Made by a program: the position numbers and the translations under genes | Notes under the pieces: generated by a model | Seen by the model: only the letters and a program-made list of their open reading frames with translations | The model's database searches: none | What the model was told of the DNA's origin: nothing | In this document: positions 1-64,000 of the stretch, in pieces | Layout of the letters: the number at the start of each line of letters is the position of its first letter | Position numbering within the stretch: the first letter of the stretch is position 1 | NCBI RefSeq assembly: GCF_026015965.1 | Contig: NZ_CP110383.1 | Coordinates: forward strand, 1,553,501-1,617,500 | DNA from: Selenomonas sputigena | GTDB lineage: Bacteria; Bacillota; Negativicutes; Selenomonadales; Selenomonadaceae | Length of the DNA: 64,000 bases | Direction of reading: 5' to 3'

Positions 1-659
1 TACGCCAAGCCTCGCTCCGTGCCAACGACTTCCTTGTGCCAGCAGGAGCCGTTGAGCATCACGCCCATGAAGGCGGCGAAGTCAAGGCGCTGACCCTCTT
101 CGAGATAAGCGTTGACCATGGCGAAAAGCTTATCGTAGTCGAGGAAGCCATAGTAGAAGAGAAGTCCTGTCGCGAGGCGCATGATCTCCGTATTGAGACG
201 CACGGCATCCTCATAAGCTGCGGAATCGAGCTTCTTAAAGATTTCGGTCATCTCCTCGGGCATGTACCAATAGAGCTTTCCCTCATCCGCACCGACCGCC
301 ATGATGCCGAGTCCGCACAGGTAATCGATGCGCACATCGTCCTCGCGGAAGTCATCGGCAAGCCCGCCCTTGTCCTGTATATGGCGAAACGCCTGGTACT
401 GCTCCTCAAACGCCGACGGCAGCCAGCGCTCGGCAAACTGCACGGCGGCAGGCAAAAGAGTGTCGATGAGCGCAGGCAACGTCATGTCATCCGTCTCCTC
501 CAGGCAGAGGTTGTACGCCAAGTCGTCCAGTTCTTCGCGCGACAGGCAGCCCAGAGCCTCTCTGAGCGTGCGGTTTTCGGGCAGTGCGCGGCGATAAAAG
601 CGCTTTCTGCGCTCCTCCTCGCCCATCAGGATTCCATCCAATCTCGCCTTCTTCTCCAT
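1..659 (-). CDS. Hypothetical protein, C-terminus cut by window edge
   Basis: An open frame starts at ATG 659 behind an AAGGA Shine-Dalgarno and runs off the left edge, giving 219 visible residues. The product is soluble, rich in Glu, Leu and Arg, with no signal peptide or membrane segment. I recognise no domain or catalytic motif. It lies 52 bp upstream of the start side of a small intergenic gap to the amidase gene, on the same strand. Codon use and GC match the neighbours, so it looks like a resident gene. The real length and any C-terminal domain lie outside the window. Confidence 0.7.
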   Translation of the reverse strand, partial: MEKKARLDGILMGEEERRKRFYRRALPENRTLREALGCLSREELDDLAYNLCLEETDDMTLPALIDTLLPAAVQFAERWLPSAFEEQYQAFRHIQDKGGLADDFREDDVRIDYLCGLGIMAVGADEGKLYWYMPEEMTEIFKKLDSAAYEDAVRLNTEIMRLATGLLFYYGFLDYDKLFAMVNAYLEEGQRLDFAAFMGVMLNGSCWHKEVVGTERGLA

Positions 660-711
660 GAAATCTTCCTTTCTCAACGTGGCTTTCCCACCGCAGCAGG
701 TGCATCCCATC

Positions 712-1899
712 TCATTGGAAATACTCGGCAATTCCCGCCGCGATGCCCTGCGCGGCATTCTCCACGCCTTCCTCCGAATTCATCATCTGCTCCTCGCGCG
801 GATTGGAAACAAAGGCTGTCTCCAGGAGCATCGCGGGCATATCCGTATGACGGCACACATAGAAGGCGCACGGCTTCGTGCCGCGGTCGAGCGTACCGAG
901 ACGGCGCAGCACGCCGCGCTTGACGCAGTCGGCAAGGCGCGTGCTGTCAGCCGATCCCATCTCGTAATAGTAGCCCGTCGTGCCGTGCGCTTCAGGCCCG
1001 GAGAAAGCATCGAGATGTATGCTGAGGAAGATGTCCGCCGAATTTTGATTCGCGATGTCACAGCGAGCCTGCAGTTCCTCCACATCCGTCGCCTTCGCCT
1101 TCTTCGGCGAAACCTCCGTGTCCTCCGTGCGCGTCAGAATGACCTCTGCACCCTCAGCTTCCAAGAGCGTCTTGAGTCTTTTCGCGATGCGGAGCGCGAT
1201 GCTCTTTTCCGTCACGCCCGTCGGCCCGATGGCGCCCGTGTCGCTGCCGCCGTGCCCGGGATCGAGAACGATGCGTTTGCCGTCAATGCCTGGCGCTGCG
1301 CTGCTCTGGCTTCTCGGACGCGCCGGCACGGAGGCCGCCCCTGCGGAAGACGCATCATCCGATCCCCCCGCCGAGTCCGCTTCTCCCGACGGATTCCTCC
1401 CGCGCTCGAAATCGATGTTCGAGCCGCCCGAAGAAGCTCCTCCTGCGGAAGACGCGCTGCTGCCCGAAAGATTGCCAAAGTCCATGACCACGCGGTACGG
1501 CACAGGGCCGCCTTCCAGAGAGAACACGTCGTAATTACCGCTGCTCTTGTACATCTCTGTCTCCACGACGATGCGCACCGTAGTCGGATCGAACTGCCCG
1601 AGGCGCACCTTCGTCGCGAACTGGCTCTCGATCTTCTGGCTCTTTGCAACAGAAGGCGAGAGGCGTGCGCCTGAGAGGTCAACGACGACACGCCCGGGCG
1701 AGGCGAGCGTCATCGACTTGTAGTCAACCTCGCCGTCCGCATCGACGACGATGCGGACCTTCTCCTTGTCCGCATGGACGCGCACGTTCTTGATCTGAGC
1801 CAAAGGCGCCGCCTGCGCTGTCGGAAATGCCGGGAAGCTCAAGAAAAAAGCGCCCGCAGCGAAAACGAAAAAGAAAAGCCAACGAAACGACACGTTCAT
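712..1899 (-). CDS. N-acetylmuramoyl-L-alanine amidase, AMIN plus amidase_3
   Basis: This exported cell-wall hydrolase cleaves the bond between muramic acid and the peptide stem. The 395-residue protein has a signal peptide (residues 1-30), an AMIN domain (about 35-135) for envelope localisation, a Gly/Ser-rich linker (about 145-205) and a C-terminal amidase_3 domain. Zinc ligands are visible as His216 in DPGHGG, Glu231 in TEKS and His295 in SIHLDA, with catalytic Glu360 in LLETAF. The start at 1899 is chosen because AGGAGG lies 7 bp upstream; a longer frame begins six codons earlier without a better site. It resembles AmiC-type amidases of diderm Firmicutes. Confidence 0.9.
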   Translation of the reverse strand: MNVSFRWLFFFVFAAGAFFLSFPAFPTAQAAPLAQIKNVRVHADKEKVRIVVDADGEVDYKSMTLASPGRVVVDLSGARLSPSVAKSQKIESQFATKVRLGQFDPTTVRIVVETEMYKSSGNYDVFSLEGGPVPYRVVMDFGNLSGSSASSAGGASSGGSNIDFERGRNPSGEADSAGGSDDASSAGAASVPARPRSQSSAAPGIDGKRIVLDPGHGGSDTGAIGPTGVTEKSIALRIAKRLKTLLEAEGAEVILTRTEDTEVSPKKAKATDVEELQARCDIANQNSADIFLSIHLDAFSGPEAHGTTGYYYEMGSADSTRLADCVKRGVLRRLGTLDRGTKPCAFYVCRHTDMPAMLLETAFVSNPREEQMMNSEEGVENAAQGIAAGIAEYFQ

Positions 1900-1920
1900 G
1901 CGAACCCCTCCTGTCAAACC

Positions 1921-2697
1921 TCAAAGCATGTTGCGCAGGAACGCCTGCGTACGCTCTTCCTGCGGCTGTTGGAAAAGGTCTCGGGGCTTCCCCTGCTCCA
2001 CGATCGTACCGTCCGCCATGAACACCACTTGCTGCGAAACCTCACGCGCGAACGCCATCTCATGCGTCACGACGACCATCGTCATGTGCTCTGCCGCCAA
2101 CTCACGCATCGTCTTCAAGACCTCGCCCGTGAGTTCAGGATCGAGCGCCGACGTCGGCTCATCGAACAGCATGATCTCAGGACGCATGGCAAGCGCGCGC
2201 GCGATGGCGACACGCTGCTGCTGCCCGCCCGACAGGCGCGCAGGGTAGGCGTCTCGCTTGTCAAAAAGTCCGACCTTTCGGAGAAGTTCCTCCGCCGTCG
2301 GCAGGATTTCCTCGCGCTTCATACCCTTAACCTCGACAGGTGCCTCCAATAGATTCTGCAGCACCGTCATGTGCGGAAAGAGGTTGAACTGCTGAAAGAC
2401 CATGCCCATCTTCAACAAAAGGGTGCGGCACTTCCCGCTCGAAGCGTACTCCGTATGACCGGCCTCGTTCTCCGCAGCGAGGAAATCCCCATCGATCTCG
2501 ATCGAACCCTTGTCGATGTCCTCGAGCCGATTGATGCAGCGCAGCAGCGTCGACTTGCCTGAGCCTGAAGGCCCGATGATGGAAAGCGTCTCGCCGCGTT
2601 TCGCCACGAGGTCGATGCCGCGCAGTACCTCGTTTGCCCCGAAGCTCTTACGGATGCCGTGCATGCGAATTGCCGGCTCATTCATCGTACTTGCCAT
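1921..2697 (-). CDS. Polar amino-acid ABC transporter ATP-binding protein
   Basis: This is the ATPase subunit of a polar amino-acid importer (GlnQ/HisP family). The 258-residue protein has Walker [10 protein letters not shown], signature LSGGQQQR, Walker [13 protein letters not shown] and the switch histidine in VVTHEM. About 15 extra residues sit between Walker A and the Q-loop. It starts at 2697 with GGAGG 6 bp upstream and overlaps the permease gene by 20 bp, so the two are translationally coupled. No substrate-binding protein gene is next to the pair, so specificity cannot be read here; the binding protein must be encoded elsewhere. Confidence 0.9.
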
Positions 2698-3322
2698 AGT
2701 ACGCCTCCAATTTCTTGAATCCCCACGTAAGAACGAACGTCATCGCGAGATAGAAGACAGCCGCCACGAAGAACGGCGTCATGTCGAACTCACGCTGCAC
2801 GATCGTGCGCGCCACGCGCAGGAGATCGTTCATCGCCAGAATGTAGATGAGCGACGTATCCTTGACGAGGTTGATCGTCTCGTTGCTCACAGGCGGCAGA
2901 ACATGGCGGATCATCTGCGGCACGATGATGCGCCGCATCGTCTGCGTGTACGTCATGCCGAGCGACTTCGCTGCTTCATACTGCCCGCGCCCGATCGACT
3001 GGATGCCCGCGCGGAAGATTTCCGCGAAGTACGCTGCATAGTTGAGCGTAAACGCGAGGAGCGCCGCCGCGATGTCGGGCAGACGTATGCCGACCATCGG
3101 CAGGGCGAAGTAGACGAAGAGAAGCTGCAGCATCAGCGGCGTGCCGCGCATGAGCCAGATGTAGAACTCCATCAAAAGGCGCAAAGGCCCGAGCTTCGAT
3201 ATGCGGCAGAGCGCGACAAGAAGCCCCAAAGGCAGTGACAAGAGGAGCGTCACGCAGAAGATTTCCAGCGTGATTTGTGCGCCCTCCATCATCAAGAGCG
3301 CCGTCCCCATGATTTGTTCCAT
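2678..3322 (-). CDS. Polar amino-acid ABC transporter permease
   Basis: This inner-membrane permease belongs to the HisM/GlnP family. The 214-residue protein has about five hydrophobic segments and the EAA loop ([12 protein letters not shown], followed by [12 protein letters not shown]) that docks on the ATPase. AAGGAG precedes the ATG at 3322. It is the first gene of a two-gene unit with the downstream ATPase. The family normally works with a periplasmic solute-binding protein that is absent from this window. Confidence 0.9.
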
Positions 3323-3616
3323 AGATTTCTCTCCTTATTTTCGGAAGCATCGCTTTTTGCGCCGCTCCAACGATTGCCCCTCTATCTTATCACAAATTTT
3401 CCCTTTCGCCCATATTTTTAGGAGAAAATAGATATGCAGCATAGGAAAACATACGAAGTGCCCGCCGTCCGCATGGACTGTCGCAAGTATGCCCATGCGC
3501 ACATTTTATCGCCAAAACATATCATCTGCGGACATATCCCAAGCCGTCGGCACAGCAATCGTCCCGCCTCTTCTTCTCTGATGGATAAAATATTTTTATA
3601 AAAGCAACATTTTCTT
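3323..3616. other. Intergenic region, little recognisable content
   Basis: This gap separates the leftward ABC genes from the rightward hicAB pair. A TAAGAT hexamer about 75 bp before the permease start could be a -10 element for the leftward operon, but I find no good partner -35. I see no gene, hairpin with a T-tract, or repeat in the rest. Confidence 0.4.
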
Positions 3617-3645
3617 TTGACCCATATGCGCATAATATGTATAAT
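3617..3645 (+). promoter_or_regulatory. Promoter of hicAB
   Basis: TTGACC at 3617-3622 and TATAAT at 3640-3645 are separated by exactly 17 bp, a near-consensus housekeeping promoter. The transcript would start about 20 bp before hicA, with GGAGGAGG at 3653-3660 as ribosome site. HicB antitoxins commonly repress such promoters; no clear palindrome is visible here. Confidence 0.8.
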
Positions 3646-3667
3646 ATAAATAGGAGGAGGGACCGCG

Positions 3668-3850
3668 ATGAGATTCAAGGAATTTGAACGAATCATCAAA
3701 AAGGACGGTTGGTATTTCGACAGCTCCAACGGCTCGCACATGCACTACAAGCATCCAGAGAAGAAGGGAAAAATCACGATACCGAATCACCCTGGCAACC
3801 TCGACCCAAAAACCGTTAAATCTGTCTTGCGGATGGCAGGCTTGCAATAA
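3668..3850 (+). CDS. hicA: HicA family mRNA interferase toxin
   Basis: The 60-residue protein matches HicA, a small double-stranded-RNA-binding-fold toxin that cleaves mRNA. It shows the family pattern: Lys-rich N-terminus, the central GWYFDSSNGSHMHYKHP stretch with the catalytic His in the GSHMHY motif, and the NHPGNLDPKT tail. Length is typical. hicB follows 28 bp downstream in the same operon, the usual toxin-first order. The promoter directly upstream is unusually strong. Confidence 0.92.
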   Translation: MRFKEFERIIKKDGWYFDSSNGSHMHYKHPEKKGKITIPNHPGNLDPKTVKSVLRMAGLQ

Positions 3851-3878
3851 CAGCCCGTCTCCGAAAGGAGGCTTCTAT

Positions 3879-4298
3879 ATGAACCTGGTATATCCCGCCG
3901 TATTTTATCCCTGCGAAGTGAATCCTGGCTTTACCGTCATCGTCCCCGACCTGCCCGGCTGCATAAGCGAGGGCGGTTCTCTCTCCGAGGCCATTGCCAT
4001 GGGCGAGGATGCCGCCTCGGGATGGATTCTCGGCGAGCTTGAGGATGGCAACGAAGTGCCGCCCGCAAGCAATATCGCGGACATTCATCCCGATCCCGAG
4101 ATTGGTGAAGGCTTCGTCAGCCTACTCTCGCTCGACATGGATGCCTACGCCGCCAAGTACGGCAGCAAATCCGTCCGCAAAAATCTCACGATTCCCGCAT
4201 GGCTCAACACCTTCGCCGAAGCCGAGCAGCTCAACATCTCCAAAGTCCTGCAAGACGCGCTCACTGACCTGTACGAGAAGAGAGGATTTCGCACATAA
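3879..4298 (+). CDS. hicB: HicB family antitoxin
   Basis: The 139-residue protein is a HicB-type antitoxin. Its N-terminal half has the partially degraded RNase H-like fold with the PDLPGCISEGGSLSEA signature. The C-terminal part (LTIPAWLNTFAEAEQLNISKVLQDAL) resembles the ribbon-helix-helix DNA-binding segment that binds the operon promoter. The ATG at 3879 follows AAGGAGG. It is expected to bind and neutralise the upstream HicA. Confidence 0.92.
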   Translation: MNLVYPAVFYPCEVNPGFTVIVPDLPGCISEGGSLSEAIAMGEDAASGWILGELEDGNEVPPASNIADIHPDPEIGEGFVSLLSLDMDAYAAKYGSKSVRKNLTIPAWLNTFAEAEQLNISKVLQDALTDLYEKRGFRT

Positions 4299-4354
4299 AT
4301 CAAACGCTCGGCGTTATATCGCTCAACTCATGCAACAACCCCGTTTCTATTCCT

Positions 4355-4391
4355 AAAAAAAGAAGCCGCCCCGCAGGACGGCTTCTTTTTT
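4355..4391. terminator. Bidirectional intrinsic terminator hicB / acrB
   Basis: GAAGCCG (4362-4368) pairs with CGGCTTC (4379-4385), flanked by an A-run on the left and a T-run on the right. It can stop the rightward hicAB transcript and the leftward RND pump transcript. Confidence 0.85.
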
Positions 4392-4420
4392 CGGAAGTGC
4401 AACAGCATCTTCCAACAATA

Positions 4421-7400
4421 TCACATATAATCGACCGGCGTCTTCTTCTTCGCCTGCTTGAGCATGCCGAGCTTCGCGGCAATCCATTCCACGATGACGT
4501 AGAACACGGGGATCAAGAACACGCCGAGAATCGTCGCGAAAAGCATGCCGCCAACGACGGCGACGCCCATGCCGTTTCTCGCAGAAGCGCCTGCACCCGT
4601 AGCAAAGGCCAGCGGCAGGCAGCCGATGATGAACGCGAAGCTCGTCATGAGGATCGGGCGCAGGCGCAGACCCGCCGCCTCGATCGCCGCCTTGACCGGC
4701 TCCATGCCTCGGTCGACGCGCACCTTCGCGAATTCGACGATGAGGATCGCGTTCTTCGCCGCCAGACCGATGATCATGATGATGCCGATCTGCATGTAGA
4801 TGCTGTCCTGCAGCCCCGAATTCATGTGGTGGAACAGGATCATGCCGCCCATGCCGAGCACGTACTCGGAAAGGAGTGCGCCCAGGATGCCCGTAGGCAC
4901 TGTCAAAAGCACGGCAAACGGCACGCTCCAGCTCTCGTAGAGAGCTGCGAGGCACAAGAACACGAAGACGAGGCACAAGGCGAGCACGCGAAGCGTCGAG
5001 CTTCCCGCCGTCTTCTCCTCGCGGCTCTGCCCCGACCACTCGATGTTGAAGCCCGCGGGAGCCACTTCAGAGACGACCTCTTCCGCCGCACGCATCGCGT
5101 CGCCCGAGCTGTAGCCCGAGGCGGCGTTGCCCTGGATCTGAACAGCACGCGCCGAGTTGAAGCGCGAAATGATCGGTGCGCCCGTGCCGCGCTTCGGCTT
5201 CAGGAGCGTGTCAAGCGGCACCATCGTGCCCGCGCTCGACCTGACGAAGATGAAGCGCGTCGCCTCCACCTCCGAGCGATACGGCATATCCGCCTGCATC
5301 ATGACCTTGTAGGTACGGCCGAACTGGTTGAAGTCATTGACCTGATAGCCGCCGAAGTTGACCTGCAGAGCCGTGAACACGTCGCTCATCTGCACGCCGA
5401 GCTGCTTGACCTTCTCGCGGTCGATCTCGAAGTCGTAAATCGGCGAATTGACGCTGTACGTCGTCCGCACACCCTGCAGCTCGGGACGCTGGTTCATCGC
5501 CTGCACGATCTGCTTCGTGATCGTATCAAGCTCCTCGTCCGTATGCCCCGACATATCCTGCAGCTGCATCGTCCAGCCGCCGACCATGCCGAGTCCCGGC
5601 AGCGCCGGCATGTTGAACGCGATGACCTGCGACTCAGGCGCGACCTTCGCGCCAATGCCGAAGGTCTTGCCGATGAGCATGTTGATATTCGTCTCCACCG
5701 TCGTGCGCTCACTCCACGGATCGAGTCCGACGAAGATCGTGCCTGCGCTCGACTTCGCGCCGAAGGACAGGATATCGAAACCGTTGATGGCCATGACCAT
5801 ATCGACGCCGGGCAGTTCCTTGAGAGAAGCCTGGACTTTATCTATGCTCTCCTGCGTGACGTTGGTCGACGTTCCGGGCGGCAGACTTACGGAAACGATA
5901 TAAAATCCCTGATCCTCATCGGGCACGAAGGTCGACGGCATGTGCTTGTAGACGATCGCCGTAAGGGCGCAGACAAGCACCATGAAGAGAATGGCGAAAC
6001 GCGACTTGCGGATCATCTTGGCGACAATGCCCAAGTAGCCGCTCTTCGTCTTGTCAAACCATCTATTGAAGCCGGTGAAGAAGCGATCGAGAATGCCCTC
6101 CTTGTCTGCCTTGTCCTTCGCGTGCGGCTTCAAGATCAAAGCGCAAAGAGCCGGCGTCAAGGACAGGGCAACAAAGGCCGAGATTGCCATGGAAATGGCG
6201 ATGGTCAAGGCGAACTGCTTGTAGAGCACGCCCATCATGCCGCCCAAGAAGGCGACGGGGACGAAGACGGCGGCGAGCACGAAGGCGATCGCCACGACAG
6301 GCCCCTGCACCTCGTCCATCGCGCGCTCCGTCGCATCGATGACGTTCAGCCCCTCCTCCATGTGGTGCTCGACATTCTCGATGACGACGATGGCATCATC
6401 GACGACGAGACCGATGGCGAGAACCATCGCGAAGAGCGTCAATGTGTTGATGCTGAAGTCAAGCGCGATGAACGCGATGAACGTGCCGATCAAGGATACA
6501 GGCACAGCCAGGAGCGGAATCAGCGTCGCGCGCCAGCTCTGCAGGAACACGAAGATGACGAGCACGACGAGAAGAAGCGCCTCGACGAAGGTGTGGACGA
6601 CTTCCGTGATGGACTCACGGATATAGTTCGTGCTATCGACGATCGTATCGCAGCGCATCTCGGGCGGGAAGTTCGGCCGCGCCTCGTCGATGACCTGTTT
6701 GACAGCGGCGACCGTCTGCATGGCATTGGCGTCGCTCGTGAGCTGGACGCCCATGGCAAGCGCCGGATGTCCGTTCGCTTTGGCAACGATGTTGTTCGTC
6801 TTCGCGCCCGTCTCGACGCGCGCGACATCCTTGAGGCGCACGAAGCTGCCATCACCTGAGGCGCGCACGATGATATTGCCGAACTGCTCGGGCGTCACGA
6901 GACGACCGTTGACCTTGCCCGTCGCCTGCTTCTCCTGCATCTCGGGCACAGGCATCGCGCCGATCGTACCCGCCGGCGCCTGCATGTTCTGCTCCTTGAT
7001 CGCGGCTGCGACATCGGAGACCGTGAGCCCGAGCTCTGCGAGCTTGTCGGGATTGAGCCAGACGCGCATCGAATAGTCCGAGCCGAAGATCTGGACGTCG
7101 CCGACGCCATGCACGCGCTTGATCTTATCGAGGAGATAGATCGTCGCATAGTTCTTGAGGAACGTGCTGTCGTAGAGGTCGCTATCCGAATAGATGGAGA
7201 CCATCATCGCCATGTCGTTCGACGCCTTCTTCGTCGTGACGCCGACCGTCTTGACGTCGTCGGGCAGGCTCGCCGTCGCCACGGCAACATTGTTCTGCAC
7301 CTTGACCGAATCCATGTCGCCGTCCGATCCGGTCTCGAACGTGACCGTCAAACTGTAGCGCCCCGTGTCGTCCGAGTTGGAGCTCATGTAGTCCATGCCC

Positions 7401-7618
7401 TGCGTGCCGTTGACCTGATCCTCAATGATCTGCGCGACCGTCTGATTGACGACGCTCGCGCTCGCACCCGTGTACGACGTGCCGACGGTGACCGTCGGCG
7501 GCGAGATCTGCGGGTACTGCGCGATCGGCAGCTGAAGTCCCGCGATGACGCCGCAGATGACGATCAAAAGCGCGATGACGATGGCAAAAATCGGCCGATG
7601 GATAAAAAACTTTGCCAA
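4421..7618 (-). CDS. RND multidrug efflux pump, inner-membrane AcrB-type subunit
   Basis: This proton-driven HAE1-family transporter has 1065 residues, close to the family norm of about 1030-1050. It begins MAKFFIHRPIFAIVIALL, the standard first transmembrane helix. The essential proton-relay Asp pair is visible in GLVVDDAIVVIENVEHHM, and two repeats each with a large periplasmic loop are present. The gene lies 18 bp after the membrane-fusion gene in one operon. No TolC-like outer-membrane gene is present in the operon, so it must use one encoded elsewhere. Confidence 0.95.
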   Translation of the reverse strand: MAKFFIHRPIFAIVIALLIVICGVIAGLQLPIAQYPQISPPTVTVGTSYTGASASVVNQTVAQIIEDQVNGTQGMDYMSSNSDDTGRYSLTVTFETGSDGDMDSVKVQNNVAVATASLPDDVKTVGVTTKKASNDMAMMVSIYSDSDLYDSTFLKNYATIYLLDKIKRVHGVGDVQIFGSDYSMRVWLNPDKLAELGLTVSDVAAAIKEQNMQAPAGTIGAMPVPEMQEKQATGKVNGRLVTPEQFGNIIVRASGDGSFVRLKDVARVETGAKTNNIVAKANGHPALAMGVQLTSDANAMQTVAAVKQVIDEARPNFPPEMRCDTIVDSTNYIRESITEVVHTFVEALLLVVLVIFVFLQSWRATLIPLLAVPVSLIGTFIAFIALDFSINTLTLFAMVLAIGLVVDDAIVVIENVEHHMEEGLNVIDATERAMDEVQGPVVAIAFVLAAVFVPVAFLGGMMGVLYKQFALTIAISMAISAFVALSLTPALCALILKPHAKDKADKEGILDRFFTGFNRWFDKTKSGYLGIVAKMIRKSRFAILFMVLVCALTAIVYKHMPSTFVPDEDQGFYIVSVSLPPGTSTNVTQESIDKVQASLKELPGVDMVMAINGFDILSFGAKSSAGTIFVGLDPWSERTTVETNINMLIGKTFGIGAKVAPESQVIAFNMPALPGLGMVGGWTMQLQDMSGHTDEELDTITKQIVQAMNQRPELQGVRTTYSVNSPIYDFEIDREKVKQLGVQMSDVFTALQVNFGGYQVNDFNQFGRTYKVMMQADMPYRSEVEATRFIFVRSSAGTMVPLDTLLKPKRGTGAPIISRFNSARAVQIQGNAASGYSSGDAMRAAEEVVSEVAPAGFNIEWSGQSREEKTAGSSTLRVLALCLVFVFLCLAALYESWSVPFAVLLTVPTGILGALLSEYVLGMGGMILFHHMNSGLQDSIYMQIGIIMIIGLAAKNAILIVEFAKVRVDRGMEPVKAAIEAAGLRLRPILMTSFAFIIGCLPLAFATGAGASARNGMGVAVVGGMLFATILGVFLIPVFYVIVEWIAAKLGMLKQAKKKTPVDYM

Positions 7619-7636
7619 GCTTATGCCCTCCTATGC

Positions 7637-8836
7637 CTATTTGCCCAACGTGCTCACACTGGAATCAAATGCCTTCATATCGTTTTCGAGCGAGAAGCCC
7701 ATGTCGGCTGCCGTGACCTCCGTCGGAGAAAGCTCGACACCCTCCTGCAGGTTCGTCAGACCTTCGACGACGACGAGATCATTCGCGGAAATGCCGTCCT
7801 TGATGATGTAGAAGCTGCCCACCTTGTCGCCGAGCGTCACGGTGCGCGCCTTCGACTTGCCGTCCTCCATGACCATCACGAAGGACTTGTCAAGAAGCTG
7901 CTGCACGGCGCGCTCGGGCACGAGGATGGCGTTCGGCACCGTCTGTCCCGAGATCTTCACGCGTGCAAACATGCCGGGCAGCAACAGGCCGCCGGGATTG
8001 TCGAAGAGCGCCTTGATCTTCAAGGTTCCTGTATTGTCCTTCAAGGCGCGGTCCGTCTCGACGATGCGCCCGTCGATCGGATATGCCGTGCCATCCGCAA
8101 GCGTCAGCGACACGCGCGCCGAAGGAGCGCCTTCGCCGCGCATAGCGGCGCCCATGAACTTCAAGTAATCCGTCTCACTGATGCTGAACGTCGCGTAGAC
8201 GGGATCGTTCGTGCCGACCGTCACGAGCGTCGTATTGCCCGCCGTGACGAACGTGCCGACGGCAACATCGTCGACGGCGAGCTGCCCCGTCATCGGCGCG
8301 TAGATCGTCGTATCGGCAAGATCCTGCTGCGCGCGGCGAAGGAGCGCGGCATTCGCCTCAGCCGCCGACTCGTAGGCGCTGACGTTCGCACGCTGCGTCG
8401 CCACCGTCTGTTCGGGAATCGCCGCTGCCTCGTAGAGAGCCTCATAGCGCGAGAGATCGACGCGTGCGTTGCTCAGCGTCGCCTCCGTCTGCGCGAGCGC
8501 TGCCTGTGCCTGCCAGACAGCGGACTCGTACTGACGCGAGTCGATGCGATAGAGCGCCTGCCCCGCTGTGACGAAGTCGCCGCCCTTCACATACTTCTCG
8601 ACGACGGCGCCCGAAACCTTCGACTGCACCTTGACCTCGTCCTTGCCTGCAATCTGCCCCGCATACTCGCTCGTGATTGGTGCATCCTGCTGCATGGCCT
8701 TCATGACCTTGACCTGCGCCGGTCCCTTCTGCATGCCCTGCTGTCCGCCGCAGCCGCTCAAGAGCACGGCGAAAGAGAGAACGGATGCCACTAAAAGCAT
8801 GGAAAAACCGACCGTTTTCTTCTGTAGGAAAAACAA
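7637..8836 (-). CDS. RND efflux periplasmic adaptor, lipoprotein
   Basis: This AcrA/MexA-type membrane-fusion protein links the RND pump to an outer-membrane channel. A signal sequence ends in lipobox LLSGC, so it is lipid-anchored at Cys29. Biotinyl-like half motifs flank an alpha-hairpin (about residues 85-185), followed by beta-barrel and membrane-proximal domains. I place the start at TTG 8836, which follows AGAGGA. The frame is open further upstream to 8968, but that stretch contains the promoter, so a longer product is unlikely. An ATG at 8797 is a less likely alternative because it would lose the positively charged N-region. Confidence 0.88.
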   Translation of the reverse strand: MFFLQKKTVGFSMLLVASVLSFAVLLSGCGGQQGMQKGPAQVKVMKAMQQDAPITSEYAGQIAGKDEVKVQSKVSGAVVEKYVKGGDFVTAGQALYRIDSRQYESAVWQAQAALAQTEATLSNARVDLSRYEALYEAAAIPEQTVATQRANVSAYESAAEANAALLRRAQQDLADTTIYAPMTGQLAVDDVAVGTFVTAGNTTLVTVGTNDPVYATFSISETDYLKFMGAAMRGEGAPSARVSLTLADGTAYPIDGRIVETDRALKDNTGTLKIKALFDNPGGLLLPGMFARVKISGQTVPNAILVPERAVQQLLDKSFVMVMEDGKSKARTVTLGDKVGSFYIIKDGISANDLVVVEGLTNLQEGVELSPTEVTAADMGFSLENDMKAFDSSVSTLGK

Positions 8837-8939
8837 GATTCCTCTGCCCCCTTCTTCCCCTCGCCTGCTTTCCGAGACTGCGGGGCGCTTCAAAAAATTT
8901 TCATCTTTCGGAAGGGCAAACCCGCCCTTATAACTCTCA

Positions 8940-8968
8940 ATAGTATATGAAAGAAATGGAAAAGTCAA
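8940..8968 (-). promoter_or_regulatory. Promoter of the RND pump operon
   Basis: On the minus strand TTGACT (8963-8968) and TACTAT (8940-8945) are 17 bp apart. The transcript would carry a leader of roughly 95 nt before the TTG start of the adaptor gene. No divergent regulator gene is adjacent. Confidence 0.7.
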
Positions 8969-8970
8969 GA

Positions 8971-9015
8971 AAAAGAAAGGGCAGGGAAAGCCGTGAAACG
9001 ACTGTCGCCCTGCCC
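8971..9015 (-). terminator. Terminator after the hutW-like gene
   Basis: GGGCAGGG (8979-8986) pairs with CCCTGCCC (9008-9015). Read leftwards the stem is followed by a T-rich tail, placing it at the end of the heme operon and just before the pump promoter. Confidence 0.75.
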
Positions 9016-9084
9016 TGAGGAAGCGCGAAGAAATTCCGTGCCAATCGGACGGCCTTCCCTCTTTCGCACCTCTCCGAGAAGTCC

Positions 9085-10710
9085 TTATTCCTCCTCGACT
9101 TTCCGTTCTTCCATCATCTTCTGAAGACGCTGCATGTCCTCCATCGTCGGCATGCCCTGGATGCCGACTTCCTTCGCGAACTCCTTGAGCACCTTCAAGG
9201 ACGGCATACCGCCCTTCGCCATCTTCTGCATGCGCTGCATCATCTCAATGGACGGTACGCCGTTCATGCCGACGCCGTGCATTTTTTCCTTCGCTTCGCC
9301 ATGCTTCTTGTCCTGCGCCGCGATGCGCTCAACGCTCATCTCGTTCTCGCCCGTCAGCAGGTACTGTATGCACTCGACCGTCGTCTGCGCGATATTGACC
9401 TCCCAGAACTTGCCCGCGACCGTCAGCTCGTACTGCACGCCGTTGAAGGTGACGAGTCCACGCTCTGCCCAAAGCTCATAGAGCCAGTGCAGGTCTTCGA
9501 GACGCGCGTCCATCGCCGTGAGGCGCGAGACATCCATCCAGCCGTATTCCAACATGTTGACGGCGCAGTTGGAAAACGGCTGGATCTCCGACTGCTTGAC
9601 GAGACCCATGATGGGCTTCTGATTGCTCGCCACGAGCATGGCGTATGGCTGCAACACGCGATGCAGCATGACGGCATAGCCTTCGAGGAAGCCGCCCGCG
9701 CTGCTGCCGAAGGGGAACATCGGCGCGCCCTTCTTCGCAAGCGCGTTGTAGAGGCTGCGCTCGCGGTTGCTGCTCGCCCAGTGGCACATGCTGAGCTGAC
9801 GCCAGCCGCGCTTCTTCATGTAGTCGTGCGCGAAGGCGTACATCTTCGCCTGCTCCTTCGTCGTCGCCGCAGGAGCGAGCTTGCCCTCGGCGATGCGCTT
9901 GTTGAGGTCGCTTCCTTCATAGACGTTAAGCTGGTAGAAGTCCGCGCCGTCGATACCCGAGGCGATGAGGTCGTCGAGATCGTGCTGCCAGACCTCTATC
10001 GACTGACCGGGCAGGCCGAAGATGAGGTCGAGCACGACCGAGCACTGCTCGTAAGACTTCAGAAGTTTGAGCCGTCCGAGGACTTCCTCCCTCGTCTCGA
10101 TCCTGCCCTGCGACTGACGCACCTTCGTATCGAAGGACTGCACACCGAGCGAGATGCGGTTGACGCCGTTCGCGAGCCACGCCTCGATCTTCTCGGGCAC
10201 GAGGTCATGGATGCGGCCTTCGAGCGTCAGCTCGTAGTCGTTCGCCAAGGGCAGAACGCGGCGCAGCGTGCTGAGGACGCGCGCGGCGTTTTCCGCCGAA
10301 AGCGACGTCGGCGTACCGCCGCCGATGAAGACGGCGTGTATGAGGCCGCCCTTGAGGCGCGGCGCGTCCGCGGACGCCTCGATCTCCTCGATCAGAGCCT
10401 CGACGTAGTCGTCCTCCGCCGACTGATGCGCGGCGTTCTGAAAGAAGCCGCAGTAGAGGCACTTCGTCTTGCAGAACGGAATGTGGATGTATGCCGTCTG
10501 CACCTCGCCCTTTTTCGCGGGCGTGTTCATGATGGTGCGCCACGTATCCTGCGCCTCAGCGGGCGGCACGACCTCGCCGCGCACGCCCGCATGGACGACG
10601 CGCTTTCTTGGGAACGCTTCCGTCAGCGGATCGCCCGACGCCCTGCCGAACTGCAGCTCGCGCTGCTCCTCGGTATCGGCATCAAACATATCTTTCAATT
10701 TATAAGCCAT
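9085..10710 (-). CDS. hutW: Anaerobic heme-degrading radical SAM methyltransferase, ChuW/HutW-like
   Basis: The 541-residue protein is related to HemW/HemN. The radical SAM triad is CKTKCLYC (Cys at about 80, 84 and 87), with the glycine-rich GGGTPTSL motif. It fits the ChuW/HutW group, which opens the heme ring without oxygen and releases iron. The context supports this: a flavodoxin gene lies 11 bp upstream in the operon, preceded by TonB, ExbD, ExbB and a TonB-dependent receptor. The last 85 or so residues are unusual, with about 13 Met and two related segments around GVPSIEMMQRMQKM and GMPTMEDMQRLQKM. A HemW-type heme chaperone is the alternative, but the operon argues against it. Confidence 0.82.
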   Translation of the reverse strand: MAYKLKDMFDADTEEQRELQFGRASGDPLTEAFPRKRVVHAGVRGEVVPPAEAQDTWRTIMNTPAKKGEVQTAYIHIPFCKTKCLYCGFFQNAAHQSAEDDYVEALIEEIEASADAPRLKGGLIHAVFIGGGTPTSLSAENAARVLSTLRRVLPLANDYELTLEGRIHDLVPEKIEAWLANGVNRISLGVQSFDTKVRQSQGRIETREEVLGRLKLLKSYEQCSVVLDLIFGLPGQSIEVWQHDLDDLIASGIDGADFYQLNVYEGSDLNKRIAEGKLAPAATTKEQAKMYAFAHDYMKKRGWRQLSMCHWASSNRERSLYNALAKKGAPMFPFGSSAGGFLEGYAVMLHRVLQPYAMLVASNQKPIMGLVKQSEIQPFSNCAVNMLEYGWMDVSRLTAMDARLEDLHWLYELWAERGLVTFNGVQYELTVAGKFWEVNIAQTTVECIQYLLTGENEMSVERIAAQDKKHGEAKEKMHGVGMNGVPSIEMMQRMQKMAKGGMPSLKVLKEFAKEVGIQGMPTMEDMQRLQKMMEERKVEEE

Positions 10711-10721
10711 TACGCTTCACC

Positions 10722-11237
10722 TCATGAAATCTTCGCCATCGTCTCCTCGGCGAACTTCTTCGCCGCCGCCAAGTCCGCCTCATCGGGATGCTTCGCCGCC
10801 TCGGCATGAAGCGCATCGCGTTCGGGCGACTGCCCATGGGCATGCCCTTTCGGATACATCTTGTACATCATCTCGATGACCTTGGGATCGACAGCGCCCT
10901 GGCAGATAAACTTGCCGACAGGCGTCTTGCCCTCGGGCAGAAGCTCTGCCGCCTTGTCCAGGCTCTCGGCTGCATGGGGCGACTTCGGATTCGCACCGAG
11001 CGTCGCGAAGAGCGCCACATGCTTATTCCTCAGCTTCGGCAAAAGATCCGCCGTCGCCTTGTCCGCCGTGCCGCGGTCAACCCAGAAGCCGACGAATACG
11101 CAGTCGTAGTCGGCGAGATCGGCGGGCACGTCCTTGACGGAGACCGCCTCGGTTCCTGCAGGCAGACCACTCGCAATCGCCTCACCGACCTTCTTTGTGT
11201 TTCCTGTAAGGGACGAATAAATTACTATTGTACGCAT
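10722..11237 (-). CDS. Flavodoxin, probable electron donor for heme degradation
   Basis: This 171-residue flavodoxin-fold protein binds FMN through the N-terminal loop (YSSLTGNTKKVGEAI), with the second loop around FVGFWVDRGTAD. The C-terminal tail is charged and helical. AAGGAGA precedes the ATG at 11237. It is placed between tonB and the radical SAM heme enzyme, an arrangement like that described for Fusobacterium heme-degradation loci in which a flavodoxin reduces the radical SAM protein. The electron-donor role is inferred from that placement. Confidence 0.82.
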   Translation of the reverse strand: MRTIVIYSSLTGNTKKVGEAIASGLPAGTEAVSVKDVPADLADYDCVFVGFWVDRGTADKATADLLPKLRNKHVALFATLGANPKSPHAAESLDKAAELLPEGKTPVGKFICQGAVDPKVIEMMYKMYPKGHAHGQSPERDALHAEAAKHPDEADLAAAKKFAEETMAKIS

Positions 11238-11402
11238 ATAGACATCTCCTTTTCTGTTCCATTCTGTAAAAACTCTTTGATCTTCAGGGCATATGTTCAG
11301 CCATCATACGAAGCGGCATGACGCGCTTTTTCACCCACTTCCCATGACAACGCCATATACACTGCTTTCAGCACACGGAAAAATCCGCTCGCTTCTCATG
11401 TT

Positions 11403-12254
<852 letters not shown>

Positions 12255-12269
12255 ATTCCATCCCTTCCG

Positions 12270-12674
12270 TCATTTCTGTTCTGCAGCGATCGACAGGCGT
12301 TTTACTCCCGCTTGCTTCAGCATATCCATGACAACTACGACCTGCCCATGCGCCGTGCGCTTGTCTGCCTGTAAAACGACAGCCGCATTCGCATTTTCCT
12401 GCATATGCCGTTTCATAATATCCGAGGATTCCTGAATGCTCACGGGCTTATTGTCGATCGTGATGTGACCTTCCTCGTCGAGCGTCATAATGATCGGCAT
12501 TTGTGCCGGCGCCGACGCGCTCTGCGCCTGAGGCAGCTGCACGGCAAGCGCCTTCTGCGCGACCGTCTGCAGGCTGTTCATCATGAAGAACACGAGCAGG
12601 AAGAAGATGATGTCAATCATCGGGATGATCATAAAGACCGGCTTTTTTCCCTTACGATGCTTGCTGAAGTTCAT
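12270..12674 (-). CDS. exbD: ExbD/TolR family biopolymer transport protein
   Basis: The 134-residue protein has a basic N-terminus, one transmembrane helix (about 14-33) with the essential proton-carrying Asp21 in PMIDIIFFLLVF, and a periplasmic domain. It forms the motor with ExbB and TonB. Its start overlaps the exbB stop by 4 bp, and tonB follows 15 bp later. TolR is the alternative family, but linkage to tonB and a receptor favours ExbD. Confidence 0.92.
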   Translation of the reverse strand: MNFSKHRKGKKPVFMIIPMIDIIFFLLVFFMMNSLQTVAQKALAVQLPQAQSASAPAQMPIIMTLDEEGHITIDNKPVSIQESSDIMKRHMQENANAAVVLQADKRTAHGQVVVVMDMLKQAGVKRLSIAAEQK

Positions 12675-13285
12675 GCCTCATCCCAACTTTCTTTTTTCGC
12701 CCCGAGGACCGTCGAGCAAAGGCGCTCCGTGTCCGTGACGAGCGTATCGAGCTGATGATCGAAGTACGTATAGAAGCAGAAGGCGATGATCGCCACGCAA
12801 AGTCCGCTCGCCGTCGCAACAAGCGCCTCGCCGACGCCGCCCGTGATCGCTCCTGCACCACCGCCGTTATCCAGCACACTGAAGGTCTGAATCATACCTG
12901 TGACCGTGCCCAAAAGCCCCAAAAGAGGCGCGATCGTGACGATGGCGCTGAGATAGTCAAGGTAGCGATGGAAGCTGATCGACTCCATCGACATACGATC
13001 CTCAAACGCACTCTTCATCGCTGCTTCCGACTGATCATGCGCCATGCCCTGTCCGATGACGCGGCTCAAAGCCGATGGGAACTCCGAACAAAGCTGGCGC
13101 ACGACATCCCAATCCTTCGCCGCAGCCGCATGATAGACGCCGTGGAAGAAGGTCTTCGATCCCTTGCGATTATTGCGGAAATAATAGAACCTCTCGATCG
13201 CAATCGCCAATGTGATCAGCGAGAGGATGAGCAACGGATACATGACGAAACCACCACTATTAAAAAGATGAATAAAATTTTCCAT
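12671..13285 (-). CDS. exbB: ExbB/TolQ/MotA family proton channel
   Basis: The 204-residue protein shows three membrane helices (about 14-34, 95-120 and 140-165) and the family core APLLGLLGTVTGMIQTF. With ExbD it makes the proton channel that powers TonB. AAGGAG precedes the ATG at 13285. It is the second gene of the heme operon, separated from the receptor by a 97-bp gap that holds a hairpin. Confidence 0.92.
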   Translation of the reverse strand: MENFIHLFNSGGFVMYPLLILSLITLAIAIERFYYFRNNRKGSKTFFHGVYHAAAAKDWDVVRQLCSEFPSALSRVIGQGMAHDQSEAAMKSAFEDRMSMESISFHRYLDYLSAIVTIAPLLGLLGTVTGMIQTFSVLDNGGGAGAITGGVGEALVATASGLCVAIIAFCFYTYFDHQLDTLVTDTERLCSTVLGAKKESWDEA

Positions 13286-13324
13286 TTCTCAACCACTCCT
13301 TAAAAATCAAAAATATTCTTGGCC

Positions 13325-13361
13325 GCTGCATGAAGTCAAGCTTCGCTGTAAATCATGCAGC
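13325..13361 (-). terminator. Hairpin between receptor and exbB, partial terminator
   Basis: GCTGCATGA (13325-13333) pairs with TCATGCAGC (13353-13361). Read leftwards it is followed by T-rich sequence but no uninterrupted T-run. It probably lowers expression of exbBD-tonB relative to the receptor or stabilises the receptor mRNA end. Confidence 0.5.
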
Positions 13362-13382
13362 GCCCCTTGCCAACTTAAAACA

Positions 13383-15821
13383 TCAGAAAGTCATTCTCAT
13401 GCCGAGACGGTAGATGCGCCCGCCTAGGCCGAGATAGGGATCGTACGTGTTGAAGACATTCGTGATGCCCGCATAGACCGTCGCGTTCTTCGTGACGTCC
13501 TTTTCAAACATCAGATTCCAAACACCGTAGTTCTTTTCTCGAGCAACCTTTTCACGCGTGAAGTCGTGCTGAATCCCGCCCTTCACATGGGTATTTGCCT
13601 CAGTTTCCGTGGGGAAAAGATGATACACTTCGCCCGTATTGGGATTCTTAAATGTATAATGAGACGTCTCCGTGATTGTATTGCCATTTGCATCCAGCAG
13701 CCGTCCCGTAATGATGCGGTCACGAATATCAAGGTAGTTTCGCGTATAGTCGCCCCAGAAAGTAGCACGCCAACCGTTCTTGCGATCGTTGTAGTTCAGG
13801 GCGAGGTTGAACATGTGACGGCCACGCCCTTCAAGGCGCTTTCCCGACTGACGATCATAAGCGTCGAGATAGGTATAGCCCGCCTTGATACTGAAATTGC
13901 TCGAAAACTCGTGTGTCACCTCCGCTTCAATGCCTTGCGTACGTGCCTTGGAGATATTCTTGTAGGTATAAACATCGTCGGTAGCAGGAACGTTTGACAC
14001 CATCGACATTTCATCTAAGATATTGTCCTCAATGTACTGCCAGTCGGGAGCGGATTCAACCATGGCTACTAGGGTGTCATAGTCATAAAATCCATATAGG
14101 CTCGGATAAAGTGTCAGCGGATCATAATATGTGCGGCCATAGAGGTTCTTGCTCTGCTTCTCTCCTATATACATGATCTGCATATAGTCCTTATAATCAT
14201 TGCGGAAGAGCGTGAGCTTCGCGCTCGTCTTCTTGCCAAAATCCTTTTCGACAGAAACATCCATATTGACCGCCTTTTCCGGCTTGAGTTCGGGATTGCC
14301 CTCAAACAGCCAGCCGTTGCGGATCGGCGGCTTCGGATTCAGCGACGGCTCGTACATCTCCCAGTCATGGTAAAGCTCGGCGATGCCTCCCGTCGCGAAG
14401 CTCGTACCGATGTTCGCCTTGACGCGCAAATCGGGGCGCACCTTGTACGTCGCACCGATGGACGGTGAAAGATTCACGCCGAAATGACTGTGATTCGTAT
14501 AGCGCAACGAGGGTACGACGAGAAGGTTCTTCCCGACCTGCCAACTGTCCATGACATAGGCGCTGTAGTAGTTCAGCGAAGTTTCATAAATATTGCCAGT
14601 ATGGGAACGTATATTGGGATCCGACGGATCGTCTGGATTCGGAAAGCTATATTTTCTTGTTTCCTGACGAGCCGCCTGTCCATCTATTCTGATACGCGTT
14701 CCCTCTCCGCTTTCATCATGATAATCCGCGCCGACAGTCACATAGTGCTTGTCATTCGCCATGAGACCGAGCGACGCCTCCAGAACCCTGTCCTTACGAT
14801 TGAAAACATCAAAATAGAAATGATGATAGGAAATGCCCCTGCCAAAGACACGATAAGTTACGTCGGAATCATGTTCTGTCGAATAGAGACGTATGCGATA
14901 ATCCGCACGACTTGTCTGCTTCTTCCAGTCAACGCTGAAGTTATTGCGCCATGCATCCTCTGCCGCCATCATGTCGATCACTCTGCCGCGCGTGAACCTT
15001 CCGAGTGTCGTATCCTTCTTCAAATCCTCCGTCTGATGATCCGCAGAAATCGTAAGCGTTTCATCCTTGCCAAGCGTAAACTCGACGCGTGCCCCCATCG
15101 GATTACGCTTGCCATAGTACTGCATAGATGTCCCATCGTTATCGTAGAGAAAAGGGGCGGTCTTGTTCTGTCCATAGAAGAAGTCCATGTACGTCCCGCC
15201 TCCGAGATCGCCCGTAGCATAACTAATGTTGTGGTTATACTGGCTGCCGCCCTGATCGAGCCACGAGCCTTCCGTCATCAGTTTGACGCCCGCCTTATGC
15301 GGCATCTTCGTAACGATATTGATGACGCCGCCGATGGCGTCGGCGCCATAGCGTGCCGTGCCCGAGCCGCGGATAACCTCGATGTGATCGATATTGTCGA
15401 CACCGATGCGGTTTGCCTCGTCCGTCGCACCGTAATACTTGCTGAGGCCGCCTGCAAGCCGCCTGCCGTCGACGAGGATCAGCGTATGCCGCGCTTCCGC
15501 GCCGCGAATCGCGATCGTCTTGCGCCCCATGTTGTCCGTGCCCATCTGAATGTCCTGCTCGGCAGCCAGCGCGTCGGAGAGCGTGCGCGCCCCCTTGCGG
15601 TCGAGATCCTCTCGCGTGATGATGGTCTTCGTCTCCGGTTCCTCCTTGAGAAGTTCCTTCTCATAGTTCGCCTCGACATCAACTGTTTTCGTCGTCACAT
15701 GTTCAGAAGAAGAACTATTATCCCCTTCCGCTGCACAAAGCGCTGAAGATCCCCAAAGCATCCATATCGCTGCACCAAGTGCCGCATACCTGCGCTTTCT
15801 CAGCCTGTTCCTCATTCTCAT
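13383..15821 (-). CDS. TonB-dependent outer-membrane receptor, probably for heme
   Basis: This 812-residue outer-membrane receptor has a signal peptide ending near SSALCAAEG, a plug domain (about residues 50-170, with GVINIVTK at its end) and a 22-strand barrel finishing on the terminal Phe typical of outer-membrane proteins. The ATG at 15821 is chosen because GGAGG lies 7 bp upstream; the frame extends further but into the operator. FATGGIAELYHDW followed by GNPELKPE resembles the FRAP/NPDL region of heme receptors. Heme as ligand is inferred from this and from the hutW-like gene in the same operon. Confidence 0.88.
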   Translation of the reverse strand: MRMRNRLRKRRYAALGAAIWMLWGSSALCAAEGDNSSSSEHVTTKTVDVEANYEKELLKEEPETKTIITREDLDRKGARTLSDALAAEQDIQMGTDNMGRKTIAIRGAEARHTLILVDGRRLAGGLSKYYGATDEANRIGVDNIDHIEVIRGSGTARYGADAIGGVINIVTKMPHKAGVKLMTEGSWLDQGGSQYNHNISYATGDLGGGTYMDFFYGQNKTAPFLYDNDGTSMQYYGKRNPMGARVEFTLGKDETLTISADHQTEDLKKDTTLGRFTRGRVIDMMAAEDAWRNNFSVDWKKQTSRADYRIRLYSTEHDSDVTYRVFGRGISYHHFYFDVFNRKDRVLEASLGLMANDKHYVTVGADYHDESGEGTRIRIDGQAARQETRKYSFPNPDDPSDPNIRSHTGNIYETSLNYYSAYVMDSWQVGKNLLVVPSLRYTNHSHFGVNLSPSIGATYKVRPDLRVKANIGTSFATGGIAELYHDWEMYEPSLNPKPPIRNGWLFEGNPELKPEKAVNMDVSVEKDFGKKTSAKLTLFRNDYKDYMQIMYIGEKQSKNLYGRTYYDPLTLYPSLYGFYDYDTLVAMVESAPDWQYIEDNILDEMSMVSNVPATDDVYTYKNISKARTQGIEAEVTHEFSSNFSIKAGYTYLDAYDRQSGKRLEGRGRHMFNLALNYNDRKNGWRATFWGDYTRNYLDIRDRIITGRLLDANGNTITETSHYTFKNPNTGEVYHLFPTETEANTHVKGGIQHDFTREKVAREKNYGVWNLMFEKDVTKNATVYAGITNVFNTYDPYLGLGGRIYRLGMRMTF

Positions 15822-15883
15822 TCCATTGCCTCCATTCGCAAAAGTGAACGGCGTACATCCTTGAACGCCATTCATTATTATAA

Positions 15884-15899
15884 ATATCATTAATGATAT
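15884..15899. promoter_or_regulatory. Perfect 16-bp palindromic operator, Fur-family-like
   Basis: ATATCATTAATGATAT is a perfect palindrome spanning the predicted transcription start of the heme operon, 6 bp downstream of the -10. AT content and size fit a Fur/PerR-family box, though it does not match the classic Fur consensus exactly. Iron-dependent repression is the likely logic. Confidence 0.6.
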
Positions 15900-15905
15900 G
15901 CTGTA

Positions 15906-15934
15906 ATTCTAACAATATAGAAAAAGATTGTCAA
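15906..15934 (-). promoter_or_regulatory. Promoter of the heme uptake and degradation operon
   Basis: TTGACA (15929-15934) and TAGAAT (15906-15911) on the minus strand are 17 bp apart. Transcription would start at about 15899, inside the palindrome, about 78 nt before the receptor start codon. Confidence 0.8.
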
Positions 15935-16151
15935 TATCTTTATTTCACTTTTTTAGAATAATTTTCGTCGTATTTAAAAATTATAATAAATGATAAAATC
16001 CCTATTTCTCTTGCAGCATAGAGATATGAGATCAATTATATAAGAAGCGCTGAAAATATATTTATTTCAAATTCCAATTATAAAAATGAACCTATTTCAT
16101 TTATGAATAAATTTCATTTATGTATACCTATTATCTTGTTTCAATGCAAAC
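15935..16151. other. AT-rich intergenic spacer
   Basis: This stretch is strongly AT-rich compared with its surroundings. It contains two direct copies of TTTCATTTATG (16095-16105 and 16112-16122) spaced 17 bp apart. No open frame with a ribosome site is visible. It may hold upstream activating sequence for the heme operon promoter. Confidence 0.4.
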
Positions 16152-16191
16152 AAAAAAGCTGCACACAGGTCTTTCCAGACCCATGCACAGC
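16152..16191 (-). terminator. Terminator of the fab-rnc operon
   Basis: A long imperfect stem (GCTGTGCATGGGTCT with AGACCTGTGTGCAGC, read leftwards) closes on GGAA and is followed by a run of T, directly after rnc. Confidence 0.85.
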
Positions 16192-16218
16192 CCCTTCCTT
16201 CAGATATTTATAGACTTT

Positions 16219-16947
16219 TCAAAGCTTCTTCATCTTGCGCAGCGCTTCTCGCGCAGCGCCTTGCTCGGCTTCCTTCTTGTTGCGACCCTTGCCCGTGCCG
16301 TAGACCGCATCGTTAATGCGCACGGCAAACTCAAAAGTCTTGTCGTGGTCGGGTCCCGTTTCCGTCAGAAGCTCGTAGGCGATCTTGCTGTCGACGTGCT
16401 TCTGCACGACTTCCTGCAAGGTCGTCTTGTAGTCTTTCATGTTCTCGCCGCTGTCGATGGTCAGAAGTTCATCGTGCAGCTGCTTGAGGACGTAGTCGTA
16501 TGCTGTTTGCCAGCCGCAGTCGAGGTAAATCGCACCGATGACCGCCTCGAAGGCGTCGGCGAGCATCGACGGGCGATGTCCGCCACCCATCGACGCCTCG
16601 CCGTGACCGAGCAGCAGGTATTCGCCGAGCTTCAATTCCGCCGCGCGACGCGAGAGCGTCGCCTCGCGCACGATGGAAGCGCGCGCCTTTGTCAACTCGC
16701 CTTCCGGCCGCTTGGGAAAGCGCTCGAAGAGATAAGTGCTCGTCGCCAGCTCCAGAACCGCATCTCCCAAGAACTCCAGGCGCTCGTTGTGTACGACGCC
16801 CTTGTTCTTCGACTCGTTCGCGTAGGAGGTATGCGTAAGCGCCTCATGCAGCAGCACGATGTTTTGAAACTCTATGCCGAGATGGTCGGAAAGCTCTAGA
16901 AGAGCCTCCCGGCGCGTTTTGGACAAAACCTCCGACGCCTTCTTCAT
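16219..16947 (-). CDS. rnc: Ribonuclease III
   Basis: RNase III cuts double-stranded RNA in rRNA processing and mRNA turnover. The 242-residue protein has the signature NERLEFLGDAVL (residues 54-65) with catalytic Asp62, the second acidic site in DAFEAVIGA, and a C-terminal double-stranded RNA-binding domain (about 168-240) ending KKEAEQGAAREAL. It overlaps the fabF stop by 4 bp and is the last gene of the lipid-synthesis operon, a placement common in Firmicutes. Confidence 0.95.
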   Translation of the reverse strand: MKKASEVLSKTRREALLELSDHLGIEFQNIVLLHEALTHTSYANESKNKGVVHNERLEFLGDAVLELATSTYLFERFPKRPEGELTKARASIVREATLSRRAAELKLGEYLLLGHGEASMGGGHRPSMLADAFEAVIGAIYLDCGWQTAYDYVLKQLHDELLTIDSGENMKDYKTTLQEVVQKHVDSKIAYELLTETGPDHDKTFEFAVRINDAVYGTGKGRNKKEAEQGAAREALRKMKKL

Positions 16948-18188
16948 GACGGAAACTTCTTCAGTACGAGGCAGGCGTTATGACCGCCGAAGCCAAAAGA
17001 ATTGGAAATCGCCGCGCGCACCTTTTTCGCCTTCGCCTTGTTCGGCACATAGTCAAGGTCAAGCCCCTCGTCAGGGGTTTCATAATTGATCGTCGGCGGC
17101 AGCATGTCGTTTTCAACAGCGAGCGCCGTCGCAATGCACTCGACGCCGCCGGCAGCACCGAGGAGATGACCCGTCATGGACTTGATGGAACTGACGGAAA
17201 CGTCCTTCGCCGCTGCGCCGAACGTCGTTTTGATCGCCTCCGTCTCGCCCTGGTCGTTCATATGCGTCGACGTGCCGTGCGCATTGACGTAGTCGATGTC
17301 CGCAGGAGAGAGTCCCGCATCCTCTATGGCACGCGCCATGCACTTCGCCTGATATTCGCCGTGCGGCGCAGGGCTTGTGACGTGGTAGGCATCGGCGTTC
17401 GCGCCGTAGCCGACAAGTTCGGCGTAGATGTGCGCACCGCGCTTTTCGGCATGCTCCAGGCTTTCCAGGACGACGAGACCCGCGCCCTCGCCCATGACGA
17501 AGCCGCTACGGTTCTTGTCGAAGGGGCGCGAGGCGTGCGCTGGATCGTCGTTGTGATCGGCGCAAAGAGCCTTCATCGCACAGAAGCCCGCGACGGCGGC
17601 CTCCGAGATGCTAGCCTCCGTACCGCCGGCGACGGCGACGTCCGCCTTGCCGATCTCGATGGCGCGGAACGCATGACCGATGCAGTCCGTACCCGTTGCG
17701 CAGGCCGTCACGATGCACGCAGAAGGACCGTGCAGGCCGTAAGTGATGGCGACCTGTCCAGCTGCCATGTTCGCAATCATCATCGGGATGAAGAACGGGC
17801 TGATCTTCGACGGTCCCTTGTCAAAGAGTTTCTGATACTGGCTGTGCATCGTCTCGATGCCGCCGATGCCGGCGCCAATGAACGTGCCGATGCGCTCCCT
17901 GTCCTCTTTTTCAAGATCGAGCTTCGCATCCTCAATGGCAAGCTTCGCCGCCGCGACGGCGAACTGCGTATAGCGATCCATACGCTTCGCTTCCTTCTTG
18001 TCGATGTACGCGGCAGGATCGAAGTCCGTGACCTCGCCCGCAATCTGCGCGTGGCAGCCCGATGCATCGAAATGCGTGATCTTATCGATGCCGTTCTTTC
18101 CTGCAAGAAGCGCCTGCCAGAAGGCTTCCTTGCCGATGCCGATCGGCGTGATCGCACCCAGACCCGTTATGACTACACGATTGCTCAA
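16944..18188 (-). CDS. fabF: 3-oxoacyl-ACP synthase II
   Basis: FabF elongates acyl-ACP with malonyl-ACP. The 414-residue protein has active-site Cys163 in TACATGTDC and the two catalytic His in NAHGTSTHMND and TGHLLGAAGGVE. The start is TTG at 18188, 7 bp after GAGGTG; this gives the usual family length, whereas a GTG five codons earlier would place the ribosome site inside the gene. It lies between the NPD oxidoreductase and rnc. Confidence 0.95.
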   Translation of the reverse strand: MSNRVVITGLGAITPIGIGKEAFWQALLAGKNGIDKITHFDASGCHAQIAGEVTDFDPAAYIDKKEAKRMDRYTQFAVAAAKLAIEDAKLDLEKEDRERIGTFIGAGIGGIETMHSQYQKLFDKGPSKISPFFIPMMIANMAAGQVAITYGLHGPSACIVTACATGTDCIGHAFRAIEIGKADVAVAGGTEASISEAAVAGFCAMKALCADHNDDPAHASRPFDKNRSGFVMGEGAGLVVLESLEHAEKRGAHIYAELVGYGANADAYHVTSPAPHGEYQAKCMARAIEDAGLSPADIDYVNAHGTSTHMNDQGETEAIKTTFGAAAKDVSVSSIKSMTGHLLGAAGGVECIATALAVENDMLPPTINYETPDEGLDLDYVPNKAKAKKVRAAISNSFGFGGHNACLVLKKFPS

Positions 18189-18247
18189 GCTATGACACCT
18201 CACTCTGTCTTTCCATAAAAACTATTTCCTCTGTCTCATGAAACTTC

Positions 18248-19192
18248 CTAACCGATGGCCGCAACCTCGGCGGTCAACCGGTGGAAGATCTCCTTGACCG
18301 AAAGGATCTCCTTGATGCGGGAGATGTACTCGCCCGTGAATACGAGTCCTGTTTCCACATCGCCTTGTTCGGCACGAATGAGCGCACGAATGATGCAGAA
18401 ATTGTGCGCACATTCCTTGAGACAGTTGTCGCACTTCTTGGGCGGCACATTGCCCTTGAGGATGCGCTCCGCGAAAGGATTGCGGACAGCTCGCCCCGGC
18501 AGCCCCACGGGGCTGTGGATGAGGACGACGTCCTCGGGCTGCGCCTTCAAGTAAAACTCCTTCAATGCGGGAGCCGCATTCGATTCCTCGCTCGCGGCGA
18601 AGCGCGACCCCATCTGCACGCCGTTGGCGCCCATCTTTATGAGATCAACAATGTCCTGACCCGTGAGAACGCCGCCCGCCGCTATGACGGGGATGTCTAC
18701 GGCTTTGCGGACGTCGGGTATCAGTTCGCGCACGGAGGTGTCCGTACCGAGGTGACCGCCGGCTTCCTTGCCTTCGACGACGATCGCCGAGGCGCCAAGA
18801 CGCTGTGAAATTTTCGCAAGTTTAACAGAGGAGACAATGGGCACGATCGGCGTTCCCGACTCCTTGCCCAGACCGAACACGTCGCGCGAAAAGCCTGCGC
18901 CTGCCACGACGAGGTCGATGCCCTCGCTGATTGCCGTCTTCACAACCCGGGCGAATTCCCGCGCCGCCACCATGATGTTAATGCCGATGACGCCCTTCGT
19001 CAAAGAGCGCGCCAGTCGGATCTCATAGCGCAGTTCTTCATCGCTCAAGCCCGAAGCGGCGATGAGGCCGATGCCCCCCTGACTGGCCACAGCGGCCGCC
19101 AGTTTTGCCGTCGATAGGCGAATCGCCATGCCACCTTGGATGATGGGAATCTTTGCTATCTTTTCGCCAATTTTCAGCTCCGGAAGCTTCAA
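18248..19192 (-). CDS. NPD/FabK-family flavin oxidoreductase with C-terminal Cys cluster
   Basis: This 314-residue TIM-barrel flavoprotein is related to FabK and nitronate monooxygenases. It shows IIQGGMAIRLS, the phosphate-binding GGVLTGQDI and NGVQMGSRF segments, and GKEAGGHLG. It differs from the true FabK of this operon (21617-22564) by a Cys cluster near residue 265 (KKCDNCLKECAHNFC) that could hold an Fe-S cluster or zinc. The TTG at 19192 is preferred over a GTG two codons earlier because GGAGG sits 7 bp before it. Its substrate is unknown; location suggests a lipid role. Confidence 0.8.
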   Translation of the reverse strand: MKLPELKIGEKIAKIPIIQGGMAIRLSTAKLAAAVASQGGIGLIAASGLSDEELRYEIRLARSLTKGVIGINIMVAAREFARVVKTAISEGIDLVVAGAGFSRDVFGLGKESGTPIVPIVSSVKLAKISQRLGASAIVVEGKEAGGHLGTDTSVRELIPDVRKAVDIPVIAAGGVLTGQDIVDLIKMGANGVQMGSRFAASEESNAAPALKEFYLKAQPEDVVLIHSPVGLPGRAVRNPFAERILKGNVPPKKCDNCLKECAHNFCIIRALIRAEQGDVETGLVFTGEYISRIKEILSVKEIFHRLTAEVAAIG

Positions 19193-19257
19193 CTTCACTC
19201 CTCCAATCGAGGGAAGGTCTGATATCTGAGCTTCCCTAGAATATTTCTCTTTCTTGC

Positions 19258-19417
19258 GGAAGCTCCGATAAATTCAGCCACCCATCTTCGCACATCTGCA
19301 CTGTCCTCTCGTCGTCGACAAATCCTCGACGTAGCACCGCTACGCCTGCGGTTTGTCTCCTCGATAGATACAGCGCATCTGTGCAAATCTGGGCGACCTC
19401 ATTTTATCATCGCTTCC
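19258..19417 (+). mobile_element. MITE-like palindromic element, complete copy A
   Basis: This 160-bp non-coding element has imperfect terminal inverted repeats of about 45 bp (starting GGAAGC..GATAAA on both strands) and an internal nested hairpin (GACAAA..TTTGTC enclosing GTAGC/GCTAC). It is nearly identical to the copy at 31660-31819 in the opposite orientation. CTTG is present at both ends if the boundary is shifted by one base. It sits between the acpP terminator and the NPD gene. Confidence 0.85.
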
Positions 19418-19421
19418 TTGA

Positions 19422-19455
19422 GAAAATCCCGTGAAGAAACTTCACGGGATTTTCT
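19422..19455 (-). terminator. Terminator after acpP
   Basis: A perfect 15-bp stem (GAAAATCCCGTGAAG with CTTCACGGGATTTTC) closes on AAAC. The T-rich outer arm makes it a good terminator directly after acpP. Genes downstream may depend on read-through. Confidence 0.75.
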
Positions 19456-19483
19456 TCAAGAAAGGCAAGACGAGCATAAGAAT

Positions 19484-19729
19484 TTACTTGCCCTCGTCTT
19501 CTTTGTGCTGGTCAATGTAAGTTACGACATCCTGAACGGTCTTGATCTTTTCCGCTGCCTCGTCCGGAATCTCGATCCCGAACTCCTCCTCGAATGCCAT
19601 GATGAGCTCAACGATGTCAAGGGAATCTGCTCCCAGATCGTCAATAAAAGTAGAATCGATGGAAACCTCATCCGCCTCGACGCCGAGCTGCTCCACAACG
19701 ATATCTTTCACTTTATCAAAAGTCGCCAC
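19484..19729 (-). CDS. acpP: Acyl carrier protein
   Basis: The 81-residue acidic protein carries growing acyl chains on a phosphopantetheine attached to Ser36 in the DSL motif ([12 protein letters not shown]). The start is GTG at 19729 with GGAGG 9 bp upstream. It lies between fabG and a strong terminator. Length and sequence are typical. Confidence 0.97.
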
Positions 19730-19801
19730 TACAATTCACCTCCCTCCGTTGCCTCTTCTCGGGATTCACTGCCTTTTTCAATGTTTCCCTCTATATTTAT
19801 A

Positions 19802-21491
<1,690 letters not shown>

Positions 21492-21514
21492 CGAACCGAC
21501 CTCTCTTTCCTTTA

Positions 21515-21591
21515 GGAATGGCTGATACATTCAGCCAGCCACCTTCACGCACCTGCGCAAATCTGGGCGGCTTCATTTTATCAGCACTTCC
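21515..21591 (+). mobile_element. MITE-like element, internally deleted copy C
   Basis: This 77-bp sequence joins the two ends of the element described at 19258-19417 and lacks its central hairpin. TTAG is found immediately on both sides if the element is taken from 21516, consistent with a 4-bp target duplication. It lies in the fabK-fabD gap inside the operon. Confidence 0.75.
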
Positions 21592-21616
21592 TTAGCTGAA
21601 CACCTCTTCTTTGCCT

Positions 21617-22564
21617 TTATTTGCAATGCGCCTCGGCGCTTTTGACGGCACCGGGCAACCCCTCCACGATGTTATGGATGATGTCTGCGACGGGCAAAAT
21701 ATCATTGAGCATGCCCGAAATCTGTCCGATCATCACGGAGCCGTTCTCGACGTCGCCCTTGTGCGTCGCGAGGTTGAGCTTGCCTACACCGAGCTTGTCG
21801 AGCTCTTCCGTCGAAGCGCCTCTTCGTTCCATCTCTTCGAACTCGCGCGTGAGCTTATTCGCAAGGACGCGCACGGGATGCCCCGTCGAGCGCCCCGTGA
21901 CGACCGTCGAGCGATCGCGCGCCTTCAGGACGAACTTCTTGTAGTTTTCGTGCGCGATACACTCCTTCGACAGTACGAAGCGCGTGCCCATCTGCACGCC
22001 CCATGCACCGAGGGCGAACGCCGCCGCCATGCCGCGCGAATCACCGATGCCGCCCGCCGCGATGACAGGAACATCGACGGCGTCGACGACCTGCGGCACG
22101 AGCGCCATCGTCGTGATCTCGCCGACGTGCCCGCCCGACTCCGTCCCCTCAGCAATGAGCGCGTCAACCCCCGTCCTGACGAGGCGTTTGGCAAGCGCGA
22201 CGGAAGCGACGACGGGGATGACCTTGCTGCCGATCTCCTTGAGCGCCGGGATGTACTCACCGGGGTTGCCCGCTCCCGTCGTCACGACGGGCACGCGTTC
22301 ATCGACGACGACCTGCATGACCTCCTTGACGAAGGGCGACATGAGCATGATGTTGACGCCGAACGGCTTCTCGGTCCAGCCCTTGCACTTTTGAATTTCC
22401 GCGCGCAGGACGTCGGGCGGCATGTGTCCGGCGCCGATGATGCCAAGCCCCCCGGCGTTGGAGACGGCAGAAGCAAGCTCCGCCGTGCCGATCCAAGCCA
22501 TGCCTCCCTGGAAGATTGGATACTTTATCCGCAGCATCTGACAAATACGATTTTCTTCAAACAT
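21617..22564 (-). CDS. fabK: Enoyl-ACP reductase II
   Basis: FabK is the FMN-dependent enoyl-ACP reductase used by many Firmicutes in place of FabI. The 315-residue protein matches it closely: YPIFQGGMAW, GGLGIIGAG, KPFGVNIMLMSPF, TTGAGNPGEY, ESGGHVG, and AAGGIGDSRG followed by WGVQMGTRF for the cofactor phosphate. GGAGG precedes the ATG at 22564. It is flanked by plsX and fabD, confirming its pathway. Strains with FabK are generally insensitive to FabI-directed inhibitors. Confidence 0.94.
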   Translation of the reverse strand: MFEENRICQMLRIKYPIFQGGMAWIGTAELASAVSNAGGLGIIGAGHMPPDVLRAEIQKCKGWTEKPFGVNIMLMSPFVKEVMQVVVDERVPVVTTGAGNPGEYIPALKEIGSKVIPVVASVALAKRLVRTGVDALIAEGTESGGHVGEITTMALVPQVVDAVDVPVIAAGGIGDSRGMAAAFALGAWGVQMGTRFVLSKECIAHENYKKFVLKARDRSTVVTGRSTGHPVRVLANKLTREFEEMERRGASTEELDKLGVGKLNLATHKGDVENGSVMIGQISGMLNDILPVADIIHNIVEGLPGAVKSAEAHCK

Positions 22565-22588
22565 CCCTGATCCTCCTATACACCCATC

Positions 22589-23659
22589 TCACGACCGGAC
22601 GGCTTCTGCGGCCGGCCCTTCCCCGTTCGCCGCAGGACACTTCCCACCGTCGTCCAAAGCCTCTTCACGTGCCAGATTCTCCTTGATATGAGCGAGGACG
22701 TCGCTCTCCACGTAGTCCTTGGCGACACGTATGGCGCTTGCGATGGACTTCGCGTTGGACGAGCCATGCGCGATGAGGCAGCAGCCGCGCACGCCAAGAA
22801 GCGGCGCACCGCCGTATTCCGACACGTCGATCGTCTTGCCGAGCTTCTTCAGCGCCGGCAGCAATAGGAACGCGCCGAGCCTCGCGAGAATCCCGCCGTT
22901 CTTCACGGCATCCTTCGCGAGACGCACGAGCGTCTTCGCCAACCCCTCCGCAAATTTTAGCACAACATTGCCGACAAATCCATCACAAACGACGACATCG
23001 AAATTCCCCTTGGGAATGTCGCGCCCTTCCGCGTTGCCGCAGAAGTTCACCGTCGTCATGGACTTCAATAGCGGGTACGTCGCCTGCGCCTGCTCATTTC
23101 CCTTCGTCTCTTCCTCGCCGATGTTCAAAAGACCGACGCGCGGCTTCGCTATGCCGAAGACATGCTCGGCGTAAAGCGCGCCCATGATGGCGCCCTGCAC
23201 GAGATGCTTGGGCTTGCTGTCGACGTTCGCTCCCGAATCGAGGAGGAGCGTCACGCCCTTTGGCGTCGGCATCGGCGTCGCGATTGTCGGGCGATCCGCG
23301 CCAGCAATGCGTCCGAGAATAAACTGCGCTGCCGCCACTGCGCCGCCTGTCGAGCCAGCGGAAAGCACGGCGTCGCAGGCACCTTCCTTGACGAGCCGCG
23401 TCGCGACGACGACGGAGGAGTCCTTCTTTTTGCGCACGGCAGTGACGGGATGTTCCCCCATCTCTATGACCTCGCTCGCGTGCAGCACAGAAATGCCCAA
23501 GTTCTGCCAGCCTTCCTCTTTGGCAAGGACTCGCATGATCTTCTTCTCATCCCCGACAAGAACGATCTCGCAGCCATATTCCTTCGCAGCCCGAACTGCA
23601 CCGAAGACAATTTGCTCCGGCGCATAATCCCCGCCCATGGCATCCACTGCAATCTTCAC
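22589..23659 (-). CDS. plsX: Phosphate acyltransferase PlsX
   Basis: PlsX makes acyl-phosphate from acyl-ACP, the first step of phospholipid synthesis. The 356-residue protein begins with VKIAVDAMGGDYAPE and contains GANVDSKPKHLVQGA and NIGEEETKGNE. A GTG at 23659 is the likely start, 11 bp after GGAGG, slightly far. About 20 extra C-terminal residues rich in Gly, Ala and Glu extend past the family core. The rpmF-plsX-fab order is typical. Confidence 0.93.
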   Translation of the reverse strand: MKIAVDAMGGDYAPEQIVFGAVRAAKEYGCEIVLVGDEKKIMRVLAKEEGWQNLGISVLHASEVIEMGEHPVTAVRKKKDSSVVVATRLVKEGACDAVLSAGSTGGAVAAAQFILGRIAGADRPTIATPMPTPKGVTLLLDSGANVDSKPKHLVQGAIMGALYAEHVFGIAKPRVGLLNIGEEETKGNEQAQATYPLLKSMTTVNFCGNAEGRDIPKGNFDVVVCDGFVGNVVLKFAEGLAKTLVRLAKDAVKNGGILARLGAFLLLPALKKLGKTIDVSEYGGAPLLGVRGCCLIAHGSSNAKSIASAIRVAKDYVESDVLAHIKENLAREEALDDGGKCPAANGEGPAAEAVRS

Positions 23660-23749
23660 GAACGATCTTTCCTCCCCAGACACATGCCTCATTCTAGTAT
23701 CTTCGCTGTATTTGCGATAATTCCTTTTAAGAATATAAAATAAAAGAAT

Positions 23750-23779
23750 GAGCAGGACATAATCACTTACATCCTGCTC
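23750..23779 (-). terminator. Terminator or attenuator after rpmF
   Basis: GAGCAGGA (23750-23757) pairs with TCCTGCTC (23772-23779). Read leftwards a T-rich tail follows. It may separate high rpmF expression from plsX and the fab genes. Confidence 0.6.
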
Positions 23780-23791
23780 ACCCCAAATTTC

Positions 23792-23971
23792 TTACTCGTC
23801 CGCAGCAACGACTTCTCTGCCATCGTAGTAACCGCACTCGGGGCAAACACGATGGGGCATCTTCGGCTCATGACATTGCGGGCACGAAACGAAGCCGGGA
23901 GCTGTGAGCTTCCAATTCGCACGGCGCGAATCGCGGCGGGCTTTCGACATCTTACGCTTAGGTACTGCCAT
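23792..23971 (-). CDS. rpmF: 50S ribosomal protein L32
   Basis: This 59-residue ribosomal protein starts [20 protein letters not shown] and carries two zinc-binding pairs, CPQC and CPEC. AAGGAGG lies 10 bp before the ATG at 23971. The conserved DUF177-rpmF-plsX order supports the call. It is the zinc-containing form of L32. Confidence 0.97.
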
Positions 23972-23998
23972 TCGGGAAACACCTCCTTACTGTGTGCA

Positions 23999-24499
23999 TC
24001 AAATCTTCTGCTTCTTCAAAAGCTGCTCCAAAGCCGCAAGCCTCGGATCAGGCACAGCACGGTCACAGCCGCACTCACCCTCATTGAGGTTTGCACCACA
24101 TTTTGGGCAAAGCCCGAGACAATCCGGCCGACAAACATTGTGAATCGGCTGAGCAGCAAGAAGCGTATCCCGAATCAGCGGCGAAATGTCCATCTTGTCG
24201 TCAACGATAGAAAGACCGCTTTCGTCGTCCGTTCGTCGGACTTCTTCATCAAACGCATAACTCTCCTTAGCAGAGAAATGCTCAAGGCATCGATCGCAGA
24301 CGGCGTTTCTTTTGCAGCGCACACAGCCCGTGAGCCGGTAGGCCTCGCCCGTGCAGAGAATTTCGCCCGTGATCTCGACAGGCCCTTCTATGCGGCAATC
24401 CTCCGGCTCGGCGTCAAGCGCTTCTGCCGTCGTGACAAACGAAAAAGAAACGCCCCTGCCCATCGCGGCGTTTGCATCAGCAATACAAACCATCATCAT
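23999..24499 (-). CDS. DUF177 (YceD) family protein
   Basis: The 166-residue protein belongs to the YceD/DUF177 family linked to 23S rRNA accumulation and conserved next to rpmF. It has internal CxxC pairs (GCVRCKRNAVCDRC) and the family tail CRPDCLGLCPKCGANLN with a final GCD. It starts at ATG 24499, a second ATG following directly. A consensus promoter lies just upstream, so it heads the lipid-synthesis operon. Confidence 0.88.
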   Translation of the reverse strand: MMMVCIADANAAMGRGVSFSFVTTAEALDAEPEDCRIEGPVEITGEILCTGEAYRLTGCVRCKRNAVCDRCLEHFSAKESYAFDEEVRRTDDESGLSIVDDKMDISPLIRDTLLAAQPIHNVCRPDCLGLCPKCGANLNEGECGCDRAVPDPRLAALEQLLKKQKI

Positions 24500-24518
24500 T
24501 CTGCATCGACCTCAAGGT

Positions 24519-24547
24519 ATTATAGCAAGGCGTATTTTATTTGTCAA
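24519..24547 (-). promoter_or_regulatory. Promoter of the DUF177-rpmF-plsX-fab operon
   Basis: TTGACA (24542-24547) and TATAAT (24519-24524) on the minus strand match consensus at all twelve positions with a 17-bp spacer. This is the strongest promoter in the window and fits a ribosomal-protein gene. Confidence 0.9.
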
Positions 24548-24596
24548 GAAAATGCCGGGAGACCTTCCGCTTTCCACTCCTGCGGATGCCTGCCGC

Positions 24597-25730
24597 TCAT
24601 TCTTCCTCAATCTCGCGACTCGTCAGCAGATACTCGACCTTGACATCTGTGCGCAGGTTGAGATCCATAAACTCGCCATCCATCGTCTGCACGACGGGAA
24701 GTGCCGCGAGGCGTGACTCGTCGATGTAAATGATCTTGCCCGCTTCGCCATTCGAAAGCTTGACCCAATTTCCGTTCAAGGAATGGCAGACGCGGCGAAT
24801 GAAACGGAAGCCGAATTCCGTGTCGAGCTGCCCATTCATGATGTCGTCCGACAAAATGTTAAACACTTCGAAAGGCGAGCGTTTCTTCGCGTAGGAGCGG
24901 TCCGACGCCATCGCATCGTACATGTCCATGATGGCGAGGACGCGTGCGAATTTGCCGATCTCTTCCTTGACGAGACCTCTCGGATAGCCCGAACCATCAC
25001 CTCTCTCATGATATTGCAGCACAGCCTCGGCGATCTCCTTGTCCTCGCCCAAGCCTCCCGCCATGATCAGCTCATGTCCGAACTTCGGATGTTCCTGCAT
25101 AATCTTGCGCTCATCAGGCGTCAAGACGCCCTCCTTGTCGAGCATCGCCTGCTCGATGCGCAAATTGCCAATAAGGATGAGAGAGCCCGCCGTAATGAGG
25201 CGCAGCTGATCTTTCTGCGGCATCTTGAGCCACTTGCCCATAAGCCCTGCCAAAATAGCCACATGGAGGCTATGATGGATGGTGTACTCGCCTTTCGCCG
25301 TCATGTTGTGGATGTGCGCGACAGCTTTCGCACCCGAACAAAGCGGCAGGATGTTCTGTGCCAGAGTTTCTGCTGAATCTTTGTCGACAGAGCCGTGCGC
25401 CTTCGTGACTTCAAAGAGGGATTTCAGCTCGATGAAGCAATCGCCATAGTCCTTGACGTACCCTTCGTCGAGAATCGGCTCCTTCAGCGGAATGATTTTC
25501 GCGGCTTCCCCCTGCACTCCCTGCGGCTTCTGAGGCATGGGAGATGGACCTTCTTCCCCGCCTTCTTCCCGAATTTCCACGGAGACAATGTTCCTCTCAG
25601 ACAGGGAGTCGATCATCTGCTGATTGAGCACCGTACCCTCTCCCAAGAGGACAGACATATCTTCCTTATAGACTGCCTGTCCGACGACCATGCCTTCCTT
25701 GAGCTGGTCTACTGTATACTTCTTCAGCAT
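24597..25730 (-). CDS. Degenerate HD-GYP domain protein
   Basis: The 377-residue protein has an N-terminal DUF3391-like segment and an HD-GYP domain (about 135-330), normally a cyclic-di-GMP phosphodiesterase. The GYP part is kept (YHERGDGSGYPRGL, residues 240-253), but the HD motif is replaced by SLILIGN (183-189), so metal ligands are missing. Catalysis is therefore doubtful and a c-di-GMP sensor role is possible. The ATG at 25730 follows AAGGAG. About 75 residues after the barrel form a PilZ-like or beta-rich tail of unknown role. Confidence 0.75.
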   Translation of the reverse strand: MLKKYTVDQLKEGMVVGQAVYKEDMSVLLGEGTVLNQQMIDSLSERNIVSVEIREEGGEEGPSPMPQKPQGVQGEAAKIIPLKEPILDEGYVKDYGDCFIELKSLFEVTKAHGSVDKDSAETLAQNILPLCSGAKAVAHIHNMTAKGEYTIHHSLHVAILAGLMGKWLKMPQKDQLRLITAGSLILIGNLRIEQAMLDKEGVLTPDERKIMQEHPKFGHELIMAGGLGEDKEIAEAVLQYHERGDGSGYPRGLVKEEIGKFARVLAIMDMYDAMASDRSYAKKRSPFEVFNILSDDIMNGQLDTEFGFRFIRRVCHSLNGNWVKLSNGEAGKIIYIDESRLAALPVVQTMDGEFMDLNLRTDVKVEYLLTSREIEEE

Positions 25731-25875
25731 TCCGCCTGCACTCCTTCGCTTGAAAACCAATTCTTACATCCCTAGGTTCACAGTCCCAATTATAACATAA
25801 AAATTTTTCTAATGCTACAAATCCTTCATAGATTATGAAAAAATTCCATGTGCGAGCTTCCTTAATATGATTCAT

Positions 25876-25904
25876 TTGCAGCCACCTATGCAATCTGCTA
25901 TGAT
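25876..25904 (+). promoter_or_regulatory. Promoter of the ABC exporter operon
   Basis: TTGCAG (25876-25881) and TATGAT (25899-25904) are separated by 17 bp, 45 bp upstream of the HlyD-like gene. The rest of the 218-bp divergent gap is AT-rich and includes a minus-strand TATAAT near 25790 that may serve the HD-GYP gene. Confidence 0.6.
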
Positions 25905-25948
25905 GAGGACATACGCATAGATCCTGCAAGCAAAGGAGGCAATTCTCC

Positions 25949-26950
25949 ATGAAGACGCGAATAAAACTCCTACTCTTCTCTCTCATGCTGCTCGCAGCGG
26001 GGAGCGGCGCGTACCTCTATCATGCGCACGAATCCGCCATGCAGCACGAACGTGCAGCGCACCTCAAGCTCTCAGGCAACGTCGACATCCGCGAGGTCAC
26101 GCTCGCTTTCCGTCCGAGCGAACGCATCTCCGAAATCCTCGTGGACGAAGGCGACTCCGTCGAAGAAGGCCAACTTCTCGCACGGCTCGACTCGGCGGAA
26201 CTTGCACTGAACCTGCAAAAAGCAAAGGCGCAGACTAAGGCGCAGGAGGCCGTCTTGGAGAAGCTGAAAAACGGCACGCGCAGTGAAGAGATCCTCCAGG
26301 CGCAGGAAAACGTGCGCGCCGCAGCGGCCGCTTCCGCCAACGCCAGGGGCATCTACGCACGCATGTTGGAAATCTACGAGACGAGCGAGGGCGTCAGTCT
26401 GCAGGAGCTCGACAACGCGCGCGCCGCAGCCGAGTCCGCCGAAGCGAAGACGAGAGCCGCCGAAGCCGCACTCGAAGAAGCGCGCACAGGCGCGCGAAGC
26501 GAAGATATCCGACAGGCGGAAGCGACGCTTGCCGCACTCCGCGCAGAAGAGGAGCGCCTCGCCCACCTGCTCACGCAGTACGAGCTTCGTGCGCCGTCGG
26601 CGGGCGTCATCCGCTCGCGCCTCCTCGAAGTCGGCGACATGGCTTCGCCCGCCATGCCTGTCTTCAAGCTCTCCCTCATCGAGCGCAAGCAGGTGCGCGT
26701 CTATGTATCGGAAGCCGATCTCAGCCGCATCCACGAAGGACAGAATGCGCTCATCACGACGACGAGTGAAACCGACAAGCCGCTCACCGGGACGGTCGGC
26801 TTCATTGCATCAACGGCGGAGTTCACGCCCAAGACGGTCGAGACCGAGGATCTTCGGACATCCCTCGTCTACGAAGTGCGCATCTCGGTCGACGATCCCG
26901 ACAACCGCCTGCGCCTCGGCATGCCCGTGAATGTGCAGGTCGACCTATGA
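25949..26950 (+). CDS. HlyD/YbhG-type periplasmic adaptor
   Basis: The 333-residue membrane-fusion protein has one N-terminal membrane anchor (about 5-22), a lipoyl half-motif, a long Ala/Glu-rich coiled coil (about 85-205) and the second half-motif (LRAPSAGVIRSRLLEVGD). It resembles YbhG/YhiI adaptors that serve ABC-2 exporters. AAAGGAGG precedes the ATG. Its stop overlaps the ABC ATPase start by 4 bp. Confidence 0.9.
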   Translation: MKTRIKLLLFSLMLLAAGSGAYLYHAHESAMQHERAAHLKLSGNVDIREVTLAFRPSERISEILVDEGDSVEEGQLLARLDSAELALNLQKAKAQTKAQEAVLEKLKNGTRSEEILQAQENVRAAAAASANARGIYARMLEIYETSEGVSLQELDNARAAAESAEAKTRAAEAALEEARTGARSEDIRQAEATLAALRAEEERLAHLLTQYELRAPSAGVIRSRLLEVGDMASPAMPVFKLSLIERKQVRVYVSEADLSRIHEGQNALITTTSETDKPLTGTVGFIASTAEFTPKTVETEDLRTSLVYEVRISVDDPDNRLRLGMPVNVQVDL

Positions 26951-28479
26951 AAGGCAAAAACGCGCCCGTCGTAGAGGCCACGACACTCGTCAAGACCTTC
27001 ACGCCGAAGAACGCCCGCACCGTCACGGCGCTTACGGGCATCGACTTCTCGGTGTCCGCAGGCGAGCTTACGGCGCTCGTCGGCCCGGACGGCGCGGGCA
27101 AGACGACACTGCTGCGGCTCATCGCGGGGCTGCTCGACAAGACGGCGGGCGATCTCCTCGTCCTCGGACACGATGTCGCGAAAGAGCCGCAGAAGGTGCA
27201 GAGCCGCCTCAGCTACATGCCGCAGAAGTTCGGTCTCTACGAAGATCTGACCGTCGAGGAAAACATGCAGCTCTACGCCGATCTGCACGGCATAGCGCAA
27301 GAGGAGCGGCAGACGCGCTTCCCGCGCCTCCTGCACATGACGGGACTCGCCCCGTTCACCGGTCGGCTCGCGGGCAATCTTTCGGGCGGCATGAAGCAGA
27401 AGCTCGGGCTCCTCTGCACCCTCGTGCGCTCGCCCGACCTCCTGCTGCTCGACGAGCCGACCGCCGGCGTCGACCCCCTGTCGAGGCGCGAACTGTGGGA
27501 AATCCTCCAAGAGCAGGCGAGAGAAGCCGGCCTTTCCGTTCTCTGTGCGACCGCCTACATGTCGGAGGCGGCTCTTTGTCAGAAGGTCATCCTCCTCGAT
27601 CGCGGGCGCATCCTCGCCGCCGGGACTCCCGACGAGGTGCGCCGCCCCCTGCACAGCATATTCGGCACATCGCCGACAAGCGTGGCACAGGCGCAGTTCG
27701 AAAACACCGCTTCGGGAGAAAAGCGCTCCGCCATCATCGAGGTGCGCGACCTCGTAAAAAAATTCGGCGACTTCACGGCCGTCAACAACACCTCGTTCCA
27801 AGTGTATAAAGGAGAAGTCTTCGGCCTCCTCGGACCGAACGGCGCAGGCAAGACCACGACCTTCCGCATGCTTTGCGGACTCTTGCCCGCGACATCGGGC
27901 AAACTGCGCGTGGCGGGCGTCGACCTCGCGCGCGCACGCACGGAAGCTCGCGCACAGATCGGCTACGTCGCGCAGAAGTTCTCCCTCTATCAGAACCTCA
28001 CGGCACTCGAAAACCTGCGCTTCTTCGGCGGCATTTACGGGCTTCGTCCCAAGGCTCTTGCCGCACGCATCGAAGCCGTCCTCGCCGAATTCGATCTGAA
28101 AGAGCGCAAGAACGACCGCGCAGGCGATCTTCCCGGCGGCTACAAGCAGCGGCTCGCCATGGCGGCGGCGCTCCTGCACGAGCCGCCGCTCCTCTTCCTC
28201 GACGAGCCGACGAGCGGCATCGACCCGCGTGCGCGCCGCCTCTTCTGGCAGAAGATCGACGCGCTTTCAAAGAGGGGCACGACGGTCATCATCACGACAC
28301 ACTTCATGGAGGAAGCCGAATACTGCACGCGCATCCTCATCCAAGATCACGGCACGATGCTCGTCCTAGGCAGCCCCGCTGAGATACGCGCGCGCATGAA
28401 GATGCCCGCTGCCGACATGAACGACGTCTTCATCCGCATCGTGGAAGAAGCGCGCAGACGGGAGGAGGCAATAAGATGA
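26947..28479 (+). CDS. Tandem ABC-2 exporter ATPase, YbhF-like
   Basis: The 510-residue protein fuses two nucleotide-binding domains. The first has Walker A GPDGAGKTT, signature LSGGMKQK and Walker B LLLLDEPTAGVD; the second has GPNGAGKTT, a slightly changed signature LPGGYKQR and LLFLDEPTSGID. This doubled arrangement is typical of YbhF/YhiH. It works with the two permeases and adaptor of the same operon to expel drugs or other amphiphiles; the substrate cannot be read from the sequence. Confidence 0.92.
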   Translation: MKGKNAPVVEATTLVKTFTPKNARTVTALTGIDFSVSAGELTALVGPDGAGKTTLLRLIAGLLDKTAGDLLVLGHDVAKEPQKVQSRLSYMPQKFGLYEDLTVEENMQLYADLHGIAQEERQTRFPRLLHMTGLAPFTGRLAGNLSGGMKQKLGLLCTLVRSPDLLLLDEPTAGVDPLSRRELWEILQEQAREAGLSVLCATAYMSEAALCQKVILLDRGRILAAGTPDEVRRPLHSIFGTSPTSVAQAQFENTASGEKRSAIIEVRDLVKKFGDFTAVNNTSFQVYKGEVFGLLGPNGAGKTTTFRMLCGLLPATSGKLRVAGVDLARARTEARAQIGYVAQKFSLYQNLTALENLRFFGGIYGLRPKALAARIEAVLAEFDLKERKNDRAGDLPGGYKQRLAMAAALLHEPPLLFLDEPTSGIDPRARRLFWQKIDALSKRGTTVIITTHFMEEAEYCTRILIQDHGTMLVLGSPAEIRARMKMPAADMNDVFIRIVEEARRREEAIR

Positions 28480-29597
28480 ATCTCCGTGCTTTTCTTCGGC
28501 GGCTCTTCGCCCTCACGCGCAAGGAATTTCAGCAGATGAAACGCGACCGAGGCAGCATCCTGCTCGGCGTCGTCCTGCCGCTCGCCCTCATCCTCATCAT
28601 CGGCTACGGCCTGTCGCTCGACGTGAAAAACGTGCGCACCGCCGTCGCCCTGGAAGACAGCTCGCCCACGGCGCGCGCCGCCGTCCGTTTTCTCGACGGC
28701 AGCGACTATTTCGCCCCCTCTTACGTTCACTCGAAACAGGAAGCGGAAGCAATGATGCGGCGCGGCGAAGTCGACGCCGTCCTCATCATCCCCACGGATT
28801 TCAGCCGCAATCTTCCTCGCGGCACGGCCAGAATTGAGCTGCTGCTAAACGGCATCGAGGCGACGACTGCCGCCTCGGCACAGGGCTACTTCGAGTCGGT
28901 CGTGCTGAAAAAAGCGGCAGAAAGCGCCTTGGCGAAGCAAAATGTTGGGCGCGCCGAGATCGTCAGCCGCGTCTGGTTCAACGACGCCAACACGAGCACA
29001 TGGTTTTTCGTTCCAGGTCTCTTGATGCTCGTCCTGACCATCGTCGGCGTCTTTCTCACCGCCGTCGTCATGGCGCGCGAATGGGAGCGCGGCACGTTCG
29101 AATCGCTCTTCGTCACGCCCGTGCAGCGTCTCGAACTCATTCTCGCCAAGATGATTCCCTACTTCCTCGTTGCCATGACGGGCATGATCCTGTGCCTGAT
29201 CACAGGACACCTGCTCTACGAGCTTCCCATGCGCGGCTCCCTCATCTTGATTCTCGGCACGACGATGCTTTACCTCGTCATGGCGCTCGGTCTTGGACTC
29301 GTGATTTCCGCCATGACGAAGAATCAATTTCTCGCATGCCAGATGGCGCTTCTTCTAAGTTTCCTGCCCACGATCATGCTGTCGGGCTTCCTCTACGATC
29401 TGCATACGGCACCGCTCGGCATCCGCATCATCAGCCGTTTCCTGCCCATGCCCTACTTCCTACAGATGTTGAAGTCTCTGCTGCTCACAGGAAACTATTG
29501 GCCGCTCATCATCAAAAACACAGCCGTGCTTGCGGGCTTTGCCGCACTCTTCGTCGGCGCTGCCTTTCATCTGACGCGAAAGAAGGTGGGAGAATGA
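28476..29597 (+). CDS. ABC-2 type permease, YbhS-like
   Basis: The 373-residue permease has one N-terminal membrane helix (about 25-45), a large extracytoplasmic loop, and five C-terminal helices starting at WFFVPGLLMLVLTIVGVFL. The MAREWERGTFESLFVTPVQ segment after the second helix is the family coupling region. The start overlaps the ATPase stop by 4 bp. Confidence 0.92.
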   Translation: MNLRAFLRRLFALTRKEFQQMKRDRGSILLGVVLPLALILIIGYGLSLDVKNVRTAVALEDSSPTARAAVRFLDGSDYFAPSYVHSKQEAEAMMRRGEVDAVLIIPTDFSRNLPRGTARIELLLNGIEATTAASAQGYFESVVLKKAAESALAKQNVGRAEIVSRVWFNDANTSTWFFVPGLLMLVLTIVGVFLTAVVMAREWERGTFESLFVTPVQRLELILAKMIPYFLVAMTGMILCLITGHLLYELPMRGSLILILGTTMLYLVMALGLGLVISAMTKNQFLACQMALLLSFLPTIMLSGFLYDLHTAPLGIRIISRFLPMPYFLQMLKSLLLTGNYWPLIIKNTAVLAGFAALFVGAAFHLTRKKVGE

Positions 29598-30715
29598 ACA
29601 TGCAGCGCATCCGCATTTTCTTTACGCATCTCTACTACCTCGGGCACAAGGAACTCCTGGCCATTTTGAAAGATCCGCGCATGCGCATCGCTCTGATCGT
29701 GCCCGTCTTCACCCAGGGGCTGCTCTTCGGCTACGTCGCCAACTACAATCTCGACTCCGTACCCTACGCCGTCGTCGACACTTCGAGAAGTGAAGCCTCG
29801 CAGAGCCTGCTCGCGCACTTCGACGGCTCGCCCGCATTTTCGCGCACGGCGACGCTTGCCGTCCCTGCCGAGATTGAGCCTTTGATCAACTCCGAAACCA
29901 TTCTCATGGCGCTCATCATCCCCACAGACTTTGAAGCGCACATCGCACGCGGCGAGACCGCCCCCGTCGAGGTCATCACCGACGGCCGCAACGCGCTCAC
30001 ATCGACGCTCGCCACAGGCTATGCAGCAGCCATCATCGCGCGCTGGAACGCAGAGAGACTGCATGCCATGCCCGCCATCACACTGACGAGCCGCACATGG
30101 TACAACGAGAACCAGATCACGCGCTGGACTTTCCTGCCGAGCATCATCGCCATGATCTCCTTCGTGCAGGTCATCATGCTCGCCGGACTCTCCATCGCCA
30201 GAGAGCGCGAACAAGGCACCTTCGATCAGCTTCTCGTCACGCCGCTCGCCCCCGTGGAGATCCTCATCGGCAAAGCGCTTCCGCCCATGCTCATCGGACT
30301 TGTGCAGAGCACGCTTCTCCTGCTCATTTCCCTCTTTTGGTTCGAGATTCCGTTTGCCGGCTCCTTCCTCACGCTCTATCTGACGCTCTTCCTCTTCATC
30401 CTCAGCTCGACGGGCATCGGGCTGTGCGTCTCCGCCGTCGCACGCAGCATGCAGCAAGTCCTCGTCTACCTCTTCGTCCTCCTGCTGCCGCTCGCCCTTC
30501 TCTCAGGGATAGCGACGCCCGTCGCCAACATGCCGCGCATCCTGCAGATCCTCACCTACATCGACCCTCTGCGCTTCGCCGTCGAGGCCGTGCGGCGCGT
30601 CTACTTGGAGGGCGCCGTCGCCGCCGACCTCATCGGCGACTACATCCCCCTGCTCCTCATCGCCGCCTTCACGCTGCCCCTCGCCATGCGACTGTTTCGG
30701 AACAAGACAATGTAA
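29594..30715 (+). CDS. ABC-2 type permease, YbhR-like
   Basis: The 373-residue protein is a second ABC-2 permease paralogous to the preceding gene, with the same topology and the IAREREQGTFDQLLVTPLAP coupling segment. The ATG at 29594 overlaps the upstream stop by 4 bp. With YbhS-, YbhF- and YbhG-like partners it completes a four-gene exporter operon. Confidence 0.92.
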   Translation: MNMQRIRIFFTHLYYLGHKELLAILKDPRMRIALIVPVFTQGLLFGYVANYNLDSVPYAVVDTSRSEASQSLLAHFDGSPAFSRTATLAVPAEIEPLINSETILMALIIPTDFEAHIARGETAPVEVITDGRNALTSTLATGYAAAIIARWNAERLHAMPAITLTSRTWYNENQITRWTFLPSIIAMISFVQVIMLAGLSIAREREQGTFDQLLVTPLAPVEILIGKALPPMLIGLVQSTLLLLISLFWFEIPFAGSFLTLYLTLFLFILSSTGIGLCVSAVARSMQQVLVYLFVLLLPLALLSGIATPVANMPRILQILTYIDPLRFAVEAVRRVYLEGAVAADLIGDYIPLLLIAAFTLPLAMRLFRNKTM

Positions 30716-30907
30716 GCTGCGTACCAGCCTCCACCTACGGTCATTATGCGTACAGCTTACAGCAAGCAAAATATTGTGCACGCGGATCTTTCTCATCGTC
30801 CTCCAGCTCGATATCGCTGTACTTCCTGCGGCCGATGTACTTCTCCTGCACCTCGGTCGGCAGGGCGCGCTGCCTTGATCTGCGCTTTCTGCTTAATGTA
30901 CAATGGA
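30716..30907 (-). other. Intergenic region with possible gene remnant
   Basis: On the minus strand a frame ending at 30744 reads ALPTEVQEKYIGRRKYSDIE and continues acidic to a stop. It looks like the C-terminal end of a protein, but no start, ribosome site or upstream body remains. I do not recognise the family. It may be left over from a deletion between the exporter operon and the accessory genes. Confidence 0.25.
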
Positions 30908-30937
30908 ATGACCAAAAGCCAGCGAAGATGCTATAAT
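30908..30937 (+). promoter_or_regulatory. Possible promoter of the small gene pair
   Basis: ATGACC (30908-30913) and a perfect TATAAT (30932-30937) are 18 bp apart, about 63 bp before the ATG at 31000. Confidence 0.5.
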
Positions 30938-30999
30938 ATGAACAGCAAGAGGAGACATGGCAAGCGCAGGGTCGCCGGCCACAGGAAAGGAGCGTCGTC

Positions 31000-31312
31000 A
31001 TGAAATACATATCAGGACTTCATGCGCTCAATATTCCCTGCCGTTTGGAAACTGTGCGAGACAACACACTGGACAGACATCGACCGATTCATGGAAAAAG
31101 AGTATCGAATGAAGTGGGGTCTTTTCAGAAAGGAGCAGGAAGCGAATGGATGCCGCACAAATGCGCCATATAGGATCGATAAGGACGCATTGGCAGGACT
31201 TTATCTGAATATGTTCGAGAAGCTGGATCTTCTCTATTCGGAGGAGGAAGCAGAAACTCTTTCCGTAAAGGAAAATGTCGCAAAAAAAGAAAACGATGAC
31301 CAAGAAGAATGA
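31000..31312 (+). pseudogene. Small conserved-looking gene with frameshift
   Basis: A good ribosome site (AAAGGAG) precedes the ATG at 31000, which opens MKYISGLHALNIPCRLET. The frame then becomes non-protein-like, while the +1 frame from about 31050 continues as THWTDIDRFMEKEYRMKWGL through to an acidic tail at 31312. A single indel near 31050-31075 explains both halves. I do not know a function. The stop overlaps the next small gene by 4 bp. If a sequencing error caused the shift, the intact product would be about 103 residues. Confidence 0.5.
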
Positions 31313-31482
31313 AGCCGCTGAGACCGGCGGGCAGAAGATTTCCTGTCGCGCTTCTGTACGACGGCCGCCCCATCGAAGGCGATACGCTCAAAGAACTGCA
31401 GGCATTGATCGAAAAGTGTCGCTGGGAGGGCGGCCTTCATCTGCAGTTCGGCGCAAACATCCCGCATGACACCTGGTCATAA
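31309..31482 (+). CDS. Small hypothetical protein, 57 residues
   Basis: This 57-residue frame starts at ATG 31309, overlapping the upstream stop as ATGA. The product has a basic start and a structured-looking core (LLYDGRPIEGDTLKELQALI) ending HDTWS. A strong terminator follows at once. The coupling suggests it is the second gene of a two-gene unit with the frameshifted gene. No function is recognised. Confidence 0.5.
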   Translation: MKPLRPAGRRFPVALLYDGRPIEGDTLKELQALIEKCRWEGGLHLQFGANIPHDTWS

Positions 31483-31494
31483 CGCAAACGAAAC

Positions 31495-31533
31495 ACTCCC
31501 CCGCCTGCGGCAAAAGCCTGTCGGGGGAGTTTT
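31495..31533 (+). terminator. Intrinsic terminator
   Basis: ACTCCCCCG (31495-31503) pairs with CGGGGGAGT (31522-31530) and is followed by TTT and further T-rich sequence. Confidence 0.85.
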
Positions 31534-31556
31534 CTCGTTTATTTTTGCTACACCGC

Positions 31557-31659
31557 TTACGCCTTTTCGGGCTGCAGCGCGCCGTAGTGGAAGGAAGCCG
31601 TCGCGCCGCCGTCGATGAGAAAGGTCGCGCCCGTGATGAACCGGGCGCGCTCAGGCAAG
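31557..31659 (-). pseudogene. C-terminal fragment of a short-chain dehydrogenase
   Basis: The minus-strand frame ending at TAA 31557-31559 reads PERARFITGATFLIDGGATA and then ASFHYGALQPEKA, the classic C-terminus of an SDR enzyme (ITGATFLIDGG). Only about 33 residues remain. The rest was lost before the adjacent MITE arrived: removing the element joins this fragment directly to the flavodoxin stop. Confidence 0.7.
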
Positions 31660-31819
31660 GGAAGCGCTGATAAAATGAATTCGCCCAGATTTGCACAGAT
31701 GCGCTGTGCCTATCTAGGAGACAAACCGGAGGCGTAGCGGTGCTACGTCGAGGATTTGTCGACGACGAGAGGACAGTGCAGATGTGTGAAGATGGGCGGC
31801 TGAATTTATCAGTGATTCC
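31660..31819 (-). mobile_element. MITE-like palindromic element, complete copy B
   Basis: This 160-bp element is nearly identical to copy A at 19258-19417 but inverted. It is flanked on both sides by CAAG, a clear 4-bp target-site duplication. It inserted into the last codons of the flavodoxin gene and supplies the present TGA stop. No protein is encoded, so it must be moved in trans. Confidence 0.88.
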
Positions 31820-32333
31820 CAAGATTCCGCTTCGCCCAAGCGGCGACTGCTTCTTCCGACTGCGCGGCTTCCGCGCCCTTGACGGCAAGCCCCTCGCCGA
31901 CTGTCGCGCCCTCGCAGTAGCTTTTAAGCGCCGAGGCGCTGCCGGCCAGCCCCGAGCCTTCGTGCGTCATGACGGGGAACACGCGCTTGCCATGAAAATC
32001 GAGCGCTTTTAGCTGCGTGACGACCGCCATCGGATAGGTGCCCCACCAGCAAGGTCCCGCCACGACGATGTTGTCATACGTTGCGATGGAATCGAGCATA
32101 CGCACGAGCTCCGGCAAAGCGTGCGCCTTGAGCTCCTCCTTCGCCTCCCGCGTACATTCATTGTAGTCCGCCGCATACGCTTTCTTCGTCTCGATCTCGA
32201 AGATGTCGGCGTCCACCGCCTTTTGAATAAATTCGGCGACGATCTCGGTATTGCCCTTCGTCAGCTTTTCAATCCTGCCGTTGACATAATTCTCGCCCTT
32301 GCGCGAGTAGTAGATAACGAGTGTCTTTACCAT
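31809..32333 (-). CDS. Flavodoxin-family protein, C-terminus altered by MITE
   Basis: The 174-residue protein is a flavodoxin (flavodoxin_4 type) with FMN loop YYSRKGENYVNG and the WWGTYPMAV segment. The ATG at 32333 follows GGAGG. Its last residues read NLGNH because the stop lies inside the MITE; without the insertion the frame would have ended NLA. Function is probably unaffected. It is transcribed from a MerR-type promoter. Such flavodoxins accompany redox-stress enzymes, which fits the nitroreductase and HchA-like genes nearby. Confidence 0.85.
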   Translation of the reverse strand: MVKTLVIYYSRKGENYVNGRIEKLTKGNTEIVAEFIQKAVDADIFEIETKKAYAADYNECTREAKEELKAHALPELVRMLDSIATYDNIVVAGPCWWGTYPMAVVTQLKALDFHGKRVFPVMTHEGSGLAGSASALKSYCEGATVGEGLAVKGAEAAQSEEAVAAWAKRNLGNH

Positions 32334-32387
32334 TTCCAATTTCCTCCCACAGTTCCCTCGGTTTGCTTCTGCAAACCTCTGTCTTTC

Positions 32388-32418
32388 ATTTTACTTCTTG
32401 AAGTCAACTTCAAGTCAA
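32388..32418 (-). promoter_or_regulatory. MerR-type promoter with palindrome in a 19-bp spacer
   Basis: TTGACT (32413-32418) and TAAAAT (32388-32393) on the minus strand are 19 bp apart, too long for normal activity. The perfect palindrome CTTGAAGT-N2-ACTTCAAG (32397-32414) fills the spacer. This is the hallmark of MerR-family activation by DNA untwisting. No merR gene lies in the window. Confidence 0.7.
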
Positions 32419-32439
32419 TGCGTATGGAGTCAAACTTTC

Positions 32440-32976
32440 TCAGGCGAGCGTTTTGTCGAGCAGCGCGGCGAGGAAGTCCGGCTCTTCCTCGAAGCCCTGC
32501 GCGTACCAGTCCGCTTTCAGCTGATAGAGTCCGCCTATAAGGAACGATTTCATCAGATCGAACTCACGCTCGGAAAGCGCCGCGAAATGCGGGCGCAGGA
32601 TGTCGAGCTTCTCGCGCATGATTTCTCCGTAGCGCGCGATAAGCCACGATTCGACGTGCCCTTCGCAAACGATGCGCAAAAAATCCGCATTCTCGCGCCA
32701 GAAGGAGAGATACGTCGCAAAGATCTCGCGGCGCGTCGGCTGCTGCAAGCTTTGCAGACGCTCGGTCACGCCGTCGGCGATCCTCTGCAGCATGGCGGCA
32801 AGGATCTCGTCCTTCGAGCGAAAATGGCGGTAGAATGTCTGACGCGACACGTCCGCCTCCTGCACGATGCGCAGGATCGTGATCTCGCCGTAGGGCGTCG
32901 TGCGCGTGAGCGCGGCGAAGGCGTCGAGAATCATCCGACGGTAGCGCAGCGCGATGGGATTGGCGGTTTCCTGCAT
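32440..32976 (-). CDS. TetR/AcrR family transcriptional regulator
   Basis: The 178-residue regulator has an N-terminal TetR helix-turn-helix (ITILRIVQEADVSRQTFYRHF, spanning residues 34-54) and a helical C-terminal ligand domain of the TetR_C type seen in DhaS-like proteins. It is divergent from the rightward genes at 33171. Two identical TGTTAC-N4-GTAACA sites lie in the shared region, so it very probably represses itself and the divergent operon. Confidence 0.9.
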   Translation of the reverse strand: MQETANPIALRYRRMILDAFAALTRTTPYGEITILRIVQEADVSRQTFYRHFRSKDEILAAMLQRIADGVTERLQSLQQPTRREIFATYLSFWRENADFLRIVCEGHVESWLIARYGEIMREKLDILRPHFAALSEREFDLMKSFLIGGLYQLKADWYAQGFEEEPDFLAALLDKTLA

Positions 32977-33000
32977 AAATCCACTCCTTTCCTATCCTCC

Positions 33001-33037
33001 ATTATAAGCCTTCTTTCAACATGTTACAAGAGTAACA
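33001..33037 (-). promoter_or_regulatory. tetR promoter with overlapping operator O1
   Basis: TTGTAA (33024-33029) and TATAAT (33001-33006) on the minus strand are 17 bp apart. The palindrome TGTTAC-N4-GTAACA at 33022-33037 covers the -35, indicating autorepression. Confidence 0.75.
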
Positions 33038-33095
33038 CTTCGCACAAGCCCATCTGTGACAAAGCGCCGCCTTTGTATCACTTGCTCGCATACCA

Positions 33096-33151
33096 TTGAC
33101 ACATGTAACACCTTGCCGCTATAATAAAGTCAAGATGTTACATGTGTAACA
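33096..33151 (+). promoter_or_regulatory. Divergent promoter with operator O2
   Basis: TTGACA (33096-33101) and TATAAT (33120-33125) are 18 bp apart. The perfect operator TGTTAC-N4-GTAACA at 33136-33151 covers the start of transcription, and a degenerate ATGTAACA half-site touches the -35. It controls the rightward genes beginning at 33171. Confidence 0.8.
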
Positions 33152-33170
33152 CGAACGAAGGAGGATTCTC

Positions 33171-33601
33171 ATGCTAACATTGCTGACGCTCGCATTCGGT
33201 TTCTATTGGAGCTCGCGCAGGTCGAGCATGACCTGCTTGAAGCGCGCGCTGTGTACCGCACGGTCAAGCGCATCTTTCTGCTGAACGGCGACGCTTTTTC
33301 GCTGGGCTTTTCACGCCTTGAGGCCATCGGCAAGAAGATCATCAAGATCTTCCCCGAGATCGAGACGATCGCTTCCTATGCCTCCATCGAGAGCATCGCG
33401 CGCAAGACGGACGAGGAACTGCAGGAGCTTCGCCACCTGCGCTTCAACGGCATGAACGTCGGCCTCGAATCGGGACATGCGGAAACGCTCACGCTCCTCG
33501 GCAAGAACTACACGCCCGAGAAAGCGGAGCGCGAACTTCTGCGTGAGGACTTCCTCGCCGCACGTCCCAAGCGCGGCATGGAAGGACGCTACGTTTCTTA
33601 A
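33171..33601 (+). pseudogene. Truncated radical SAM protein remnant
   Basis: A ribosome site and ATG at 33171 open a frame that soon loses phase. From 33206 another frame reads as the middle of a radical SAM protein: RIFLLNGDAFSL, ETIASYASIESIARK, ELRHLRFNGMNVGLESGH. The N-terminal CxxxCxxC cluster is missing and the C-terminus is shortened, so iron-sulfur chemistry is impossible. An internal deletion plus frameshift explains it. It still sits under the TetR-controlled promoter, so its transcript leads into the nitroreductase gene. Confidence 0.7.
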
Positions 33602-33647
33602 GAACTCACGGATACATTCAACGCTTCCTATAGAAAGGAGTTTCTCT

Positions 33648-34256
33648 ATGGATTTTCAAAGCGTTTTGGAAAAGCGCCGCAGCATACGAAAGTTCGATAC
33701 GCGCCCCATCCCGAAGGAGATCGTCGAGGCGATCCTCGAAGCCGGCAGGCGCGCCCCCTCGGGCAGCAACATCCAGCCCTGGCGCTTCGTCGTCGTCGAG
33801 GACGAAGCCGTGCGAAAGCGGCTCAAGGAAGCCTCACCGCTCTCCTTCTTCGCCGAAGCGCCGCTCCTCATTCTCGCATGCTTCGACCGCGAGGCGATCA
33901 AGAAAATGCCCGAACGCTTCGCCGAACTTACAGCGTCCGACGCCTTCGAGGACGTTACAATGGACGCGGGCAAGGTGGAAGCCCTGCGCGCTCAGCGCGC
34001 CAACGACGAGGTGGAAAAGGCGTCCTACGCCGTCTACAACACGGCGATCTCCGTGACGCACATGGATCTCACCGCCGTCGCGCACGGCCTCGGCACATGC
34101 TGGATCGGCATGTTCGACAAGGAAAAAGTGCGTGAAATCCTCGGCATCGACACGCGCTTCGGTATCGTCTGCGCCCTGCAGATCGGCTACGCCCTGCAGT
34201 CCCCGCCGCCGCGCCCGCGCCTTTCGATGGACGACATTGTTTTGCAGCGTTTCTGA
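33648..34256 (+). CDS. Nitroreductase family protein
   Basis: The 202-residue FMN-dependent NAD(P)H oxidoreductase begins MDFQSVLEKRRSIRKFDTR and has the FMN-binding RRAPSGSNIQPWRFVVV and GLGTCWIGMF segments. AAAGGAG precedes the ATG at 33648. It lies in a rightward run with HchA-like and NAD-binding genes, all downstream of the TetR-controlled promoter, suggesting detoxification of electrophiles or nitro compounds. The natural substrate is unknown. Confidence 0.9.
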   Translation: MDFQSVLEKRRSIRKFDTRPIPKEIVEAILEAGRRAPSGSNIQPWRFVVVEDEAVRKRLKEASPLSFFAEAPLLILACFDREAIKKMPERFAELTASDAFEDVTMDAGKVEALRAQRANDEVEKASYAVYNTAISVTHMDLTAVAHGLGTCWIGMFDKEKVREILGIDTRFGIVCALQIGYALQSPPPRPRLSMDDIVLQRF

Positions 34257-34304
34257 TACGCTGTATTTATAAGTACCTCAGAGAAGCAAGAAAGAAAGAT
34301 TTCC

Positions 34305-35162
34305 ATGACAGAATCCATCAAGACCCCCATGCCCGATACGGCGGAGTGGAACGCCTTTTTCCCCTCGCCCTACTCCCTGTCCGTCTACACCGCCGCAAAG
34401 ACCGACTTCGACGGCGCAAAGTACGATTCGCGCTACGGCGGCAAGAAGAAGGTGCTTGTCATTCTTTCGGATGAGCGCTACCTTGCGATGGAAAACGGCA
34501 AGCTTTTTTCGACCGGCAACCACCCCGTCGAAACGCTTCTGCCGATGATGCACCTCGCGGCGGCGGGCTTCTCGTTCGATATCGCGACGCTTTCGGGCAG
34601 GCGCGCCAAATTCGAGCAATGGGCGATGCCCTTGGGCGACGACGCCGTCATGGCCTTCTACGAAGAAGTCCTGCCGCAGATGGAAGAACCGCAGAAGCTT
34701 GAAGAAACGCTCAAAGCCATGACGGAAGCGGCGGACGTTCCCTACGCTGCCGTCTTTATTCCCGGCGGTCACGGCGTACTCAATGCCATCCCCGAAAGCC
34801 GCGAGGTGCATGACGTCCTGCACTGGGCGCTCGCCAACGAAGTGTTCATTATCAGTCTCTGCCATGGTCCCGCCTCGCTTCTCGCGGCGAACGATGCGAA
34901 GGGCTTCCCCTTCGCCGGCTACGAGCTCTGCGTCTTCCCCGACAGCCTCGACGAAGGCGCGAACATCGCCATCGGCTACATGCCGGGGCGCTTGAAGAAG
35001 CTCGTCGGCAAAAATCTCGCGGCGCTCGGCGTGAAGATCCTCAACTCCGACATCACCGGCAAGGTGCATCGCGACCGCACGCTCCTGACGGGAGACAGCC
35101 CGCTTGCCTCCAATGCCCTCGGCAAACTGGCGGCAGAAACCCTGCTCGCGGAAGTCAAGTAA
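34305..35162 (+). CDS. hchA: HchA/Hsp31-like DJ-1 superfamily protein
   Basis: The 285-residue protein matches Hsp31/HchA, a DJ-1/PfpI family enzyme with glutathione-independent glyoxalase and proposed deglycase activity. The nucleophile elbow is [11 protein letters not shown] (Cys followed by His). [21 protein letters not shown] contains the zinc-site/Glu region of HchA. Length agrees with E. coli HchA. It lies in the TetR-controlled stress cluster, consistent with reactive carbonyl defence. Confidence 0.88.
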
Positions 35163-35189
35163 ATCCATCGAAGGAAAGAGGCGATACCC

Positions 35190-35831
35190 ATGAAAGCTGT
35201 TTTGATCGGCGCGACGGGCGCGGTCGGCAAGGACTTGCTGCAGGCGCTTCTTGAGGATGCGCGCTATACGGAGGTCATCGCCTTTGCGCGGCGCGCGCTC
35301 GGCGTACAGCACGAAAAGCTCCGGGAGCATACGATCGACTTCGACGCGCCCGCGACGTGGCAGGAGCTTGTCAAAGGCGACGTCCTCTTTTCGACGCTCG
35401 GCACCTCGCTCAAGCAGGCAGGCTCCAAGGAAGCGCAGCGCCATATCGACTACGATTACCAGCTCACCTTCGCGAAAGCCGCCAGGGCAAACGGCGTGAA
35501 GAGCCTCGTACTGCTGTCCTCCATAGGCGCGAACAGCAAGTCGAGCATCTTCTATCTGCGCCTGAAGGGCGAGCTAGACGACGCCATTCAGTGTCTTGGC
35601 TTCGATTCGCTGAGCATCGTGCGTCCGCCGAGCCTCATACGCGCGAAAAGCAAGCGCTTTGGTGAGACCGCCTCCGTCAAGTTCCTTCAGGCCGCCAATG
35701 CCATCGGCCTCGCCAAGCGGCTCGCGCCGATGGAAACCGCCGTCGTTGCGCGCTCGATGGCCGCGTTGGGTCTGGATTCCGCGAGCGGCACAAGAATCAT
35801 CGAAGGGCAGGATGTCCGCGATTTCGCGTAA
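35190..35831 (+). CDS. NAD(P)-binding oxidoreductase, atypical SDR
   Basis: The 213-residue protein has a Rossmann fold with nucleotide motif IGATGAVGKDLLQAL and the STLGTSLKQAGS region of the HTATIP2/YbjT-like atypical SDR group. AAGGAAAGAG precedes the ATG at 35190. It ends the rightward stress cluster and is followed by a strong terminator. The substrate is unknown. Confidence 0.8.
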   Translation: MKAVLIGATGAVGKDLLQALLEDARYTEVIAFARRALGVQHEKLREHTIDFDAPATWQELVKGDVLFSTLGTSLKQAGSKEAQRHIDYDYQLTFAKAARANGVKSLVLLSSIGANSKSSIFYLRLKGELDDAIQCLGFDSLSIVRPPSLIRAKSKRFGETASVKFLQAANAIGLAKRLAPMETAVVARSMAALGLDSASGTRIIEGQDVRDFA

Positions 35832-35838
35832 AAAAGAT

Positions 35839-35870
35839 GCCCCATAAGCCATCCATGCGGCTTATGGGGC
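35839..35870. terminator. Intrinsic terminator
   Basis: A perfect 12-bp stem (GCCCCATAAGCC with GGCTTATGGGGC) is flanked by an A-run and a T-rich tail, ending the rightward stress cluster and usable from both sides. Confidence 0.85.
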
Positions 35871-35917
35871 GTCTTTGTCTTATTTGGGAGCACTATGCCC
35901 ATCCAGCTATACGTTGC

Positions 35918-36343
35918 TCAATCACTGTTCTCATGCGCAGCTGCACGCAGATAGTCAAGTTTATTATCTCTTCGCTCTACAGATTGAAACTTCGACAACG
36001 GCATATAGTATTCATCCGTATCCTTCTTATAGCGGAACACGACGGTATGCTGCGGCTCTACCGTCATCTCGCCGATGCGGCTGTCCCACACGACGGCAAA
36101 GGAGAGGAACGCGAAGTCTTCGTAGTCCTCTCCCTCGCTCATGATATAGGCTGAACTTACATCCGCCACCGATTTCACATGAGAGCCGCAGTCCCATACG
36201 ATGAAGTTCGGATCGCCGTCGTAGCTGTAGATGCCGGGAGCTACATCGGCTTCAGGCAGATCGGCAAAAGCCGTCGATGTGCAGATCGCAAGGCAAAATG
36301 CAAAAACAACGGCAAGAACTTTCCTGCTGAGATTCAGATTCAT
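35918..36343 (-). CDS. Secreted hypothetical protein
   Basis: The 141-residue product has a clear signal peptide (LAVVFAFCLAICTSTAFA) and a mature acidic domain of about 113 residues with no known motif. GGTGGGA precedes the ATG at 36343. It lies 27 bp downstream of hslU on the same strand side but is read after a separate ribosome site. The mature part has GIYSYDGDPNFIVWDCG, which resembles small periplasmic beta proteins. Function unknown. Confidence 0.75.
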   Translation of the reverse strand: MNLNLSRKVLAVVFAFCLAICTSTAFADLPEADVAPGIYSYDGDPNFIVWDCGSHVKSVADVSSAYIMSEGEDYEDFAFLSFAVVWDSRIGEMTVEPQHTVVFRYKKDTDEYYMPLSKFQSVERRDNKLDYLRAAAHENSD

Positions 36344-36370
36344 ACAAATCCCACCTTTTCTCGAAGAACC

Positions 36371-37771
36371 TTACAAAATAAACTGACTCAAATCGCGGTT
36401 GACGGCGATGTCCTTGAGCTTCTTGTCGACGTAGGCGGCATCGACGCGGACTTCCTTTTCTTCCATCTCGGGAGCGTCGAAGGAGAGATCCTCCAAGAGC
36501 TTTTCCAAGATCGTATGCAGGCGGCGCGCGCCGATGTTCTCGGTCTGGGCGTTGACGTCGCAGGCGAGCTGCGCGAGGCGCTCGATGGCGTCGTCCGCAA
36601 AGTCGAGCGCGATGCCCTCAGTCGCGAGAAGCGCCTTGTACTGCTTCAAAAGAGCGTTCTGCGGCTCGGTCAGGATGCGCTGGAAGTCTTCCTTCTGCAG
36701 CGACTTCAGCTCGACGCGAATCGGGAAGCGTCCCTGCAGCTCCGGAATGAGATCGGACGGCTTCGCCGTGTGGAACGCGCCCGCCGCAATGAAGAGGATG
36801 TGATCGGTCTTGATCGGGCCGTACTTCGTCATGACGGTCGAGCCTTCGACGATCGGCAGGATGTCGCGCTGCACGCCTTCACGCGAGACGTCGGGGCCTG
36901 AGCCCTGCCCCTTGACGGCGACCTTGTCGATCTCGTCGAGGAAGACGATGCCGCTCTTTTCCGCCGCGCGGATGGCGGCGTCCTTGACCTCCTCCATGTC
37001 GACGAGCTTCGCGGCTTCTTCTTGTTGAAAGAGCTTGCGCGCCGCCGCCACGGAGACCTTGCGCTTCTTCTGCTTCTTCGGCATGAGGTTCGCCATCATG
37101 TCCTGCAGATTGTCGCCCATGCTCTCAAGGCTTGAGCCTGCGAACATGCCGACCATCGGCTTGCCCGAGTCTTCGATCTCGATCTCGATGACTTCTTTTT
37201 CCAGCTCGCCCTTCGAGAGGCGCTTTCTGACCCACTCGCGCCCCGCCACATACTTCGGCTCTTTATTTTCCTCCGACGATTCCTTTTCCTCGTCGTCAGA
37301 GCCGCCAAAAAGCTTGCCCAAGGGGTTCTGCGACTTCTTCGGCTGCGGCACGAATACATCGAGGATGCGCTCCTCGGCCAGCTCGGCTGCCCTTTCCTGC
37401 ACCTTTTCCATGCGCTCCTGGCGCACCATGCGCACGGCCGTCTCGGCGAGGTCGCGCACGATGGACTCGACGTCGCGCCCCACATAGCCGACTTCCGTGA
37501 ACTTCGTCGCCTCGACCTTGATGAACGGCGCCTTGACGAGTCTCGCCAGACGACGCGCGATCTCGGTCTTGCCGACGCCCGTCGAACCGATCATCAGAAT
37601 GTTTTTCGGTATGACATCGTCCTGCATGGCGACGTCAAGCTGTCGGCTGCGCCAGCGGTTTCTGAGCGCGATGGCGACGGCTCGCTTCGCTTCCTTCTGC
37701 CCGACGATGTAGCGGTCAAGTTCCTCGACGATCTGGCGCGGCGTCTGCTCGTTCAGCATGCTCTCTTCCAT
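36371..37771 (-). CDS. hslU: ATP-dependent protease ATPase subunit HslU
   Basis: HslU unfolds substrates for the HslV peptidase. The 466-residue AAA+ protein has Walker [10 protein letters not shown], Walker [12 protein letters not shown], pore motif GYVGRD, an inserted I-domain (about residues 115-235, highly charged) and the C-terminal tail DLSQFIL that docks into HslV. The ATG at 37771 is preferred; an ATG four codons later also has a plausible ribosome site. hslV precedes it by 19 bp. Confidence 0.95.
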
Positions 37772-37790
37772 TTCGACCTTTTCCTGCAAG

Positions 37791-38333
37791 TCAATCCAGC
37801 TCCTCTACCTTGATGTTGTGATTCGTAAAGACGCATATATCGGCGGCGAGCGTCAAGGCTTCCTTGGCGATTTCCGCCGCTTCCATGTCCGTGTGCTTGA
37901 CGAGGGCGCGCGCTGCCGCGAGCGCGTAGAAGCCGCCCGAGCCGATCGCCGCAACGTCGCCATCCGGCTCAATGACCTCGCCGCCGCCCGAGATCATCAA
38001 AAGCGTCTCGGCATCGGCGACGAGAAGCAGCGCTTCGAGCTTTCGGAGCACGCGATCCGTGCGCCACTCCTTGGCAAGCTCGACCGAAGCGCGCATCAGG
38101 TTGCCGTTGAATTCCTCCAGTTTCGCCTCAAACTTCTCGAAGAGCGTGAAGGCGTCGGCGACCGAGCCGGCGAAGCCCGCGACGACCTTGCCGTGGTAAA
38201 GGCGGCGCACCTTGCGCGCCGTCGATTTCATGATGGCGCTCTGTCCGAACGTAACCTGACCGTCGCCCGCGATCGCCGTCTTTCCCTTCTGACGCACGGC
38301 GACGATGGTCGTCGCGTGAAATGTCTGTTCCAT
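37791..38333 (-). CDS. hslV: ATP-dependent protease peptidase subunit HslV
   Basis: HslV is the proteasome-like peptidase. The 180-residue precursor has a short propeptide before the catalytic Thr in HATTIVAVR, followed by GDGQVTFG and [14 protein letters not shown]. The order trmFO-hslV-hslU is the common Firmicute arrangement, here without the xerC gene often found between trmFO and hslV. Confidence 0.95.
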
Positions 38334-38344
38334 AGCTTGTCCTC

Positions 38345-39658
38345 CTACTCCATCTCGCCGCGAAAATCTTCAAGCGCGCAAAGCGCACGCTCGGCGAGCA
38401 TTTCCTTCTTGCGCTTCTTGTCGCGGATGCGTCCCTCCAAGGGAGGCAACAGCCCGAAGTTGACGTTCATCGGCTGGAAGTGACGCGAATCTGCCTCCGT
38501 GATGTAGGCAGCGAGTGCGCCGTGGCACGTCTCGCGCGGAAACACGAGCGGCAATTTCCCCTTTGCGAGCCGCGCGGCATTGATTCCTGCGACAAGACCC
38601 GAGGCCGCTGACTCGACGTAGCCCTCAACGCCCGTCATCTGTCCGGCGAAGAGAAGTTCCGCCTCCTTCTTGAGCTGATACGTCGGCGCGAGAAGGCGCG
38701 GCGAATCGATGTATGTGTTGCGGTGCATGACGCCGTAGCGCATGAACTCGGCATTTTCCAGTCCCGGGGTCATGCAGAAGACGCGCCGCTGCTCGCCCCA
38801 TTTCAAATGCGTCTGAAAGCCCACGATGTTGTAAAGCGTGCCCGCGGCATTATCCTGGCGAAGCTGCACGACGGCATGCGGGCGCACACCCGTCTTCGGG
38901 TCTTCGAGGCCGACGGGCTTCAAAGGGCCGAAGAGCAGCGTGCTTTCCCCGCGCGAAGCCATGACCTCGACGGGCATGCAGCCCTCGAAGAACACGGGCT
39001 TTTCAAAGCTGTGCAGCTCCGCCGTTTCCGCCGTCGTCAGCGCCTGCCAGAAGGCGCGGTACTCCTCTTCTGTCATCGGGCAGTTGATGTAGGCAGGCTC
39101 GCCCTTGCCGTAGCGCGAAGCGCGATAGGCCTTCGTCATGTCGATGGATTCGAGCGTCACGATGGGAGCCGCCGCATCGTAAAAGTAAAAGGACGCATCG
39201 CCCATCATCTCGCGCAGGCAGGCGGCGAGCGCACCGTCCGTCAGAGGGCCGGACGCCACGATGGTCACGGCATCCTCTTCTCGCGGAATCGTCTCGACGC
39301 GCATCCGCACGACCTCGACGCGCGGGTGCGCCGTGAGCTTCTCAGTAATAAAGCGCGAGAATCCCTCACGATCGACGGCGAGCGCACCGCCCGCCGGCAC
39401 GCGAGTCGCGTCCGCTGCTGCCATGACGAGAGAGCCGAGACGGCGCATCTCCTCCTTGAGGACGCCGACGGCGTTCTCAAGACCCGCGCCGCGCAGAGAA
39501 TTGCTGCAAACGAGCTCGGCGAAGCCCGCCGTCTTGTGCGCGGGACTTGAGTCGGCAGGGCGCATCTCATAGAGCGTGACCTGAGCGCCGCTCTCGGCCG
39601 CCTGCCATGCAGCTTCGCTGCCCGCAAGTCCCGCGCCCACGACAATGACCTTCTTCAC
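38345..39658 (-). CDS. trmFO: tRNA U54 methyltransferase, folate/FAD-dependent
   Basis: TrmFO makes ribothymidine at position 54 of tRNA using methylene-tetrahydrofolate and FADH2. The 437-residue protein has the dinucleotide motif [15 protein letters not shown], family signature [10 protein letters not shown], and [16 protein letters not shown]. The GTG start at 39658 overlaps the topA stop as GTGA. Confidence 0.95.
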
Positions 39659-42150
39659 GTTGTTGCCTCCGCTTCCGCCGCCTTTTCCGCCGCTGCAGCT
39701 TCCTTCGCCTTCTTCGCTTCCAAGCGTGCGCGGCTCCTCTCAATCTCCTTGTTGATCGGGTGATCGATGCGCGTCTTGCATTCCTCGTTGCTGCAGTAGG
39801 GCAGGATTCTTCCGTTCTTGTAGCGATGGCGCAGCATGAAAGCGCCGCATTCCGGGCACTTTTCCGTCAATGGCTGGTCCCATGTCACATAGTCGCACGC
39901 GGGATAATTTTCGCAGCCGTAGAACGCCTGCCCGCGCCTTGAGCGGCGCTCGACGATCCTGCCGCCGCACTTGGGGCACGGCACGCCCGTATCTTTCAAA
40001 AGCGGCTTCGTGTTGCGGCAGTCGGGAAAGCCCGGGCAGGCGAGGAACTTGCCGTAGCGTCCCTGCTTGACGATCATGTTCCTGCCGCACTTCTCGCAGA
40101 TGACGTCGGAAACCTCCTCGGGGATCTCTACCTCGCCAATCGCCTCGTCCGCCTCTTCGAGCGTCTTTTCAAACGGCTCGTAAAAGCCGCGCAGAAGGTC
40201 GTTCTTGTCCACCTTTCCCTCGGCGATTTCGTCAAGCTCGTTTTCCAGTCCCGCCGTGAACTGCACGTCGACGATGTCCTTGAAATGTTCTTCGAGCATG
40301 TCGTTGACGAGGAAGCCGAGGTCGGTCGGCTGGAAATGCTTGTCCTGGCGCACGACGTAGCCGCGCGCCAAAATCGTCTCAATGATCGGCGCATAGGTGC
40401 TCGGACGGCCGATGTCCTCTTCTTCAAGTGTCTTGACGAGCGACGCCTCATTGTATCGCGGCGGCGGTTCCGTGAAGTGCTGCTCGGGCAGGAGATCCAA
40501 GAGGGAAAGCGCTTCCCCTGCCGCAAGTTCGGGCAGGAGCACGTCCTTTTCCTTCTTGTTGTCGGCATAGACGGCGAGGAAGCCCGGGAACTTCAGCGTC
40601 GAGCCGGAAGCGCGCGCGATGTAGCGCTCGCCTGCCGCCACGCTGACGCTCACCGTATCGAAGACGGCGGGCGTCATCTGGCTCGCGACGAAGCGCTGCC
40701 AGATCAGGGTGTAGAGACGAAGCTGCTCACGCGACAAATATTTTTCCATAAGCTCGGGCGTGTTCTCGACACTCGTCGGCCGAATCGCCTCGTGCGCGTC
40801 CTGCGCCTTCTTGCCCGCCGCATAGATATTGGGCTTTTCAGGCAGGTAATCCGCGCCGAACGACGTGCCGACGTAGCCGCGCACCTCATCGAGCGCGAGG
40901 TCGGAAAGACGCGTCGAATCCGTGCGCATGTAGGTGATGAGGCCGACGGGGCCGCGCCGGCCAAGTTCGACGCCCTCATAGAGCTGCTGGGCGATCATCA
41001 TCGTGCGGCGCGACGTGAATCCGAGCTTCCTCGATGCGTCCTGCTGCATGCTGCTCGTCGTAAAGGGCGCGACAGGATTGCGCCTGCGTTCGCGCTTTTT
41101 GACCTCCTTGACCGAAAAACTCTGCTTCGCCATATCCTTGACGAGAGCTGACGTTTCTTCTTTCGAGTGCAGCGCGAGCTTCTTGCCGTCGACGGTCGCG
41201 AGTTCAGCGGCAAACTGTGCGCCGCGCCCCTTCTTGAGCTTCATGCCGACCGTCCAGTATTCCTCGGGCACGAACGCCTGAATCTCCTTCTCGCGGTCGC
41301 ATATAAGTTTGACCGTCACCGACTGTACGCGGCCGGCGGAAAGCCCCTTCTTGATCTTGCGCCAGAGGAGCGGGCTGAGCTTGTAGCCGACGATGCGGTC
41401 GAGCATGCGACGCGCCTGCTGCGCGTCCACGCGGTCGAGGTTGATCGGGTACGGCTCCTTGACCGCCGCCTGTATGGCGGGCTTCGTAATCTCGTTGAAG
41501 ACGATGCGGCAATTCTCGTTCGGGTCGATGCCCAGAATGTGCGCGAGATGCCAAGCGATCGCCTCGCCTTCGCGGTCAGGATCGCTTGCCAGATAGATCT
41601 TGGCGGCGCGCTTCGCATCCTTCTTCAGCGCCTTGATGAGATCGCCCTTGCCGCGGATATTGATGTACTTCGGCGCAAAGTCGTTCTCAACGTCGATGCC
41701 GAACTGGCTCTTCGGAAGATCGCGCAGATGCCCCATGGACGCCCGCACCATGTATTTCTTGCCGAGATACTTCTCGATCGTCTTCGCCTTCGCCGGCGAC
41801 TCGACAACGACCAAGGTCTGCGGAGCTTCCTTCTTCGCTGCAGTCTTTTTCGCCGCGGTCTTCTTCGCAACGGTCTTCTTCGCAGCAGTCTTCTTCAGCG
41901 CTGACTTTTTTGCGGCAGGCCTCTTCTCAGCGGCAGATGCCGTCGCGGCGGACTTCTTCGCAGCGGATTTCTTGGTCGCCGTCTTCTTCGCCGAAGCCTT
42001 CTTTACGGCAGCCTCCTTCGCTGCCGGCTTTTCCACGGCGGCTGTCTTCGCCGCACCCTTTCCAGCGGCTCTCTTCCCTTCTTTTTTCTCCGCTTGCCCT
42101 GCGACTTCCCTATTCTTCTCTTGCGGCGTCTTTTTCTGCGCTGTCGGCAA
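39655..42150 (-). CDS. topA: DNA topoisomerase I with Lys/Ala-rich N-terminal tail
   Basis: TopA relaxes negative supercoils. The 831-residue protein has a Toprim domain starting [19 protein letters not shown], catalytic Tyr in [12 protein letters not shown], and three C-terminal four-Cys zinc modules. Residues 1-109 form an unusual tail of repeated KKTAAKK-type units, like a histone H1 tail, preceding the enzyme; such tails are usually at the C-terminus in other phyla. The TTG at 42150 has GGAGGGG 5 bp upstream. The tail probably increases DNA affinity. Confidence 0.95.
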
Positions 42151-42178
42151 GATCGCCCCTCCTCAACTACTTAGATAC

Positions 42179-43273
42179 TCAAACACTCTTCCCCTTGGCG
42201 CTGCGTATGTATGTGCGCATGGGCGTCTCCTCGACAAGTCCCTTGACGCGCAGCCCCAGCAAGAGGAATGCGACGTTCGCGGCCTTGCCCTGCAGGCGGC
42301 AGATCAGCTCGTCGAGAGAAAGCGCCGCCTCACGCGAAAGGAGCGCGTAGACCGTCGCTTCCTCCTCCGTCAATTCCTGCGAAGGCGATGCGTTCGTTCG
42401 CGGCGCGCCGTCCTCGTACTCAGCGACAACGTCCGCCGCCGAGACGACAAGCCGCGCCCCCTGCTGAATCAGGCGATGGCAGCCACGGCTCGTCGCCGAG
42501 TAGATGCTGCCGGGCACGGCAAAGACGTCGCGCCCCTCGCTCAGGGCGAACTCCGCCGTGATCAAAGAGCCGCTCCGCTCCGCCGCCTCGACGACGATTG
42601 TGCCATGCGCAACGCCGCTGATGATGCGGTTCCGCGCGGGGAAGAACGCCGCGAGCGGCGCCGTGCCCGGCGCATACTCGGAAATGACCGCACCCTTCTC
42701 GGCAATCTCCGCCAGAAGCCGCGCATTCTCGCGCGGATAGGCGACATCGACACCGCAGCCGAGCACGGCGACCGTCTCGCCCGCCTGCAAAGCGCCCTTG
42801 TGCGAGGCCGTGTCGATGCCGCGCGCCGCGCCGCTCACGACGACAAAACCGCGCTCGGCAAGACCGAGCGCGATGTCCTCCGCCGCCCCCTTGCCATAGG
42901 CGCTCGCGTGCCGTGCGCCGACCATGGCGACGACGGGATGCTTCAGGCAATCGAGCGAGCCGCGGCAAAAGAGCGTCTGCGGCGGATTGTAGATTTCCTT
43001 CAACAGAGCGGGATATGCCTCATCTGACGGAACGAAGAGCGAGATGCCGCCCTTTTCGCACGCAGCCGCAATCTCCTCGGGCAGAGCTTCGTTCCTGCGG
43101 CAAAAATCATGCAGCGCCGCCGCACGCTCGGGCGAAAGATGCGCTGCACGAAGCGCCTCGGCGCGCGCGTGCCACGCGTCCTGCGCCGACCCAAAAACGC
43201 GCACGAGGGAGGCCGCCACACGGCTCCCCACGCTCGGAGCACGGCAAAGAGCCGCGAGGAAGAATCGCTCCAT
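42179..43273 (-). CDS. dprA: DNA processing protein DprA
   Basis: DprA loads RecA on incoming single-stranded DNA in natural transformation. The 364-residue protein has an N-terminal helical domain, the Rossmann core with MVGARHASAYG and SGAARGIDTASHKGAL, and a C-terminal winged helix (about 300-364). The ATG at 43273 follows GAGGAG; a GTG six codons earlier overlaps that site and is rejected. It precedes topA by 28 bp as in many Firmicutes. Confidence 0.93.
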   Translation of the reverse strand: MERFFLAALCRAPSVGSRVAASLVRVFGSAQDAWHARAEALRAAHLSPERAAALHDFCRRNEALPEEIAAACEKGGISLFVPSDEAYPALLKEIYNPPQTLFCRGSLDCLKHPVVAMVGARHASAYGKGAAEDIALGLAERGFVVVSGAARGIDTASHKGALQAGETVAVLGCGVDVAYPRENARLLAEIAEKGAVISEYAPGTAPLAAFFPARNRIISGVAHGTIVVEAAERSGSLITAEFALSEGRDVFAVPGSIYSATSRGCHRLIQQGARLVVSAADVVAEYEDGAPRTNASPSQELTEEEATVYALLSREAALSLDELICRLQGKAANVAFLLLGLRVKGLVEETPMRTYIRSAKGKSV

Positions 43274-43335
43274 GAAGTCACTCCTCTCCACCTCTTTGCG
43301 CCTTCATGCGTCACGAAAATCCCGCGAAGGCGTCC

Positions 43336-43698
43336 TTACGCCCTGCGCGTGACCTCGACCTCGACGTAATCCAACGGGCCATGGATGAGCACGGCATGCT
43401 TGCGCACGCGTGTCGTAACCTCAACGACCTGCGGGAACTTCTTCAAGATGCAGTCACCCGTCTTCGCCGCAAGAGTCATCAAGAGGTTGACCTTCGTCTC
43501 CTCCACAGTGTCCTCGATCAGAGGATAGACCGCCGCTGCATCAATCGCACCGTCTTCGATCCGATCCGTATCGCAGGCCTTGTCGTCGCGCGTCACCATC
43601 TCGACATCGACGTTAAGCTTCGCGCCCTGCTCCTTCTCATATTCATAAACGCCCTGAAAGCCATAAAACATCATGTTCATCATTCTGATCTTTGCCAT
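43336..43698 (-). CDS. folB: Dihydroneopterin aldolase
   Basis: FolB converts dihydroneopterin to hydroxymethyl-dihydropterin in folate synthesis. The 120-residue protein starts MAKIRMMNMMFYGFQGVYEYEKEQG, with the substrate Glu/Tyr pocket region, the LIEDTVEETKVNLLMTLA helix and the C-terminal RKHAVLIHGPLDYVEVEV segment. GGAGAGG precedes the ATG at 43698. The upstream gene encodes a domain also tied to pterin enzymes. Confidence 0.88.
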   Translation of the reverse strand: MAKIRMMNMMFYGFQGVYEYEKEQGAKLNVDVEMVTRDDKACDTDRIEDGAIDAAAVYPLIEDTVEETKVNLLMTLAAKTGDCILKKFPQVVEVTTRVRKHAVLIHGPLDYVEVEVTRRA

Positions 43699-43723
43699 GA
43701 AAATCCTCTCCTTCTCCCACGTT

Positions 43724-44089
43724 TTACATCTCCAAAAGCGCCAGGATATCGCGCGCCAAGACGTCAAGCCCCCACGGCTGACGCAGAAGCACGGCGGCGG
43801 CCGCACGGTACTGCGCGAGCGTCGCGAAGAGCAGTACATCCGTGCGCTCCTCGCTGAGGTCGACGGCATGGCGCGATACGGCGGCGTCCGCCCCCTTCGA
43901 CAGGAACGTCTGCTTGACGACGTTCGCCGCCTTCGTCGGCATGTCATGCACGCGGATCACGCAGAAGACAGCCTTGTCACGCATGATCGCGACGCCCGCT
44001 TCCGTGCAGCCGATCTCGCGCATGGCCGCCGCCGCCGTCTCCCTGCCCCAAGGCTCCATGCGCTCAAGCGCAAAACCTTTCCGCTCCAC
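43724..44089 (-). CDS. Standalone dihydropteroate-synthase-associated domain protein
   Basis: The 121-residue protein resembles the roughly 120-residue N-terminal domain that precedes the catalytic barrel in dihydropteroate synthases of some Clostridia-type Firmicutes (CTEAGVAIMRDKAVFCVIRV, KAANVVKQTFLSKGADAAVSRH, ERTDVLLFATLAQYR). Here it is a separate gene with its own stop, 25 bp before folB. A folP gene is not in the window. The GTG at 44089 has GGGGGG five bases upstream. Role in folate synthesis is inferred from homology by memory and from the folB neighbour. Confidence 0.6.
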   Translation of the reverse strand: MERKGFALERMEPWGRETAAAAMREIGCTEAGVAIMRDKAVFCVIRVHDMPTKAANVVKQTFLSKGADAAVSRHAVDLSEERTDVLLFATLAQYRAAAAVLLRQPWGLDVLARDILALLEM

Positions 44090-44187
44090 GAAATCCCCCC
44101 TTGCGCTTCATTTCCTCTCATTGTATCATAAAGAGAACGGAAAAGGTACGAAAAATTTGCAAAGCAGCGACAAACGGGGTGAACTCC

Positions 44188-44265
44188 ATGAGCGACGTCT
44201 TCCTGCTCTTTCTCATCTTCCTCATGCTCGCCTATACATTCTGGGACGAGCTTTTCACACGGTAA
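44188..44265 (+). CDS. Possible 25-residue single-span membrane peptide
   Basis: A short frame at 44188 follows GGGGTG and encodes MSDVFLLFLIFLMLAYTFWD plus ELFTR, one hydrophobic helix with charged ends. A promoter-like pair, TTGCGC (44101-44106) and TATCAT (44124-44129) with 17 bp between, lies upstream, and a GC-rich hairpin (44281-44306) follows. These three signs make a real small gene plausible. Confidence 0.4.
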   Translation: MSDVFLLFLIFLMLAYTFWDELFTR

Positions 44266-44344
44266 TCATGCAAGGCGGGTCTGTGCGCACAATGAAGTGC
44301 GCACAGGCCCGTCCTGCCGTTTTCATGAGAATCACCCGATACAT

Positions 44345-46855
44345 TCAAAGATACCGCCCCGTGACACTCTGCGGCTCCCTGTGGATGTCCTCGTGCGTGC
44401 CGCAGGCGACAATCTCGCCCCCTGCATCCCCGCCGCCCGGCCCCATGTCGAGGATGTAGTCGGCGTTCCGGATGACATCGAGGTCATGCTCGATGACGAT
44501 GACGGTCGCGCCGCTCGCCAAGAGTGTCTGAAATACGCCGAGCAGTGTCTCTACATCGAGCGGATGCAGACCGATCGTCGGCTCATCGAAGACGAATACG
44601 GAGCCCTCCTGCCCTCTTCCCATATCGCTCGCGAGCTTCAATCGCTGTGCCTCGCCACCCGACAGCCCCGGCGTCGCTTCGCCGAGCGTCAAATAGCCTA
44701 GACCGAGATCGTGCAGGATCTGAAGCCGCCGCTGCACCGCCTTCAAATCGCCGCAAAGTTCCAGCGCCTCATCGACGCTCAGCGACATCAGCTCGGGCAG
44801 AGAACAGGCCTGCTTCCCCTTGCGCTGCACGCGAAGAAGATCGGCGGCTTCCCTGCAATAGCGCGAGCCGCCGCAGTCGGGGCAGTCAATCGTGACATCG
44901 GGCAGGAATTGGACATCGAGGCTGATCGAGCCTGTTCCGTCGCACGTCGGACAGCGAAGTTTCCCCGTGTTGTAGGAAAAATCCCCCGCCTTATAGCCAT
45001 GCGCCTTCGCCGCCTCCGTGCGCGCATAAATCTTTCGCAGCTCGTCGTGTACGTTCGCGTAAGTGGCGACGGTAGAACGCACGTTGGCGCCGATCGGCAC
45101 AGCGTCGATCAGCCGCACCTGCCGCACGCCGTCGGCGGCGATTTCTCGAACGTGCGCGGGAAGCGCCGTGCCGTTGATCTGCGCTTCGAGCGCCGGAATG
45201 AGGCTTTCGAGGATCAGCGTCGTCTTGCCCGAGCCGGAAACGCCGGTCACGACGCTCAGTCGTCCCAGTGGAAACACGGCGTGAAGAGGCTTCACCGTAT
45301 GGATCTGCTCCGTTTTGAGCTCGATCCTGCCATGCCGGAACATACCCTCAGCCGGCGCAGGCGTATGGACGCGCACCTTTTTTCTGCCGGACAGAAAGGC
45401 GCCGATGCGCGAGTTCTCGTTCTTTTCCAGCTCCGCGAGCGTCCCCTGCGCGATGATCGTGCCGCCGCCCGCTCCCGCCTCCGGCCCCATCTCAATGAAG
45501 TGATCGGCGCTCTTCAAGATCTGCACGTCATGATCGACGAGAATGATGGAATTCCCGTCAGCCATGAGTTCCTGCATGACATGCAGCAGGCCTTCGATGT
45601 TCGACGGATGAAGTCCTATGGACGGTTCATCGAGAACGTAGAGCACGCCCGTCGTCCGATTGCGCACGGCGCGCGCGAGCTGCATGCGCTGCCGCTCTCC
45701 CGTCGAGAGCGTCGACGCCGCGCGATCGAGCGCGAGGTAGCCGAGACCGAGTTCCATGAGGCGCGCCGCCGTATGCCGGAACGTCTCGCAGATGCTTTGC
45801 GCCATCAGAACCATATCCTGCGGCATCGCCCGGGGAACATCCGCGACCCACGCCGCAAGCTCCGTCAGCGTCATGCGGCAGACATCCGGCAGGGAAAGTC
45901 CCGCGAGGCGCGGCGCACGCGCTGCATCCGAGAGGCGCGTGCCGTGACACGACGGGCAGATCTCCTGGCGCAGGAATTTTTCCACGCGCTTCATGCCCTT
46001 TTCATCCTTGACCTTCGCAAGCGCATTTTCTACGGTATAAATCGCGTTGAAATAGGTGAATTCCATCTCTCCCGCCGCACCAGTCTTTTTGAGCTGATAG
46101 ACCATATGCACTTTGTCGGGCGGCCCGTGAAAGACGATGTCCCTCTCTTTCGCGGTAAGCTCGCGGAACGGCACGTCCGTCCGCACGCCCAACTTCTGCG
46201 CAATCTCCTTCATCAGCGACCACATGAGCGTCTGCCACGGCAGCACCGCGCCCTCGTCGATCGAGAGAGATTCGTCGGGCACGAGCGTCGACTCATCGAC
46301 GACGCGCACGATTCCCGTGCCGCCGCACGCCTCGCAGGCGCCGCCGCTGTTGAATGCCAGCTCCTCCGCACCTGGCGCGTAGAAATGCACGCCGCACGTC
46401 GGGCAAGTGATCTCCTGCTCCGCTGCGACCCTGCGCGTCGGCGGCACATAGTGACCGTTCGGGCAGCGATGGCTCGCCAGACGCGAGAACATCAGCCGCA
46501 CGACGTTCAGCAGCTCCGTCGCGGTGCCGAACGTGCTGCGCATCCCGGGCACGCCCGGGCGCTGATGCAGCGCGAGCGCCGCCGGAATATAGCGCACCTC
46601 GTCGACACGCGCCTTCTCCGCCTGTGTCATGCGCCGCCTCGTGTACGTCGACAACGCTTCCAGATACCGCCGCGACCCTTCGGCGTAGAGCACGCCGAGC
46701 GCGAGAGAGGACTTGCCCGATCCCGAAACGCCCGCAATGCCGACGATTTTATGCAGCGGAATGTCGACGGATATATTCTTCAAATTGTGCACGCGCGCCC
46801 CTCGGACTTCGATCGCCAATGGAGCCGCCCGGCTTTCGCTTCGTTCTTTTATCAT
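44345..46855 (-). CDS. UvrA-like ABC ATPase, UvrA2-type paralogue
   Basis: The 836-residue protein has two ABC modules (GVSGSGKSS and GVSGSGKTT) and several CxxC zinc modules (CEACGGTGIV, CPSCHGTR, CPTCDGTG, CPDCGGSR), like excinuclease UvrA. It is about 100 residues shorter than housekeeping UvrA, as expected for UvrA2/DrrC-like paralogues lacking the UvrB-binding domain. These have been linked to tolerance of DNA-binding drugs. No uvrB or uvrC is adjacent. The ATG at 46855 has GGGAG upstream; an ATG at 46867 is also possible. Confidence 0.85.
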   Translation of the reverse strand: MIKERSESRAAPLAIEVRGARVHNLKNISVDIPLHKIVGIAGVSGSGKSSLALGVLYAEGSRRYLEALSTYTRRRMTQAEKARVDEVRYIPAALALHQRPGVPGMRSTFGTATELLNVVRLMFSRLASHRCPNGHYVPPTRRVAAEQEITCPTCGVHFYAPGAEELAFNSGGACEACGGTGIVRVVDESTLVPDESLSIDEGAVLPWQTLMWSLMKEIAQKLGVRTDVPFRELTAKERDIVFHGPPDKVHMVYQLKKTGAAGEMEFTYFNAIYTVENALAKVKDEKGMKRVEKFLRQEICPSCHGTRLSDAARAPRLAGLSLPDVCRMTLTELAAWVADVPRAMPQDMVLMAQSICETFRHTAARLMELGLGYLALDRAASTLSTGERQRMQLARAVRNRTTGVLYVLDEPSIGLHPSNIEGLLHVMQELMADGNSIILVDHDVQILKSADHFIEMGPEAGAGGGTIIAQGTLAELEKNENSRIGAFLSGRKKVRVHTPAPAEGMFRHGRIELKTEQIHTVKPLHAVFPLGRLSVVTGVSGSGKTTLILESLIPALEAQINGTALPAHVREIAADGVRQVRLIDAVPIGANVRSTVATYANVHDELRKIYARTEAAKAHGYKAGDFSYNTGKLRCPTCDGTGSISLDVQFLPDVTIDCPDCGGSRYCREAADLLRVQRKGKQACSLPELMSLSVDEALELCGDLKAVQRRLQILHDLGLGYLTLGEATPGLSGGEAQRLKLASDMGRGQEGSVFVFDEPTIGLHPLDVETLLGVFQTLLASGATVIVIEHDLDVIRNADYILDMGPGGGDAGGEIVACGTHEDIHREPQSVTGRYL

Positions 46856-46881
46856 TTCGTCTCCCATCTTGCCGGCCTTGG

Positions 46882-47706
46882 CTACTTTCTCCTTCCTGCA
46901 ACATCTTCCCGTTCCTCGCAGATGGGATTCTCGGCAAAAAGCCGATTCACCCTCTCGATAAACAGAGCTCTGATTTCTTCAAACGAATGATGCCGAAAGT
47001 AACTAGGAGACAGATCTTCCAACGCTTTTCGCTTGATTTTACGGAATTTTTGGCGATTCCTGTATAAAAAATCCGCCGCACAGTTGACTTCATAGTAGGT
47101 TTCGTATTTTGTTCTCTCGTCGAATCTTACGATGGTGCAGCAAGAATTCCATTCTATATTGTATCGGTTGATAATATATTTTTTGCAAATCAATTCATGC
47201 CAGATCTCACTGCCGATAACAGACATATCAATAACCATCGTGCTTCCTCCGGGATGATTTCCGTCACATGACCCTCCGGTGAAGATACAACAAGCAGATA
47301 TGGCTTTGATGTAACGGGCGATGAAGCTATCGAGGCATGATACGCCGACTTTCCATGCATGCTCCCGGCGTTGGAAGTACTGCCAGTTATAGCCATTGCA
47401 CCACGACTCCCCTCCATACGGAGGACGAGCGTCGAACAGATCTTCAAAGGCGGCAACGTTCAAGTCAGACGAAGGGACGATCTCGCTTCCGCAAAGACTG
47501 CCGCATTCGGATTCAGCCAACAGCCTATTCAAATAACGGGCATCATCCATATACCTTTCATCATGTAAGCAGGAATTATCACTGAGGCATGGTTTGCCAT
47601 CTATGATTTCCACTAAAAAACCGCGGGCTTTGATCAATGCGATCAAATAATCCTGTTCACTTTTACAGCTTTGCCGTATTCTTGCAAAAAAGTCCGCTCT
47701 ATTCAC
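46882..47706 (-). CDS. Hypothetical protein, 274 residues
   Basis: This soluble protein has 274 residues and many Cys and aromatic residues, with no signal peptide and no domain I can name. The final third is basic (RNRQKFRKIKRKALEDLSPS). Base composition is lower in GC than neighbouring genes, suggesting acquisition. A consensus promoter (47823-47850) lies upstream, giving a leader of about 110 nt, and the UvrA-like gene follows 26 bp downstream, probably cotranscribed. Confidence 0.65.
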   Translation of the reverse strand: MNRADFFARIRQSCKSEQDYLIALIKARGFLVEIIDGKPCLSDNSCLHDERYMDDARYLNRLLAESECGSLCGSEIVPSSDLNVAAFEDLFDARPPYGGESWCNGYNWQYFQRREHAWKVGVSCLDSFIARYIKAISACCIFTGGSCDGNHPGGSTMVIDMSVIGSEIWHELICKKYIINRYNIEWNSCCTIVRFDERTKYETYYEVNCAADFLYRNRQKFRKIKRKALEDLSPSYFRHHSFEEIRALFIERVNRLFAENPICEEREDVAGRRK

Positions 47707-47822
47707 GATACCCTCTCCCTATATAATCTTAGATCCGCTTACCCGTCTCTACGTTGATTCATTGCCGTTTCCACGCCGGCTCTGTTGTCCTTGGAATATG
47801 CAAAGATTGAAATCTTAAGTTT

Positions 47823-47850
47823 ATTATAAGATATTCACAAACAATGTCAA
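47823..47850 (-). promoter_or_regulatory. Promoter of the hypothetical/UvrA-like unit
   Basis: TTGACA (47845-47850) and TATAAT (47823-47828) on the minus strand are 16 bp apart. It starts just after the trp operon terminator. Confidence 0.75.
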
Positions 47851-47860
47851 CATAAAGCAA

Positions 47861-47895
47861 AACAGCGATTTGCATGAATACGGCAAATCGCTGTT
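47861..47895 (-). terminator. Terminator of the trp operon
   Basis: A perfect 13-bp stem (AACAGCGATTTGC with GCAAATCGCTGTT) closes on a 9-base loop, just after the trpG stop. Read leftwards, its tail has several T but no long run. Confidence 0.8.
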
Positions 47896-47913
47896 TCTTC
47901 TCAACCCTTCTCC

Positions 47914-48466
47914 TCAGGCCAATCCTTGCAGGAAGTTCCGCATGATCTTCTCGCCGTCGGGCGTCAGGATGGACTCGGGATGGAACTGGATGCCCTCGAT
48001 GGCATACTCCTTGTGGCGCACGCCCATGATCGTGCCGTCTTCCAGCTCGGCGGTGACGGCGAGGCAGTCGGGCAGAGATTCGCGCTCGATGATGAGCGAG
48101 TGGTAGCGGCCGACTGCCACTTTCTCGGGCAGCCCTGCGTAAAGGTCCTGCCCGTCGTGGCGAATCGGCGAAGGCTTGCCGTGCACGATCTCCTTGGCGC
48201 GCACGATGCAGCCGCCGAAGACTTCGCCGATTGCCTGATGGCCGAGGCAGATACCGAGGAGCGGCACTTTGTCCTTCGCCGCTTCGATCAGCGCTTCAAG
48301 ATTGCCCGCATCCTTCGGCAGCCCCGGCCCCGGCGAGAGGATTACGGCCTCGTAGTGCGCCGCCAACACGTCCTCGGGCATCACGTCATCGTTTCGCACG
48401 ACCTCAACCTCTGCGCCGAGGGAAGCGAGAAGCTGATAGATATTGTAAGTAAATGAATCGTAGTTG

Positions 48467-48483
<17 letters not shown>
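47914..48483 (-). CDS. trpG: Anthranilate synthase glutamine amidotransferase subunit
   Basis: TrpG supplies ammonia from glutamine to TrpE. The 189-residue class I amidotransferase has FDNYDSFTYN, the nucleophile motif LLGICLGHQAIGEVFGG and the terminal His-Glu in GIQFHPES. The ATG at 48483 follows GGAGG and overlaps trpE by 17 bp. It is the last gene of the operon. It could also serve para-aminobenzoate synthesis, as many such subunits do. Confidence 0.93.
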
Positions 48484-49966
<1,483 letters not shown>

Positions 49967-49979
49967 TTTCTGCACCCCC

Positions 49980-50773
49980 TCAGCCATGATACGCCGCGTC
50001 GAGAGCTTTGCGCATCGCCGCGATCAACTCCGCCGCCTCGTCCCGCCTGTCCGCGAGCAGGAGCTTGACGACGGCGCTGCCCACGATGGCGGCGTCGGCT
50101 TCCGCCGCCGCTTCGACAGCCGCCTCGGGCGAGCCGATGCCGAAGCCGACCGCCAGCGGCGTCTTCGTATAGGCGCGCGCTCCCTTGACGATCTTGCCGA
50201 TCCGGCTGTAGTCGACCTTCTTGACGCCCGTGACGCCGTTGTTGGACACGCAGTAGATGAAGCCTGCAGCGCTCGCGCACGTCTCCTGCATGCGCTCGGG
50301 CGTCGTGCCCGGCGTGATGAACTCCATCAAGGGAAAGTCGTGCGCCGCGCAAATTTCGCGCATCTCACCCGACTCCTCGTGCGGCACATCGGGGATGATG
50401 ACGCCGTCCATGCCCGCCGCCTTAAAATCCTCAACGAAACGGGGGAAGCCGTAGTGCAGCATGTTGTTGACGTAGCCCATGCCCACGAGCGGCATCTCGG
50501 AGAAACGGCGAATCGCCTGCACGATTTCACGCACTTTCGCGAGCGTCATGCCTCCCTTCAAAGCGGCGACGGAAGCCGTCTGGATGACAGGACCGTCCGC
50601 CATCGGGTCGGAAAACGGCAGCCCGAGCTCTATGACGTCGGCGCCCGCCTCTTCTGCACGGCGCACCGCATCGATCGTGCCTTCCGCATCGGGCATGCCC
50701 GCCGTCAGATAGATGATGAGTCCTTTCCTGCCCTTTTCTTTCAGACCGTTCAATACATGATTCAAACGCGTGC

Positions 50774-50777
<4 letters not shown>
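49980..50777 (-). CDS. trpA: Tryptophan synthase alpha chain
   Basis: TrpA cleaves indole-glycerol phosphate to indole. The 265-residue TIM barrel has catalytic Glu in [21 protein letters not shown] (residues 47-67), the second acidic residue in IIPDVPHEE, and phosphate-binding GFGIGSPEA. Its start overlaps the trpB stop by 4 bp, coupling the two chains. Confidence 0.95.
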
Positions 50778-51961
<1,184 letters not shown>

Positions 51962-52018
51962 GTATTTCCCTCAACTTTCTTCTACCGTCAAAACAAAAAT
52001 CTATTTTTTTCGCCCTGC

Positions 52019-52819
52019 TCATGCGCTCTCCTTGGCGAGCGCGCACGGCTCCGCCAGGCGCCGCGTCATCTCTGCAACATCATCGGCACGCACGAGCCCC
52101 TCGCCCACGAGAATGCCGCCGCAGCCCGCCTCCTGCAGGCGGCGCGCATCCGCAGCGCTGAAAATGCCGCTCTCGCTGATAAATGTACGGCTTTCCTCCG
52201 CCTTCGGCAAAAGCTCCAAGGTGTTCTCGATCGAGGTCGTGAACGTCTGCAAATTGCGGTTGTTGATGCCGATGAACTCGGCCGGCGTCGCCAGGGCGGC
52301 CTTCATATCCGCCTCATCGTGCACCTCGACGAGCACATCGAGGCCGATCTCCCAAGCGCGGAACACATACTCCAGAAGCTGGGCGGGCGAGAGGATGCGC
52401 GCGATCAGGAGTACGGCGTCCGCGCCGAGCATGCGCGCCTCGAAGATCTGGTACTCGTCGATGATGAAATCCTTGCGCAGGAGCGGCAGATCGACGAGCG
52501 AGCGCACGCGCGCCAAATCTTCGTTCGCGCCTAGGAAATGCGGATCGGTATGAACCGACAGCATCGAAGCGCCGTTCTCCGCGTAGATGCGCGCGAGTTC
52601 ATCCACCGTATGCGTGCGGCACAGCCTTCCTTTGGCGGGCGACTGCAGCTTGCACTCGGCAATGAGATTCCAGTCGCGCGCCTGAAAGCGCTTCGTCATA
52701 TAAAAGCCACCGCAGCGCTCCCTCGCCCTCGCCTTGAGCTCGGCAATGGGCAGCCGTCGCTTCGCCTCGGCCACCAAGTCACGCTTCTTTTCCACGATTT
52801 CCGCTAAAATATCTTTCAT
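52019..52819 (-). CDS. trpC: Indole-3-glycerol-phosphate synthase
   Basis: TrpC closes the indole ring. The 266-residue TIM barrel has the substrate motif IAECKLQSPAKG, LLRKDFIIDEYQ and the GINNRNLQTF segment, with SESGIF and phosphate-binding GILVGEGLVR. Its ATG overlaps the trpF stop. It is not fused to TrpF, unlike in enterics. Confidence 0.95.
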   Translation of the reverse strand: MKDILAEIVEKKRDLVAEAKRRLPIAELKARARERCGGFYMTKRFQARDWNLIAECKLQSPAKGRLCRTHTVDELARIYAENGASMLSVHTDPHFLGANEDLARVRSLVDLPLLRKDFIIDEYQIFEARMLGADAVLLIARILSPAQLLEYVFRAWEIGLDVLVEVHDEADMKAALATPAEFIGINNRNLQTFTTSIENTLELLPKAEESRTFISESGIFSAADARRLQEAGCGGILVGEGLVRADDVAEMTRRLAEPCALAKESA

Positions 52820-53436
52820 TCCGGAACCCTCCGTTTCTGCACAACTGCCATAAATTCTCGTATCTTCTCTATGGATTTCCGCTTCTCGATCTCAAGACTG
52901 CCCGAAACATCGACGCCGTAGGGGCGGAAAACCTCTTCTGCCTCCCGCACATTGCCGCTCGCAATACCGCCCGCGACCAACAGGGGCTTTTCGAGACGCG
53001 CCGTTTCCTCCGCAGCCTCGCGCCAGCGGAAGCGCTGCCCCGTGCCACCGACAGCGTCCTTGGAAAAGCTGTCGAGCAGGATGATCTCCGCCGGATAGTC
53101 GTTCGCTTCCTCCAACGAAAAGTCGTCGCCCCAGCGAAACGCCTTGATGACGGGGCAGCAAACCGCACGCGCATAGGCGGCGCTCTCATGCCCGTGGAGC
53201 TGCACGAAGTCAAGACTGCAGAAATCTGCGGCGGCATTGACCTCGTCGAGCGGTGCATCGACAAACACCCCGACCGTCTTGGCGCGCTGCACATGCTTCG
53301 TCAGACCGCGCACCTCTTCCGGCAAAATATGGCGATGGCTCTTCTCGTAAAAGATAAAACCCAAAAAGTCCGCCCCCGCGTCCTCCGCCGCAAACACCGC
53401 CTCTTCTGTGCGCAAGCCGCAAATCTTGACCTTCAT
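52816..53436 (-). CDS. trpF: Phosphoribosylanthranilate isomerase
   Basis: TrpF isomerises phosphoribosyl-anthranilate. The 206-residue TIM barrel begins MKVKICGLRTEEAVFAAEDA, with catalytic Cys7, the Asp in LLDSFSKDAVGGTG and C-terminal phosphate site. The ATG at 53436 follows GAAGGAG. It is the first gene after the T-box leader. Its substrate is made by TrpD, for which no gene is present in this operon. Confidence 0.94.
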   Translation of the reverse strand: MKVKICGLRTEEAVFAAEDAGADFLGFIFYEKSHRHILPEEVRGLTKHVQRAKTVGVFVDAPLDEVNAAADFCSLDFVQLHGHESAAYARAVCCPVIKAFRWGDDFSLEEANDYPAEIILLDSFSKDAVGGTGQRFRWREAAEETARLEKPLLVAGGIASGNVREAEEVFRPYGVDVSGSLEIEKRKSIEKIREFMAVVQKRRVPE

Positions 53437-53449
53437 ACCACTCACTCCT

Positions 53450-53828
53450 TCAAAAAAATCGCCCCTTGCAGGAATCACAATCCTGCAAGGGGCGAAATAT
53501 TTCGCGGTGCCACCCTTTTCAAGTCAAGTTCGGAAAACAAAAAAGCCACTTCGCCGCCTCGGGACGAAATGGATTCGCAGCCACCCTGAAATTGACCTCT
53601 CATTTCGGGTACAGGAAAAACCGATACCCTAGCCCTCTAACGGTGGCAGCCGTTCCAGCCTACTCGGCACAGCCTTTCGGTGGACTCTCACAGGACCATT
53701 CACCATGCGCTTCCCGCCGATCATCACACCTCCCCGAAGGGTCATCGGCTCGCTGTAGGAAAGTTTTCAAGGCTACTATTTCCTGCTCTACGATTTACAT
53801 ATATACACCTGACGATTCGAAAATCGAT
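53450..53828 (-). ncRNA. T-box riboswitch leader of the trp operon
   Basis: The minus-strand leader ends with the T-box sequence GGGTGGCACCGCG (53503-53515), followed by a 14-bp terminator stem (53460-53473 with 53481-53494) and seven T. The upstream part has stem I elements (AGCGAGCCGATGA and GAAGCGCATGGTGAATGG). A UGG triplet at 53696-53698 is the likely Trp specifier. Uncharged tRNA-Trp pairing with the T-box would favour the antiterminator and read-through into trpF. Confidence 0.93.
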
Positions 53829-53834
53829 GTTGCC

Positions 53835-53864
53835 ATTATAAAACAGAGCTGCACACTCTGTCAA
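53835..53864 (-). promoter_or_regulatory. Promoter of the trp T-box operon
   Basis: TTGACA (53859-53864) and TATAAT (53835-53840) on the minus strand are 18 bp apart, with transcription predicted from about 53828. Confidence 0.85.
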
Positions 53865-54016
53865 GCACTTTATCCCATTATTTTTCTATGAAACCCCAAG
53901 AGGTAAAGCCGAAGGAGCAAAGCGATTGGCGAGATTTCATTAAGGGCGGCGCACAATGTCCACGAAATGGGCGTTTGTGCGTGTAGTTTTCTATGCTTCT
54001 CGTATTTTCCGAGACA

Positions 54017-54053
54017 AAGAAAAAGCATGACGCGCACCGCCATGCTTTTTCTT
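54017..54053 (-). terminator. Terminator after the DUF2828 gene
   Basis: AAGAAAAAGCATG (54017-54029) pairs perfectly with CATGCTTTTTCTT (54041-54053) around an 11-base loop, with A- and T-rich arms, 18 bp after the gene stop. Confidence 0.8.
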
Positions 54054-54070
54054 TTCCAGCTCCTCTGCCC

Positions 54071-55546
54071 TTACGCCTGAATCGCCGCATATCGCTCGCT
54101 TGCCAGCACCTTTTCCATATACTCATACGGCGTGATGCGATCCTCCACCACCATGGAGAATACGCTGGGACTGCAGCCGGAAACGAGCATGACGCCTTGC
54201 TCGTTCATCTTGACGGGCTGCTGCTGACGGCGGCTCTGCACGTTCCAGAACACGATGCGCGGCAAGCGATAGCCCGCTTCGGCAAACATCTTCTTCGCCT
54301 GCTCAAAATTTGTCACAGAGGCATTTTCCGTACAGGCGTCAAACTCCATGTCCGTGATGATGTAAAGCACCTCGGGCATCTCCTGCTGCGACACGCCGCC
54401 CGAAACCGCCGCATGTAGCAGAAGGCGGAAGACGCCTTCGAGATTCGTATTTGCCACCTCGTTAAACGTCCTGCAATAGCTGACCTTGTCCGCAATCGTC
54501 GTGCCCTTGATCTGAAGGATGCGCGGTTTACGAGAAAACGTGATGAAATGATCGCGGAACGCGCCCTCATTGCGCTCTGCAAAATAGACGGCAAGCGAGA
54601 GCGCGACGCAGGCCGGCAAAGGCTCTCCGCCCCCATACATGGAAGCGGAACCGTCGAGCACGACGAGCGCATTCTCCCCATGCGTATAGTCGGGAAGCGC
54701 CTTCCATGTGATGTCGAGGGTACGCGAAGCCTCCTCCGAAAGACCTCTTTCACTCTCCCATTCGCAAAGCGGACGAATGACATCGTAGGGATAGAGCGTC
54801 CCCGTATGAAGAGTCTCCTTCCCGCGCGCCACACGCTCCAAGAAAGCCTCGTAGCGCTTCGCATCGTTGCGTCGAAAAGCCTCGCGGTACTTGAACATCG
54901 CCCTGGACGGCTGCTTCGCATAATCAAAGCTGTAGTCCTTCGTGCGCAAATGGTCTTCGATAATCCGGATGCAGCGGCGCAGACGGACGAGCATCTTTCG
55001 ATATTCCGCCTCCTGCATCCCGAGCGACGCCGCCAAATGACGCGCCTTAGCACGCGCCTCACGCGACGAAGTATTGACGGACGGCAGCCACTTCGCGAGG
55101 AGGGAGACGTCCTCCCCTTTTTGCGACGCGCCGAGGTCGCTTTCCAGCTGCTTGCGAATCAAGCGAACGGCGGCAGACTCCAAAGGTGTGCCGAGAAGTG
55201 CGAGCACATCGTCCCAGCGCCCGTACTCGGGGATGAGCGGCAGATTCTTCTCCACGCACGCAGGCGCATACGCGGCAAGATGGCGCAGAAGCACGCGAAA
55301 GACGCGACGCTCGCCCAGTCCGCCGCGAACATCACGCGCATAGAAGAGCGTGCGCAGCGCACGCACAGAATCCTCGGCAAAAGCGCGCGTGAAGCGCACG
55401 ACGATTTCAGCCTCCTTCGCAGAGCGCAAGGCACCGACCGCCGCAAAGAAGTCGAGCACGTCCGAGCCTGAACTGGCGTAAGTCGCGGCATCGTTCTCCG
55501 TTCGCGTGTACGTCTTATTGCTTTCCTCTTTGAGCAAGTCGAGCAT
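54071..55546 (-). CDS. DUF2828/TROVE-like protein with von Willebrand A domain
   Basis: The 491-residue protein has an N-terminal helical-repeat region (about 1-285: NDAATYASSGSDVLDFF, FYARDVRGGLGERRVF, IPEYGRWDDVLALLG) and a C-terminal vWA domain with MIDAS motif Asp298-x-Ser300-x-Ser302 (VVLDGSASM). This is DUF2828, which resembles the TROVE module of Ro60/Rsr, ring proteins that bind small Y RNAs. The ATG at 55546 follows AAGGAGG. A structured RNA with its own promoter is encoded directly upstream on the same strand. RNA binding is inferred. Confidence 0.8.
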   Translation of the reverse strand: MLDLLKEESNKTYTRTENDAATYASSGSDVLDFFAAVGALRSAKEAEIVVRFTRAFAEDSVRALRTLFYARDVRGGLGERRVFRVLLRHLAAYAPACVEKNLPLIPEYGRWDDVLALLGTPLESAAVRLIRKQLESDLGASQKGEDVSLLAKWLPSVNTSSREARAKARHLAASLGMQEAEYRKMLVRLRRCIRIIEDHLRTKDYSFDYAKQPSRAMFKYREAFRRNDAKRYEAFLERVARGKETLHTGTLYPYDVIRPLCEWESERGLSEEASRTLDITWKALPDYTHGENALVVLDGSASMYGGGEPLPACVALSLAVYFAERNEGAFRDHFITFSRKPRILQIKGTTIADKVSYCRTFNEVANTNLEGVFRLLLHAAVSGGVSQQEMPEVLYIITDMEFDACTENASVTNFEQAKKMFAEAGYRLPRIVFWNVQSRRQQQPVKMNEQGVMLVSGCSPSVFSMVVEDRITPYEYMEKVLASERYAAIQA

Positions 55547-55642
55547 CGTGCTTCCTCCTTCGCGCAAAAAGCCCGGCGCAAAGTGCAGATGCAAATGTGC
55601 CGGACAGATTCATTCTCCTCAGCATACGCCGGGAACATATAC

Positions 55643-55815
55643 AAAAACAAGATGCCGCGGACGGAAACGGCAAGCCGCTCCGTCCTGTGAGGTCGTGCCT
55701 CACTATTGTGACTATACGGATCAAGATTGCTGTTGGCATCTTTTTGCGAGACGCCTTTCCGGGGGTGCCCGCAACGGGGTACCCACGGCCTCCAAGAATA
55801 GCTGTACGCGTCTCC
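55643..55815 (-). ncRNA. Candidate Y-RNA-like structured RNA
   Basis: Read leftwards, the RNA would begin at the stem GAGACGC/GCGTCTC (55808-55814 with 55748-55754), enclosing a GGGT..ACCC hairpin. A second domain is closed by AAGATGCC/GGCATCTT (55735-55742 with 55649-55656), enclosing GTGAGG/CCTCAC and GGACGG/CCGTCC hairpins, then TTGTTTTT. A promoter places its start at the first stem. Position beside a TROVE-like gene recalls bacterial Y RNAs. It could alternatively be a structured leader or attenuator of the DUF2828 gene. I saw no clear tRNA-like T-loop. Confidence 0.45.
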
Positions 55816-55817
55816 TG

Positions 55818-56067
55818 TATATGATACCATGATATACAGCATCACACAACAGCTTTTCCAATATTCAGACGATAACTTCATCGAACTGCAGCTGGGATTC
55901 TTCCTTTCTTTGCTCCATAATGAAGGAAATGTACTACGAAACAGTCAATACCTGAAAATTCACCATGCGAAAGGAAGTATCCCCATGCAGTACACAGCTC
56001 AGTCTCATCACAATCGCCAGCTTGACGCTCGAAGGCGTAGATATGACGCGGTTCTTTCTACCTTAAT
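55818..56067 (+). pseudogene. Decayed, internally deleted copy of ogt with its promoter region
   Basis: The 170 bp before an ATG at 55985 are clearly homologous to the region upstream of ogt at 58872 (shared ATATTCAGACGAT, ACCTGAAAATTC-like and CGAAAGGAAG blocks). The first codons read MQYTAQS, matching MQYTAHY of Ogt. Then the sequence jumps to the last 15 codons of ogt, encoding LTLEGVDMTRFFLP and a stop in another frame. About 420 bp of the coding middle, including the active-site Cys, are gone. Confidence 0.75.
55821..55849 (-). promoter_or_regulatory. Promoter of the structured RNA and DUF2828 gene
   Basis: TTGTGT (55844-55849) and TATCAT (55821-55826) on the minus strand are 17 bp apart; the predicted start at about 55814 coincides with the first base of the outer stem of the candidate RNA. 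Confidence 0.5.
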
Positions 56068-56815
56068 TTTCGTAAATACTGAGCATGACATAGCTTCCAT
56101 CCAGTCCGAAGGAAAGATTCTCGCCGGGAGTGATGCGATAAACTGCAATGCTGCTTCTCGACGACTCCTCAGGAATTTGCGGCAGACGGTAGGCGCGGGC
56201 GTACGCCTCCCGCGAATCGTTTACCCCGAGGCCTGAGCGGTCAAAGTGCAGCTTGCTCCCCCGGAGAAGCACGAGCCCTGTCACGATTCCGTTTTCGTGG
56301 AAAATGATGAGCCTCTTATCCGGATAATATAGGCCCTGGGAAAAGCTCATGTCACCTGCATGACAGGACTCCTCCCGACGCAATTCCTTCCCCACTCCGA
56401 GAATCTCCTGCACGGCACTCATGCGCATACCGAAATGAATACCGCTGACAGACTCAAAGTAGTCCGGAGTCAGCGTGCGCTGCAATGCATCGCCGCCCGC
56501 CAGCGCGATATAGTCCCCCGCACCGCCGAAAAGCTTCCAGCCGATATGAAGCGTGCGCTCCCCGCCCGCTTCTTTGACGCGGAACTCCGCGCCGCCGGAT
56601 TCAACACCGCCTACCCATTGTCCCCAGCCGACGACTTCGCAGCCGTTGATCGTACGCTCCCCGATCGTGAGCGCCGCGCCTCCGTCTTCATCGTACCAAG
56701 TGCCCGCCATGCGCTCCAAAATCACATCGAGATCGTCGCGTGGCTCCGCCGCCGCACTCTGTCCTAAAGCGAGCAGCACGAACGCACATAAGGCGAGCAT
56801 CGCCAAACCTTTCAT
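56063..56815 (-). CDS. Secreted hypothetical protein, paralogue 1
   Basis: The 250-residue protein has a signal peptide ending near QSAAAEP. The mature part starts with a lipocalin-like or beta-rich stretch (ILERMAGTWYDEDGGAALTIGE, residues 32-53), followed by an HFGMRMSAVQEILG segment. It is about half identical to the next gene upstream, so the two arose by tandem duplication. Its C-terminus overlaps the ogt remnant by 5 bp. Function unknown; an envelope or binding role is a guess. Confidence 0.75.
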   Translation of the reverse strand: MKGLAMLALCAFVLLALGQSAAAEPRDDLDVILERMAGTWYDEDGGAALTIGERTINGCEVVGWGQWVGGVESGGAEFRVKEAGGERTLHIGWKLFGGAGDYIALAGGDALQRTLTPDYFESVSGIHFGMRMSAVQEILGVGKELRREESCHAGDMSFSQGLYYPDKRLIIFHENGIVTGLVLLRGSKLHFDRSGLGVNDSREAYARAYRLPQIPEESSRSSIAVYRITPGENLSFGLDGSYVMLSIYEN

Positions 56816-56858
56816 CTCGCACCTCCCAATCCTGCAAAGATTCCACTATCCCCAAAAA

Positions 56859-57620
56859 TCAATACGCCACAGCGCTGAACCTGACATAGCTCCCATTCTT
56901 TCCGAACGAGAAGAACTCCCCGGGAGCGATCTCATAGAACGCCAGCGGATTGTTGTACGTCCTTTCCTCAGGGATCTCGGACATCTTATAGGCGCGCGCG
57001 TATGCCGCCCGCCCGTCGTTTGCCCCGAGGCCGGAGCGGTCAAAATACAGTTTGCTCCCTGGCAGCAGAACAAGGCCTGTCACGATACCGTCTTTATGGA
57101 GAACGATAAGCCCCTTGCCCGGATAATACCAGCCGTAAGCAAAAGTATCATCGCCTGCACGGCAAATATTTTCCCTGCTCAATTCCTGCCCCGCACCGAG
57201 CCTTTCCCGCACGGCGCGCGTGCGCATACCGAGGCGAACGCCCTCGACGGATTCGGAGCAAGCAGGATTCAGCGTACGCTGCAGCGCTTCCCCATCGTTC
57301 AGTCGGATGTAGTCCCCCGGCCCGCCGAAAAGTAGCCAACCAATACGCAGCGTGCGCGTGCCGGCCGCCTCTCGAATGCTGAAGTCCAGAGAGCCGCTGC
57401 CGGGTCCGTTTGCCAGTCGATCGCCGCCGACAACCTCGCAGCCGTTGATCGTATTGCCCTCAATCGTGAGCACCACACGCCCCTCTTCATCGTACCATGT
57501 GCCTGCCAGACGCTCCAAAATTCGATGGACTGAATCCGGCGAAATTCCCATCGCTGCCTCGCTCTGCCCCGAAACGAGCAGCACGAGTGCGCATAAAATA
57601 AACAAAGCAAATCGTTTCAT
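56859..57620 (-). CDS. Secreted hypothetical protein, paralogue 2
   Basis: The 253-residue protein shares the design of its downstream neighbour: signal peptide (FALFILCALVLLVSGQSEA), ILERLAGTWYDEEGRVVLTI, INGCEVVGG, LRIGWLLFGGPGDYIRL and GIVTGLVLLPGSKLYFDRSG. The ATG at 57620 follows GGAGG; a longer frame exists but starts in the hairpin. An intrinsic terminator-like hairpin sits directly before the ribosome site. Function is unknown. Confidence 0.75.
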   Translation of the reverse strand: MKRFALFILCALVLLVSGQSEAAMGISPDSVHRILERLAGTWYDEEGRVVLTIEGNTINGCEVVGGDRLANGPGSGSLDFSIREAAGTRTLRIGWLLFGGPGDYIRLNDGEALQRTLNPACSESVEGVRLGMRTRAVRERLGAGQELSRENICRAGDDTFAYGWYYPGKGLIVLHKDGIVTGLVLLPGSKLYFDRSGLGANDGRAAYARAYKMSEIPEERTYNNPLAFYEIAPGEFFSFGKNGSYVRFSAVAY

Positions 57621-57633
57621 CTCGCACCTCCAT

Positions 57634-57681
57634 AAAAACAAAAATGCATCCATTCAGAAGCTTCGCTTCATGAATGGATGC
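57634..57681 (-). terminator. Terminator-like hairpin immediately before a ribosome site
   Basis: GCATCCATTCA (57646-57656) pairs perfectly with TGAATGGATGC (57671-57681). Read leftwards it is followed by ATTTTTGTTTTT and then, within a few bases, the GGAGG of the gene at 57620. It either ends an upstream transcript or acts as an attenuator. Confidence 0.7.
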
Positions 57682-57695
57682 GTTTTTTCGAACAT

Positions 57696-57809
57696 TCACT
57701 TGCGATGCAAAGGATGTCCCCAAAGTTCTCCGTAAATCCTCATATCAACCGAATGCACCGCAGTCTGCCCCATATCTTCCTTACATTTATATCCAATCAT
57801 GAAACACAT
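57696..57809 (-). CDS. Possible small frame or gene fragment, 37 residues
   Basis: The minus-strand frame encodes MCFMIGYKCKEDMGQTAVHS and ends LHRK. No clear ribosome site precedes it, and the frame stays open a little further upstream. It may be the tail of a lost gene or a leader peptide ahead of the hairpin at 57634. I do not recognise it. Confidence 0.2.
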   Translation of the reverse strand: MCFMIGYKCKEDMGQTAVHSVDMRIYGELWGHPLHRK

Positions 57810-57868
57810 ATAGGCATTCCTTGATGTACTCAAAGAATCCGTCTCATGTCTGTACGGCAGAATTGAGA

Positions 57869-58573
57869 CTAAACATATTCCTTTACGCGCTTCAAATCCG
57901 TAAGCAGAAGCGGATTATCTTGCCGCATGCGGTCTACAAGCATTTTTCCTCTTGCAACCGTCGGTTCTTCACACAGCCAGTCAAGCTCCTTTTGCGTAAC
58001 GCCCACCATTTGCAGGAACTCCACCCTGCCATGCACGGTATCCATCCCACCCAACTGCGGATCGGGAGCCATGATAATCCCCACCAATTTCGTATCCGAC
58101 TCCAATCGTATTGGTGAGTTCGCAGGCATGAAATGATACGCCTCGAAGTAATTTCCTGTATCGTATACATATCTGGCAATATTCTGCATCAAGTTGATCA
58201 CCCAGCGCGGCTCATTATGTGCCATGCTTCCATCCTTATTTTCCGCATCTTTATCATCTACAAAAGGCACGATGCGCATGGTAAATTCGCATCCCCAACC
58301 GCTGAATTCCTTGTTCGTACTATCGGGATCATAATACAAATCCGACATACCGTAGCTTACAACATGACGATGAAATTCCTGCTCACTGTTGTCATATATA
58401 CTGATTCCATCAAGCGGATCCTTGCCGCCCAACATAAATTTGATGATCGTACCGTAATGCCTTGCCTCTGTATTCGGGTAGATCTTTTTCAAAGCAGCAT
58501 CAATCGCATCCCAGCCCGGCGCCGCATCATCCGCACCGTCATACCTCTCGACATACTCCTTTTTATTGGGCAA
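57869..58573 (-). CDS. Suppressor of fused (SUFU) domain protein
   Basis: The 234-residue protein is a bacterial SUFU-family member: PGWDAIDAALKKIYP at the start, HYGTIIKFMLGGKDPLDGIS, GYNFEAYHF-like GNYFEAYHFMPANSPI, and GVTQKELDWL near the end. Bacterial SUFU proteins are often immunity proteins of contact-dependent or polymorphic toxins. I place the start at TTG 58573, since GGAGG lies 8 bp before it; the frame is open upstream as an acidic stretch. No toxin gene is adjacent. The gene may be an orphan immunity gene. Confidence 0.82.
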   Translation of the reverse strand: MPNKKEYVERYDGADDAAPGWDAIDAALKKIYPNTEARHYGTIIKFMLGGKDPLDGISIYDNSEQEFHRHVVSYGMSDLYYDPDSTNKEFSGWGCEFTMRIVPFVDDKDAENKDGSMAHNEPRWVINLMQNIARYVYDTGNYFEAYHFMPANSPIRLESDTKLVGIIMAPDPQLGGMDTVHGRVEFLQMVGVTQKELDWLCEEPTVARGKMLVDRMRQDNPLLLTDLKRVKEYV

Positions 58574-58662
58574 AATCTTTTCCTCCTTCCTATCGTCTTC
58601 ACTCGATTCATCCACGATGCCATCATCATTTTCCTGATCTTTGTTGTTTTCCTTACTGTTAA

Positions 58663-58697
58663 GGCAATACCGATAAATTCAACCGCCCATCTTCAAT
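58663..58697 (+). mobile_element. MITE-like element, possible end fragment D
   Basis: This 35-bp sequence matches the left end of the element at 19258 (GATAAATTCA-CCGCCCATCTTC). Centre and right end are absent. It lies in the 298-bp gap between the SUFU gene and ogt; the rest of that gap is AT-rich and holds the ogt promoter region. Confidence 0.5.
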
Positions 58698-58871
58698 CTT
58701 CTTTCCATATGATATCATGATATATAGTATTGTTCAACAGAATTTCAATAATATTCAGACGATATTCTCATAAAAATACAACTGGGCTTCCTCTCATCTT
58801 TGCTTTATAATAATTAGAGAACATTGCGTCAAAATATCTGAAAATTCCACTATACGAAAGGAAGCATCTCC

Positions 58872-59372
58872 ATGCAATACACAGCACATTACAATTCGCC
58901 ATTCGGCTCCATGACCCTCGCCAGCGACGGCACGGCGCTCGTCGGCCTTTGGTTCGACGGGCAGAAATACTTCGCCGCTACGCTCGAAGAGGAGCACAAA
59001 CAAAAAAGCCTCCCCGTATTTCAGGAGACATGCCGCTGGCTCGACCTCTACTTCAGCGGAAAGAAACCCGACTTTCTGCCGTCGCTCGCACCGAAAGCCA
59101 CGCCGTTTCGTCAAAAAGTCTGGGATGTCCTGCTCTCAATCCCCTATGGCGAAACGATCACCTACGGCGAAATCGCCCGCCGCATCGGCATGGAAAAAGC
59201 AGCCCACGCCGTCGGCGGCGCCGTCGCGCACAACCCCATCTCAGTCATCGTCCCCTGCCACCGCGTCGTCGGCACGAGCGGCAGTCTCACAGGCTACGCC
59301 GACGGCATCGACAAGAAGGTGCAACTCTTGACGCTCGAAGGCGTAGATATGACGCAGTTCTTTATGCCGTAA
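58872..59372 (+). CDS. ogt: Methylated-DNA--protein-cysteine methyltransferase
   Basis: Ogt removes alkyl groups from O6-guanine in a suicidal reaction. The 166-residue protein has the active-site PCHRVVG with Cys129, the helix-turn-helix GETITYGEIARRIGM and Asn hinge region AVGGAVAHNPIS. AAAGGAAG precedes the ATG. A decayed copy of the gene and its upstream region lies at 55818-56067, so this locus was duplicated. Confidence 0.94.
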   Translation: MQYTAHYNSPFGSMTLASDGTALVGLWFDGQKYFAATLEEEHKQKSLPVFQETCRWLDLYFSGKKPDFLPSLAPKATPFRQKVWDVLLSIPYGETITYGEIARRIGMEKAAHAVGGAVAHNPISVIVPCHRVVGTSGSLTGYADGIDKKVQLLTLEGVDMTQFFMP

Positions 59373-59574
59373 AAAAGCCTCTCATCAAAAGATGACGGGA
59401 GGCTCGTTGAATCCTACTCGTTTTCATCACTCGAACTCAATTCTTATATTTTAGCTGCTCTTGTGAAGCCTTATATTTCAAGGCTTCCCGTTCTCCCCAT
59501 TCCTCTCATTCTCCTTATTATGCGCCTTTTTGAGATTTTTGGGGGTTATACGGGGGGCACGCTTCCGTCCGCTC

Positions 59575-60994
<1,420 letters not shown>

Positions 60995-61402
60995 TCAGAG
61001 GTGGGTGATATGGATAATTCCTGTCGATACCAATGCTAGCGGAAGATAAAACCAGAGTTCGGTTTTTGAAAAAACGCAACTACAAAAGGTACAGGTTGAG
61101 TCAGTAAATTCCTTAGACGATGCTTTCATTGAAAAGTCTATTTTATCATCTGGCAACAATCTTACTTTGTCATACAAAGCTCGGTAGAGGCGTTCTTGTA
61201 GTAAATAATAGGAATCTAACCCCCAAAACACAATTATGGGTATATATGCCACAAGAAAGTACAGTTTGTCTGTGTCTTTTCCAGCCAAAGCAAAGATTCC
61301 TGCTACAAGCGTAACTGCCCACCCCTTTAATGCAAAGGAATTAGAAGCCATACGATTAATTACACTTTGAATCATTTCTAAGTGGCTTAACTTTTTGCCC
61401 AT
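60995..61402 (-). CDS. Small multi-span membrane protein of the TIR cassette
   Basis: The 135-residue protein has an amphipathic N-terminal helix (MGKKLSHLEMIQSVINRM), two membrane helices (about 26-42 and 47-66), a cytoplasmic stretch (LLQERLYRALYDKV and beyond) and a third helix (about 115-132). It also has a Cys cluster, STCTFCSC. The ATG at 61402 follows CAGGAG. It lies 18 bp after the ThsB-like TIR gene. A membrane-damaging effector role is inferred from its position and SLATT-like layout; no function is proven. Confidence 0.7.
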   Translation of the reverse strand: MGKKLSHLEMIQSVINRMASNSFALKGWAVTLVAGIFALAGKDTDKLYFLVAYIPIIVFWGLDSYYLLQERLYRALYDKVRLLPDDKIDFSMKASSKEFTDSTCTFCSCVFSKTELWFYLPLALVSTGIIHITHL

Positions 61403-61420
61403 AAAGCAACTCCTGTTCAC

Positions 61421-61912
61421 TTACTTGTCATGAATCTTCGCAGCTTTTTCAATCCACGTTCCCATATTATCATATCCATTATCTGCAACATAATCGTAGA
61501 TGCCATCAGCAATGCGATCAAAGTACGCTGGAGAATTATCGTTATAATATCCTATTACCTCGTGAGTATTACTTCTAAAGGATGTAGATAAAGTATGCAT
61601 ATCCTTAATAGCATTTATATGTACGCCTATTACAGCATTGCCCCTTTGCAAGCTTTTACAAATTTCATATTGCACAAAAGGACGTTTCAAAGTTTCGGTT
61701 CCAATCAGGACTACTGTTACAGAGGTTCCTTTAAGTTGCTTATCAATCCACTTATGAACAGCCGTATCTCCCTGTCTCTTAATTTGCTCAAAATCTGCCT
61801 TATCAATGAAGCCAACAGCTTCTTTACCCTGAGTAACCCAACTATTGCGGACAACCATTGAACGATTAATGTCGTTATCGTAATGAAAACTAAAAAACAC
61901 TCTACGCGCCAC
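61421..61912 (-). CDS. ThsB-like TIR domain protein (DUF1863)
   Basis: The 163-residue protein matches the TIR-like DUF1863 group that includes Thoeris ThsB: ARRVFFSFHYDNDI at the start, TSVTVVLIGTETLKRPFVQY then Glu83 (YEICKSL), and GNAVIGVHINAIKD. Glu83 is the likely catalytic residue for NAD processing or signal synthesis. No ThsA gene is present. It is sandwiched between a second TIR gene and a small membrane protein, with 18-bp gaps. Confidence 0.85.
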   Translation of the reverse strand: MARRVFFSFHYDNDINRSMVVRNSWVTQGKEAVGFIDKADFEQIKRQGDTAVHKWIDKQLKGTSVTVVLIGTETLKRPFVQYEICKSLQRGNAVIGVHINAIKDMHTLSTSFRSNTHEVIGYYNDNSPAYFDRIADGIYDYVADNGYDNMGTWIEKAAKIHDK

Positions 61913-61930
61913 AGATATTCTCCTTTCTAT

Positions 61931-62518
61931 TTATCTTGTTGAAAACCAGTGTGCCAATGTCTGGTAGTTCAACTTTCCATTTTCTGGTGTTACTGTGTAA
62001 TATCCTTTTTGAATATAAGTACCATTATCATATTTGTCGTTGCCATCTTCATAACAGATATATGGATATAATGACAAATACTCTGCGCCTTTATAAAAAC
62101 CATCATAACTGCCCTTTGGCTTCAACGGGAACAGTGCGATATGGGCTTTAAATTTTTGAGCATCACCATATCCAAGTTCCCAATTACACCACTTGGAGTC
62201 TATTGCAGCATTTGTAGCAAGCAGAATAAATTTGTCACATTTTTTAATTCGATCCTTCAAATTAGCCGCGGTCGCTGCTGTGGTAATTGGGGACATTGAG
62301 GTGTCTTGGCTGTCGATATAGGCTTTTACATCGTATTGCTCTTGCAAAAAACCAAGTACGCCTTTAAGTTCTTGGAGGTCATCATGCTTATGTGAAATAA
62401 AAACGGTGGTCTTTCTCTTTCTAGTGTATAGTGCGCATTCGTTAATATTTGACATTGCTTCATTTAAACGAACATCCGCATACGCTTGAAACGAGCCTTG
62501 CTCAATCAACTTTTCCAT
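61931..62518 (-). CDS. TIR domain protein (TIR_2)
   Basis: The 195-residue protein has a TIR domain at about 36-135: TTVFISHKHDDLQELKGV, DVKAYIDSQD, KCDKFILLATNAAIDSKWCN with Glu114 in NWELGYGDA as candidate catalytic residue. The N-terminal 35 residues are helical. The last 60 residues are not part of the usual fold. AGAGGA precedes the ATG at 62518. It is the first gene of the three-gene cassette, just after the serine recombinase. Confidence 0.85.
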   Translation of the reverse strand: MEKLIEQGSFQAYADVRLNEAMSNINECALYTRKRKTTVFISHKHDDLQELKGVLGFLQEQYDVKAYIDSQDTSMSPITTAATAANLKDRIKKCDKFILLATNAAIDSKWCNWELGYGDAQKFKAHIALFPLKPKGSYDGFYKGAEYLSLYPYICYEDGNDKYDNGTYIQKGYYTVTPENGKLNYQTLAHWFSTR

Positions 62519-62569
62519 CTTTGCATCCTCTTTATCATCTTGGTTCTAAAAACTTATCTCCGTTCAAAT

Positions 62570-63139
62570 TCATCTTTTCCCTCGCACATATCGCGAAAGC
62601 GTCGAGACGCTCAGGTTCGTTACAGCAGCCACATCCTTATAGGAACGTCCTTCGCGCAGCAGGGCAAGCGCATGTTCCTTCCTCGCCCTATCGATCGGAG
62701 GCCTGCCCTCACGAAACCCCTGTTTCGTCCTGGCAATCGACTTGCCTTCCTGCATACGTTCCAGAATCATGCTCCGCTCAAGCTCGGCCACCGCAAGAAG
62801 CGTCGTAATAAAGAACTTGCCCATGGGCGTCTGGTCGAGCAATCCTACATTTAAGACATTGACTTTCACGCCTCGCTCAATCAGAGAACGGATCACATGG
62901 ATTCCCTCCTCCACGTTGCGGGCAAGGCGATCCAGCTTTGTCACAATCAAAACGTCGCCCGCTTCCATGCGGCCAAGCAGACCTTGAAGCTTCGGCCGCT
63001 CCATGGATGCTCCGGAAAACTGCTCCACCGTAACCGAAGAGGCTCCATTTTCTCTCAGGCGTTGCTCCTGTTCCTCCAAGGAATTTCCATGAGCCTTCTG
63101 CCCCTTTGTCGATACTCGAGCATAGCCCCAAACCGTCAT
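62570..63139 (-). CDS. Serine recombinase (resolvase/invertase family)
   Basis: The 189-residue protein is a small serine recombinase. It starts MTVWGYARVSTKGQ with nucleophile Ser10, has GASMERPKLQGLL, VTKLDRLARN and ELERSMILERMQEG, and a C-terminal helix-turn-helix (YKDVAAVTNLSVSTLSRYVR). The ATG at 63139 follows GGGGG. A large palindrome overlaps its promoter. It may resolve or invert nearby DNA, and suggests past mobility of the region. Confidence 0.92.
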   Translation of the reverse strand: MTVWGYARVSTKGQKAHGNSLEEQEQRLRENGASSVTVEQFSGASMERPKLQGLLGRMEAGDVLIVTKLDRLARNVEEGIHVIRSLIERGVKVNVLNVGLLDQTPMGKFFITTLLAVAELERSMILERMQEGKSIARTKQGFREGRPPIDRARKEHALALLREGRSYKDVAAVTNLSVSTLSRYVRGKR

Positions 63140-63186
63140 TTCAATCCCCCGTTTTGACCAAAAGTTTTGATTATCCTTTCCCTCTG

Positions 63187-63215
63187 ATTCTACCATAAAA
63201 GTTTAAACCGGTCAA
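63187..63215 (-). promoter_or_regulatory. Promoter of the serine recombinase gene
   Basis: TTGACC (63210-63215) and TAGAAT (63187-63192) on the minus strand are 17 bp apart. The -35 lies within the arm of the palindrome at 63204-63239. Confidence 0.7.
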
Positions 63216-63258
63216 AACTCTTAGGTTTTGACCGGTTTAGGTGTCCATCATGGACACC
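63204..63258. repeat. Two adjacent palindromes, operator or recombination site
   Basis: TAAACCGGTCAAAAC (63204-63218) and its exact complement (63225-63239) form a 15-bp inverted repeat with a 6-base centre. Directly next to it GGTGTCC-N5-GGACACC (63240-63258) is a second palindrome. Further TTTTGACC-like copies lie near 63155. They could be recombinase binding sites, an autoregulatory operator, or in part the fic terminator. Confidence 0.6.
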
Positions 63259-63283
63259 TTTCAACATGACGGGTTCTTCCGCT

Positions 63284-63931
63284 TCATTCCCTCCCCTTGC
63301 TCTTGTCCTCGTCCGTTCTTCCTTTCAACAAGACTTTCCGCTTCGGGTACTTCTCCTTCGGCATCTCCTTTATGGTTTCTCTCATGAGCCCTGCCATGAA
63401 ACGACTGTCAACTGCGCCCAGGATAGCTCTTGCCATGAGCTTTTCTCGATCGACATTTGCCATGTCCAACTCATAGCCGGCATTCTTCGCCACTTGGTAG
63501 ATCAACATGTGCTGCGTCCTGCCGTTTCCCTCTCGGAACGGATGCAGCATGTTCAGATCGCAATAGAGATCGGCGGCCTTTTTGCAAAACCTCTCAGCAT
63601 CGAGTCCCTGTAGATTGTTGTCCTTTTTCAGTCGTTTGAAGATGTCCGCGCCCTGTTCTTCAAGATATGGGCAATGGCAGAATACAGTACCCTTTTTTGC
63701 AATGTCCACGGTACGGAATTTCCCGGCCCAATCGTAGACATCCTGAAACAGCTCGTAATGGATTTTCTTCAACGTACTCAAATCGAACTCTCGAAAGGTT
63801 TGCTTCTTCAAGTCAATATATCGCGTCGCCGCAAAATTCTTCTCGTAATCCAAGAGTTCATGTCCATCCTGTATCCCCAGCTTGTTCCGCAGCACCCCGT
63901 TGGGTTGAAGATATGGATCCCTTGCACTCAT
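63284..63931 (-). CDS. fic: Fic domain AMP-transferase toxin
   Basis: The 215-residue Fic protein transfers AMP or related groups to target proteins. The Fic motif HPFREGNGRTQ begins at His130, and the substrate flap (WAGKFRTVDIAKKGTVFCH) is typical. No inhibitory helix is apparent inside the protein, so a separate antitoxin is expected, as in class I Fic systems. Its ATG overlaps the stop of the next upstream gene as ATGA. Confidence 0.92.
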   Translation of the reverse strand: MSARDPYLQPNGVLRNKLGIQDGHELLDYEKNFAATRYIDLKKQTFREFDLSTLKKIHYELFQDVYDWAGKFRTVDIAKKGTVFCHCPYLEEQGADIFKRLKKDNNLQGLDAERFCKKAADLYCDLNMLHPFREGNGRTQHMLIYQVAKNAGYELDMANVDREKLMARAILGAVDSRFMAGLMRETIKEMPKEKYPKRKVLLKGRTDEDKSKGRE

Positions 63932-64000
63932 ACGATTTCCGCCTCTTTTTTCCCCGCCAGCTTCTCACGGAATATCTCTCTTGCCTCCTCTGTCGTAATC
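63928..64000 (-). CDS. Partial gene upstream of fic, probable antitoxin C-terminus
   Basis: The last 23 codons of a gene enter from the right edge, reading ITTEEAREIFREKLAGKKEA then EIV and TGA at 63928-63930. The stop overlaps the fic start. Position fits a VbhA/antitoxin-like partner of class I Fic toxins, but the inhibitory motif region lies outside the window. Confidence 0.5.
   Translation of the reverse strand, partial: ITTEEAREIFREKLAGKKEAEIV

What the first reader, a model, noticed from the sequence alone, without database searches (positions are those of the whole stretch)
54071..55849. DUF2828/TROVE-like gene with a directly upstream structured RNA that resembles a Y-RNA locus
A vWA plus helical-repeat protein related to Ro60/Rsr is preceded on the same strand by about 170 nt that fold into two domains with at least five perfect or near-perfect stems. 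A promoter starts exactly at the first stem, and the last stem is followed by a T-tract. Bacterial Rsr genes are known to sit beside Y RNA genes. A Y RNA for the DUF2828 branch would be new as far as I know.
Basis: partly seen in the sequence, partly recalled or inferred. Interest (0 to 1): 0.75.

Follow-up and report, generated by a model that had tools for sequence, protein, structure and literature searches.

The report
Repeated Y-RNA-like modules beside DUF2828 genes
A bacterial gene resembling the human Ro60 autoantigen is preceded by two small folded RNA modules of a kind that recurs beside the same gene in many bacteria and phages and often mimics transfer RNA, which points to a wide but unstudied RNA-protein partnership.

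Summary
Upstream of the DUF2828+vWA gene lie two tandem modules (55815-55747, 55742-55648, minus strand): a 7-8 bp basal stem, the motif ACAGCAA (ACAGCTA in module 1), a variable head, the closing strand plus G. In 84 DUF2828 loci, 1.5 kb upstream held 153 sense modules and 0 antisense; shuffles gave 0.8. Of 143 ACAGCAA sites chosen by motif alone, 97 have a perfect 7-bp partner plus G, against 9.5 with stems shuffled. All 17 DUF2828 genomes among 200 of the window's class carry modules, as do 57 of 80 viral DUF2828 loci. Of 212 modules, 48 hold a tRNA T arm and 17 a strict permuted tRNA. Rfam's bacterial Y RNA model (YrlA) aligns to several at 41-48 bits, below its cut-off of 69, and not to the window's own. 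Best reading: Y-RNA-like partners of a Ro60-like protein, in tRNA surveillance or repair. Binding and transcription are inferred. I found no description in the papers searched; key Y RNA papers were not held.

The parts
54071..55546 (-). DUF2828 + DUF7788 (vWA) protein, Ro60-like, with conserved MIDAS-type residues
   Evidence: Pfam; PHROG 850 'RNA-binding protein' E 9.4e-130; D299 S301 S303 T368 D400 invariant in 32 aligned relatives (MIDAS reading recalled); start codon read
55821..55849 (-). promoter-like site TTGTGT-17-TATCAT ending 5 nt before module 1
   Evidence: read; not listed by the scan; TTGAAA or TTGAAG-17-TACAAT at the same place in L025, L026, L029
55747..55815 (-). module 1: stem GAGACGC/GCGTCTC, motif ACAGCTA (ACAGCAA in the sister species L002), inner hairpin
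   Evidence: fold energy not significant
55648..55742 (-). module 2: 8-bp stem AAGATGCC/GGCATCTT, motif ACAGCAA, inner hairpins, closing CTTG
   Evidence: scanner; strict pattern finds only this place in the own genome; z -4.72
55566..55605 (-). hairpin followed by TTTTT between module 2 and the gene; possible terminator or attenuator
   Evidence: 75-nt stretch, z -2.60, 3 of 200; role is inference
55551..55560 (-). AAGGAGGAAG, likely ribosome-binding site of the DUF2828 gene
   Evidence: read

Best explanation
The two modules are noncoding RNAs of a family that partners DUF2828, a Ro60-like protein, as Y RNAs partner Ro60/Rsr. Shown by sequence: a repeated module with a covarying basal stem and ACAGCAA on its 5' side, a variable head, association with DUF2828 genes on the same strand, and YrlA-type permuted tRNA domains in a fraction of modules. 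Inferred: the array is transcribed from a promoter at its first stem and is cut or terminated into module RNAs; the protein grips the basal stem and ACAGCAA; the head recruits or competes with tRNA-handling factors, or gates the protein; the RNP serves tRNA/RNA surveillance and repair (RtcB or RlaP genes are near in some loci), a use that phages with tRNA clusters share.
For: 153 sense, 0 antisense modules within 1.5 kb upstream in 84 loci; 0.8 in shuffles; 24 in 1.5 kb downstream. 71 of 84 loci have a module within 1.5 kb on either side. Covariation: 97 of 143, against mean 9.5 and maximum 18 in 500 runs. 17 of 17 DUF2828 genomes among 200. Strict pattern: 10 of 200 genomes, 9 of them beside DUF2828; reversed-pattern control 0. 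Viral: 57 of 80 loci, 166 sense and 1 antisense within 2.5 kb, shuffle 1.3. Blind pattern in viral contigs: 55 of 120 stretches also hold DUF2828; 67 matches on its strand, 0 opposite. T arms in 48 of 212 modules, 0 antisense, 0 shuffled; 17 strict permuted tRNAs. RF02553 matches over its whole length at up to 47.7 bits, a TROVE-adjacent RNA scoring 43.2. Promoter before 13 of 63 first modules, 2 of 88 later ones, 55 of 1620 random places. RtcB near 17 and RlaP near 7 of 94 loci.
Against: No transcript or binding data for the window. The window's modules do not match RF02553 and show no T arm. 164 of 212 modules show none either. 46 of 143 ACAGCAA sites have no perfect partner. 13 of 84 bacterial and 23 of 80 viral loci show no module nearby (some flanks are short). 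RF02553 matches stay below 69 bits; other, unexamined places, probably tandem tRNA genes, reach about 37. DUF2828-TROVE profile similarity covers the vWA part only. 28 of 49 further viral records with the pattern have no DUF2828 (many are fragments). The most transcribed noncoding region of Listeria phage cka15 holds no scanner module.
Confidence: 0.82

Rival explanations
1. The modules are a cis-acting leader that regulates the DUF2828 mRNA (protein-binding site or attenuator) and have no role in trans.
For: In 59 of 84 bacterial loci modules lie only upstream within 1.5 kb; in the window a hairpin with a T run precedes the gene.
Against: Modules lie only downstream in 6 of 84 loci and mainly downstream in phages L106, L107 and L110; in L108 they lie up to 2.5 kb upstream with a gene between. 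In 21 of 49 further viral records DUF2828 lies outside the stretch held around the module. A leader has no evident need of tRNA-like heads.
Confidence: 0.1
2. The modules are simply members of the YrlA family that Rfam's model misses because its seed is narrow. This overlaps with the best reading. I lowered it from 0.3 in the draft because three of the printed alignments place the model's terminal stem 9 nt off the module's own stem.
For: RF02553 matches several modules over its whole length, as strongly as a TROVE-adjacent RNA; in L056 and L058 the match ends coincide with the module ends to within 2 nt. 20 TROVE loci also gave no match over the cut-off.
Against: No match over the cut-off in 12 DUF2828 loci or 12 genomes and records. 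In L375, L376 and L378 the model starts at or near ACAGCAA, not at the covarying stem. 25 TROVE loci hold no module; 0 of 30 DUF2828 genomes or records encode TROVE.
Confidence: 0.2
3. The repeats are mobile or recombination elements, or worn tRNA islands, that collect near DUF2828 by chance.
For: Tandem copies; predicted tRNA genes are interspersed in some loci; phage carriage.
Against: Strand bias relative to DUF2828, covarying stems beside one motif, and 1 strict-pattern match in 183 genomes without DUF2828.
Confidence: 0.04

Closest known systems
YrlA, bacterial Y RNA (Rfam RF02553), partner of Rsr/Ro60 (TROVE, PF05731)
   Same: Paired ends plus a head; in a subset a tRNA-like head of T arm, closed acceptor and D arm (layout of YrlA: PMC8394870, passages, and the model); beside a Ro60-like protein and sometimes RtcB.
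   Different: Partner is DUF2828, not TROVE; ACAGCAA lies after the covarying stem; 1-6 modules per locus in the 71 loci that have any; below the gathering score; many modules, the window's included, show no tRNA-like head.
Phage 'Ro-like RNA binding protein' / PHROG 850; suspected Y RNAs in Listeria phage CKA15 (PMC12282133, passages read)
   Same: CKA15_055 is a DUF2828 relative. The authors' HHpred named D. radiodurans Rsr, and they suggest that highly transcribed noncoding regions within 2 kb upstream may be Y RNAs.
   Different: In the passages I saw they define no motif or structure. The one region with coordinates there (26,236-26,727) has no scanner module; three modules lie at 25,289-25,552 of OR088597.1.
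rsr-yrlBA-rtcBA RNA repair operon of Salmonella (PMC7790460, passages read)
   Same: Ro60-like protein, Y RNAs and RtcB in one neighbourhood.
   Different: DUF2828 instead of Rsr; RtcB within 4 kb in only 17 of 94 loci and not at the window's.

Membership tests
DUF2828 (PF11443) protein family | match above Pfam cut-off | tested here: met
   106 bits, cut-off 29
TROVE / Ro60 (PF05731) | match to the Pfam model | tested here: not met
   not among Pfam matches at E 0.001; no TROVE match in the own genome
TROVE / Ro60 (PF05731) | vWA domain related to that of Ro60 | tested here: met
   hhalign probability 95.2, E 2.8e-8, columns 249-465, against 16 TROVE proteins
TROVE / Ro60 (PF05731) | HEAT-repeat ring that binds Y RNA (recalled) | not testable with these tools
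   N-terminal part not aligned; structure job interrupted, then tool switched off
YrlA (RF02553) | score above Rfam gathering threshold (69 bits) | tested here: not met
   best 47.7 bits in relatives; no match at the window's modules
YrlA (RF02553) | 5' and 3' ends pair in a terminal stem | tested here: met
   covarying 7-bp stem; its position relative to the motif differs from the model's
YrlA (RF02553) | tRNA-like domain with T arm, closed acceptor and D arm | tested here: inconclusive
   present in a subset of the family (48 of 212 with T arm, 17 strict permuted); not found in the window's modules
YrlA (RF02553) | encoded beside a Ro60/TROVE gene | tested here: not met
   0 of 30 DUF2828 genomes or records encode TROVE; 0 of 200 genomes of the class
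YrlA (RF02553) | binds Rsr and tethers PNPase | not testable with these tools
   needs biochemistry
DUF2828-linked module (defined here) | 7-bp stem, 2 nt, ACAGCAA (at most 1 mismatch), partner strand followed by G | tested here: met
   module 2 at full score. Module 1 (stem, ACAGCTA, closing CG) was not listed by the scanner in the window; its sister copy in L002 was

The most novel reading that the evidence does not exclude
A second Ro60/Y-RNA-like system spread over bacterial phyla and phages: DUF2828 proteins carry interchangeable RNA modules with one shared handle (stem + ACAGCAA) and diverse heads, among them tRNAs opened at the anticodon or stripped of the acceptor stem, so that one protein can present a set of tRNA mimics to repair, modification or defence enzymes.
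Probability: 0.5. Interest if true: 0.9.

Novelty: new variant of a known kind. Interest (0 to 1): 0.8.

Why it matters
It proposes an RNA partner, and so a testable function, for a protein family of unknown function found in 671 of 50,697 phage records and in several bacterial phyla. It would extend the Ro60/Y RNA theme beyond TROVE proteins, show modular use of tRNA mimicry, and tie it to RNA repair and phage tRNA clusters, where protection against tRNA-cleaving host systems is an open question.

Tried and rejected
Rfam search of the region: nothing above cut-off; a weak PVT1_3 match is chance. Twelve DUF2828 loci: only tRNA. No tRNA or tmRNA in the window. Module elsewhere in the own genome: the strict pattern finds only module 2; that pattern misses 8 of the 17 DUF2828 genomes, so it cannot exclude other forms. 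Module as a feature of TROVE loci: 0 in 25 loci, 80 kb. PADLOC: no family. Solved structures: no significant relative (a TROVE protein at E 1.8). Plain DNA search with the element in 60 relatives: clear match only in the sister species; the next is 40 bases at E 0.0014 and was not followed up. Plasmids: 4 of 72,556 records encode a relative; modules not examined there. The only strict-pattern genome without DUF2828 (G102) has its match antisense to a 131-codon reading frame.

Limits of the counts. The scanner demands pairing and at most one motif mismatch, so covariation and motif strength rest, where sites were chosen by exact motif alone (143 sense, 10 antisense). Some scanner hits overlap or share a 3' strand (L032, L093). 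Shuffles were of single bases. Loci are related, and L117-L119 appear to repeat genomes among L025-L029. Stray scanner hits: one antisense in L105 and a few low-scoring sense ones (L105, L110, L114); one antisense in L121 and three sense at 6.5 far from the array. In one search gene ends were set at a common position for most loci. Neighbour families are BLAST clusters of which one member each was checked.

Full report
1. What is there. On the minus strand a gene (54071-55546) encodes a protein with Pfam DUF2828 and DUF7788; PHROGs calls the family an RNA-binding protein. Before it lie two tandem RNA modules. Module 1 (55815-55747) has stem GAGACGC/GCGTCTC and ACAGCTA; module 2 (55742-55648) has stem AAGATGCC/GGCATCTT and ACAGCAA. 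A promoter-like TTGTGT-17-TATCAT ends 5 nt before module 1; this is my reading and the consensus scan did not list it. Module 2 folds far better than shuffles (z -4.72); module 1 does not (z -1.18), nor does its sister copy (z -0.74). In the sister species G001 the element is 93% identical, and by my reading its first hairpin changed but still pairs. Seven Selenomonas-group copies support 48 pairs, 11 with double changes; some module-1 pairs are broken in two rows.

2. It is a repeated family. A relative with 54% protein identity (L003) carries three modules upstream. I wrote a scanner for a 7-bp stem, two nucleotides, ACAGCAA with at most one mismatch, and the partner strand. In 84 DUF2828 loci (80 from genome contigs, L002-L004 and the window) it found 153 modules in the 1.5 kb upstream on the gene's strand, 0 on the other strand, 24 in the 1.5 kb downstream, 1 on each strand inside the genes, and 0.8 in shuffled upstream DNA; 65 of 84 loci have one upstream. 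Counting both sides, 71 of 84 have at least one within 1.5 kb, up to six; 13 have none, of which some have short flanks and three have one farther up. Record titles name Selenomonas, Centipeda, Treponema, Succinimonas, Blautia, Enterococcus, Mycolicibacterium and MAGs of Planctomycetes and Chloroflexi among others; MAG labels may be wrong.

3. Covariation without circularity. Sites were chosen by exact ACAGCAA alone: 143 sense, 10 antisense. 97 of 143 have the perfect complement of their own 7-mer, followed by G, within reach. With stems dealt out anew the mean was 9.5 (maximum 18 in 500 runs), with a deliberately different stem 3.8 (maximum 9). 35 different paired stems occur. The other 46 sites have no perfect partner.

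4. Specificity. All 17 carry modules (window; G001 and G022; the other 14). A strict pattern hits 10 genomes: nine of the 17, beside DUF2828, and one other, antisense to a reading frame; the reversed pattern gives 0. No TROVE gene was found in 200 genomes of the class or in 30 DUF2828 genomes or records, while the search rang in one control genome and in 24 of 197 genomes of another class. 25 loci from those TROVE genomes hold no module. The signature goes with DUF2828.

5. Phages. 671 of 50,697 phage records encode a relative; in many listed mycobacteriophages it is annotated 'Ro-like RNA binding protein'. Of ten records opened, eight have clear sense-strand modules; L112 has one hit 3.4 kb away and L113 a single one without the closing G, both doubtful; L105 also has one weak antisense hit. 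Of 80 viral-contig loci 57 have modules within 2.5 kb: 166 sense, 1 antisense, 2 in genes, 1.3 in shuffles. Starting from the module pattern instead, 55 of 120 viral stretches also hold DUF2828, with 67 matches on its strand and none opposite. Of 49 further records 21 hold DUF2828 elsewhere (one only as a short piece at a contig end) and 28 do not, many being fragments; 15 stretches were not examined.

6. tRNA mimicry and YrlA. 48 of 212 modules (94 loci) contain a T arm, 0 in antisense, 0 in shuffles. In 17 the order is T arm, acceptor 3' strand, loop, acceptor 5' strand, D arm: a tRNA opened at the anticodon. By my reading others keep the anticodon arm and lose most of the acceptor stem (L050, L051, L058). 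Rfam's YrlA model matches over its full length L375 (47.7 bits), L376 (44.3), L378 (41.4), L056 (47.1) and L058 (46.8); an RNA beside a TROVE gene, L377, scored 43.2. In L056 and L058 the match ends fit the module ends to within 2 nt; in L375, L376 and L378 the model starts at or near ACAGCAA and its terminal stem is not the module's. In seven loci searched with the same model (which include L056 and L058) 10 YrlA matches were found, nine inside scanner modules (the tenth is L087 369-476). None reaches 69 bits; other, unexamined places, probably tandem tRNA genes, reach about 37, and 13 of 14 control genomes also give weak matches at E up to 10. The window's modules are not recognised. Relatives hold a T-loop-like hairpin or a full T arm at that place (L026, L027), so the window's head may be a worn tRNA-like domain; that is inference.

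7. Transcription. A promoter of at least 9 of 12 matches lies within 50 nt before 13 of 63 first modules, against 2 of 88 later ones and 55 of 1620 random places; in 10 of the 13 the -10 box ends 6-9 nt before the stem. So some arrays seem to start at their promoter; for most no promoter was recognised. In Listeria phage CKA15 the authors report three highly transcribed noncoding regions within 2 kb upstream of CKA15_055, detect the protein in purified particles, and suggest Y RNAs (PMC12282133, passages). That gene is a DUF2828 relative. The phage has three modules at 25,289-25,552, but the only region whose coordinates I saw (26,236-26,727) has none; whether the modules are one of the other two I cannot say.

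8. Neighbours. Within 4 kb, RtcB occurs in 17 of 94 loci, RlaP in 7, two clusters of WYL-type regulators in 13 and 12, Band 7 proteins in 7. This fits an RNA repair setting but holds for a minority, and not for the window. Several phage copies sit in tRNA clusters.

9. The protein. Profile comparison with 16 TROVE proteins gives 95.2% probability over the vWA part only. Whether the N-terminal part is a Ro-like ring could not be tested; structure prediction failed and was then switched off.

10. Prior work. Paper searches for DUF2828 (four plant papers, listing only) and for Y RNA, YrlA, TROVE, Rsr, Ro60, RtcB and phage terms showed no description of this module in the listings and in the passages I opened (PMC12282133, PMC7790460, PMC8394870, PMC7824862, PMC7765460). 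Two of these mention Ro60/TROVE-like proteins in jumbo phages. Chen 2014, Sim 2020 and Burroughs and Aravind 2016 were not held. From memory, Chen 2014 reports Y RNAs near Ro60 in over 250 bacterial and phage species; some may overlap with these. The novelty claim is limited accordingly.

11. Verdict. The element is real and belongs to a widespread module family tied to DUF2828. It resembles a Y RNA in layout and context; it is not a member of YrlA by the tests run. Protein binding, processing and function are inferred.

Noticed in passing
window 53485-53799 (-): T-box leader (RF00230, 93 bits, equal to its cut-off) with a perfect TTGACA-18-TATAAT site at 53864-53835, upstream of what by my reading looks like a trp operon.
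   Followed up: no
window 61421-62518 (-): Two adjacent genes with TIR-like domains (ThsB_TIR, TIR_2), next to a resolvase (62570-63196) and a Fic protein (63284-63931): a possible defence island.
   Followed up: no
window 57869-58615 (-): SUFU-domain protein in a bacterium.
   Followed up: no
window 59575-60603 (-): HipA_C-like protein just under the Pfam cut-off.
   Followed up: no
window 56063-57653 (-): Two neighbouring proteins without Pfam match that look like paralogues by eye lie upstream of the array; an ORF shared with the sister and three Selenomonas-group loci lies beyond them.
   Followed up: partly
L105 4980-5471 (OR088597.1 26,236-26,727): A very highly transcribed noncoding region of Listeria phage CKA15 (PMC12282133) that holds no module of this family: another abundant RNA.
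   Followed up: no
L124-L128, L130, L131: In one other family of the class the closing strand ends CTAG instead of CTTG while the stem stays paired.
   Followed up: partly
L030 2388-3964: Eight predicted tRNA genes, one with a TCA anticodon called tRNA-SeC, crowd the upstream side of this DUF2828 gene; some may be mimics.
   Followed up: no
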